Made by a program: the position numbers and the translations under genes. The notes under the pieces were generated by a model. That model was given only the letters and a program-made list of their open reading frames with translations, searched no databases and was not told where the DNA came from. 40,662 nt of DNA from Verrucomicrobiota bacterium (GTDB lineage: Bacteria > Verrucomicrobiota > Verrucomicrobiia > Limisphaerales > UBA9464): assembly GCA_029865985.1 (NCBI GenBank), contig JARXAF010000093.1, positions 1 to 40,662 on the forward strand, read 5' to 3'. Below are positions 1-40,662 of the stretch, one piece after another (position 1 is the first letter of the stretch; every line of letters begins with the position of its first letter).

Positions 1-333
1 GACTTCTTTGACAATTGGGTGGTTCAAGTGCGCAAGGGCGTCCTCGAACTGTGCATCCTGCGAACCCTGGCCATGCGTGAACGTTATGGGTACGAGTTGG
101 TCAAAGAACTCTCGCAGGTACCGGGAATGGGCCTCACCGAAGGCACCCTTTACCCCCTGATGTCTCGACTGAGACTGGCCGGTCTGGTCAGTACTCGCCT
201 CGAAGAATCCACCAGCGGTCCCGCCCGCAAATACTACTCACTGACACCCGAAGGACTTCGGACTCTCAAAACGATGAATGTGTTCCTGGAAACCTTGCAG
301 CGCAGCACCCAACAAGTGGGAGAACCCACATGA
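1..333 (+). CDS. PadR-family transcriptional regulator (5' end missing)
   Basis: PadR-type winged-helix DNA-binding protein, usually a repressor. The visible part has the PadR core: a first helix with KGVLELCIL, the YGYELVKEL segment, the recognition helix and wing region around GLTEGTLYPLMSRLRLAGLV, and the RKYYSLTPEG wing. The reading frame is open back to base 1 (DFFDNWVVQVRKG), and PadR proteins commonly begin with a similar short stretch before KG(L/V)LEL, so the true start probably lies just outside the window; the GTG at 19 would be a later alternative. The stop overlaps the next gene's start by 4 bases (ATGA), so the two are probably translationally coupled. PadR genes are often paired with genes for membrane proteins carrying a HAAS/DUF1700-like N-terminal domain, which fits here. 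Family call is firm; target genes are inferred. Confidence 0.9.
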   Translation, partial: DFFDNWVVQVRKGVLELCILRTLAMRERYGYELVKELSQVPGMGLTEGTLYPLMSRLRLAGLVSTRLEESTSGPARKYYSLTPEGLRTLKTMNVFLETLQRSTQQVGEPT

Positions 334-2996
334 ACCAGTGGACCCCCTCGGCGCGCGCCGTCCTCCAACACTATCTCGACCAGCACCGCACCCGCTTCGC
401 CGCTGACGGCGCCGAGGCAGAGGAGGTCATCGCCGATTTGCGCGACCATGTTGAACGCGAGGCGGCTTCCCTGAACCTGTCCGTGGTCACCGAGTCGGAT
501 GTCCGGCGCATCCTCGCGCAAGTGGATCCCAGCCTCCTCGAGATCCCCACCCCTCCTCCCCTCTCCGCGGCACCCAGCCAAGCCCAAGACCCCTCACCGT
601 CTGTCGAAGGCCGATCCGGAAAAAGTTGGTTGTGGCTCATCATCCGAGCCTTTCTCGGCGTTCTACTGCCTTTCGGAACCCTGATCTTTGAATGCGTCGA
701 ACGCCCTTCGGCATCCGAACTCCTCGATCCCATCCCCACCCCCTTCCACATCCTGCTCATCGCCTTGGTGCCAATCACCAATGCCTTGGGACTCTGGTAT
801 CTGGAACGTTCCGCCCAACCCCTGCCCCGATGGTTCGCCTGGATGTTGTCCGCTTCCTTGGGCATTTCCGGGGCTTATGCCGTGGCCTACGCCCCGATCA
901 CGCCGCTGGCTGTGTTCGGAATCCTGTTCTACGGCGTGGGGCTCATCCCATTGGCCCCCTTGATCGCTTGGATTTTTGGTCTCCGACTTCGATCGGCCTG
1001 CCGAAAACGCGCTCGAGCAAACTCGGTCATCGGGCCACGACACACGTGGACCGCTGCAGCGGGATCGTTGCTGATTTTGGCCGCACTGGCGCTGCCGGAG
1101 TTTTTCACCCTTCGAGCCTTGCGCGAAGCCATCGATTCCGAAGAACCCGCCGACCGCCGGTCGGCCATCCGGTGGTTACGGAAATGGGGCACCGAAGAAA
1201 CGGTACTGCGCGCCTGCTATGGGACTCGACGTCAGATGTGGGACAATGCGTTGGATCCGTTCGAGAACCGCAAGGCTCGACCTTTCACCGTCACGGCGGA
1301 AGCAGCCCGTTCCGTCTATTTCCAGGTGACCGGGCGCGCCTTCAATGAAGTACGCCCCCCGCTTGGCTCACTACGGGGCGTTGGCCGGCAAATCTTCGAA
1401 GACTTCGAGTGGGACCCCTCGATCGGCGGTGAAGCCGTCGCCGGCCATGTGTCCGGCCTATCCCTCCAATCCTCCCGCCTCGATGTCACCAGCAACGCCG
1501 ACGACGGTTGGGGCTACACCGAATGGACCCTCGAATTCCGCAACGACCATGAGTCGCGCCAACGCGAGGCCCGGGCTGAAATCCAGTTACCCCCCGGTGG
1601 CGTGGTGTCGCGCCTGACCCTCTGGGTCTATGGCGAAGAACGCGAAGCCGCCTTTGCCGGCCGCGGCGAGGTCCGTGCCGCCTACCAAGAAGTGGCCGTC
1701 GCCCAGCGACGCGATCCGGTCTTGGTCACCACCTCCGGACCCGACCGCGTGCTCATGCAATGCTTTCCGGTACCCCCCAAAGGCGGAACCATGAAAGTCC
1801 GCCTCGGCATCACGGCCCCCCTGACACCGCTGGGAGCTCAAGAAGTCGCCTTCGTCTGGCCCCGCATTGTCGAGCGCAACTTCGCCTTCGCCGAGGCTTT
1901 GAAGCATCTCGTCTGGCTCGAGTCCCCACAAAAGATACTGAACCCTCCGTCCGCCTGGGGCTGGAACAGCACCGGCACCAACAGCCTGACAGCAACCATC
2001 CCCGTCTCTTGGGGGCCCCACGCGTTCCCCACCCTCAAACTGCAGCGCAAGGCTGAGGCCACCAGTCAGTGGAGCATCGATGACCGTTCGACTCCGCACG
2101 CCACCGTGCGACAAGCGATCTCCTCCGTCACAAACCCGTCTCGAGGGAGATTGGCGGTGGTGGTAGACGGAGGCCGAGACGGACGGGATGGCTGGGAAGC
2201 CCTCCGGCAATATCTGGCTTCAACGCCAGCCCGAGGCGACTTGCGCCTCTGGGCTTACGAAGACGGAGTCCGCGACGCGGCAACCATCAACGAAGGCCCC
2301 TTCAAAGCCGCCGTCGAGCAAATGGAACGCCACACGCCGAAGTTCGAGGGTGGCCACGATCCGCTACCGGCGCTGGAGGCCGCCTGGGGTTGGGCCTCTC
2401 AACAGGCCGGCGGCACGGTGCTCTGGATCCATGGCAACGTGCCCGTGCTTCTGGGTGATCCTCAGTCGATATCCCAGCGGCTCCAGCGAGGAGAGGCCAC
2501 CGGAGCCCGACTGGTGGACCTCCAAATCACAGCGGGGCCCCATGTCGCCGCCAAGGAATGGTCTGCACAAACCCTTTATGAATCCATGCCCCGACTCGGC
2601 ACTTTGGACGACGATTTGAAACGGTTCCTCGACACCTGGACCGGGCTGGCTCCGGAGTGGCAATGGCGGCGAGAGCGATCCGAAAACGGAAACACGAACG
2701 GCCCCTCCGCATCGCGCCATCTCGTCCGCCTCTGGGCGCGTGACCAAATCAACCAACTGCGCCGGCAGCGCAAGACCACAGAGGCCGTCGCTCTGGCCGG
2801 TCGCTGGCAATTGGTCACTCCCGTCAGCGGCGCCGTCGTCCTCGAGACCAAAGCCCAATACAAGGCCGCCGGCCTCACACCAGTGGATCCGTTGACCACC
2901 CCCGCCATCGTCCCCGAACCCGAGACCTGGGCTCTCATGATCGTCGGCACCGGCGCTTTGGTCCTCTGGCAACGACGCCAAAAACGCCGACACTGA
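330..2996 (+). CDS. Multi-pass membrane protein with HAAS-like N-terminus, VIT domain and PEP-CTERM tail
   Basis: An 888-residue protein. Residues 1-70 are helical and acidic and resemble the HAAS/DUF1700-like module found next to PadR regulators. About five hydrophobic segments follow (near 100-120, 138-157, 168-187, 192-217 and 240-260). Residues about 375-500 look like a VIT (vault/inter-alpha-trypsin) domain, with YTEWTLEFRN, a stretch around EIQLPPGG, RAAYQEV and a closing strand around MKVRLGI. The next section, starting near AVVVDGG, could be a degenerate vWA-like fold without a clear metal-binding DxSxS. The C-terminus (861-888) is a PEP-CTERM signal: VPEPETWAL, a hydrophobic helix, then an Arg/Lys-rich end, so processing by an exosortase is expected. 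It starts within the padR stop. Function is unknown; an envelope sensor or anchored surface protein regulated by the PadR protein is an inference. Confidence 0.8.
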   Translation: MNQWTPSARAVLQHYLDQHRTRFAADGAEAEEVIADLRDHVEREAASLNLSVVTESDVRRILAQVDPSLLEIPTPPPLSAAPSQAQDPSPSVEGRSGKSWLWLIIRAFLGVLLPFGTLIFECVERPSASELLDPIPTPFHILLIALVPITNALGLWYLERSAQPLPRWFAWMLSASLGISGAYAVAYAPITPLAVFGILFYGVGLIPLAPLIAWIFGLRLRSACRKRARANSVIGPRHTWTAAAGSLLILAALALPEFFTLRALREAIDSEEPADRRSAIRWLRKWGTEETVLRACYGTRRQMWDNALDPFENRKARPFTVTAEAARSVYFQVTGRAFNEVRPPLGSLRGVGRQIFEDFEWDPSIGGEAVAGHVSGLSLQSSRLDVTSNADDGWGYTEWTLEFRNDHESRQREARAEIQLPPGGVVSRLTLWVYGEEREAAFAGRGEVRAAYQEVAVAQRRDPVLVTTSGPDRVLMQCFPVPPKGGTMKVRLGITAPLTPLGAQEVAFVWPRIVERNFAFAEALKHLVWLESPQKILNPPSAWGWNSTGTNSLTATIPVSWGPHAFPTLKLQRKAEATSQWSIDDRSTPHATVRQAISSVTNPSRGRLAVVVDGGRDGRDGWEALRQYLASTPARGDLRLWAYEDGVRDAATINEGPFKAAVEQMERHTPKFEGGHDPLPALEAAWGWASQQAGGTVLWIHGNVPVLLGDPQSISQRLQRGEATGARLVDLQITAGPHVAAKEWSAQTLYESMPRLGTLDDDLKRFLDTWTGLAPEWQWRRERSENGNTNGPSASRHLVRLWARDQINQLRRQRKTTEAVALAGRWQLVTPVSGAVVLETKAQYKAAGLTPVDPLTTPAIVPEPETWALMIVGTGALVLWQRRQKRRH

Positions 2997-3030
2997 CCGA
3001 TCACTGTATCGAAGCCGGCCGTGTTCCCCA

Positions 3031-3058
3031 ACCGGCGCCACACCCCGTGTGGCCCGGT
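3031..3058. terminator. Strong hairpin after the VIT/PEP-CTERM gene
   Basis: ACCGG (3031-3035) pairs with CCGGT (3054-3058), and GCCACAC (3037-3043) pairs with GTGTGGC (3047-3053) around a 3-base loop; only C3036 is bulged. It lies 35 bases past the stop at 2996, in the space between two convergent genes. No T-tract follows, so a Rho-independent terminator is plausible but not textbook. Confidence 0.45.
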
Positions 3059-3121
3059 GACGGCAGAGAACCCACAAACACCCGGTCAAGATACCGAACC
3101 CTCAAACCGCCCGGTGAGGGC

Positions 3122-3166
3122 ACCGGGCCTACCGGCTCACCCTGTAGGCCGGGTCCCCAGACCCGG
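3122..3166. repeat. Two overlapping, mutually exclusive hairpins
   Basis: ACCGGGCCTAC (3122-3132) can pair with GTAGGCCGGGT (3144-3154) with one mismatch. The right arm also takes part in a second hairpin, CCGGGTC (3149-3155) with GACCCGG (3160-3166) around the loop CCCA. Both cannot form at once. The element is 22 bases from the stop of the convergent pseudopilin gene and may help end its transcript, or it may be one copy of a dispersed palindromic (REP-like) repeat. Only one copy is seen in the window. Confidence 0.45.
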
Positions 3167-3187
3167 GGTTCCCGCTCACCCCCCCGC

Positions 3188-3934
3188 TCACCACCAGGTG
3201 AAGTTGGGATCCGGCGCCGGGCCAGTGTAGTTCCACTGGGACGCCTCCTTCGGGAAGCGGAAGAAGTCGGTGTGCCCATCGCCCCACAGCACGTTGAAGC
3301 GGTACTGTCCCTTCACGTTGTGCCACTGGCTGGCGATGTCGTTCTTGTCGCGATCGGCCCACCAAGGCCAGTCGCCTTGGATGAGTTTGTTCGACGGCCC
3401 GAGAGCAATCTCGCTCGTCTTGATGGGCCGTCCCTGAGGGCTGTTGGGATTGGCGGAATCCCCGGTCACATGCTTCACACGCAACGTCGCCACCGACCAG
3501 ACCGTCAGGTAACTGTTGCCCCAGGCGTCATAGCAGGAGCGGATTCCTTTCGGAAAAGTGCTCTTCCAGAGGGAATCCCCCTTGTCGGCCGGGCACTGAA
3601 ACGCTGCGAACGCCGGGACGTAGATGTTCAACGGGCGATTGGTCGCACCGGTCAATCCACCGTGCAGCGACATGACGCCCTTCTTGCCTCCCAGGGTGCC
3701 CCAGTCGTTGTACACCGGGTAATTGTCCCGGTTGTCGTCCGCATACATGTGCATCCCCAGCCCCATCTGGCGCTGGTTGTTATTGCAACTAATCGTCAGC
3801 GACTTGCTCTTCGCCCGGGCCAGCGCCGGCAGAAGCATGCCCGCTAGAATGGCGATGATGGCGATGACCACCAGCAACTCGATCAGGGTAAAACCTGCAC
3901 GGGAACGATGGAGAGGACGAGTGGATGGCTTCAT
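3188..3934 (-). CDS. Prepilin-type (pseudopilin-like) secreted protein
   Basis: A 248-residue type IV pilin/pseudopilin-like protein. Residues 1-14 are a short basic leader ending in glycine, followed by [22 protein letters not shown]: the prepilin peptidase site is G14/F15 with the conserved glutamate at mature position +5. The rest resembles the DUF1559/H-X9-DG group abundant in Verrucomicrobia and Planctomycetes, ending with [11 protein letters not shown]. The nearest upstream histidine is 13 residues from the DG, not the usual 9. The ATG at 3934 is chosen because it gives a normal leader; the frame stays open to 4030 but would add 32 unlikely residues. No clear Shine-Dalgarno was seen. 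It stands alone, without secretion-machinery genes nearby. Role is unknown; such proteins are thought to be pseudopilin-like secreted or envelope proteins. Confidence 0.85.
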
Positions 3935-4135
3935 GGCATCGGAGGGACTGGTACGAGCAAAGGCAATCCCAGCCGACCCGTCAATTCCGTGTTGCAGGAT
4001 CCCGTTTCCCAAGTCGTTCCACCGGTCCACTCACTCTCCTGGGAATCACCGATGACCAAAAAGTGTGACTCCGGGCATCTTCCTGCTTTTCAACTCTCGC
4101 CCTGAGCCGAACCGTTGGGGCGTTGAATCGATGGC

Positions 4136-5407
4136 ATGGACGCAAGTAAACTGACATTCCAACGGGTGGCGTTGCTGGGAGTGGGGGCCTTCACTCAGGC
4201 GTTGATGCGTCACCTGGGGCGCGACGGCGCGGAGGTCACGGCCTACCTCACCCGGGACTACGCTCATTATGGGCCGCGTCAGGAGGGGCCCTGCGTTTCC
4301 AGCGTCGAAGTGCCCAACCCCTGCCCCGGTTTCCGGCAGCATCGACCCGACTTCCTGATCCCGATGTCGCTCGAGTGGGCGCTGCGGCCTTGGACCGCTG
4401 AACTCTTGGGCTTAGGCATCCCCATCCTCTGCCCGACGGGCGAGGGCTTGCGCCTCGAGCGTGAGCGCGATTTTGCCCGAGAACTGTGCCGGCAAACTGG
4501 CATCCCCTTCCCGCAGTCTCACCTCATCCCCACGCGCGCCGAGGCCGAAGCTCTGGTCCGGCGCGAGGGACGCCCCTTCGTGGTGAAGAACCCGCTGTGC
4601 TCCCCGACCAGTCCCATCCACACCATCGTCTGCGAAACGCCGGAAGACACGCTGGCTTGGCTACCGCGCATCGATGATGCCGAGGGCATCTTCCTTCAGG
4701 AATATCTCGGACGCCGCGAGGCCGGGCACATCGCGCTGGTCAGCGACGGTGAGATCCATTCGTTGGTCACCAACCAGGAATACAAGCGGGCCTTCGACGG
4801 CAACCTGGGCATCGTGGCTGGCGCACCGCTGGGCGGGCTGGTGGAGCGCGATCCGGGCGACCGCTACGGACTGGCTCGCGAACTCCTGGAACCCCTGCGC
4901 CCGTGGTTCCGCGAGGTCGGATTCCGCGGACCCGTGCAGGTCACGGCCATTCGTCACGACGATCGCTGGCATGTGCTCGAGTACAATGTGCGGCTGGGTG
5001 TCACCAGTGGGCCCATGATCGCCTCCATGCTGGCCAACCCGATGGAAACCTTCGGTCGCTGTGCGCTGGGCTTGCCATTGAATCCCCAATGGCGGCCTGG
5101 AAAGGAATTCGGCTGCAACCTCACGCTGGCCGGCTACGGATACCCCTTCACCCAACTCACCGGACCTCGGGTTCCCGTGACGGTCGAAGGTTCCTTTCAA
5201 GGCGAGGTTTGGTGGCAAGAAGTGGCCGAGTCGGTGCTGGGCGGACTGGAAGCAACCGGTCACCGCATTGCCGACATCACGGCCCTGGCCGGCACCCTGG
5301 AGGAGGCCATCGCCACGGCCTACGCCGACATCCGAAAAATTCGCTCGCTCGGCAGCTACTATCGAACCGATGTGGGGCAATCGCTGTGGCCTCCTGGCAA
5401 CGCATGA
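4136..5407 (+). CDS. Divergent PurD-family ATP-grasp ligase
   Basis: A 423-residue protein about as long as phosphoribosylamine-glycine ligase (PurD). PurD-like parts are the ATP-grasp strand GRPFVVKN, QEYKRAFDG at 214-222 (PurD: QDHKRAYDG-like), the metal/ATP-binding EYNVRLG at 282-288 (PurD: EFNVRFGDPE), and the C-terminal ITALAGTLEEAI and YYRTDVG at 408-414. Differences stand out: the N-terminal GSGGREHAL motif is replaced by GVGAFTQAL, the GKGV-type loop after the first lysine strand is missing, NTGGMGAYSP is replaced by a stretch with APLGG, and GDPETQ after the NxR motif is GVTSGP. The nucleotide core thus looks kept while acceptor-side motifs are changed. Its stop overlaps the alr start by 4 bases. 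Either a very divergent PurD or, more likely, a paralogue ligating another amine substrate; the substrate cannot be read from sequence. Confidence 0.75.
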   Translation: MDASKLTFQRVALLGVGAFTQALMRHLGRDGAEVTAYLTRDYAHYGPRQEGPCVSSVEVPNPCPGFRQHRPDFLIPMSLEWALRPWTAELLGLGIPILCPTGEGLRLERERDFARELCRQTGIPFPQSHLIPTRAEAEALVRREGRPFVVKNPLCSPTSPIHTIVCETPEDTLAWLPRIDDAEGIFLQEYLGRREAGHIALVSDGEIHSLVTNQEYKRAFDGNLGIVAGAPLGGLVERDPGDRYGLARELLEPLRPWFREVGFRGPVQVTAIRHDDRWHVLEYNVRLGVTSGPMIASMLANPMETFGRCALGLPLNPQWRPGKEFGCNLTLAGYGYPFTQLTGPRVPVTVEGSFQGEVWWQEVAESVLGGLEATGHRIADITALAGTLEEAIATAYADIRKIRSLGSYYRTDVGQSLWPPGNA

Positions 5408-6558
5408 AGGCAACCGTTTCCCGCCCCCGTTCCGCCTGGGTCGAGGTGGACCTCGAACAATTCGCACGCAACTGGGAAATCCTCCGCAAAGAAGTCCCGG
5501 CCCCGGTCTCGTTGATGTTTGTCGCGAAGGACAACGCCTATGGACTGGGTGCCGTACCAGCCGCGCGGGTGGCGCTCGATCATCAGGCCGATTCCCTCGC
5601 TGTCTTCACACTCGGAGAAGCCCAAGAACTCCGCGACGCCGGCATCACCGCGCCCATTCTGATTTTGGGAGAGCGGCTCGCGGAAGAGGTGCCGCATGTG
5701 CTGGAGCTGGACCTGGAACCCTGTGTGGGATCGATCGAATTGGCCGAGGCCTTCTCGAAGGCTGCCCGTGAACGGAGCCGACCTGTGGCCATCCACCTGA
5801 AGATCAACACCGGCATGAACCGGTTCGGGTTCTCGTGGAGGAGCGTCGAATCCTGGGCGCCGAATCTGAAAGCACTGCCAGCCTTGGAGTTCCGCGGAGC
5901 ATTGAGCCATTTCGCCCAGAGCGACGAACTCGACAAGGGCTTCGCCCGCACCCAGTCCGGCCGATTCGAGGCGGTGCTAGACCACCTTGCCGCCGAAGGC
6001 ATCCGTCCGCGCTGGATCCACCACTGTAACTCGGGCGGCGTGCTCGATCTGCCGGACGCCCATTTCAACCGCGTGCGCGTCGGTCTGCTGGCCCAGGGCG
6101 TTTATCCCTCGGAGGTTTGCCGGCGCATCGACGGAATCGCCCCAGTGCTGTCGCTGCGGGCCCGGATCACGGCGATCCAGGCGCTCGAGGCCGGCGACAC
6201 GGTGGGCTACGGCATGCGCTGGCGCGCCGAAGGACCGTGCCGGATCGGCGTGCTGTCGATCGGCTACGGCGACGGCTACCCGCGGCTCCGCAACCAGGGG
6301 CATGTGCTGCTGCACGGCCACCGCGTCCCGCTCGTGGGGGGCGTGACGATGGACGCGTTGATGGTGGATCTGGCCACGGTGCCCGAGGCGCGAATCGGCG
6401 ACGAGGCGGTGCTGCTCGGCAGTCAGGGCTCCGAGCGCATCACCGTCCAAGAACTGGCCAGCCTGCGCGGGACGGTCACCTACGATGTATTGACCGGCCT
6501 GCGGGGACGCCTTCCGCGGGTGTACCGCGGCGGAATCGGCGATGGGAATCCGGGTTGA
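5404..6558 (+). CDS. alr: Alanine racemase
   Basis: A 384-residue PLP-dependent enzyme that interconverts L- and D-alanine for peptidoglycan. The N-terminal barrel carries the PLP lysine K42 in VAKDNAYGLG. INTGMNRFGF, HCNSGG and RVGLLAQGVYP follow the family pattern. The C-terminal domain has the catalytic tyrosine Y269 in GYGMRW, then SIGYGDGYPR and VTMDALMVDL. Length is normal for the family. The frame is open far upstream, but the ATG at 5404 sits on the stop of the preceding ligase (ATGA) and matches the usual start just before SAWVEVDL. Coupling to the PurD-like ligase suggests the two enzymes are made in fixed ratio. A dedicated racemase for another amino acid is possible but nothing in the motifs demands it. 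Confidence 0.93.
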   Translation: MKATVSRPRSAWVEVDLEQFARNWEILRKEVPAPVSLMFVAKDNAYGLGAVPAARVALDHQADSLAVFTLGEAQELRDAGITAPILILGERLAEEVPHVLELDLEPCVGSIELAEAFSKAARERSRPVAIHLKINTGMNRFGFSWRSVESWAPNLKALPALEFRGALSHFAQSDELDKGFARTQSGRFEAVLDHLAAEGIRPRWIHHCNSGGVLDLPDAHFNRVRVGLLAQGVYPSEVCRRIDGIAPVLSLRARITAIQALEAGDTVGYGMRWRAEGPCRIGVLSIGYGDGYPRLRNQGHVLLHGHRVPLVGGVTMDALMVDLATVPEARIGDEAVLLGSQGSERITVQELASLRGTVTYDVLTGLRGRLPRVYRGGIGDGNPG

Positions 6559-6568
6559 AAGTCCCATC
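6541..6568. terminator. Possible hairpin between convergent genes
   Basis: GATGGGA (6541-6547) pairs perfectly with TCCCATC (6562-6568) around a 14-base loop. It spans the alr stop and lies in the short gap before the end of the convergent transglutaminase gene. The loop is long and no T-tract follows, so this is weak support for a shared terminator. Confidence 0.3.
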
Positions 6569-6598
6569 CCCGCGACTATCCCTGCGACCTTTGCGGCC

Positions 6599-8863
6599 TC
6601 ACTTCATCTCCACCCAAGCGCTCGCGGCGGAGACCGGGTCGGCCCGTTCTTCCAGCGACGTCAGGATCACCCGTGCCTGTCGCGTCACTTGACCGCTGAA
6701 CCACTCCTTGCCATTGGCGACCACCCGCACCGGTCGATCCAGATCCAACAACCGATCCGAGAGCCGCAGGCGCAGGCTCGTCGGAACTTGTCCTGTCAGT
6801 TGGATCTCCTGCCCCTGCAACTGAGCCACCATCTGGGCGCGCTCGGGGATGGGAGTCTCCGAAGGCACTTGCAGCCAGTAGAACCGGCGATGCACCACGT
6901 CGTCCTGCTGCCAGACGATTTTGTTGGGCCAGGCGTTGCGGACGAACCCCGCCATCCAGGGAACCCCCTCGGCATCCTTGCGGTTCATCCAATGGCCCAG
7001 GCCCTCGTAAATCTTCACCTGATGGACATACCCGCCGGCATCCTCGCGGGCCAAGCGATCGAGTTCGGCACCGCGTTCGGAGGCAATCCGGTTGCGGTTG
7101 TAGGCCGCGTCGTTGCCGCCCATGAAAATGGCGAAAGGCAAGTTCCGGAGCCCCAGGAGCGAGGCCTCGTTAGGATGACCCGCCATCATGGAAGCCGCAG
7201 CGAACCGGTCGGCCATGCGCGGGGCCAATTGCCAGACACCGTCGCCGCCAGCGGAGTAGCCCATCAAGTACACGCGGTCCGGACTCACGCCCCGCACGGC
7301 AACGTAATCGTCGATGAGGCGCTGGAACATCGGATCGATGTGCCCCTCATGCCACAAGTTCCACGTGTCGGTCGGGGCTCGAGGCGCGAGGTAGAATCCC
7401 TCAGCGGGTTCGTAGAGCCGTATCTGGTTCTGCCACTGCTGGTCGTTCACTTGCTTGGGCGCGCCGCCGCCACCGTGCATGGAAATCCACAAGCTCCGCT
7501 GCCCGACCGGGGCTTTGCCGAACTCCTTCTCGAGCCAGCGGAGGGTCTTGCCCTCGAACGCCAATTCCTTCTTGTCGACTTCCGGAGTCCGATCGGCCGC
7601 CAATTCGGCGAGGCGGTCCGCGGCCACCATGGGCAGCACCCGCTCGGCGTCGACCTTGGAAAGCGCCTGGGACAACACCGTGGCATCGGCCGGACGCCGG
7701 TTGGTCGGAAGATCCAACCATTCACGCAAGGCATCCACGGTAGCCGAAGCCGGTGTGAGATCGGCCCATCGGGCATCGACCGTGGAATCTCCCTCGGCCA
7801 GCGGTCCGAAGGGCATTTCACGAATCTCGGAACCCACCGTGAAGCGGAGCCAACCCTGGGCGCCCGGTGCCAAACTGAAACGCGGCATGTCGTTCAAGTC
7901 AGCGGTGCCCGCCTTGGTGTCGGCCAAGGCGCAGGATCGGCGAACCCCATCGAGGACGCAGACCTTGGCCGAGAGGCGTGTTCCGCCAGAACGGTCCCAC
8001 AAACGCACGCCCAACGAGGCAATGACCACCGGAGCGGCATCGGCCTTGGCATAACGGGTGGTCACGTTGACCGCCGCGACATCGGTGCTGTTGCGGGCCC
8101 AAACCATCGGAAAGGACGCCCCCTCGCGCTTCCAGGAAGTCGCATAAATGGCATAGCGCGGCTCATTGGCACGGGCCTTTGAGGCATCCCCGACAAACCA
8201 TCCCCGATCTAGCCCGGCGGCGTCATACTCGTCGGCCCCGGCGAAATGCCAGTCGCCGTCCCAGATCTCCACCCAGGTGTGGTTGCCCCGCTCGTTGGTC
8301 CACATCGGAGTTCCCACGGCGCGGGCTGGAATACCCACCGAGCGACAGGCTTCGACGAGAATGATGGACAACCCGGTGCACGTCGCTTTGCCGAGGGCCT
8401 TGGATTCCTTGAGGCTTTGATTGGGGCGCTTGCGTCCGGTGTTGTAGTGAACGTTGACCAACTTGAAGAGCTGTCGGTTGAGGGCCTGGGCCGCTTCGCT
8501 GGCCGTGCGGGATTCCTTCACCAAATCCCGAGACAAGGCCAACAACTCGGCGCGCCATGGGTCCCGGGGTTCATCAAACACCGCATAGGGCAGCACATCA
8601 TTCAGGAAGACAGCCTCGGGCACTGCTGCCGACCACGGAAACTCCTTCCGGGCGCGCAGGGCCAGATCCAGGTTCTCCAGAAGGAACTCGTTGCTGAGAT
8701 CCCGACGATCCGCCTCGGTCATGTGTTCCACCAAGAAACGGGCGGCTCCTTCGCCAGCAGCGCCATGCCGATCCCGGGCAGTTTGGATGAAGTCCGGAAT
8801 CGAGGCAGACCAACCCGTCCACCCGAGCGCGAGCATCAAGAAAATCAAACGAACCACAGGCAT
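6599..8863 (-). CDS. Secreted transglutaminase-like / alpha-beta hydrolase fusion
   Basis: A 754-residue protein with a hydrophobic N-terminus (residues 1-20, LIFLMLALGW) that looks like a signal peptide. Residues about 120-215 are a transglutaminase-like core: C162 in ATCTGLS, H195 in GNHTWVEI, and D211 sixteen residues after it as the likely third catalytic residue. Residues 215-440 have no recognised domain. Residues about 450-645 form an alpha/beta hydrolase of the feruloyl-esterase/polyhydroxybutyrate-depolymerase kind: oxyanion region HGGGG 463-467, nucleophile S537 in GYSAGG, likely acid D585 and H624 in GLGHW. The C-terminal 110 residues are beta-rich and may be an accessory domain. 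Both active sites look complete. It is convergent with alr and divergent from the PSD1 gene. A role in extracellular polymer or peptide breakdown is an inference. Confidence 0.85.
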   Translation of the reverse strand: MPVVRLIFLMLALGWTGWSASIPDFIQTARDRHGAAGEGAARFLVEHMTEADRRDLSNEFLLENLDLALRARKEFPWSAAVPEAVFLNDVLPYAVFDEPRDPWRAELLALSRDLVKESRTASEAAQALNRQLFKLVNVHYNTGRKRPNQSLKESKALGKATCTGLSIILVEACRSVGIPARAVGTPMWTNERGNHTWVEIWDGDWHFAGADEYDAAGLDRGWFVGDASKARANEPRYAIYATSWKREGASFPMVWARNSTDVAAVNVTTRYAKADAAPVVIASLGVRLWDRSGGTRLSAKVCVLDGVRRSCALADTKAGTADLNDMPRFSLAPGAQGWLRFTVGSEIREMPFGPLAEGDSTVDARWADLTPASATVDALREWLDLPTNRRPADATVLSQALSKVDAERVLPMVAADRLAELAADRTPEVDKKELAFEGKTLRWLEKEFGKAPVGQRSLWISMHGGGGAPKQVNDQQWQNQIRLYEPAEGFYLAPRAPTDTWNLWHEGHIDPMFQRLIDDYVAVRGVSPDRVYLMGYSAGGDGVWQLAPRMADRFAAASMMAGHPNEASLLGLRNLPFAIFMGGNDAAYNRNRIASERGAELDRLAREDAGGYVHQVKIYEGLGHWMNRKDAEGVPWMAGFVRNAWPNKIVWQQDDVVHRRFYWLQVPSETPIPERAQMVAQLQGQEIQLTGQVPTSLRLRLSDRLLDLDRPVRVVANGKEWFSGQVTRQARVILTSLEERADPVSAASAWVEMK

Positions 8864-9000
8864 GAAGGAATCCTGCTACAACTCCGCAGCCCGGGTCAAA
8901 GCACGACCCACACGACCACCAGCCCAAAACCCATCTTCACAGGGGCCAAATCCGGGGAAGGATTGCCCGAGCACCCGAAAAACTTTCTGCTGGCCTGACT

Positions 9001-12000
9001 TTGAGGACGGGTTTCATCGTCAGAAAAGCCGTGGAAAACCGTCGATTGTCAAAACCGGGACCCATCACGGGTCTGATGGCTCGGGCCGCTCAAGCACTGA
9101 GCCTCTGTCTCACGTTGACGGCTGCCACGCCGAAAGGGCCCGATTTCAACACCGCGGTCCGACCCATCCTTTCCCAGCACTGCTTCAAGTGCCACGGTCC
9201 GGACGACCTCGCGCGGAAGGGCAACTTGCGCCTCGATGTGCGTGATTCCGCCATCCACGCAGCCAAGTCCGGCGCGATCGCTTTGGTCCCCGGCAAACCC
9301 CAGTCCAGCGAACTGGTCACCCGTATCCACTCCCGGGATCCCGACGAGGTCATGCCGCCTCCGAGCACGCGTCAGACACTCACCGAGGCCGAGAAAAAGA
9401 CCCTCGAAGCCTGGATCGCCTCCGGTGCCGAATACGTTCCCCACTGGGCGTTCCAACGTCCCAAGGCGATCAAGCCTCCCACAACCCGAACGTCTCATTG
9501 GCCGCGGAATCCGATCGATCAGTTCGTTTTTCAACGACTCCAGCAGCACGGATGGTCTCCATCCGAAGCGGCCGACCCCTACACGCTGGCCCGCCGCGTG
9601 TCCCTCGATTTGACGGGTCTCCCACCCACGCCCGCCGAGGTGGAAGCCTTCCTGAAAGATCCCAGCGACTCCGGCTATGAACGCTGGGTCGACCAACTGC
9701 TGGCATCGCCCCGCTACGGCGAACGCTGGGGCCGCCGCTGGATGGACCTGGCTCGCTACGCCGACACCAACGGCTACGAAAAAGACCGCACCCGCAGCAT
9801 CTGGCCGTGGCGGGATTGGGTGATCCGGGCCCTCAACGCCGACATGCCCTTCGATCGGTTCACCATCGAACAGTTGGCCGGCGACTTGTTGCCCAACACC
9901 ACTCCCGACCAACGCATCGCCACCGGGTTCCATCGCAACACGATGCTCAACGAAGAAGGTGGCATCGACCCGCTCGAGTTCCGCTTCCATGCGATGACCG
10001 ATCGCGTGGCCACCACCGGCACCACCTGGCTGGGACTTACCGTCGGGTGCGCCCAATGCCATACCCACAAGTACGACCCCATCCCGCATCGGGAGTACTA
10101 CCAATTGATGGCCTTCCTGAACAACACCGATGAACCCGACATGGAACTGCCGGAACCCTCCGAAGAAGCGCAGTATCAGGCCCGCTTGTCGGAGGCGGAA
10201 TCCCTGACCGCAACGTTGGCGGAGCAGTTCCCGATTGAAGAGGCCGTGTGGTCCACGCCAACCCTCACTGAGGCTCGGTCCAAAAAAGGAGCCACAGTGC
10301 GCCCGATGGAAGACCAGTCCGCGCTGTTCACCGGAGTCACCCCGGAAACCGACACGCTGACTCTGGTGGTGACCACCCGGGAAACCCCTATTGACCGACT
10401 CCGACTCGATACCCTGTTGGATGAGGCTCTGCCCAAGAAAGGCCCCGGCCGGGTGGCACACGGAAACTTTGTCCTGAGTGAATTGAAGGTCACCGCCGCT
10501 CCTTTGGATGCCCCAGACCGGATTCAGAAAATCGTCCTCCATCAAGCGCAAGCCGATGTGGAGCAATCGGGATTCCCAGCCGGGAATGCCATTGATGACC
10601 AACTCCAAACGGGTTGGGCGGTGGATGTGGGGGGCAACCAACTGAACCAACCTCACCATCTGACCGTGCGGTTTCGCGAAGAGGTGTCCTTTCCTTCGGG
10701 CATCCGCTTCGAGATCACCCTGGAACACCAACAGGCTGCGCAACACCTCATCGGTCGGCCCCGCATCCAAGTCGGCCAAACCGTCGCCGATGGGCGTTCT
10801 GTGGCGGAACGGCGCAAATCGGCCGCCGAGGCCGCCTTCCAGAAGTGGCTCGGCAAAGCGCGCGGCTCGGCCGTTCGCTGGACGCCCCTGCGTCCCTCCT
10901 CAGCCACATCCAACCTCCCGCTGCTGACGGTGCAGGAAGACGCATCCATTCTTGCCAGCGGCGACATCAGCAAGAGCGACACGTATCAACTCACCTTCAA
11001 CGCGCCATCCGAGGCCGTCACTGCGGTGCGGTTGGAAGCCTTGCCCGATCCACACCTGCCGAAGAACGGACCCGGCATGGCCTATTACGAAGGGCCGAAG
11101 GGGGATTTCTTCCTCGGCGAACTGAGTCTGATCGCAGGCGGCCAATCGGTCCGCTGGAAATCGTCTTCCCAGAGCTTCGGCAAGAACGCCTTCGGGTCCG
11201 AAGCAACGGCGGCTTTGGCGGTCGATGGCGACCCGCAAACCGGCTGGTCCACGGCCGGCCGCGAAGGCCAGAGGCATGAGGCGGTCTTCGTTCCAGAGGC
11301 CCCGATCCCGGGCACCGCCGACCTCAAACTATCCCTCCTCTTCGGACGCCATTACGCCTGTTCGCTCGGCCGTTTCCGGGTGTCCGTCACCACCCAATCC
11401 GGCGGAGCCCAAGCGCGAGATTTACCTCCTGAACTGGAACCTCTCCTACTCATCGCCGATGCCTCGTTGACCGAAACTCAGCGCTCACAGCTTCGCCGCC
11501 ACTTCCTGCTGACCACACCCGAACTCGGGGAGTCTCAGAAGCGCATCGCCCAGCTGCGCCAACGTCCGACTCCGAAAACCACCCTGGTGATGCAGGAACG
11601 CCCAACGGGCAATCCGCGACCCACCTTCCTCCATCGCCGCGGCGAATACTTGCAGCCCACCGATCGGGTGGAACCGGGTGTCCTCTCCGCGATCGCTGCG
11701 CTGCCGCCGACTCTGCCGCGGAACCGTCTGGGCCTGGCCCGCTGGCTGGTATCCACCAACAATCCGTTGACGGCCCGAGTCACCGTCAACCGCCAATGGC
11801 AGGCCTTCTTCGGCAGGGGACTGGTGCGCACCACCGAAGACTTCGGGTACCAAGGCGATAGCCCGAGCCATCCGGAATTGCTCGACTGGTTGGCGGTGGA
11901 TTTCATGGAACACGGTTGGTCCCTCAAGCGACTCCACAAGCAAATCGCCCTGAGTGCCACCTACCGCCAGTCTTCACGGATCCGACCTGAACACCTGACC

Positions 12001-12639
12001 CAAGATCCCGACAATCGGTGGCTGGCACGCGGACCATCCGTTCGCCTGGATGCGGAGGTCATACGTGATGCCGCGCTCAAGGCCAGCGGACTCCTTTCCG
12101 ACACCATGGGCGGCCCCGGGGTGTACCCTCCTCAACCTTCAGGCGTGATGGAAGCCGCGTGGGGCGGATCTGCCTGGCCAACCAGCGAAGGGCAAAATCG
12201 ATACCGCCGAAGCCTCTACACCTTCGCCAAACGAACCGCGCCCTTCGCGATGTTCAACACCTTCGACGCCCCGACCGGTGAGTCGTGTCTGGCCCGTCGG
12301 GAAACGTCCAACACGCCTCTGCAGGCCCTCACCTTGCTGAATGACGTGTTCTTCATCGAGGTCTCTCAGGCGATGGGACGGCATCTGGCCCGACAACCCG
12401 GATCGGTCTCCCAACGCATCCAGTCTGCCTTCCAACGCTGCATGACCCGCCCTCCCACAGAGGCGGAACTCCAGTCCCTCGAAATCTTCTGGAAAAACCA
12501 ACTCCAACGCTTCCAAACCCAAGAGTTGGACGCGGCGGCTGTCGCCGGCCCCGGCGATGGCTCCGTAGAGGAACGGGCCACCTGGGCGGCCTTGTCACGG
12601 GCCCTATTGAACCTCGACGAAATGATCACCAAGGGTTGA
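9001..12639 (+). CDS. PSD1 / planctomycete cytochrome c domain protein (PSCyt1-DUF1549-DUF1553)
   Basis: A roughly 1200-residue secreted protein. A PSCyt1 domain with heme motif CFKCH (61-65) in the HCFKCHGPD context is followed by DUF1549 (about 173-390), with LDLTGLPPTP, SPRYGERWGR and a second heme-type motif CAQCH (350-354, continuing HKYDP). The middle (about 400-800) contains two beta-rich segments resembling F5/8-type (discoidin) modules, each with a D-x-x-x-Q-T-G-W core. DUF1553 occupies about 885-1200 (NRLGLARWLV, NRQWQAFFG, TYRQSS, RRETSNTPLQAL). Start is uncertain: TTG 9001, GTG 9028 and ATG 9076 are in frame; 9076 gives a short signal peptide, 9028 a longer n-region. The DUF1501 gene follows, the standard partner. 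Function of the family is unresolved; periplasmic redox chemistry tied to polysaccharide use has been proposed. Confidence 0.9.
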   Translation: MRTGFIVRKAVENRRLSKPGPITGLMARAAQALSLCLTLTAATPKGPDFNTAVRPILSQHCFKCHGPDDLARKGNLRLDVRDSAIHAAKSGAIALVPGKPQSSELVTRIHSRDPDEVMPPPSTRQTLTEAEKKTLEAWIASGAEYVPHWAFQRPKAIKPPTTRTSHWPRNPIDQFVFQRLQQHGWSPSEAADPYTLARRVSLDLTGLPPTPAEVEAFLKDPSDSGYERWVDQLLASPRYGERWGRRWMDLARYADTNGYEKDRTRSIWPWRDWVIRALNADMPFDRFTIEQLAGDLLPNTTPDQRIATGFHRNTMLNEEGGIDPLEFRFHAMTDRVATTGTTWLGLTVGCAQCHTHKYDPIPHREYYQLMAFLNNTDEPDMELPEPSEEAQYQARLSEAESLTATLAEQFPIEEAVWSTPTLTEARSKKGATVRPMEDQSALFTGVTPETDTLTLVVTTRETPIDRLRLDTLLDEALPKKGPGRVAHGNFVLSELKVTAAPLDAPDRIQKIVLHQAQADVEQSGFPAGNAIDDQLQTGWAVDVGGNQLNQPHHLTVRFREEVSFPSGIRFEITLEHQQAAQHLIGRPRIQVGQTVADGRSVAERRKSAAEAAFQKWLGKARGSAVRWTPLRPSSATSNLPLLTVQEDASILASGDISKSDTYQLTFNAPSEAVTAVRLEALPDPHLPKNGPGMAYYEGPKGDFFLGELSLIAGGQSVRWKSSSQSFGKNAFGSEATAALAVDGDPQTGWSTAGREGQRHEAVFVPEAPIPGTADLKLSLLFGRHYACSLGRFRVSVTTQSGGAQARDLPPELEPLLLIADASLTETQRSQLRRHFLLTTPELGESQKRIAQLRQRPTPKTTLVMQERPTGNPRPTFLHRRGEYLQPTDRVEPGVLSAIAALPPTLPRNRLGLARWLVSTNNPLTARVTVNRQWQAFFGRGLVRTTEDFGYQGDSPSHPELLDWLAVDFMEHGWSLKRLHKQIALSATYRQSSRIRPEHLTQDPDNRWLARGPSVRLDAEVIRDAALKASGLLSDTMGGPGVYPPQPSGVMEAAWGGSAWPTSEGQNRYRRSLYTFAKRTAPFAMFNTFDAPTGESCLARRETSNTPLQALTLLNDVFFIEVSQAMGRHLARQPGSVSQRIQSAFQRCMTRPPTEAELQSLEIFWKNQLQRFQTQELDAAAVAGPGDGSVEERATWAALSRALLNLDEMITKG

Positions 12640-12662
12640 AGCAAACCACTCATCCCCACGCC

Positions 12663-14108
12663 ATGAACCCCTTCAACCTCCCCCCATCCTTCGTCAGCCG
12701 CCGTCACTTCCTCCGCGATTGCGGTGTGGGTCTGGGCAAGATCGCCCTCGCCGGATTGCTCACCGACCGCCTGGGCCACCGGCTGTCCGCTGCCAACCTG
12801 GGATCGACCTCCGCGCTGTCGCCGAAAACCCCGCACTTTTCTGGCCGAGCCAAGCGGGTGATCCACCTCTTCATGGGTGGAGCGCCCAGCCAATTGGAAC
12901 TGTTCGATTCAAAACCGGAATTGGCGAAACTGGAGGGCAAGCCATTGCCACCCTCGGTGATCGGAGGCCAACGCTACGCCTTCATCCGACCCGACGCCGC
13001 GGTGCTGGGGCCACGCTTCAAATTCGCCCGCCATGGCCAATCGGGGACGGAGATCTCGGAGGTCCTCCCTCACCTGAGCAAGATCGTCGACGACATTTGC
13101 CTCGTCCGTTCCGTGCGCACCGACCAGTTCAACCACGCGCCGGCACAAATCTTCTTCAACACCGGCTTCTCGCAGCCCGGCCGGCCGAGCCTGGGTTCCT
13201 GGGTGATTTATGGCCTCGGATCTGAATCCCAGAACTTGCCGGCCTTTGTGGTGATGAGCACGGGAGGCGGTCTCAGCGGCGGCGCCGCACTGTGGTCCAG
13301 TGGTTTTCTACCGACGGTCCACACTGGAGTGCGCCTGCGCAATCAAGGCCCGCCCATCCTGAACGTCGACAACCCCAACGGCATCGACACCCGACTCCAG
13401 AGAGACACCTTGGACCTGGTCGCTGAACTGAATCAGAAACGCCTCGGGACCGTGGGCGATCCAGAAATCGCCACCCGAATTGCCTCCTACGAAATGGCCT
13501 TCCGGTTGCAAACCTCCGCCCCGGAACTCATGGATCTCCGCGGGGAGTCCCCAGAGACCCTGAAGATGTACGGATGCGACCCGGCCAAGCCATCCTTTGC
13601 CCGAGCTTGTCTGCTGGCTCGGCGGATGATCGAGCGCGGCGTCCGATTCGTGAACCTCTACCATGAAGGTTGGGATGCGCACTCCGACGTGGTTGGCAAT
13701 GTCCGCAGCAATGCGGCGACCACCGACCAGGCCAGTGCCGCCTTGGTGCTCGACCTCAAGCAACGAGGATTGCTCGATGACACGTTGGTCGTTTGGGGAG
13801 GCGAATTTGGTCGGACACCCATGGTGGAATCCAACCCCGCTCTGGGCCGCAGCCAGGGCCGGGATCATCACCCGCAGGCTTACAGCATGTGGATGGCCGG
13901 CGGCGGCATCCGATCGGGCATGAGCTACGGGGCCACCGACGATTTGGGATTCCACGTGGTCGAGAACCCCGTCCACGTGCACGACCTTCAGGCCACGATC
14001 TTGCACTGCTTGGGCTTCGATCACGAACGACTCATCTACCATCACGCCGGCCGCGATTTCCGCCTCACCGACGTGCACGGTCAGGTGGTGCGAAACATCT
14101 TGGCCTAG
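12663..14108 (+). CDS. DUF1501 family protein with Tat signal
   Basis: A 481-residue protein beginning with a twin-arginine signal (SRRHFLRDCG followed by a hydrophobic stretch to about residue 37), so it should be exported folded. The body follows the DUF1501 pattern, a family with alkaline-phosphatase/sulfatase-like fold features: HLFMGGAPSQLELFD near the N-terminus, DEICLVRS-type strand, SNPALGRSQGRDHHP, WGGEFGRTP and a C-terminal HDLQATILHCLG. The ATG at 12663 is preferred; a TTG at 12636 in frame would overlap the previous stop and add nine residues. It lies 23 bases after the PSD1 gene, the usual order for this pair, so both are probably in one operon and work in the same periplasmic process. 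The substrate is not known. Confidence 0.92.
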   Translation: MNPFNLPPSFVSRRHFLRDCGVGLGKIALAGLLTDRLGHRLSAANLGSTSALSPKTPHFSGRAKRVIHLFMGGAPSQLELFDSKPELAKLEGKPLPPSVIGGQRYAFIRPDAAVLGPRFKFARHGQSGTEISEVLPHLSKIVDDICLVRSVRTDQFNHAPAQIFFNTGFSQPGRPSLGSWVIYGLGSESQNLPAFVVMSTGGGLSGGAALWSSGFLPTVHTGVRLRNQGPPILNVDNPNGIDTRLQRDTLDLVAELNQKRLGTVGDPEIATRIASYEMAFRLQTSAPELMDLRGESPETLKMYGCDPAKPSFARACLLARRMIERGVRFVNLYHEGWDAHSDVVGNVRSNAATTDQASAALVLDLKQRGLLDDTLVVWGGEFGRTPMVESNPALGRSQGRDHHPQAYSMWMAGGGIRSGMSYGATDDLGFHVVENPVHVHDLQATILHCLGFDHERLIYHHAGRDFRLTDVHGQVVRNILA

Positions 14109-14113
14109 CCATT

Positions 14114-14130
14114 CGGGACTGGTCGTCCCG
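14114..14130. terminator. Small hairpin between convergent genes
   Basis: CGGGAC (14114-14119) pairs with GTCCCG (14125-14130) around a 5-base loop, just 6 bases past the DUF1501 stop. There is no T-tract. It may contribute to ending the DUF1501 transcript. Confidence 0.35.
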
Positions 14131-14198
14131 CATCGCAAACATCGGCCCGGGGCTGGAGATGCCCATTCCCCTCCCGGACCAGACCTCGCGGAAAACGA

Positions 14199-17100
14199 CT
14201 ACCGGTACACCGCGGGCTCCGCGCCCAAGCTGCCAGAAAGTTCCGCAAGTCGTTGATCCGAGCGGCTGCGTTCCAGCATGACGAGGGCATAGGAGCGCCG
14301 CTCCCTCAAGCCCAGCCTCTCGGCCTCCTTGGAATACTCGGGACGGCTGAGCAACCGCTCCAAATAAGTGGCGATGTTGTTCCAGTGGCGCACCTCCAAT
14401 TCGCGCCGCATCTCCAAACGGGCCCGGTACCAAGGGCTCCCCAGCACGCTCTCCCGCGTGAACATCGACCGGAACGCCGCGTCACCGAGTTGCAATCCCT
14501 CGTAGGCTCCATCCCGCATGATGTGGAGCAGGGCCTTGAGTGGCGGCACTGCTTGATTCACAGAACCGTCATCGAAGTAGTTTTGGGAGACACGGCGATG
14601 GGTGGCGGCAATGTTGTCCACCGAGTCGGCGTATTGTCCGGCATCCTGCTTCTCAGGTCGGAGCATGTTCTCTACCAGAACCGCATGGGGGTGGTTGAAC
14701 ATCCGCCCGAGGAAGTCGTTCACAAACTTCGGAGTAACACGCCATCCAAGCCGGCTGGCTGGAACGGTCCGTCCCTCATGAGTGAAATCGGTGACGCGTT
14801 CCAGATATCCACGGGAAATCAAGAAGGCCGGATCCCGCTCGCCAACACCCATCCGGCACCAAACTTCGGGCACCAGCAGACTGATGTCGTGGTCGACACG
14901 GGTCTTGGGTCCGAGGTAACCGGCGCTCGTCAAGAACACCGGATTCTCGGATACGGCGAAGCTCACGAAAGCCGCGTTGAGATCGTAAATCGGCGGCAAG
15001 GCATTGAACGGACTCTTGGTCAGTGCGCCTTCGCTTCCGGCACCGGTCGTGGACGGAGACTTGCCCGTCATGCTGGAGATGAACTCCATGAACGCCTCCG
15101 GCAATTCCATGTGATGGATTGGGCCGTAACAAGCCAGCGGACGCACCCCGGGTTCGCCCGGATTGTTCCGACGACCGGCCAAAACCGCGTGCACCGGCGT
15201 GTAGACCGGTCGGCTCATGGGAAGGCGACGCGCCAAGCGGGCCGACATGTCCGTCAAATGACGGCCCAACTCGTCCAAAAGGTCCGGACGGGTCTGGAGG
15301 TACCGGGGATTCTTGGACGGTTTGCCATCCACGATTCGCGGGTGTGAAGTGGTCACAATCCATCCGGGCGAACCATCCCCCGGCTCCGAGGCCGCAGCCG
15401 CCTCGATGAGGGCGCGCATGGGGGCGGTGTACTGGTTGAGAGCAATGGCATCATCAACGATGTCGCGCGCTTGCTGGCGCGAGATGGGCTCGTAATTGCT
15501 GAAGAAGCAACCGCCGCCGGCGAAGTCCGCTTCGGCGGCCTTGTCGTAACCGCGATGAATGGCGTCGTCGGGCCGCTGGAAGAGACGAAACTCGGTGTTC
15601 TGGACGAACTTGAGAGACGGATAATGGCTTTGCGGATCCAAACCCTCCAACTGACTGCGCGGCACGGTCACGCTCGCCGTGATGTCATCTTCCATCTGAA
15701 GCTTGAAAGCTGGGATGTAGTCCTTGCGAAGTCCGAAGGTGCGCCAAGCATTGTCGTCGTCATACCCCACGCGCAGGAATTGGGTGACCAGACGTTTGCG
15801 GCCCAACCGCAGTTCGTTGGCAGGCGTTCCGTTGATCACATCGACGCTGAAGCGGGATCGCCAATCCTCGCCCCAGGAGGGTTGCCAGAACCGCTTCACC
15901 ACCAGAACCAGTTCGCGGATGTGTGCGGGAACGGAGCCGATCCACGCGTTGTGCTCCTCTGAAAAATCATCGCTGGGTGTCAGCAACTTGATGACCGAAC
16001 CGAGCGTTCGACGAGGGCTCAGGATGGGACGTTGATCTTGCCCGTTGCGCATGGAATCCCGGAAACGTTGGGAAAAGTCGCGGGCCAAAACCACGGCCAC
16101 CCGGTCGAAATCCTGCGTCAAGTCGGCGACAAAGACCGAACCAAAGAGAATGGCGTCCGTGATCGGCTTGGAGATCTCGCTCTTGCCGCCACCCGATACC
16201 GTACAAGGCTTGTGGCAGAGGGTTCCCTCCGGGCGGGTCCCCACCAGACGCCACGCGCGTCCGGCCATGGCGGGTGGCTCCAAATGCACCCGGAAACCAC
16301 TGGGAAGGAGGTAATGATGATCCCGGCGGAGACGAAGGGACCGAGACTTGCCGGCGTCATCCCAACGAACCGTGAGCGATTCGATATCAAAACACGCATT
16401 CTCGGGCACGTAGACCACTTTCGAAAACCGCTTGTCCAACGCGTAGCCTTCGGGCTGAAGGTCGATGGACTCCGGGATCAACCGCGTGACCTCCGAGAAG
16501 CTGTAGGGGAAATCAGCACGGTGCTGCTGGGCGTCGTATTCGCTGCCGAGATCGTGACGGGCGAAGACCAAGGCTCCGCCGGCGTGCTCTTCTTCCACCA
16601 ACCCGAACAAGTTGGCCGCAAAGCTGATCTGGGTTTTGACCTCCTTCTTGCAGTAGCCGAAGTAGTTGTCCGAGATGAGGGTCACAATGACCCCGGACGC
16701 ATCCCGCGCGGTCAGCTTGAACGCGTTTCCGTCGTTGTAGAGTTCGCGGGGATCGGTCCAGCACATGCCGTCCCGACGCTGGCGCTCGGTGGCTTCGTCG
16801 CGATGCGGAAGACCCACCTCCTTCTTGGTGAGCCCGTTGAGGTGCGGGGCCAGAATCACGCAGCCGGTGTGGCCGCTCCAGTGCTCGGCATCGAGGGCTG
16901 CGTCATTTTCAGGCAGCACCGGGTCACCCGCATTGCCGAAGATGCTCTCCACGAAGTCCAGATTGGCCACCAGCGATCCTGGCACGAAGAACCGGATCTC
17001 CATGCTCTTGCGGGGCGTCACACCGGGCACCTCCGGGCAAATGACAGGCCGGATGAGCAACGAGACCATACAGGCTGCCGGAGCGTCTCCGGATGAGGTG

Positions 17101-17639
17101 AATGGCAGGCGCATCAACTCCTCGGGAGGCTGAAGGGCCCGAGCCAGCAAATCGCCAAACACCGCCTTAGGAACGCCCTTCTTGTCGTCCGGAATCGGCA
17201 AACCTCCCTCGGTGACGTGGAAGATGCCCGCCGTCGTCCGTCGGTCCGACTTCGGATTGTGCAAGATCCCATTGCGCAACCGGTAACTCCGCAGCATGGG
17301 CGAGGCGACCTCGTCCTTGTCGGGCGGCAGAGACAACACCCGAGCCAACCCATACTGGTCCAAGACGAAGCTGTTGCGCGGCAATTCGCGGGGCACCGAG
17401 GTGTCGGACAAGTAGTCGTGCAGGAAATTATTGATCCGCCGATCGACAGGGCTGGCGTAACGGGCCAGCAGCCGATCCTTTTCGCGGCCTTGGGCAATGA
17501 AAGACTCCAACAAGGAATCCAACGTGCCCGCTCCGCCGGAGAGGGGGACGCCAGTCATCCCCATCTCAGCCAGTTTCAAATTGATGTGCCGATGGAGATC
17601 GGTCGGATTCGGAGGATTCAGTCCAATGGAACGGGTCAT
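14199..17639 (-). CDS. Large uncharacterised cytoplasmic protein (1146 residues)
   Basis: I do not recognise the family. The protein is 1146 residues long with no signal peptide and no obvious membrane segment, so it is probably cytoplasmic. The ATG at 17639 is the first in a clean N-terminus. Segments that look constrained: SDNYFGYCKKEVKTQI (about 324-339) followed by an EEEHAGGALVFAR stretch; GYALDKRFSKVVYVP; and TGKSPSTTGAGSEGALTK (858-875), which resembles a phosphate-binding loop in composition but does not fit the Walker A spacing. Near the end are charged helices. It is convergent with the DUF1501 gene and runs in the same direction as the small membrane protein upstream, 129 bases away. 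Codon use and base content match its neighbours, so there is no sign of recent transfer. The uninterrupted frame and protein-like composition make it a real gene. Confidence 0.85.
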   Translation of the reverse strand: MTRSIGLNPPNPTDLHRHINLKLAEMGMTGVPLSGGAGTLDSLLESFIAQGREKDRLLARYASPVDRRINNFLHDYLSDTSVPRELPRNSFVLDQYGLARVLSLPPDKDEVASPMLRSYRLRNGILHNPKSDRRTTAGIFHVTEGGLPIPDDKKGVPKAVFGDLLARALQPPEELMRLPFTSSGDAPAACMVSLLIRPVICPEVPGVTPRKSMEIRFFVPGSLVANLDFVESIFGNAGDPVLPENDAALDAEHWSGHTGCVILAPHLNGLTKKEVGLPHRDEATERQRRDGMCWTDPRELYNDGNAFKLTARDASGVIVTLISDNYFGYCKKEVKTQISFAANLFGLVEEEHAGGALVFARHDLGSEYDAQQHRADFPYSFSEVTRLIPESIDLQPEGYALDKRFSKVVYVPENACFDIESLTVRWDDAGKSRSLRLRRDHHYLLPSGFRVHLEPPAMAGRAWRLVGTRPEGTLCHKPCTVSGGGKSEISKPITDAILFGSVFVADLTQDFDRVAVVLARDFSQRFRDSMRNGQDQRPILSPRRTLGSVIKLLTPSDDFSEEHNAWIGSVPAHIRELVLVVKRFWQPSWGEDWRSRFSVDVINGTPANELRLGRKRLVTQFLRVGYDDDNAWRTFGLRKDYIPAFKLQMEDDITASVTVPRSQLEGLDPQSHYPSLKFVQNTEFRLFQRPDDAIHRGYDKAAEADFAGGGCFFSNYEPISRQQARDIVDDAIALNQYTAPMRALIEAAAASEPGDGSPGWIVTTSHPRIVDGKPSKNPRYLQTRPDLLDELGRHLTDMSARLARRLPMSRPVYTPVHAVLAGRRNNPGEPGVRPLACYGPIHHMELPEAFMEFISSMTGKSPSTTGAGSEGALTKSPFNALPPIYDLNAAFVSFAVSENPVFLTSAGYLGPKTRVDHDISLLVPEVWCRMGVGERDPAFLISRGYLERVTDFTHEGRTVPASRLGWRVTPKFVNDFLGRMFNHPHAVLVENMLRPEKQDAGQYADSVDNIAATHRRVSQNYFDDGSVNQAVPPLKALLHIMRDGAYEGLQLGDAAFRSMFTRESVLGSPWYRARLEMRRELEVRHWNNIATYLERLLSRPEYSKEAERLGLRERRSYALVMLERSRSDQRLAELSGSLGAEPAVYR

Positions 17640-17768
17640 GGCCTAGGTGTGGCGAGCGGGGATTGAACGCCAGGGATAGGGTTCACCCGGATGCGCTCAG
17701 CTTCAAGTCCCGAGAATGGTTCAGAGAACTGGGGCTGGGCCACCGAAGTAACTGCGGGTTTTAACCAC

Positions 17769-18542
17769 TCAATCGCCCCCCTCAATACCGTCGTCACGAC
17801 GAAGACGGGAGGAGGCCTCCAGACTCAGGATTTGCGCACTGGCTTCGCCGGGATCCAGGCTCCACCGCCGCGCGAGCAAGGTGACCCGTTCGGTGTTTTG
17901 CTGTTCGTTGGGACCCCCGCAAATTCCGGGTCCCTCGACCGTTTCTCCATAGTCGTGGGAAACGAGCCCCAGCAACCGTTCGTCCAAGGAGGTATCCCCC
18001 TGATTCCAGAGCGTCTCACTGGCCCAGGCGTAGGCTCGAACCACCTCTCCCTCCCGAAGCGAAGCCCAAGCATGGTGATTGAGGACCCGGTTTGCGGCGA
18101 AGAACTGGACTTCACCCACCATGCGGCTCACGTGGGTCAGATACCGGTACAACTGATCGATGTCGGAAGCCGGATCCGGAATGGCGGCGCCGATGACCAA
18201 GGTCCATCCATTCAAAGGGGGTGAAACGAACACCCGCCGTTCGCCCGCTCGAACCAACGCCTCAGACCAACGGGGGCACTCTTCGGGGCCCAGGATGAGC
18301 ATTTCACGCAAATAAGCCGTGTTGGAACTGCGGATGGCCAACCATCGGTTGGGAAACGGCAAGGCGAGAGCCATCCGACTGGATCCAACGAGCGGTGTGA
18401 GCGGATCCATCCACCGTTGGGCCAACCGCAGGGTTCGAAGGTGTCTGCGGTAGAGCGTGGCGAAGACGATGGCTATGCCAATGACCATACCGAAGCTGAC
18501 CAGCAGCCCGATCGCCAAACCATGCATGACCGTAGGATTCAT
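17769..18542 (-). CDS. Membrane-anchored protein of unknown function
   Basis: A 257-residue protein with one N-terminal membrane helix (residues about 7-29, GLAIGLLVSFGMVIGIAIVFA) followed by a basic stretch (RRHLRTLR), which predicts a cytoplasmic soluble domain. That domain contains FVSPPLNGWTLVIG and a helix-rich part with EVQFFAANRVLNHHAWA, EGEVVRAYAWA and a terminal TERVTLLARRWSLDP. I do not recognise a named family. The ATG at 18542 is chosen because it is the only start giving a coherent protein, with a G-rich stretch about 10 bases upstream; the frame is open to 19040 but that extension runs antiphase through the MurQ gene. It sits between the kinase/MurQ gene and the 1146-residue unknown, all in one direction; gaps of 146 and 129 bases leave the operon question open. 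Confidence 0.7.
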   Translation of the reverse strand: MNPTVMHGLAIGLLVSFGMVIGIAIVFATLYRRHLRTLRLAQRWMDPLTPLVGSSRMALALPFPNRWLAIRSSNTAYLREMLILGPEECPRWSEALVRAGERRVFVSPPLNGWTLVIGAAIPDPASDIDQLYRYLTHVSRMVGEVQFFAANRVLNHHAWASLREGEVVRAYAWASETLWNQGDTSLDERLLGLVSHDYGETVEGPGICGGPNEQQNTERVTLLARRWSLDPGEASAQILSLEASSRLRRDDGIEGGD

Positions 18543-18655
18543 GAATTTGCCCCCGAAAACGCGCTTATCTACAGGAAACACCCTGTCGAGCGATTGGCAA
18601 ATGCGTTCTGAGCGGCTGTGTTTGGTCGCCTGTGACTGTCCGGTCTCCGGCGCAA

Positions 18656-18674
18656 GGCCCCTGAGGCAGGGGTC
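18656..18674 (-). terminator. Hairpin downstream of the kinase/MurQ gene
   Basis: GGCCCCTG (18656-18663) pairs with CAGGGGTC (18667-18674) around the loop AGG, 8 pairs including one G-T. It lies 14 bases beyond the murQ stop in the direction of transcription. A T-tract is lacking (TTGCG follows), so it is a candidate terminator or an mRNA-stabilising stem. Confidence 0.45.
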
Positions 18675-18688
18675 GGTCTGGCCCGGGA

Positions 18689-20527
18689 TCAAGTCCGCGA
18701 ACGCTTTTTGCGAAGCGCCTGAACGGCGGCTTGGACCCGCCAACCGGACGCTTCCAAGGCCGATTGAGCCATCTCCGGAGTCACTTGGGTCAACTCTTGC
18801 ACGATACGACACGCCCGATCGCGCAGTTTCACGTTGGAGGGGTTGAGATCGATCATGAGGTTCTCCTCCACCTTCCCGAGGCGGACCATGGTCAGGGTGC
18901 TCAGGATGTTGAGGACCAGCTTGGTGGCGGTGCCGGCCTTGAGCCGCGTGGAGCCGGTGAGTACCTCCGGGCCGACGTCGATGGCCAGAACGACATCCGG
19001 CCGGAAGCTTCGGGAGAACTTCAGGTGCGGATTGAAACACAGCAACGCGGTGCGGGCTCCGGCTTCACGGGCAGCAGCCAGACCGCCCCAGACATAGGGA
19101 GTCCTGCCGGAAGCGGCGATACCCACCACCACATCCTTCGAAGAAACAGTCCGAAGTCGAAGCGCCTCGCGACCGGCTTCGGCATCGTCTTCGGCCCCCT
19201 CCACGGACGTGTGCAGGGCTTTTTCGCCACCGGCCATGATGCCCTGAACCCACTCGGGCGGAGTGCGAAAGGTCGGAGGGCATTCGCTCGCGTCCAAAAC
19301 ACCCAGACGGCCACTGGTCCCTGCGCCGATATAAATCAATCGCCCCCCCATGCGGATGGCGTTTTCAGCCAAGCGGATCAACCGCGCCAAGGCTGCTCGA
19401 TGTGGGGCGATGGCACTCGGCACTTGAGAGTCCTCGGACAACATCAACTCGATCGCCTGGCTGACAGGCATCCGGTCCAGTTGCCGAGACCGTGGATTCC
19501 GCAGCTCCGTCGGTGAAACGCCCGTTGATCCCGGGCGCGGGATGGGCGGAGGCATCACCACCGCCGACTTCGAGGTTTCCGCCACCGCGATAATTTCTCT
19601 GGCGGCCAGAGCCTTCTCAGCCAGGACCACCGCACCCCAAGCCGACTCTCGACCCAAAGTGCGAACCACCGCCTGAGGACGCGCGCTTCGGAGAACGTTC
19701 TCGATGTGGGGGAGCCATCCGGGTTGGCGCAGGAAAACACTGCCCGCCAACACGAATTCCACCTGTCCCCGGCCCGAGCGATCCAACCGCTCGGCACAAA
19801 CCAACGCCAGCTCCAGCAATTCACCCAGACACCGTTCGATGACCTGCTGAGCACCCGGATCACCCTGAGCCGCCGCCGCAAACACTTCAGGCGCCAAGGC
19901 GGCGACCTCGCGCTTGGACACCGATTGCATCCAACCCACCCATGCTTCGGAGTCTTGCAACCCCACTTTTTTGAGAAGGCGGCGTCCCAGAGCGCCGACG
20001 CGGCCCGTCTGCTCCAGTTGACGAATGGACTCGCGCAATCCCGCGTATCCAATCGCGTAACCGCTGCCTTGATCCCCCAACTGATGACCCCACCCGCCCG
20101 CCTTGGCCGTCACGCCGCGGCGATTCCGGCCAAAACAGCAGGAACCGGTCCCGCTCAGGATGATCACCCGTGCATGAACCGCATTGCCGGCATCCAAGGA
20201 CGCCGCCTCCAATGCGCTCACCAAGTCGTGGTCGACGCGAACCGGAACGGCGGGCCAGACCCGCGCCACACAGGCCCGCAATCTTTGCCGGTCTTCCTCG
20301 GTCCTCACCCCGGCCATGCCGATACCGATGGCGGCCGGATCGGGCAGGCGGGATTTCAGCGCACTGAAATGGGACTCGAGTTGGGCGTCGGAGATGAGTC
20401 GCAAGTTGGCCGCCCCGGCTTCCACACGAGCCAAGGGTTCTCGCGAGCCCAGCGCCGCAGCCAACGCCACAGTACGTGTGCCACCGCATTCGATGCCGAT
20501 CACTGACTTCGCCTCCGGTTCCGTCAT
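18689..20527 (-). CDS. murQ: Bifunctional sugar kinase (BadF/MurK-like) - MurNAc-6-phosphate etherase
   Basis: A 612-residue fusion. Residues 1-310 are an ASKHA/BadF-type kinase: phosphate-1 loop GIECGGTRT (11-19), GMAGVRTEEDR, D101 in VDHDL as probable catalytic base, ILSGTGSCCFG (123-133), GGWGHQLGDQGSGY (144-157). A variable linker (about 311-345) leads to MurQ (about 346-612): a SIS fold with GAGTSGRLGVLDASECPPTF, E415 and E446 matching the two functional glutamates of E. coli MurQ (Glu83, Glu114) in spacing, IAASGRTPY and GSTRLKAGTATK. MurK of Clostridium acetobutylicum, a kinase of this superfamily, phosphorylates MurNAc and GlcNAc. If the N-terminal half does the same, one chain would convert MurNAc to GlcNAc-6-phosphate and lactate. 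Start at ATG 20527; an earlier in-frame start at 20605 would run into the WYL promoter region. Divergent from a WYL regulator. Confidence 0.9.
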   Translation of the reverse strand: MTEPEAKSVIGIECGGTRTVALAAALGSREPLARVEAGAANLRLISDAQLESHFSALKSRLPDPAAIGIGMAGVRTEEDRQRLRACVARVWPAVPVRVDHDLVSALEAASLDAGNAVHARVIILSGTGSCCFGRNRRGVTAKAGGWGHQLGDQGSGYAIGYAGLRESIRQLEQTGRVGALGRRLLKKVGLQDSEAWVGWMQSVSKREVAALAPEVFAAAAQGDPGAQQVIERCLGELLELALVCAERLDRSGRGQVEFVLAGSVFLRQPGWLPHIENVLRSARPQAVVRTLGRESAWGAVVLAEKALAAREIIAVAETSKSAVVMPPPIPRPGSTGVSPTELRNPRSRQLDRMPVSQAIELMLSEDSQVPSAIAPHRAALARLIRLAENAIRMGGRLIYIGAGTSGRLGVLDASECPPTFRTPPEWVQGIMAGGEKALHTSVEGAEDDAEAGREALRLRTVSSKDVVVGIAASGRTPYVWGGLAAAREAGARTALLCFNPHLKFSRSFRPDVVLAIDVGPEVLTGSTRLKAGTATKLVLNILSTLTMVRLGKVEENLMIDLNPSNVKLRDRACRIVQELTQVTPEMAQSALEASGWRVQAAVQALRKKRSRT

Positions 20528-20568
20528 GGGGTGAATTGGAAGACCGCGGCGCCCCGAGACAAAAGCCC

Positions 20569-20590
20569 AAAGCGCGGAGAAACACGCTTT
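20569..20590. promoter_or_regulatory. Inverted repeat in the divergent murQ/WYL promoter region
   Basis: AAAGCG (20569-20574) and CGCTTT (20585-20590) form a perfect 6-base inverted repeat with a 10-base spacer in the 128-base gap between the divergently transcribed kinase/MurQ gene and the WYL regulator. It could be an operator for the WYL protein. Six-base repeats are common by chance, so this is a weak call. Confidence 0.25.
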
Positions 20591-20655
20591 CGGGAATCCA
20601 TTCAACCGGCGGCTCCAGTGTTGGCAATCACTCGGTCTCGGAACAGTTTGGGGGG

Positions 20656-21663
20656 ATGAAGAAGATTGCGCGTGAGCTGCCCATGTCCCGACCGCCCTTG
20701 GAGCGGATGATGCGCATCCACACCGCCATCGCTTCGGGCAAGTATCCGAATGCCTCCTTCCTGAGCCGCGAGTTCGAGGTGAGCACCAAGACCATCCAAC
20801 GCGACATCGACTTCATGCGCGACCGGATGGGCCTGCCCATCGACTACAGCGCCCAGCGCTATGGGTTCTTTTACACTGAGCCGGTCGATGCGTTCCCCAC
20901 CTTGCAAATCTCCGAAGGAGAACTCTTCGCGCTGGTGGTCGCAGAAAAAGCGCTCCAGCAGTACCGCGGCACCCCGTTCGAAAAGCGCCTGCTGACCGCC
21001 TTCAAGAAACTCGAACGTTCCTTACCAGACACCGTCTCCCTCAATCTGGCGGAATGGACGCAAACCATCTCGTTCCGAACCACCGCCGAACCCAACGTCG
21101 ACCTCGGGATCATCGATCGTCTTGCCCAGGCCGCAGCCGCGGGCCAAACATTGCGCCTGACCTACCGCAAACCTGGCGCCTCGAATGAAGAGCGCACGGT
21201 GGATCCGTACCACATCGGCAATGTGAATGGGGACTGGTACCTCTTTGCACACGACCACCTCCGCAAGGCGATCCGGACCTTCGTGCCTTCCCGAATCGTC
21301 GAGGCGGTGCCCACCGGAAAGACCTTCCAGCGACCGGCCAAATTCGCATTGGAACGGCATTTGAGTGACAGCTTTGGCGTGTACTCGCGCAGTGGGGATT
21401 TCGAGGTCCGCATCCGATTCAACCGAGCCGTGGCCGACTACATCCGCGAGAAACGCTGGCATCCCTCGCAGGTGCTGGTGGAACTGCCCGACCAAGGGGT
21501 TGAACTGCAACTGCGTTTGGGGAGTCTCGAGGAAATCAGCCGGTGGATCCTCGGATGGGGTGCCCACGCCACGGTGCTCAGCCCGCCCGAATTGGTGAGC
21601 ATCCTCCGCGAGACGGCTCAAGCCTTGGTGAAGAACTACCCGATGAGCCAAAAACCCGGATAG
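20656..21663 (+). CDS. WYL-domain transcriptional regulator
   Basis: A 335-residue DNA-binding regulator. A DeoR/HTH_11-like helix-turn-helix occupies about 22-58 (SFLSREFEVSTKTIQRDID). The WYL domain spans about 150-215, with the name-giving segment as DWYLFAHD (193-200) and a downstream RTFVPSRI. A WCX-type C-terminal extension follows (about 245-327, VRIRFNRAVADYI to VLSPPELVSIL). WYL proteins sense small ligands, often nucleotides or oligonucleotides. The ATG at 20656 has a run of G immediately before it; ATG 20683 (MSRPPLERMM) is an equally reasonable start, and the frame is open to 20476 but that would overlap the divergent gene. Placement back to back with the kinase/MurQ gene suggests it controls that gene or itself; this is inference. 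Confidence 0.9.
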   Translation: MKKIARELPMSRPPLERMMRIHTAIASGKYPNASFLSREFEVSTKTIQRDIDFMRDRMGLPIDYSAQRYGFFYTEPVDAFPTLQISEGELFALVVAEKALQQYRGTPFEKRLLTAFKKLERSLPDTVSLNLAEWTQTISFRTTAEPNVDLGIIDRLAQAAAAGQTLRLTYRKPGASNEERTVDPYHIGNVNGDWYLFAHDHLRKAIRTFVPSRIVEAVPTGKTFQRPAKFALERHLSDSFGVYSRSGDFEVRIRFNRAVADYIREKRWHPSQVLVELPDQGVELQLRLGSLEEISRWILGWGAHATVLSPPELVSILRETAQALVKNYPMSQKPG

Positions 21664-21712
21664 GAGCGGTGAGGGTCGCATTCCCACCTCAGCCTACTTC
21701 CTGACCCACAAC

Positions 21713-22351
21713 TCAGGGTTTCGACACCTTGGCTGCTTCCTTGGCGGCATCGGCCGCTCGCCACAAGTACCAGGCCGCCGTCGTCCGGAAGGGACGCCAA
21801 CGTTCACCATACGCCAGCAATTCCTTCGGCCGCGGTTGGAGGTCCAATCCGTAAGTCACACGGAATCCTTCCCGGACCCCAAAGTCGTCGATGGGGAGAA
21901 CATCCGGGCGCCCCAACTTGAAGATGAGCAGCATTTCAACGGTCCACCGCCCCACCCCGCGGCAGGCGCTCAGTCGCTCGACAATGTCGTCATCGGACAA
22001 GGTCCGAATCCTCCGCGAAGTCGGCACGGTGCCATCCATTGCCTTGGCAGCGATATCGCGAATGGCTGCGACTTTTGAGCCAGAAAAACCGAAGGACCGA
22101 AGGTCTGCATCGGTGACGGATTCAAGGTCTTCAGGCCGGGGAAACCGACGGCCAGGGAATCGCGCGAGAAACCGTCCCAAAATGGTCTCAGCCGCTTTGC
22201 CATGCAGTTGCTGGTGGGCCACGGCCCGGACCAGCGACTCGAACGGAGTTCGCTGAGGCTCCGGATTCAAGGTGCAGGCACCGATCCTCTGGATGAGGCG
22301 ACCCATCACGGGATCCGACTCAGCAAGATGGCGAAGGATTTCTGGAGTCAT
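21713..22351 (-). CDS. DNA-3-methyladenine glycosylase II-like (AlkA family)
   Basis: A 212-residue HhH-GPD base-excision DNA glycosylase, which removes alkylated purines. The helix-hairpin-helix is at about 123-143 (LSACRGVGRWTVEMLL), and the catalytic aspartate is most likely D156 in LPIDDFGV, aligned with the PDDYLI region of E. coli AlkA. FESLVRAVAHQQLHGKAA (38-55) is the usual N-terminal helix pair. There is no C-terminal Fe-S cysteine cluster, which separates it from EndoIII/MutY. It is shorter than E. coli AlkA and lacks that protein's N-terminal beta domain, like the compact single-domain relatives. It begins 24 bases after the TIGR03790 gene and is likely the last gene of that operon. 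It is convergent with the WYL regulator. Confidence 0.9.
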   Translation of the reverse strand: MTPEILRHLAESDPVMGRLIQRIGACTLNPEPQRTPFESLVRAVAHQQLHGKAAETILGRFLARFPGRRFPRPEDLESVTDADLRSFGFSGSKVAAIRDIAAKAMDGTVPTSRRIRTLSDDDIVERLSACRGVGRWTVEMLLIFKLGRPDVLPIDDFGVREGFRVTYGLDLQPRPKELLAYGERWRPFRTTAAWYLWRAADAAKEAAKVSKP

Positions 22352-22375
22352 GGCGGCAAAGCGGTGACCAACGGA

Positions 22376-24118
22376 TCACGGCTTGGCACTCAAGCGGCGG
22401 ACTTCGTTGGAAATGGCGGCCACCTTCTCCACATCCCGCATGTCGCGGGCGAACTGCAATTGGCGGATACGCAACTCCTGGAAATCCACATCTGGAGGTG
22501 AAGTGGCGATCAGCTGTTCCAAGCAACGAAACGCCTCGGCAGGCTGCCCCAAAACACGATGCGCCTCGATGCTGTCCGACAACAAACGCCGGCGCTGCAT
22601 CGGCGTGGCGTTGGTCAGACTCAGAGCCGTATCGTACCATTCCAAGGCCCTGCGGACTCGGATCCCCGTCCAGTAAAACCGCGCGATCTTTTCGGCCACG
22701 GTCGCGTGGTTGGTGGCCCAGCGCTGCTGCTCCAATTGATCCCGAACGGCTTCAGCGGGGCGACCTGCCATGAGTTGTTGATTGGCATGGCGAACGAGCG
22801 CATAGGCGGTCCAGGGATCATTGGCAATATCCAAGCGTTTTCCGTCCTCAGCCAGCGGACGACCGAAGGGCCGATACAAGGGATCACCCACCACCACCGT
22901 TTGCCACGACAACACAGGATGAGCGGCCATCGACGCCTCGCCCAAGGTCATCCCGACATAGCCCCACCGCTCCAACAGCATCGACGGATTCGGAGTGAAA
23001 TCCAAATAAGGCTCAGCCACACACCCCATGGTTGCGGTGACGCCACGCGCCAAAAGCGGGCCCACCCAATTTTCAGAGGCGGATCTCAAATTCGCCGCAC
23101 TGAAGGAATGCAAGTGATAGGCAAAGGCTCCCGGCAGAAACTCCACGTTGGCCCGATAGAACGGGCCCGTCACCCCGCTGTCATACCATCCGACGTACAC
23201 GGCCACCTGACTGAGGGGATACCCCACCCCCAAGCTCGCCGGCTGATTGTCCACGAAGGTTTCGAAACCCAGTCGCTTGGCCGCCATGGCAGCATTGGTG
23301 ATCATCAAATCACCCGCCCAATAGGGACCATTCGTGAGGCCACGCATGTCGATGTAGGCATGCCCCCAAAGTCCGCGCGACTCGGCCTCCAGCGCCTTGT
23401 CCACCAGGCCCCGGGCAATGTCCGGCGTCGGCCCATCCAACCGGGTCACCATGAAAACCCCGTTGGTCGGATGGATCCGGCCGGCGTTGGTGGCCCCGAC
23501 CACCGGATTGGGGGCCGTTGCGACCGGATCGTAGAAACCGAGGCGGGGCAACAAGGCCAACTCGTCATCCACCGAAGCGTCATTGCGCTGGAATTGAGCC
23601 GGGATTCCCTGCATGTCACTGCGCATCGACGGATCCTGCGGGATGTACCACGGCACCCCATAGCACAGAAGCAGGTAGCGGATCTCCGAACGGATCAAAC
23701 GCAGACGATTCTTGGCCGATGACTTGCGGCCTTGCGGCAGTGGGCTGGAATCCGGAACCCACTCCGCCAATCCCTTGTCCACGAGGTATTTGCGGACCGG
23801 TTCCTCGATGGCCGATGTGTATTCAGCGCGGGAAATGGTCCCTGTTTCCGGAAGCCGAAGGCCCAGCAGTTGGGAATCCGGAACAGACCTTTGCCGCGCG
23901 TAATGACGCGCCACTGCCTCGGAGGCCGGCATCTGCGCATTGTAAATCACCATCACTTCGTTGCCGGCTGCCTCGACCCGGTGAAGTGCCGCAACAAGCC
24001 CCAACCATACCCACGATCCCAACAGCCGGCTCAAACTTCGGCTCAGCCGGAACGATTCAGTTGAATTGTTCCGGCTCAGCCACCCACCGATCCGCATCAT
24101 TCGGTAGATCGGGGTCAT
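22376..24118 (-). CDS. TIGR03790-type secreted protein
   Basis: Up to 580 residues. A hydrophobic signal-like segment lies at about 32-50 (LLGSWVWLGLVAALHRVEA), and the mature part begins EVMVIYNAQMPASEAVARHYARQRSVP, characteristic of the TIGR03790 family of unknown function. Conserved-looking stretches include GVPWYIPQ, VTRLDGPTPD and GVTATMGCVAEPYL. The C-terminal 150 residues are helical and repeat-like (TPR-like character). The ATG at 24118 lies 4 bases after the cmk stop, but gives an unusual 30-residue pre-signal extension that spans a 32-base palindrome. A TTG at 24034 would produce a standard signal peptide (M-SRLLGSWVW) and leave the palindrome in the leader. It sits in the tyrA-aroA-cmk operon, which is an odd companion set for a secreted protein. 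Confidence 0.85.
   Translation of the reverse strand: MTPIYRMMRIGGWLSRNNSTESFRLSRSLSRLLGSWVWLGLVAALHRVEAAGNEVMVIYNAQMPASEAVARHYARQRSVPDSQLLGLRLPETGTISRAEYTSAIEEPVRKYLVDKGLAEWVPDSSPLPQGRKSSAKNRLRLIRSEIRYLLLCYGVPWYIPQDPSMRSDMQGIPAQFQRNDASVDDELALLPRLGFYDPVATAPNPVVGATNAGRIHPTNGVFMVTRLDGPTPDIARGLVDKALEAESRGLWGHAYIDMRGLTNGPYWAGDLMITNAAMAAKRLGFETFVDNQPASLGVGYPLSQVAVYVGWYDSGVTGPFYRANVEFLPGAFAYHLHSFSAANLRSASENWVGPLLARGVTATMGCVAEPYLDFTPNPSMLLERWGYVGMTLGEASMAAHPVLSWQTVVVGDPLYRPFGRPLAEDGKRLDIANDPWTAYALVRHANQQLMAGRPAEAVRDQLEQQRWATNHATVAEKIARFYWTGIRVRRALEWYDTALSLTNATPMQRRRLLSDSIEAHRVLGQPAEAFRCLEQLIATSPPDVDFQELRIRQLQFARDMRDVEKVAAISNEVRRLSAKP
24045..24076. repeat. 32-base near-perfect palindrome
   Basis: AGCCGGAAC (24045-24053) pairs with GTTCCGGCT (24068-24076), and the inner GATTCA/TGAATT continue the pairing to a 2-base centre, with one G-T pair at 24054/24067. 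It is flanked by a 9-base direct repeat GGCTCAGCC (24040-24048 and 24073-24081). It lies 42-73 bases inside the TIGR03790 gene if ATG 24118 is the start, or 11-42 bases upstream if TTG 24034 is. Candidate operator, attenuator or RNA-processing stem. Confidence 0.7.
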
Positions 24119-24122
24119 CGGT

Positions 24123-24830
24123 TCAACCGCGCTTGGGAATTCCGGGACTCGGTAGGGAACCCAGACGTTCACGGACATGGCCCATGAACACGGCAAAGGT
24201 TTCGTCCGGAGTCTGCCCCGTGTTGTTGATGCGAATGGAATCCAAGGCCGGAATCAACGCGCCCTTCTTGCGATGGATGTCCATGCTGTCCCGCCAGGCG
24301 CCGTCGGTGGAACCACCGCGGTCAGCGATCCGCCGTTGACGCTCGGCCGCGTCGGCCTCGAGGAAGAATTTCACTGGAGCCAGCGGAAACACTTCCGTTC
24401 CGATGTCTCGCCCTTCCATCACCAAGGGCCCCAGAGCGGCGCAGTCCCGCTGACGGGCGACCATCCAGTCACGAACCTTGCCGATTTGCGCCACGACCGG
24501 CACCGCTTTCTCGACAACATCGGTACGGATCTCCGTCGCCGGGAAATAGCCATCCACGTGGATCCAGGCCTGGCCGTCGATCACCCGAAGCTCCCATTTC
24601 CAACTGCGAAGTTGGCGGATGACGGCTTTCTCATCGGCCTCAGCCATGGGTTTTTCCAATCGAATCCCGCGCTGGAGACAGTGCCAGGCGAGAGTCCGGT
24701 ACATCGCGCCCGAATCGACATAGATGTAGCCCAACTCGCGGGCCATGCGACGGGACAAGGTCCCCTTGCCCGAGGCGCTCGGTCCATCGACAGCAATGAC
24801 CTGAGGCAGTTTGAGAGAGAGGGACTTCAT
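24123..24830 (-). CDS. cmk: Cytidylate kinase
   Basis: A 235-residue (d)CMP kinase that makes (d)CDP. The P-loop is GPSASGKGT (16-24) preceded by IAVDG, followed by the NMP-binding motif YVDSGAMYRTLAW. GPLVMEGRDIGTEVFP carries the conserved GRDIGT, and FFLEADAAERQRRI is the lid-side helix; RINNTGQTPDE closes the family pattern. Length fits. The ATG at 24830 overlaps the aroA stop by 4 bases (ATGA), so translation is coupled. aroA-cmk adjacency is common in bacteria, often with rpsA next; here the following gene encodes a TIGR03790 protein. Confidence 0.95.
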   Translation of the reverse strand: MKSLSLKLPQVIAVDGPSASGKGTLSRRMARELGYIYVDSGAMYRTLAWHCLQRGIRLEKPMAEADEKAVIRQLRSWKWELRVIDGQAWIHVDGYFPATEIRTDVVEKAVPVVAQIGKVRDWMVARQRDCAALGPLVMEGRDIGTEVFPLAPVKFFLEADAAERQRRIADRGGSTDGAWRDSMDIHRKKGALIPALDSIRINNTGQTPDETFAVFMGHVRERLGSLPSPGIPKRG

Positions 24831-26095
24831 TCGGCGTTGAGTTCGTTCAGAGGGAGCACACGACCCGTAGCGACATCGAGAATGATCGCTCCCAGACCAA
24901 AAGGAGGCGTCCCGGCCAATTTGCGGAAGAAATTGGGGAAGGTCTTGCGGACACAGCGTGGATTGCGCAGGCGCATCCCTGGGATTCTGAGTCCGAGCAT
25001 GGCGAAACACATCGCCATGCGGTGGTCGTCGTAGGTTTCTATCTCCGCCCCATGCAAGATGGATGGACGGATCAACAAACAGTCTCCGGACTCGGCCACA
25101 CTGGCTCCGCACTTGGTCAATTCGGTGCGCAAAGCATGAACCCGCTCACATTCCTGAAGACGCAACCGCCCCAACTCGGTGAAGCGAACCGGGTGATCTT
25201 CCAGCGGAGCCAAGGCGATGGCAGTCATGATGCTGTCACCCAAGTCGCGCTCGCGGGACACCTCGGAGGGAAGATCGAGAAAGTCGGGATAGCGCGCATC
25301 GACCTGCCAGCCCGAACCCGGCCAACGCGCCACATCCACTCGGTTTTTACCCAACAAGCGGGAAGCCCCCCAGAAGTAACTGCCGCTCGAAGCGTCGGGT
25401 TCGATCTGAAATTCTCCACCCGAATGAGGGAACGACTCGATCAGGAGACGAGTCATTTCGACATACGGCAGTTCATCCGGATTGGCATCGGACACCTCCA
25501 CCTTCCAACCCGCAACCTGACCGGAAAGGAGCAAGGCCGAGGCGAATTGCGAGCTTTCTGCCACACTCACCTGGCACGAAGCGCGACGGGGACCGGAGCC
25601 ATGGATGACCGCGGGCAAACGGTCTCCGGGCGCATCGACGCGGTAGCCCAAAGAACGCAACGCGTTCAGCAAGGCCGCCTGGGGGCGTTCGTGCATCCGG
25701 GGCACTCCCGACAAGCGGTAACTCCCCTCACCCAAGCAAACCATCGCCGCCAGAAATCGGGCCGCGGTTCCGGCGTTGCCCACATGCAATTCCAAGGGAG
25801 ACGATTCCGTGCCCGCCTTCGGTATGCGTCCGCCCTGCCCCACCACCTGGATGACGCGGTTGGCTTCCTCGGCAAAGTCGGGAGCCACCCCCACTGCAAA
25901 ACCCATCTGGCGCAAGCACTCGGTCATCACCTGGGTGTCCTCGCTCCAGAGGGCCCCGGTCAGCGTGACCGTGCCCGACGACAAAGCCGCCAAGATGAGC
26001 GCACGATTGGTAATGCTCTTGGATCCCGGCACCGTGATGGACACGTAAGCGGGCGATGGCGGAGGAATGATCTCGATGAGGTCGGGCAGCGGCAT
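24827..26095 (-). CDS. aroA: 3-phosphoshikimate 1-carboxyvinyltransferase (EPSP synthase)
   Basis: A 422-residue enzyme that joins phosphoenolpyruvate to shikimate-3-phosphate in aromatic amino-acid synthesis. GSKSITNRALILAAL near the N-terminus binds shikimate-3-phosphate. LHVGNAGTAARFLAA matches the family's N-A-G-T-A-x-R-(F/P) PEP-binding signature, and GDRLPAVIHG, SSQFASALLL and YDDHRMAMCFAML follow in order. An alanine-containing NAGTA site is the ordinary glyphosate-relevant loop; class cannot be decided by eye. The ATG at 26095 lies 4 bases after tyrA; the frame is open to 26335, but that extension would overlap tyrA. It overlaps cmk by 4 bases. Confidence 0.95.
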   Translation of the reverse strand: MPLPDLIEIIPPPSPAYVSITVPGSKSITNRALILAALSSGTVTLTGALWSEDTQVMTECLRQMGFAVGVAPDFAEEANRVIQVVGQGGRIPKAGTESSPLELHVGNAGTAARFLAAMVCLGEGSYRLSGVPRMHERPQAALLNALRSLGYRVDAPGDRLPAVIHGSGPRRASCQVSVAESSQFASALLLSGQVAGWKVEVSDANPDELPYVEMTRLLIESFPHSGGEFQIEPDASSGSYFWGASRLLGKNRVDVARWPGSGWQVDARYPDFLDLPSEVSRERDLGDSIMTAIALAPLEDHPVRFTELGRLRLQECERVHALRTELTKCGASVAESGDCLLIRPSILHGAEIETYDDHRMAMCFAMLGLRIPGMRLRNPRCVRKTFPNFFRKLAGTPPFGLGAIILDVATGRVLPLNELNAE

Positions 26096-26099
26096 CGTC

Positions 26100-26984
26100 T
26101 CAGGCGGTTTTCTTGGACTCGGAATCAGGATAGCGGAGATCCCGCCGGGATTTGGCCTGACGGAAGAAGTCTTCGATGGACTTTGACTCCCCGGCATCCA
26201 GGGCCAATCGGAATTCGGAGAGATCTTCAATGAAGACCCCCAGCACACGGGAGAGATGGCGGCGATTGGCCAGAGCAATGTCACGCCACATCTCCGGTGA
26301 ACCGGAAGCGATGCGGGTCGTATCCCTGAAGCCACCCGCGCAAAGGTCTGCCTGTTCCTTCGGATGGATCGGGCTCAGTACATAATTGGCCAGTTCTGCA
26401 GCCACCACGTGCGGCAAATGACTGGACCGGGCCACCAAATCGTCATGGAGGACGGGACTCATCTGGATCACCCGCGAACCCACCGCCTCCCACAGCGAAC
26501 GGATCGCCAGCACGGCGGCAGGATCGCTCGCCGAAGTCGGAGTCACCACACAAACCGCCCCGTCGAACAAATCGGCCCGGGCATGGGCCGGCCCACTTTT
26601 CTCAGCACCGGCCATCGGATGACTTCCGACAAACCGAACCCCGACCGCTTGGGCCAAAGGCTCCACCTCGGCCACCAGATCGGATTTCACACTACCGACA
26701 TCGGTCACGAGGCAATCAGCGGACAGGTGTCGGGACATCTCCCGGAACAAATCGGGCATCTGCCCCACCGGTGAACACAAGACCACCAGGTCCGCGTCGG
26801 TGACGGCCTCGACCAAACTCCGCGAACAACGATCCACCACTCCCAGAGCTAGGCACTCGGCCACCGAGGAGGCGCGTCGCACGAAGCCCTGGACCTCGTC
26901 CGCCAGACCTCGGCGTCGAAGCGCCAGACCCAGCGAACCGCCCAGCAGGCCCACGCCCACCAACGTCACCTTGCGGAAATGCAC
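26100..26984 (-). CDS. tyrA: Prephenate dehydrogenase (TyrA family)
   Basis: A 294-residue NAD(P)-dependent enzyme of tyrosine synthesis (prephenate or arogenate dehydrogenase). The Rossmann dinucleotide loop is GVGLLGGSLG (10-19). VVLCSPVGQM, DVGSVKSDLV, GSHPMAGAEKSGP, HDDLVARSSHLPHVVA and GFRDTTRIASGSPEMW follow the TyrA order. There is no fused chorismate mutase and no C-terminal ACT domain, so feedback control by tyrosine through ACT is not expected. The start is GTG at 26984, with AGG about nine bases upstream. It heads the tight tyrA-aroA-cmk run, 96 bases downstream of the helicase gene, so an own promoter in that gap is possible. Choice between prephenate and arogenate as substrate cannot be made from sequence. 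Confidence 0.92.
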   Translation of the reverse strand: MHFRKVTLVGVGLLGGSLGLALRRRGLADEVQGFVRRASSVAECLALGVVDRCSRSLVEAVTDADLVVLCSPVGQMPDLFREMSRHLSADCLVTDVGSVKSDLVAEVEPLAQAVGVRFVGSHPMAGAEKSGPAHARADLFDGAVCVVTPTSASDPAAVLAIRSLWEAVGSRVIQMSPVLHDDLVARSSHLPHVVAAELANYVLSPIHPKEQADLCAGGFRDTTRIASGSPEMWRDIALANRRHLSRVLGVFIEDLSEFRLALDAGESKSIEDFFRQAKSRRDLRYPDSESKKTA

Positions 26985-27080
26985 GGGCCCAACCTACCGA
27001 AGCGGGGAGGCGCGAGGGAAGCATTGAACCATACGGTCCGGCAGGAAGAATTGGAATCAGGGCGGATCCCCACCTGCTCG

Positions 27081-29249
27081 TCAGACTATCTCCATCGGAC
27101 ACGGCGGCACCGATTCGAGAAAGGCCTTCCCATAGCGTTTGGTCAGCACGCGATTGTCGAGGATCACCACGATCCCGGTATCGGTCTTGGTGCGGATGAG
27201 ACGGCCGACCCCTTGCCGGAACTTCAGAATGGCTTCCGGAAGGCTGAAATCGCTGAAGGCATTGCCACCCTGGGCTTCGATCCGCTCGATGCGGGCTTCG
27301 ACCAAGGGATGATCCGGGACGGCAAACGGCAATCGGGTGATGATCACATTGCTCAAGGCCTCGCCCGGCACATCCACCCCTTGCCAAAAACTGTCGGTAC
27401 CGAAGAGCACGGAGTCCCGGTTTTCGCGAAATTTCTCGAGCATGGTCGACCGCGGCATGCCGGTGTTTTGCACATAGCATTCCACACCCAACCGACTGAA
27501 GAACGACTCCATCCGGCCGGCGACCTGGAGCATCAGCCGGTGACTGGTGAACAGCACGAACGCCTTCCCGTGGGTCCGCGTGACGAAGTGTTCGATCCAG
27601 TGGACTAGGGCATCCTCGTAACCGGCGTCGCGAGGATCCGGCATCTTGCCGGCCACGAAAAGAGTCATCTGCCGCGGATAATCAAACGGGGAACCCACTT
27701 GCAGACCTTGAGCCTCTTCGCCCCCCACCCGACCGGCCACATAGCGGAGCGCCGGAATGGCACCCGCCCGTTGAAACACCGATCCGGAAGAGGCCATCAC
27801 GGAGGCCGCCGAACGTTGCGTCGGAATCGGAGCAGGCGTCACCGATCCCGAAGGACCCGCAGTTCCCAACGTGGCACTGGTCAGAATGACGGAGGTTCCT
27901 GATTCAAAGAGCCGCTGACGCAAAAAATCTGCAACTTCCACCGGAGCCGCGTTCAGGGAGAGATTCTTTTGGGTTTTCCCAGAGCGTTCCACCCAATAGA
28001 CATGATCTTCGGCCGTCTGGCTCAAGAAGGTGGAAACCGCCACCTTCAGGTCAGCCAGGCGACGGTTGCATTCCATGAGTTCCTCGCCGGTCTCCTTGTC
28101 TTCGGAGGTTTGGATGAGTTCATGGATTTGCTCCCGCAATCGCTGCAGGGGCAAAGTCAGGCTGTCTTGAACGAGATCCGGCCTGCGGATCCGCAGTTCC
28201 TTCCAAACCCGGGATGGGGGTTCACTGGAAGCCACCCGTTCCACTGCCCCAGGGGCCGCCGAGCGGGCCAACTCCTGGCAGGAATCTTCGACCCGCACGA
28301 AAAAGTCGTCCGTCTCCTTCAGCACATCGGCCACCAATCGGACATTGGCCGCCGAGCGCAGGGTCGACAGCAAGCCCTTCTCGGTCCGCGGGTTCCACAA
28401 TCGCTGCAAGGCGTAGCGCACCTGCCCACTGCTCACGCTGACCCCAATGTGCCGCGCCGCCACCGATTCCACGGTGTGGGCCTCATCGAAGATCACGAAG
28501 TCGTTCTTGAAGAGGACCCCGCCTTCAGGATCGGCCTCGACTCCGTTGAGCAGAGTGAAAAAGAGCGTGTGATTGAGCACCAACACATCGGCCCCCAGGA
28601 TCTTCTGTCGGGCCCGCTGAAAGAAACAAACCGGACCCAACTTGGCTTGATCACTTTGGAAACCGCATTTCTTGGGCGTGCACAACCCGCGTTCAGAACA
28701 AACGTGCTCCCAGACCTTGGGATCGGGTTCGACGGAAAAGTCGCTCAGGGAACCGTCTTGCGTCGTGCGACTCCACTCCTCGATTCGCCGCAATTCGGCC
28801 GCTTCCGGCGAAGTGAACAGCGAGTCGCATTGCAACAACGCCTTGCGAAGTCGCCGTGTGCACAAGTAGTTCGAACGGCCCTTCAGCATCGCAAAGCTGA
28901 AGTCCACCGGCAGCACCTGCTTGAGAACAGGCAGATCCTTCTCCACCAACTGCTCTTGCAAATTAATGGTGTGGGTGGAGATCACCGCCTTCTTTTTACG
29001 CCCCACGGCAAAGAGGATAGCCGGAATCAGGTACGCAAAACTCTTCCCAACCCCAGTACCCGCCTCGACCAGCAAGTGCCGTCGATCCTGGAGAGCGGAG
29101 GCCACCGCGACGGCCATTTGTTGTTGTTCGGGCCGGTACTCAAAATTGCTGGCCCGGGACAGCAGTCCGGTCTGGGAAAAAATCTCCCGGACAGGTCCCA
29201 CCCAATCGGTGGGCTCCTGTCCAGCGGAGGTGTCAGCCAGCGAAATCAC
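27081..29249 (-). CDS. DinG/XPD-like Fe-S ATP-dependent DNA helicase
   Basis: A 722-residue superfamily 2 helicase of the DinG/YoaA/XPD group, acting in DNA repair and removal of R-loops or blocked forks. Walker A is EAGTGVGKS (62-70), motif Ia ISTHTINLQEQL, and Walker B DEAH at 255-258. Between them are C130, C184, C190, C195 and C208, from which the four ligands of a 4Fe-4S cluster can be drawn; C130, C190, C195 and C208 are the likeliest by spacing. Later motifs are GTDSFWQGVDVPGE and GVGRLIRTKTDTG (motif VI). There is no N-terminal exonuclease domain. The start is GTG at 29249 without a clear ribosome site. It belongs to the same-direction gene row; gaps of 95 and 96 bases on either side allow independent expression. 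Confidence 0.92.
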   Translation of the reverse strand: MISLADTSAGQEPTDWVGPVREIFSQTGLLSRASNFEYRPEQQQMAVAVASALQDRRHLLVEAGTGVGKSFAYLIPAILFAVGRKKKAVISTHTINLQEQLVEKDLPVLKQVLPVDFSFAMLKGRSNYLCTRRLRKALLQCDSLFTSPEAAELRRIEEWSRTTQDGSLSDFSVEPDPKVWEHVCSERGLCTPKKCGFQSDQAKLGPVCFFQRARQKILGADVLVLNHTLFFTLLNGVEADPEGGVLFKNDFVIFDEAHTVESVAARHIGVSVSSGQVRYALQRLWNPRTEKGLLSTLRSAANVRLVADVLKETDDFFVRVEDSCQELARSAAPGAVERVASSEPPSRVWKELRIRRPDLVQDSLTLPLQRLREQIHELIQTSEDKETGEELMECNRRLADLKVAVSTFLSQTAEDHVYWVERSGKTQKNLSLNAAPVEVADFLRQRLFESGTSVILTSATLGTAGPSGSVTPAPIPTQRSAASVMASSGSVFQRAGAIPALRYVAGRVGGEEAQGLQVGSPFDYPRQMTLFVAGKMPDPRDAGYEDALVHWIEHFVTRTHGKAFVLFTSHRLMLQVAGRMESFFSRLGVECYVQNTGMPRSTMLEKFRENRDSVLFGTDSFWQGVDVPGEALSNVIITRLPFAVPDHPLVEARIERIEAQGGNAFSDFSLPEAILKFRQGVGRLIRTKTDTGIVVILDNRVLTKRYGKAFLESVPPCPMEIV

Positions 29250-29344
29250 TCGATCAGGCTACGGTGCCCATCGCGATTGAGGAAGGAGGCATTCCATCGC
29301 AACCGCTGAACAATCCGCCCACACAGCCCACAAAACCGGAAGCC

Positions 29345-30736
29345 TTACTTGGCCTCGGTTTTCTCGTCTGTTCCGGCAAGATCCAGAGCGTTGAACGAAT
29401 GGACCAGAGTGCGCATGAACCGCTCGTTCTCCTGCTCCAGCATCTCCAATTCGATGGTCACCCCATTGACGTCGGTATTTCTTAACTGCTTCTCGACACG
29501 GTTGATGGCCACCGACAGTCGCTCATCTCCAACCATCTGAATGGATCCATTCAAGGCATTGATACGGATGGTCGCCGCCTGCCAACGATCACGACTAATG
29601 GAAGATCTGACAAACGTAACGGATTCGCCAATCGCCCGCGAGAAGCCCGCCGACAATTCGAAGTAAGCCTTGTCGTCCAGACACAGGCGCTGCTGGGCTT
29701 TGAAGAGGGAGGAATCCTTCGTGCTCACTTCCTTCAGAGCCGCCTCGATGGCATCGCCCAAATCCTTCCGTTCCAGGGGTTTTCGCAAGAACCGATTGAC
29801 CTTGAGGGAAGCCGCCTTGGCCACATTCTCCTTGAAGGCGTTGGCCGAGATCATGACGACCGGAGTGTTGGAAAACCGGGGTAAATCTCGCAGACGTGTC
29901 AGGAATTCCAGGCCATCCATGTTGGGCATCAAGACGTCGCAAATGATGATGTCTGGATACGGGGGCTTCTCCATCATCTGGAGCGCAAACTGCCCATCTT
30001 CAGCCTCGAGGATGACGGATTTCAGGTCCTTCGGCAGGAGGGCTCTGATGAGGCGGCGACTGGTGAGATCATCTTCAACCAGAAGAATCCGGGGCAAATT
30101 GTCTCCAGCAGTGGCCTCGATGAATTCCTCAACCTGCGGTCGCGCCAGTTTTCGTCCAATGGAGTCCAGCATCGACTGAACCCCTTCTACCTCTTCCTTG
30201 GACAAGGCCAAACCGACTTCCAATTGGGATCCACCGGTCAGAGTGGTCGTAGCTCGCTCACCGGCGACATCAATGACCGTCCTCAAACCGTCAATGATTC
30301 CGGCAGGCTTCGGAAGCTCTTCTGGGACAGCAGGCGTCTCCAGTTCCCGAACCCTCATCTCAAGCGATAGCGACCGATCCTGAAGGCGCTGGTTCTGGGC
30401 TTCGAGGTCTTTTGACTTGCCCTCGGCAACCGCCAAGGACTTCGTGGCTTTATCCAAGGCCACGAGATAGGTCTCACTGAGATCATCAGTTGGAGTCTTA
30501 TCATACTCGATCAACGCCCCCCGAGTCAGCCACCCCAATCCGGCCACCAAGACGGAACCCACCAAAGCGATCCACAGGCTCGAATACTTGCCCACCCCCT
30601 CACCCAGCGCCCAGCGTGCGGTCAAAGCCACCAAAGGAACCGCTACAGCGGTAGCGGTTTGGACAATGATTCGAGTTTGAACAGTCTGGATCTGCATGAT
30701 TTGAGCGAATGGAGTACTGAGCCCTTCTACCGGCAC
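29345..30736 (-). CDS. Membrane-anchored response regulator with degenerate HPt-like C-terminus
   Basis: A 463-residue protein. Two membrane helices (about 22-43 and 53-75) are followed by a coiled coil (about 85-135) and a linker. A receiver domain spans about 215-335: acidic pocket E221-D222-D223, phospho-acceptor D267 in ICDVLMPNMDG, S297 and K319 in LRKPL, all intact. The C-terminal 345-455 is helical with RINALNGSIQMVG (391-403), which matches the HPt signature A-H-x-L-K-G-S-x-x-x-x-G in spacing but has N393 where the phosphorylated histidine should be and N396 for the lysine. There is no histidine kinase or DNA-binding domain. Start: GTG 30736 has GAGG about 10 bases upstream; ATG 30697 is an alternative. 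Its partner kinase is not in the window. Confidence 0.85.
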   Translation of the reverse strand: MPVEGLSTPFAQIMQIQTVQTRIIVQTATAVAVPLVALTARWALGEGVGKYSSLWIALVGSVLVAGLGWLTRGALIEYDKTPTDDLSETYLVALDKATKSLAVAEGKSKDLEAQNQRLQDRSLSLEMRVRELETPAVPEELPKPAGIIDGLRTVIDVAGERATTTLTGGSQLEVGLALSKEEVEGVQSMLDSIGRKLARPQVEEFIEATAGDNLPRILLVEDDLTSRRLIRALLPKDLKSVILEAEDGQFALQMMEKPPYPDIIICDVLMPNMDGLEFLTRLRDLPRFSNTPVVMISANAFKENVAKAASLKVNRFLRKPLERKDLGDAIEAALKEVSTKDSSLFKAQQRLCLDDKAYFELSAGFSRAIGESVTFVRSSISRDRWQAATIRINALNGSIQMVGDERLSVAINRVEKQLRNTDVNGVTIELEMLEQENERFMRTLVHSFNALDLAGTDEKTEAK

Positions 30737-30880
30737 CTAAAAAAGGCCTCGGCTGCTTATCGTCCAAAGATTAAAAAACTTTAGGAAAAGCCGCAGAAAT
30801 CCAACAGCGGCGCCGGGACCATCCGAAGGCACCGGACAACGGAGAGGTCAGGTTCAAGTCAAACCAGAGCCCTATCACTC

Positions 30881-31624
30881 TCATTTTGACACAATCGAAC
30901 CCTGAAACGTCAGCCTACGAGGCCACCACTCTGGGATGACTCCTCGATGCACCCAATCCTCAAGCCGAGGTAGCAAGATAGCGGCAGCCAAGGAACCCAC
31001 CATCAATCCTGCCCAAACATCCGAAGCTCGATGGGCTCCCAAGTGAAACCGGGACCAGGCAACGGCCAGGGCATAAACCACTCCAATCCGTCCAGCTCGA
31101 CGGCACCAGACGAAGGCCATGAAACCGATACCCGCGGCAATGGATACGTGACCCGATGGGAAGGCACTGTAGGCATGTCGTCCCAAAATCCATTTCCCCT
31201 CTTTTCGGGGACCAAACCATCCCTGCTCCACAGGGACTTCCGGCCGAGTTCTACCGATAAGAGAACGGCATGTTGTGCCGACGAGGCCCGCCATAACCCC
31301 TGCGAACAAGATCGCCATCCAAGCACGGGCCAACTTCCGATGCCCTCTGACTCGGAACCAGAAAACCAAACCGAGGATCGCAGGCATCAAAACAATCCCA
31401 TTGGCAGAACCGCTAATGGCCAAAGCAATCACCGACCAGTCTTTACCACTCATGAGGGAACGCTGGGATCGCAACCAATCATCCCCCCAAAGGAAAACGC
31501 CCAAGACCGGCAGGCCCATCAACACCGACCAGAGCCCCCAGAATCGCAGGCAGCGTCCGAACCGTCGCTCGGAATCGGCTCCAGAGACCACTTCACGCGA
31601 ACAGGACGAATCCAAATTGTGCAT
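30881..31624 (-). CDS. PAP2-family membrane phosphatase
   Basis: A 247-residue protein with about six hydrophobic segments and the three-part phosphatase signature: R120-x6-R127-P128 (motif 1, with arginine in place of the usual lysine), P156-S-G-H159 (motif 2), and S191-R192-x5-H198-x3-D202 (motif 3). PAP2 enzymes remove phosphate from phosphatidic acid, undecaprenyl diphosphate or lipid A. The catalytic histidines H159 and H198 are present, so activity is expected despite the Lys-to-Arg change. The ATG at 31624 is chosen over GTG 31633. It is divergent from the GT39 glycosyltransferase, which uses a polyprenyl-phosphate sugar donor; a link through lipid carriers is possible but inferred. 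Confidence 0.9.
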   Translation of the reverse strand: MHNLDSSCSREVVSGADSERRFGRCLRFWGLWSVLMGLPVLGVFLWGDDWLRSQRSLMSGKDWSVIALAISGSANGIVLMPAILGLVFWFRVRGHRKLARAWMAILFAGVMAGLVGTTCRSLIGRTRPEVPVEQGWFGPRKEGKWILGRHAYSAFPSGHVSIAAGIGFMAFVWCRRAGRIGVVYALAVAWSRFHLGAHRASDVWAGLMVGSLAAAILLPRLEDWVHRGVIPEWWPRRLTFQGSIVSK

Positions 31625-31698
31625 CAAAGGCACGCTAACAGACTAATCCCAATCACTGATCACAGGCACGCAACAAACCGGAAAAAACCGACACTCAG

Positions 31699-31723
31699 CC
31701 TGTCTCTGCAGGAATCTGACAGG
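31699..31723. promoter_or_regulatory. Inverted repeat in the divergent PAP2/GT39 promoter region
   Basis: CCTGTC (31699-31704) and GACAGG (31718-31723) form a perfect inverted repeat with a 13-base spacer, about 66 bases before the GT39 start, in a 164-base gap between divergent genes. It could be an operator or a 5' leader stem. Short enough to be chance. Confidence 0.25.
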
Positions 31724-31788
31724 TCGGCGCGTCGAAATACTACCCTCCGACTTTCCGATCCTAGCCCCTTTTGTCAGCCTTGTGACCG

Positions 31789-33297
31789 ATGGATGTGCCC
31801 AGCAAGTCGTCGAGCGATTCAAATAGTCTGCCTGCATGGGCCTGGATTCTCCTTATGGTGGGGGCCTTTTTTTGCTTCAGTGCCGGAACCGGTGAGTTGC
31901 CACTGATGGATCGGGATGAACCCCGCTTTGCAGAAGCCTCTCGGGAGATGCTCGAATCAGGCAACTGGTTGGTGCCTCATTTGAACGGCCAGTACCGCTT
32001 CGACAAACCCCCTCTGATTTATTGGCTTCAAGCGGGAAGCATTTTCTGGCTGGGCCACTCCGAAATGGCGGTCCGACTGCCTTCGGTTCTTTTTGCGACG
32101 CTGACCACCGGATTGCTGGCATGGTGGGGCCGACGACTAGCGGGGGATCGGGCTGGTCTGATATCGGGCCTCCTCTGGGCTACCTGTCCCCAGGCCTTTG
32201 TCCACGCCCATCTCGCTGTAGCCGACATGACCCTGGTGTTCTTCTTCACCCTCAGCAGTTGGTCCGGTTGGGAACTTCACCAGGCTGGCAAAGACACACG
32301 CGCGGTCCGAACTTGGTTCTGGGTGTTCTTCGTCTCGATGGCTCTGGGATTCCTAGCAAAAGGACCAGTAGCCTGGCTGGCAGCACTGCCCGCCATTTTG
32401 CTCGCCTGGGGTCGCAGCAACCTGCCATCGGAGCCAGACAGTCCTTGGCGACGAGCACGCCTTTGGTGGACGGGTGGATTGCTGACTTTAAGCCTGGTAG
32501 CCCTTTGGGGAATTCCCGCCCTTGTGGCCACCCGGGGGGCATTCTTTCAAGTGGGCATCGGCAAACATGTGGTCGCCCGGTCGGTCGGAGTTTTGGAAGG
32601 CCACGGACTGAAGGGCTTGCGAGGGTATCTGGGTAGCCTGCCCTTCTACCCACTGACGCTCTTGGTCGGATTCCTTCCCTGGTCACCTTGGCTGGTGAGG
32701 TCCCTCTGGAAGCGCCGTTCCTCCGGCCCGTTGTCTCCCATCGATCGGTACCTCGCCACCAGCGTTCTTGGTGTCTTCGTGGTCTTCACCCTGATCCGGA
32801 CCAAACTCCCGCACTACACCCTGCCGGCCTTTCCATTGATCGCACTTTGGCTCGGAAAGACCATCGCCGGTGGGCCGGAAAATGCCCGATGGATCCGACG
32901 CCTGACGGTTGGAACCACCGCGATCCTCATGATCGTGGCCGTTCCCGGTATCCGGTTCTTCGCCCGCGTGTTGCCCGTTCCGCGCCTGGCGCAGGAATGC
33001 CGACGCTGGATCGGACCCGACACGCAACTGGCGACCTTCGAATTCCATGAACCGAGTTTGTTCTGGTACTTGCGTCCCGACGGCGGGCCCTGGATCCAAC
33101 ACCTCAATGACGAGTCGGCGGTGCTGGAGTTCCTGGCTCAACCGGGCAATCGGGTTTGTGTGCTGCCCACTGGGGAGGTTTTCCGCCATGCAGCCCAGCG
33201 ATACCCGAAACTGGTCACGGTCAGCACCGAAGGGTTCAACCCGGCCAATGGCAAACACGTCGAGTTGAGGGCCTTGATCAAGCCGGCAGCCCCCTGA
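31789..33297 (+). CDS. GT39/ArnT-like glycosyltransferase
   Basis: A 502-residue integral membrane glycosyltransferase of the GT-C fold, PMT_2/ArnT type, which moves a sugar from a polyprenyl-phosphate donor onto lipid A, a protein or another envelope acceptor. The first periplasmic loop has LMDRDEPRFAEASREML, with the D-E pair typical of the catalytic site, followed by GNWLVPHLNGQYRFDKPPLIYWLQ. About eleven to twelve hydrophobic segments follow; RTKLPHYTLPAFP is the conserved segment before the late helices. The C-terminal periplasmic part is short. The ATG at 31789 is the first in a clean N-terminus (about 17 polar residues before helix 1). It is followed at 98 bases by the HEAT/heme gene. 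The acceptor cannot be told from sequence. Confidence 0.92.
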   Translation: MDVPSKSSSDSNSLPAWAWILLMVGAFFCFSAGTGELPLMDRDEPRFAEASREMLESGNWLVPHLNGQYRFDKPPLIYWLQAGSIFWLGHSEMAVRLPSVLFATLTTGLLAWWGRRLAGDRAGLISGLLWATCPQAFVHAHLAVADMTLVFFFTLSSWSGWELHQAGKDTRAVRTWFWVFFVSMALGFLAKGPVAWLAALPAILLAWGRSNLPSEPDSPWRRARLWWTGGLLTLSLVALWGIPALVATRGAFFQVGIGKHVVARSVGVLEGHGLKGLRGYLGSLPFYPLTLLVGFLPWSPWLVRSLWKRRSSGPLSPIDRYLATSVLGVFVVFTLIRTKLPHYTLPAFPLIALWLGKTIAGGPENARWIRRLTVGTTAILMIVAVPGIRFFARVLPVPRLAQECRRWIGPDTQLATFEFHEPSLFWYLRPDGGPWIQHLNDESAVLEFLAQPGNRVCVLPTGEVFRHAAQRYPKLVTVSTEGFNPANGKHVELRALIKPAAP

Positions 33298-33394
33298 CCT
33301 CGGGCTTACCTCGTCTCACGATCATCCTGCGAAGCTCGGATTTTTGATGAGCCGATGCTTGAAGGTGGAGCCCTTCCCGTTCGATGGTTCTTTC

Positions 33395-35395
33395 ATGTTC
33401 CGCAGACTCGTCCTCGCCAGTGCGCTGCTGCTTGCCCCGGTCGCTTCCCGGGCTGACTCCGCCGCTGATGCTGCCCAGCGATTGGAAACCCTCTCGAAAC
33501 TGGTTAAAGACCCCCATCCGCGCGTCCGCCTCGAAGCACTCCGGTCCTTAGCCAAGATCCACGGTTCCCGGTCTGCTGAACTGGCTCTGGACGTTCTGGA
33601 CCAGACCATGGACCCCACGTTGGACTACGCCCTCTGGCTAACCATCAATGAGCTCTCGGAACCGTGGATCGCGGCACTCGAATCGGGTGCCTGGAAATCC
33701 GAAGGGCGCGAAAAGCAATTGGCCTTCGCGCTCAAGGCCATCCGTCCGGATCAGTCCAGCCGCGTTCTCGGCCGGGTGATTCAGGAGCGTCGGTTGCCGC
33801 GCGACGGTTCAGGACCGTGGATCGAGCTCATCGGTCAGGCCGGCGGTCCCAAGGAACTCGGAGCCTTGCTCCAGCAGACAGTCTCCGGTGGCTTCGATGA
33901 TTCCGCCACAGCACGAGCCCTGTCGGCGCTCGGCGAAGCGGCTCGGAATCGGAAAGTGAGACCTGAGGGCGACGCCAAGGGTATTCTCAGTTTGCTCCAA
34001 TCGCCCAATGAATCAGTGCGTTCAGCCACCTTGCGCCTGTCCGGTGACTGGAAGACTCCGCCTCCCGCCGAGTCCCTCAGCCGACTGGCCGCGGACCCTT
34101 CCGAACAAGTGCGAGCCACGGTCTTTGAAGTCCTTCGCCTGCAAGGTTCCAGCAGCCTGCCCCTTCTCAAACAACTGGCAAGCGACAAGGACCCCGCCAC
34201 ACAACGTCGCGCGGTGCTCACTTGGGCGGCCCTCGATCTGAGCGGTGCGGGTCCTGCATTGGTGAACGCCGTTCAGGGATTGGATCAAGAGCAGGCCGCA
34301 CAAGAATTCTGGCGATCCTTCTTGGCGATCAAGGGCGCCGGCAAAAATTTGGCGGCACTGCTGCCTGCATCGGGCATTCCGGTCGCAGCGGCGCGCACCG
34401 GCATGCGGGTGGCCCGCGAAGGCGGCCGCAACGACATGGAACTGGTGCTCACCCTCGCCAAAGGGGCTGGACTATCGGCCGACACCCAGGCCTTCACCGG
34501 CCAACTCATCCGCGACATGGCGGCCAAGGCGTCGGCCTCGGGCAACCCTCAGCGGGGTGAACTCGTCTACCGACGCTCCGATCTGGCTTGCACCACCTGC
34601 CACGCCATCGGCGGTGCCGGCGGACGAGTGGGTCCGGACATGACCTCCATCGGTGCCAGCGCTCAGCCCGATTACCTGGTGGAATCGCTGCTCATGCCCA
34701 ATGCCAAGATCAAGGAGGGCTACCATGGTGTCGTGGTGGAAACCAAGGATGGCCAAACCTTCTCAGGAACCGTCGTCCGCGAATCCACCAGTGAACTGGT
34801 CTTGCGCGGAGCGGCCAATCAGGAGATCGCCATCGCCAAATCGAATTTGGAATCCCGCAATCAGGCTACGGCTTCCTTGATGCCAGCCGGCCTCCTGGAC
34901 TCGCTCAACGAGACCGAGCAACTCGATCTGGTGGCATTCCTCTCCCAACTCGGCAAGCCCGGTGAGTTCGATGCCAGCAAGGGCGGCGTGGCGCGCAAAT
35001 GGCGCTTGGCCAATGTCCTCCACACCGACCAGCAAAATGGACAGTCCGACTGGATGTGGAAATCCGCGCTGCAAGACAAGCGCTGGAACGAAGTCCTCTC
35101 GCGGGTCAATGGCGACCTGACCCGGACCCTCATGGAAGGTGCGACCAAGGCCAATTTCTGGACTTCCAAGATCGCCGTGCTGGCGCTGACCGAGGTGCAG
35201 TTGGCTCAACCAGGCACCGTGCACTTCCAACTCACCGCCTCTCCGGGAACCGAACTCTGGGTGGACGGAGCGAAGGTGAGCGGCCCCGTGTCGTTGAGCG
35301 CCGGGAACCACCGAGTGTTGGTGCGCATCGATCCGAACCGCATTCCGGAAAAGATCCGTCTGGAAACCCGGGATGCCGCGTTCGTGCTGAACTAG
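33395..35395 (+). CDS. HEAT-repeat protein with PVC-type heme-binding domain
   Basis: A 666-residue exported protein. Residues 1-20 are a signal peptide (MFRRLVLASALLLAPV) with a probable cleavage after ASRA. Residues about 25-375 consist of HEAT-like helical repeats (for example DPHPRVRLEALRSLA, SPNESVRSATLRLSG, DPSEQVRATVFEVLR, DKDPATQRRAVLTWA). A cytochrome c-like domain follows with heme motif CTTCH (399-403) in GELVYRRSDLACTTCH, and a distal strand around VGPDMTSIG; this is the Pirellula/Verrucomicrobium-type heme domain (TIGR02603). A C-terminal beta-rich part (about 545-666) looks like a PA14-type accessory domain. The ATG at 33395 is chosen because it starts the signal peptide; an earlier in-frame start at 33344 would bury it. 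Likely a periplasmic redox protein; the partner is unknown. Confidence 0.9.
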   Translation: MFRRLVLASALLLAPVASRADSAADAAQRLETLSKLVKDPHPRVRLEALRSLAKIHGSRSAELALDVLDQTMDPTLDYALWLTINELSEPWIAALESGAWKSEGREKQLAFALKAIRPDQSSRVLGRVIQERRLPRDGSGPWIELIGQAGGPKELGALLQQTVSGGFDDSATARALSALGEAARNRKVRPEGDAKGILSLLQSPNESVRSATLRLSGDWKTPPPAESLSRLAADPSEQVRATVFEVLRLQGSSSLPLLKQLASDKDPATQRRAVLTWAALDLSGAGPALVNAVQGLDQEQAAQEFWRSFLAIKGAGKNLAALLPASGIPVAAARTGMRVAREGGRNDMELVLTLAKGAGLSADTQAFTGQLIRDMAAKASASGNPQRGELVYRRSDLACTTCHAIGGAGGRVGPDMTSIGASAQPDYLVESLLMPNAKIKEGYHGVVVETKDGQTFSGTVVRESTSELVLRGAANQEIAIAKSNLESRNQATASLMPAGLLDSLNETEQLDLVAFLSQLGKPGEFDASKGGVARKWRLANVLHTDQQNGQSDWMWKSALQDKRWNEVLSRVNGDLTRTLMEGATKANFWTSKIAVLALTEVQLAQPGTVHFQLTASPGTELWVDGAKVSGPVSLSAGNHRVLVRIDPNRIPEKIRLETRDAAFVLN

Positions 35396-35415
35396 CTTGC
35401 GACCCCGTGGATTTC

Positions 35416-35436
35416 CGGCCCGGCTGTCCCGGGCCG
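35416..35436. terminator. Bidirectional terminator-like hairpin
   Basis: CGGCCCGG (35416-35423) pairs perfectly with CCGGGCCG (35429-35436) around the loop CTGTC. It fills most of the 43-base gap between two convergent genes, as expected for a shared terminator, but lacks T-tracts on both sides. Confidence 0.55.
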
Positions 35437-35438
35437 CA

Positions 35439-36185
35439 CTATCCCCGAACCGAAGCCCCATCGCGGGAGCGTTTCACGGCCTCGATGATGGCGCGGTCGT
35501 CGTCACCGGAGTCGCGTACGAGTTCGAGGAACCCCGGAAGCGTCATCCCCATCCGTTGAAGAAACGGCCGATCGCCCCCGCACCCGTACATCAAGTCCGA
35601 AGGCATTTCACCGCGGAGTTTCAAGCGTGCCTTGACCATCAACCGAGGCAACCAAGCGATCCCGTCGACCGCATCCGTCTTCAGAGGCAACTCGGACATC
35701 GGCACGACTTTGCCAGACCATTGGCCGCACATGGGACCCAGGAAGTAGTCCCGACGAATTTGCTGCACTTCGAGAACGCTCTGAAAATCGGGTTCCCCCC
35801 ATCCGGCCGCATCCTCGATGAAATCAAACAACTCCTGCACCGAGCACCCGCTCTCCAGCAGGAAAGCGGTATCAACGGGATCGCACAAGGTGGCCACGGA
35901 GGTCCGCCCGGAGTGGAAAGCCTCCATGGCCCGATCGTACACGGTCCGGAACCGGTCACCCCAGGCATCCGCTATCGGGGCCTCCATGAGAAATTTCCGG
36001 GCCGCTTCCTCCTGATCGGCGGGCACCTTCACTTGGATGCCACCGGAACCCATGGAATACCCCTCCATGCTGAGCGCTGCCCCAACCCCATGAACGAAGG
36101 GCGTGAACCCGGCTGCTTCCAGCCGTGCCGCCAAAAGATCTGCCTCGGCCGGCGCGAAGACTCGGGACAATGTCACCAGTTCCAT
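35439..36185 (-). CDS. DUF2007-DUF5069 fusion protein
   Basis: A 248-residue soluble protein. Residues 1-72 match the DUF2007 ('putative signal transducing protein') pattern: LVTLSRVFAPAEADLLAARL, then a beta strand GFTPFVHG and a final helix EEAARKFL. The second part (about 95-245) ends with WLPRLMVKARLKLRGEMP, MYGCGGDRPFLQRMGM and GFLELVRDSGDDDRAIIEAV, typical of DUF5069, a family I know from Verrucomicrobia and related phyla without a known function. No signal peptide or membrane segment, so it is cytoplasmic. The ATG at 36185 starts directly at the domain; the open frame to 36239 adds 18 residues without support. It follows mlaD at 54 bases and could be the last gene of the mla operon. 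Confidence 0.8.
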   Translation of the reverse strand: MELVTLSRVFAPAEADLLAARLEAAGFTPFVHGVGAALSMEGYSMGSGGIQVKVPADQEEAARKFLMEAPIADAWGDRFRTVYDRAMEAFHSGRTSVATLCDPVDTAFLLESGCSVQELFDFIEDAAGWGEPDFQSVLEVQQIRRDYFLGPMCGQWSGKVVPMSELPLKTDAVDGIAWLPRLMVKARLKLRGEMPSDLMYGCGGDRPFLQRMGMTLPGFLELVRDSGDDDRAIIEAVKRSRDGASVRG

Positions 36186-36239
36186 AGCGACAAGGTCCGA
36201 GCCCAGTGCACGACTGTCAATCCGCGCGCCCCGTCCCAC

Positions 36240-37247
36240 TCAGCGGAATGGACCACGCCCCGGGTACCCAGTGGTGTTGGTCCAGGGTTCCACGCGACGG
36301 GGTTTCCAGAAGAGACCATTGCGAGCGAGGTTGCTCGACACCGTGGTCAGGTTGCCCAGCGTGGCCCCCAATTCTGCCTGCAACTTGGGATCCTTCAGCA
36401 AAGCACCCACAGCACCACGACCTGCCTGAAGATCCTGAGTGATGTCGCGCACCGACAAAGAGGCGTCTCGCAAACCGCCCAATGCCTCGCGGAGATTGTT
36501 TTCGTTGGTCAAAATCACCGAATCAGCCCGCACTAGCAGCGAGTCAGCACGTGTCACCAAGGCACCGACCTGAGCCGACAGTGGGGTCAACGTCGCAGAA
36601 AACGCCTGAAAATTGCTCACCGTTGCCGAGACCACCGGCTTCTCGGAAGAAACGAGAGATTCCACCTCGATGAGCGTGCGGTCCAGGCGCTCGGAAGTCA
36701 GCCGCAAGTTGGCCAGCGTGTTGGTCACATCCTTCAGCGTCGAAGCCGAGAGGATCATTCGGTCGACCCGGTCCACCACCTGATCCAACCGAGTCATCAG
36801 ACCCACCGCACTGCGGGCCGCCTCCTGCAAGTTGAAGGGATCCACCGCGATGACCTCGGCGCCGTCCTGAAGCGGCGGTGCGGCATTCTTGGTGGGAAGG
36901 ATGGACACGAACTGATCGCCCAGAAATCCGCTCTGCTCGATCTCGAAGCGCGCATCCCCGAAAATGGTCACCGGCTTTTCGATACGGCACCGAATGGCCA
37001 CACGTCGACCATCGCTCGAAAGCGATATGTCCTGCACCGAGCCGATACGCACGCCGGACATGTTCACCGGCGCACCCACCGCCAATCCACCGACATTGCC
37101 GGCGGAGATCAAAACGGTCCGACCCGAGCGCCAGAAAGACGCGCCCTTGCTGAAGTGGATGAGCAACGCGGCAATCAGCATCAGGCCGATCAGGACAAAC
37201 AGTCCCACCTGGGCTGCGGGAGATTTTCGTTCTGGGGACTCACTCAT
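36240..37247 (-). CDS. mlaD: MlaD-like MCE-domain substrate-binding protein
   Basis: A 335-residue protein with one N-terminal membrane helix (about 14-35, VGLFVLIGLMLIAALLI) and an MCE domain (about 42-120, with VGGLAVGAPVNMSGVRIGSVQDI and FGDARFEIEQSGFLGDQFVSI). A long helical tail (about 135-310) follows and may form the channel-like barrel or needle seen in longer MCE proteins. It is the periplasmic part of the Mla-type ABC transporter that moves phospholipids between inner and outer membrane. Its start overlaps the mlaF stop by 8 bases. Longer than E. coli MlaD (183 residues); the extra length is the helical tail. The C-terminal end is Arg/Pro rich. Confidence 0.92.
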   Translation of the reverse strand: MSESPERKSPAAQVGLFVLIGLMLIAALLIHFSKGASFWRSGRTVLISAGNVGGLAVGAPVNMSGVRIGSVQDISLSSDGRRVAIRCRIEKPVTIFGDARFEIEQSGFLGDQFVSILPTKNAAPPLQDGAEVIAVDPFNLQEAARSAVGLMTRLDQVVDRVDRMILSASTLKDVTNTLANLRLTSERLDRTLIEVESLVSSEKPVVSATVSNFQAFSATLTPLSAQVGALVTRADSLLVRADSVILTNENNLREALGGLRDASLSVRDITQDLQAGRGAVGALLKDPKLQAELGATLGNLTTVSSNLARNGLFWKPRRVEPWTNTTGYPGRGPFR

Positions 37248-37986
37248 TCAGATTTCTGGGGGTTGAGATTCCGTTGACGAAGCGGTGAATCACCGGATCG
37301 GTCGATTCCAAGATCTCCGCGGAGGGACCTTCGGAGTAAATCCGGCCTTCGTGAAGCATGAGGATTCGATTGCTGATGGTCCGGGCGCTCTTCATGTCGT
37401 GGGTGACGGCGATGCTGGTGACATGGAGTGTTTCCCAGACACGACGTATGAGGCGGTCGATGTTGTCTGCGGCAATCGGATCTAGGCCCGTGGTGGGTTC
37501 GTCGTAGAGCACGATTTCGGGACGGTAAACAATCGCCCGAGCCAGTCCGACACGCTTGCGCATGCCGCCCGAGAGTTCGCTAGGCATCTTGTGACCAATC
37601 CCGGGGAGTTCCACCATCTCCAGAGCTTCAGCCACACGCCGACGGATCTCGGCATCCGATTCCACGCCCTGACGGCGAAGCACAAATCCCACGTTCTCTT
37701 CGACCGTCAGCGAATCGAAGAGTGCCGCCATTTGGAAGAGCATCCCGTATTTCCGCCGCACCCGAAGGAGGCTGCGTTCGTTCATCGTCGTGATGTCCTC
37801 ACCATCCACCCGAATGGTTCCAGAATCCGGTTGGAGCAACCCGATCAAGTGCTTGAGCAAGATACTCTTGCCACCACCACTTCGGCCGATGATGACCACC
37901 GCCTCACCCCGATGAATATCCAGGGAAACTCCTCGCAAGACCTGCTGGGTCCCGAAGCTCTTGGTGACGTCTCGAACCTCGATCAT
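37240..37986 (-). CDS. mlaF: MlaF-like ABC transporter ATPase
   Basis: A 248-residue ATPase that powers the phospholipid transporter. Walker A GRSGGGKS (34-41), Q-loop FQMAALFDSLTV, signature LSGGMRKR (138-145), Walker B IVLYDEP (158-164) with the catalytic glutamate, D-loop TTGLDP, and the switch histidine in VTHDM. The FDSLTVEENV and LSGGMRKRV forms are typical of the Mla/Ttg2A subfamily. It is preceded by mlaE at 9 bases and overlaps mlaD by 8, a tight operon. The start ATG is at 37986. Confidence 0.95.
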   Translation of the reverse strand: MIEVRDVTKSFGTQQVLRGVSLDIHRGEAVVIIGRSGGGKSILLKHLIGLLQPDSGTIRVDGEDITTMNERSLLRVRRKYGMLFQMAALFDSLTVEENVGFVLRRQGVESDAEIRRRVAEALEMVELPGIGHKMPSELSGGMRKRVGLARAIVYRPEIVLYDEPTTGLDPIAADNIDRLIRRVWETLHVTSIAVTHDMKSARTISNRILMLHEGRIYSEGPSAEILESTDPVIHRFVNGISTPRNLNE

Positions 37987-37995
37987 GGATTCTAG

Positions 37996-38775
37996 TCAGG
38001 AGTAAAACAGACGCGACAAGAACAGCGTGAGGAAGAAATTGGTGATGAGGATGCTGATGCTGGCGGCCACCACCGCCTCCGTCGTCGCTCGCCCCACCCC
38101 TTCGGCGCCCCCCTGACAGGTGAGCCCCTTGTAGCAGCTGACCACCGCGATGATGGCACCAAAAACAACGGACTTGATCAAACCCGTCAGCACGTCCGGG
38201 GGATCGGTGTACCGCGTCATGTTCACCAGATAGTAGGCACTATCGATGCCCAGCAAATGAACACCCACCAACCAACTGGAAATAATGCCCACCACCACCG
38301 ATTCGGCGGTCAACAAAGGGGCGGAGGCCAAAAGGGCCAGAAAACGAGGAACCACCAGCGTATCCACCGGATGGGCGGCCAGTGTCCGGAGAGCATCAAT
38401 TTGCTCCGTCACTTTCATGGTACCCAATTCGGCAGTCATCGCCGCGCCAACACGCCCGGTGAGCATCAATGCAGCAAGCACAGGGCCCAATTCGCTGCTC
38501 ATTCCAATGCTCACCACCGCCCCGGTCGCGGTGTCCATCTTCACCTTGTGGAACTGCAGGAACGTCTGGGCGCAAAGAACCATGCCGGTGGCCGCCCCCG
38601 TGGTGATCACCACGCTCTGGCTCTTGACCCCTACGAAGTGCAATTGATGGAGAAAATCCTTCCAGGAGGGACGCTGTTGCCGGAGCGAACGCAACGACTC
38701 CACCAACAATTGGAAGATCTCCCCCAACTGGGTCGTAAAGGCTCGAAAGCGTTGATGGATGATCAGTACCGGCAC
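37996..38775 (-). CDS. mlaE: MlaE-like ABC transporter permease
   Basis: A 259-residue inner-membrane permease with five to six hydrophobic segments. Family-specific stretches are FVGVKSQSVVITTGAATGMVLCAQTF, ELGPVLAALMLTGRVGAAMTAELGTMKVTEQIDAL, and KGLTCQGGAEGVGRATTEAVVAA near the C-terminus. It forms the membrane core with MlaF on the inside and MlaD outside. The start is GTG at 38775, supported by an AGAGGA ribosome site seven bases upstream. Genes for an MlaB-like STAS subunit, MlaC or MlaA are not adjacent, which is usual outside Proteobacteria. Confidence 0.94.
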   Translation of the reverse strand: MPVLIIHQRFRAFTTQLGEIFQLLVESLRSLRQQRPSWKDFLHQLHFVGVKSQSVVITTGAATGMVLCAQTFLQFHKVKMDTATGAVVSIGMSSELGPVLAALMLTGRVGAAMTAELGTMKVTEQIDALRTLAAHPVDTLVVPRFLALLASAPLLTAESVVVGIISSWLVGVHLLGIDSAYYLVNMTRYTDPPDVLTGLIKSVVFGAIIAVVSCYKGLTCQGGAEGVGRATTEAVVAASISILITNFFLTLFLSRLFYS

Positions 38776-38782
38776 AGATGAA

Positions 38783-38788
38783 TCCTCT
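38783..38788 (-). promoter_or_regulatory. Ribosome binding site of mlaE
   Basis: AGAGGA on the minus strand lies 7 bases before the GTG at 38775 and is one of the few clear Shine-Dalgarno sequences in the window. It decides the non-ATG start of mlaE. Confidence 0.65.
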
Positions 38789-38822
38789 AGGGACAGTGTT
38801 CACTTCCCATCCCAAAAGACAA

Positions 38823-38850
38823 CCCTCCCGGGAAAACCTCACCGGGAGGG
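38823..38850 (-). terminator. Rho-independent terminator of clpC
   Basis: CCCTCCCGG (38823-38831) pairs perfectly with CCGGGAGGG (38842-38850) around a 10-base loop. On the minus strand it comes 42 bases after the clpC stop and is followed by a T-rich TTGTCTTTT. This is the best terminator in the window and separates clpC from the mla operon. Confidence 0.75.
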
Positions 38851-38892
38851 AGCCATCGAAATGGAATGGAGGCCAGTTTTTCGGGCCGCAGA

Positions 38893-40662
38893 CTAGGAAC
38901 TGAGCGCCCCTTCGGCGGCTTCGTTCCGCTGCTTGAAGAGCAGCTTTTCCTTGTCGGCCGTGACGGTCACTGGTTCCCCATCGATGAGGGTCCCGCGCAG
39001 AATTTCCTCCGCCAGCGGATCTTCGAGATGTTTCTCGATGGAACGACGCATCGGGCGGGCTCCATACTGCGGGTCGAATCCCTTCTCGATGAGGAACTCT
39101 CTCGCCTTGTCGTCGAGAACCACAGTGACGTTTTTGCGACGAATCCGCTCGAGCACCTTGGCCACCTCGAGATCGAGGATGGTGTTGAGTTCGGGCTTGC
39201 CCAACGAACGGAAGACCACGATGTCGTCAAGACGGTTGAGGAACTCAGGCCGGAAGAACTTCTTGGCTTCGTCGAGCACCCGGCCCCGCATGGCCTCGTA
39301 GCTGGCGTCGTCGCTGGACTTCGCAAAGCCCATGCTCCCCTGCTTGCGCAAGGCCTCGGAGCCGACGTTGGACGTCAGCAGGACGATGGTGTTGCGGAAA
39401 TCGACCACACGACCCAGGGAGTCGGTCAATTTGCCCTCCTCCAGGATTTGCAGGAGCATGTTGGTGACGTCGGGATGGGCCTTTTCGATCTCGTCGAAGA
39501 GCACCACGGAATAGGGCTGGCGACGCACCTTCTCGGTCAGCTGACCGCCCTCTTCATAGCCCACATAGCCCGGCGGCGAACCGATCAAACGGCTCACGGT
39601 GAACTTCTCCATGTACTCGGACATGTCGAGCTGGATGAGGGCCTGGTTGCTGCCGAACATTTGCTCGGCCAGCGTGCGAGCCAACAGGGTCTTGCCGACG
39701 CCGGTTGGGCCGAGCAAGGCAAAGCAACCAATGGGGCGCTTGGGATCCTTGAGGTCGGTACGGGCGCGACGCAATGCCTTGGCCAGCGCTGCGACGGCAT
39801 CCTTCTGGCCGACGACCGATTTGGCCAGTTCGTCCTCGATGGCCAGGAGTTTCTGCATTTCGGACTGGCCCATCCGCTTGAGAGGAATGCCGGTCCACTT
39901 GGCCACCACCTGCAGGATGTCGTCCTCCGAGACCACCACCCGCTTCTCGTCCTTGGCGGTTTTCCAGTCGGCCAACGTCTTCTCGAGACGCTCCTTGGCG
40001 GATTTCTCCTGGTCGCGCAACTGGGCCGCACCCTCGAAATCCTGATCCTTGATGGCCTGTTCCTTCTTCTGACGCAGCGTCTCGATCTCGGCCTCGATGT
40101 CCTTGACGTTGGGCGGGCGCTGCATGGCTCCAATCCGGGCCTTGGAGCCGGCTTCATCGAGCACATCGATGGCCTTGTCGGGCAGGAAACGGGCCGTGAT
40201 GTAGCGATCCGAAAGCTTCACACAAGCCTCCACCGCATCAGCGGTGAACTCAGCCTTGTGATGGTCTTCGTACTTGGACTTCAGACCCGTGAGAATCGCG
40301 ATGGCGTCTTCGACCGACGGCGGCTCCACCTTGACCGTCTGGAAACGGCGTTCGAGGGCCGAGTCCTTTTCAATGTACTTGCGGTACTCGGACAACGTCG
40401 TGGCTCCCACGATCTGAAGCTCACCGCGGCTGAGGGCCGGCTTGAAGATGTTGGAGGCATCCATGGTCCCCTCGGCCGAACCCGCTCCCACGATGGTGTG
40501 CAACTCATCGATGAACAGGATGACGTTCTTGGCCTTCTTGATCTCGTCCATCACGGCCTTGATGCGCTCTTCGAATTGGCCGCGGTACTTAGTGCCGGCA
40601 ACCATCAGCGCAAGATCCAAGGTAACCACCCGCTTGGAGGCCAGCAGTTCGGGCACGTTGCC
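38893..40662 (-). CDS. clpC: ATP-dependent chaperone/protease ATPase ClpC (5' end missing)
   Basis: The last 589 residues of a Hsp100 ATPase that unfolds proteins for ClpP. The frame is open to the window edge, so the N-domain and the D1 Walker A are outside. Visible in D1: [13 protein letters not shown], Walker B LFIDELHT and the arginine-finger region ALERRFQ. A UVR-type middle segment ([16 protein letters not shown]) marks ClpC rather than ClpB, whose middle domain is a long coiled coil. In D2: Walker [29 protein letters not shown], Walker [15 protein letters not shown], sensor 1 TSNVGSEAL and sensor 2 [11 protein letters not shown]. The C-terminus ends about 25 residues after the last D2 strand. 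It is followed by a clear terminator. Confidence 0.95.

Follow-up and report, generated by a model that had tools for sequence, protein, structure and literature searches.

The ATP-grasp ligase described here, which we call LIG, is at sequence level a real and conserved family distinct from PurD, the glycinamide ribonucleotide synthetase. Our preferred reading, which we place slightly on the probable side, is that LIG came from PurD, is active as an ADP-forming carboxylate-amine ligase and works in a module with a dedicated alanine racemase and a divergent transferase of the ATE/Bpt type. What can be read from the sequences themselves comprises the LIG family, its separateness from PurD, a clade of linked racemases, the co-occurrence with the transferase and a conserved core. 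The window, by which we mean the whole stretch of 40,662 nucleotides analysed (contig JARXAF010000093.1 of assembly GCA_029865985.1), belongs to a Verrucomicrobiota genome, G000, of 3.6 Mb and 92% completeness, and carries LIG in a gene pair with the following features:

4136..5407, forward strand: LIG, an ATP-grasp ligase derived from PurD and forming a family of its own (423 aa, ATG start).
5404..6558, forward strand: alr, a predicted PLP-dependent alanine racemase of the LIG-linked clade (384 aa from the ATG at 5404-5406).
5404..5407, forward strand: ATGA, the bases in which the stop of LIG and the start of alr coincide, as read in the sequence.

The TGA of LIG (5405-5407) and the ATG of alr (5404-5406) thus overlap by 4 bases, as originally predicted from the sequence of the locus. 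The same prediction had LIG keeping the frame of PurD, and the four motifs named for it (QEYKRAFDG, EYNVRLG, LEEAI and YYRTDVG) are all found. The nearest named family is TIGR00877 (purD), matched by all 29 LIGs scanned, on which the protein of the window scores 87 bits and does not reach the equivalog threshold of 288. A search of the genome for a canonical purD had also been proposed, and one was found, encoded elsewhere, with 491 bits on the same model. The Pfam domains GARS_A and GARS_C are barely passed by LIG (27.3 bits for a cut-off of 27, and 35.8 for 34.8), whose identity with the PurD of its own genome is about 24-26%, and with PurD proteins across comparisons about 19-28%. Since the nearest named family is purD, contrary to the genome evidence, the real role of LIG proteins is easily overlooked.

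The separation becomes clearer in the substrate regions. In an alignment of 104 of the 110 LIG rows (those of 410-440 aa, with start codons assigned by rule) and 18 canonical PurD proteins of the same order (N-termini trimmed, here and in the tree), GREHAL, the KADGLALGKGV loop, NTGGMG and GDPETQ of PurD are each replaced in LIG, in agreement with the loss of GREHAL, the GKGV loop, NTGGMGAY and GDPETQ that had been noticed in the single protein. The replacing residues are in turn largely conserved within the family, around LGVGAF, KNPLCSPTSPIHT, AGAPLGG and GVTSG, and further conserved stretches, given as in the protein of the window, are YLTRDYAHYGP, PMSLEW, KNPLCSPTSPIHTI, EYNVRLGVTSG, TLAGYGYP and SLWPPG. 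A maximum-likelihood tree split 35 hand-picked LIG rows from 24 PurD rows (18 from LIG genomes and 6 of the 18 from the order set) with support of 100/100 and a very long branch between them, which, together with the canonical purD elsewhere in the genome, upholds the view that LIG differs from an ordinary PurD. Two outcomes named beforehand as speaking against that view, a genome with no other purD and a place for LIG inside ordinary PurD, are thus contradicted. Of the proposed separate clade always next to alr, the clade was recovered and the "always" goes too far, with a racemase so placed in 63 of 80 loci.

An AF2 model of LIG (pLDDT 89.8) retrieved with Foldseek PurD structures at all of ranks 1 to 15 (TM on the query 0.73-0.82, identity 19-23%), biotin carboxylase being the next family. 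Residues K151, Q188, N213-F220 (NQEYKRAF), E282, N284 and R286 do not vary across the 29 diverse LIGs aligned; K151, the metal pair E282/N284, R286 and like residues we take to be the ATP/metal core, which therefore looks intact, as the original prediction held. The likeness to PurD (PDB 2yw2, 2xcl and 1gso; TIGR00877) covers the fold, the positions of the ATP-grasp core and the C-terminal domain, whereas the substrate-region motifs are replaced, the clade is separate and the family score lies far under the cut-off. The domain Dala_Dala_lig_C found no match in LIG at E <= 1, and PADLOC returned none for the protein.

LIG was present in 66 of 196 sampled genomes of the window's order (E <= 6.1e-95) and absent from 130, and the remainder of the 112 matches in that search stood at the level of PurD (E >= 8.6e-19), leaving a clear gap. 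Of 240 genomes drawn from the phylum (E <= 1e-30, completeness >= 85%), two had LIG, namely the genome of the window and G317, a member of its class, a figure that gives no rate, with 22 of the 240 rows listed. A wider scan of contigs returned 108 relatives, from which 80 loci were kept, mostly titled Verrucomicrobia or kin, the others being from KSB1, Calditrichota, KSB3, SAR324, one alphaproteobacterial record and one Glaciecola-titled MAG; these names are record titles, and several titles of "Akkermansia muciniphila" look wrong. Most LIG genomes are MAGs, and the co-occurrence counts given below are counts of genomes or loci and not of independent events.

Canonical PurD accompanies LIG in 18 of the 22 LIG genomes searched, with at least 222 bits on GARS_A, and was not found in the other four (G439, G440, G447 and G455). 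A purF match over the cut-off of 350 is absent from G439 and G440, with best scores of 50 and 110 bits, present in G455, and present in G447 as two adjoining pieces. Because PurD is present in G456 and G458, which are closely related to G455, a MAG gap is the likely cause of its absence from G455, and the same may account for G447. G439, the genome of locus L083, is titled KSB3, and G440 holds locus L085, which is titled "Bacterium UASB270", places beside L083 in the LIG tree and is presumably KSB3 as well. These two KSB3-type genomes have neither a canonical purD nor a purF match over the cut-off, and therefore keep LIG without the step that precedes PurD.

The coupling of LIG to an amino-acid racemase, suggested by the window alone, holds widely. 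A racemase lies on the same strand within 300 bases of LIG in 63 of the 80 loci, in several phyla, and none is so placed in 17, an upper bound, since loci truncated by contig ends are counted here as in all our neighbour counts; among 29 further LIG loci of the order, 25 have a racemase within 300 bases. The racemase of the window scores 330 bits on TIGR00492 (cut-off 168) and is the sole match to Ala_racemase_C in its genome, at the completeness given above. In a tree of 44 racemase rows, 26 linked racemases (of 91, hand-picked for spread) and one encoded on another contig of the L070 genome form a clade with support of 100/99, and the 15 housekeeping alr rows of LIG genomes fall outside it. 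Apart from the 26, the rows were 18 of the 30 racemases from the alr search, the other 12 being linked ones that would have been repeated. The sister rows of the clade are extra racemases of two LIG genomes (L090 and L113); seen by eye, these sister genes adjoin a GT2-like gene.

How far the linked racemase is an extra enzyme depends on the group. At least two alr matches, some of them fragments, occur in 11 of the 16 LIG genomes not titled Verrucomicrobiota, with one in each of the other five, so that several groups outside Verrucomicrobiota have the linked racemase as an extra copy. All six LIG genomes of Verrucomicrobiota that were checked, and the window's own, have the linked alr as their single one; there it presumably feeds the wall too, and adjacency alone proves little. 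Loci L101 and L107 (SAR324) and L102 (alphaproteobacterial) come from genomes with a single alr that lies outside the linked clade and with no transferase of the module type, SAR324 thus having LIG and, as far as seen, none of its partners. Genes of branched-chain amino-acid ABC systems were seen by eye near LIG in SAR324, a narrow conservation.

Residue roles in alanine racemases, among them Arg313 of AlrTt as a residue of the middle layer of the entryway, were taken from PMC4517790 and mapped here by motif. The comparison covered 87 of the 91 linked racemases (those of 360-440 aa) and 15 housekeeping ones, the operon-like unlinked racemases L163, L166 and L168 being excluded. All 87 linked rows keep the catalytic Lys and Tyr, the two PLP-contacting Arg, Met-Asp and the inner-gate Tyr. 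At the position of Arg313, 77 of them have Gly and 10 have Ser, in contrast to the Arg of 10 of the 15 housekeeping rows, and the residue after the catalytic Lys is Asp in 81 of the 87, where housekeeping rows have Ala. The linked racemase thus resembles Alr (TIGR00492) in a family score over the cut-off, measured on that of the window, and in its catalytic positions, and differs from housekeeping Alr in its own clade, in the replaced Arg313 equivalent and in the Asp next to the catalytic Lys. Because the catalytic positions and the inner-gate Tyr are kept, it likely acts on alanine; its entry is perhaps wider.

A third partner of LIG, encoded outside the window, is a divergent homologue of arginyltransferases. 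Its gene, of about 267 codons, stands 3' of LIG-alr in 40 loci and directly 3' of LIG in 5, that is, in 45 of the 80. The protein matches ATE_C (5.8e-9), and each of the 24 members aligned is picked up by arginyltransferase models at E <= 1, with a best E of 1.4e-17; the one member with bits shown, that of L110, reaches 63.9 against an arginyltransferase equivalog cut-off of 170. A model of the transferase (pLDDT 88.4) has human ATE1 as its nearest solved fold (TM 0.60), followed with lower scores by the tRNA-dependent peptide synthases Sbb17/Sba18, aPGS/MprF and FemX, although searching the solved structures by profile had yielded nothing at E <= 0.1. With ATE/Bpt (PF04377) it therefore shares the ATE_C and arginyltransferase model matches and the nearest fold, whereas it has a conserved N-terminus of its own in the stead of the Cys-rich motif found in four of five hand-picked Bpt-like comparators (L228 also has none).

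Within the order, the transferase occurs in 60 of the 66 genomes with LIG vs 7 of the 130 without it. Tallied by family code (62 families in total, read from the codes seen), 25 families have both, one has LIG alone and one the transferase alone. No transferase match was found in the window's own genome, likely through a MAG gap, because each of its ten closest relatives in the set of loci (L034-L043) has one, beyond the flanks fetched around LIG; in seven of these that were inspected by eye, it adjoins a lipA-like gene. The four LIG genomes of family f2 also gave no transferase match. Among the 34 loci of the 80 with no transferase in the flanks, the genomes have a module-type copy elsewhere in 23 cases, weak generic matches in 4 and none in 7, and a 35th locus that lacks a same-strand transferase, L063, has its copy on the other strand. 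On the single 4.15 Mb contig of G317, LIG, racemase and transferase stand in a row. At both KSB3-type loci, LIG is preceded by a FemAB-like gene (Acetyltransf_6 and FemAB) in place of the transferase, which would agree with a tRNA-dependent acylation of an amine as a step common to the two gene types.

From this arrangement we infer the catalysis of LIG, its substrates, the order of the steps and the product as follows. PurD couples the carboxylate of glycine to the amine of phosphoribosylamine, and D-alanine is a near analogue of glycine. The racemase would supply a D-amino acid, most likely D-alanine, whose carboxylate LIG would phosphorylate with ATP, as PurD does with glycine, before passing the activated amino acid to some amine that is not phosphoribosylamine. 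The transferase would then put an L-amino acid from a charged tRNA onto a free amine, and the product would be a D-alanine-containing peptide on a small-molecule or peptidoglycan-precursor acceptor. Since the substrate motifs are gone, the core is kept and the racemase is dedicated, a change from glycine to D-alanine on the amino-acid side, with a new amine, is the most economical reading, and the dedicated racemase paralogue makes a D-amino acid the more likely substrate of LIG. A role of the module in the wall or in a natural product may follow. No export, carrier or wall gene was seen conserved beside it in the LIG neighbourhoods inspected; other neighbours seen by eye include ABC ATPases, PSCyt-type proteins and a pilin-like protein, none widely conserved, and a Rce1-like protein lies upstream of LIG in four loci, again with narrow conservation.

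In the cross-bridges of Gram-positive bacteria, a D-aspartate ligase pairs with an aspartate racemase, Fem transferases act as well, and a racemase is part of the cross-bridge toolkit. Those systems and the LIG module are alike in joining an ATP-grasp ligase, a racemase and a tRNA-dependent GNAT transferase. PMC2922099 describes ATP-grasp ligases that make D-amino-acid cross-links, GNAT/Fem enzymes that use tRNA as the source of the glycine and L-amino acids they add, and a relatedness of Fem, ATE-type and MprF-type enzymes. Unlike the D-aspartate ligase/Fem systems, the LIG module has an ATP-grasp family derived from PurD, occurs in other bacterial groups and is tied to the wall by conjecture.

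A special case of the module reading takes LIG for a wall enzyme that loads a peptidoglycan precursor with D-alanine or some other D-amino acid, the transferase adding an L-amino acid. The module would then be the Gram-negative counterpart of the D-aspartate ligase/aspartate racemase and Fem systems. We regard it as unlikely, though a serious candidate. The pairing of ATP-grasp ligase and tRNA-dependent GNAT transferase is that of the cross-bridge toolkit (PMC2922099), the KSB3-type loci have their FemAB-like gene beside LIG, and the checked Verrucomicrobiota have the linked alr only. However, no mur, pbp or lipid II gene was seen conserved at the inspected LIG loci, and 130 of the 196 sampled genomes of the order do without LIG. 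We know of no peptidoglycan bridges from the groups that bear LIG.

Protein tagging, in which LIG and the transferase would extend protein termini in the manner of ATE/Bpt and RimK, appears improbable: the homology of the transferase to ATE/Bpt, with all 24 members matching arginyltransferase models, speaks for it, but the missing Cys-rich N-terminal motif and the L110 score far under the cut-off speak against it. It is very doubtful that LIG is a second D-Ala-D-X ligase of the Ddl kind, as its adjoining alr and ATP-grasp fold might suggest, when its nearest folds are PurD and a strong Ddl-domain match (164.9 bits, cut-off 24) lies elsewhere in its own genome. Chance sharing of an operon with a housekeeping alr, conceivable from the single alr of the checked Verrucomicrobiota genomes, is scarcely credible given a LIG-racemase pair that recurs across several phyla and a linked clade that excludes the housekeeping alr found in LIG genomes. 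Least credible is a diverged yet functional PurD, to which the shared fold, the TIGR00877 matches of 29 of 29 LIGs, the GARS_A and GARS_C scores just over cut-off and the four of 22 genomes without canonical PurD (two of them, G455 and, in two pieces, G447, with purF) lend something, but against which stand the canonical PurD of the window's own genome and of 18 of the 22, the differing substrate-region motifs, the separate clade, LIG kept in G439 and G440 without purD or purF over the cut-off, and the likely MAG gap in G455. Ordinary PurD, a replacement of Ddl and a chance operon were accordingly set aside, on the genome's own purD, the Ddl match elsewhere and the pair in several phyla, respectively.

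We return to the module of ligase, racemase and transferase. Among the literature matches listed, judged by titles and the openings of abstracts, neither this module nor a PurD-like ligase beside a racemase is described, which is weak evidence of novelty, as the literature covered takes in few subscription papers. Tentatively, and with rather less assurance than for the module itself, we suggest an undescribed three-enzyme pathway across distant phyla, in which a D-alanine-activating ligase of purine-pathway origin and a tRNA-dependent transferase build D-amino-acid branches on a peptidoglycan precursor or on a new small peptide. If true, the fold of a purine enzyme, joined by a dedicated racemase and a transferase that is probably tRNA-dependent, would make a new combination for the synthesis of D-peptides, and its study could expose a hitherto unrecognised wall modification or a metabolite in one order of Verrucomicrobiota, in Calditrichota, in KSB1 and in KSB3-type bacteria.

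Among the loci of the PurD-like ATP-grasp ligase family (LIG), two of the KSB3 type, L083 and L085, carry a FemAB-like gene immediately upstream of LIG:

L083:4942-5922, FemAB-like gene
L085:4905-5885, FemAB-like gene

The genome search found no module-type ATE-like transferase in the genomes of these two loci.

In four other loci (L089, L090, L103 and L113), LIG is followed by the transferase gene, without an alr gene between them. Each of the four also has, upstream of LIG, a gene for an Rce1-like membrane protein of the CAAX protease family. Two racemases that are sister to the LIG-linked clade in the racemase tree (L163 and L166) come from the L090 and L113 genomes, where a short glycosyltransferase-2-like gene, assigned by eye, adjoins them.

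Three other ORFs of the window deserve mention:

330-2996 (+), VIT-domain protein with a C-terminal PEP-CTERM sorting signal
14199-17639 (-), 1146-aa ORF
18689-20605 (-), 638-aa ORF with two joined Pfam domains, one a BadF/BcrA-type ATPase and the other a glucokinase-regulator-like SIS domain

The VIT-domain protein matches the XrtN-system family, under that family's cut-off, and the 1146-aa ORF has no match in Pfam at E <= 0.001. Judging from its domains, the 638-aa protein may be a sugar kinase fused to a MurQ-like etherase, acting in wall recycling.

Regarding purine synthesis, searches of the KSB3-type genomes of L083 and L085 (G439 and G440, respectively) turned up no canonical purD, and no purF match in them exceeded the cut-off, which suggests that both organisms are purine auxotrophs.
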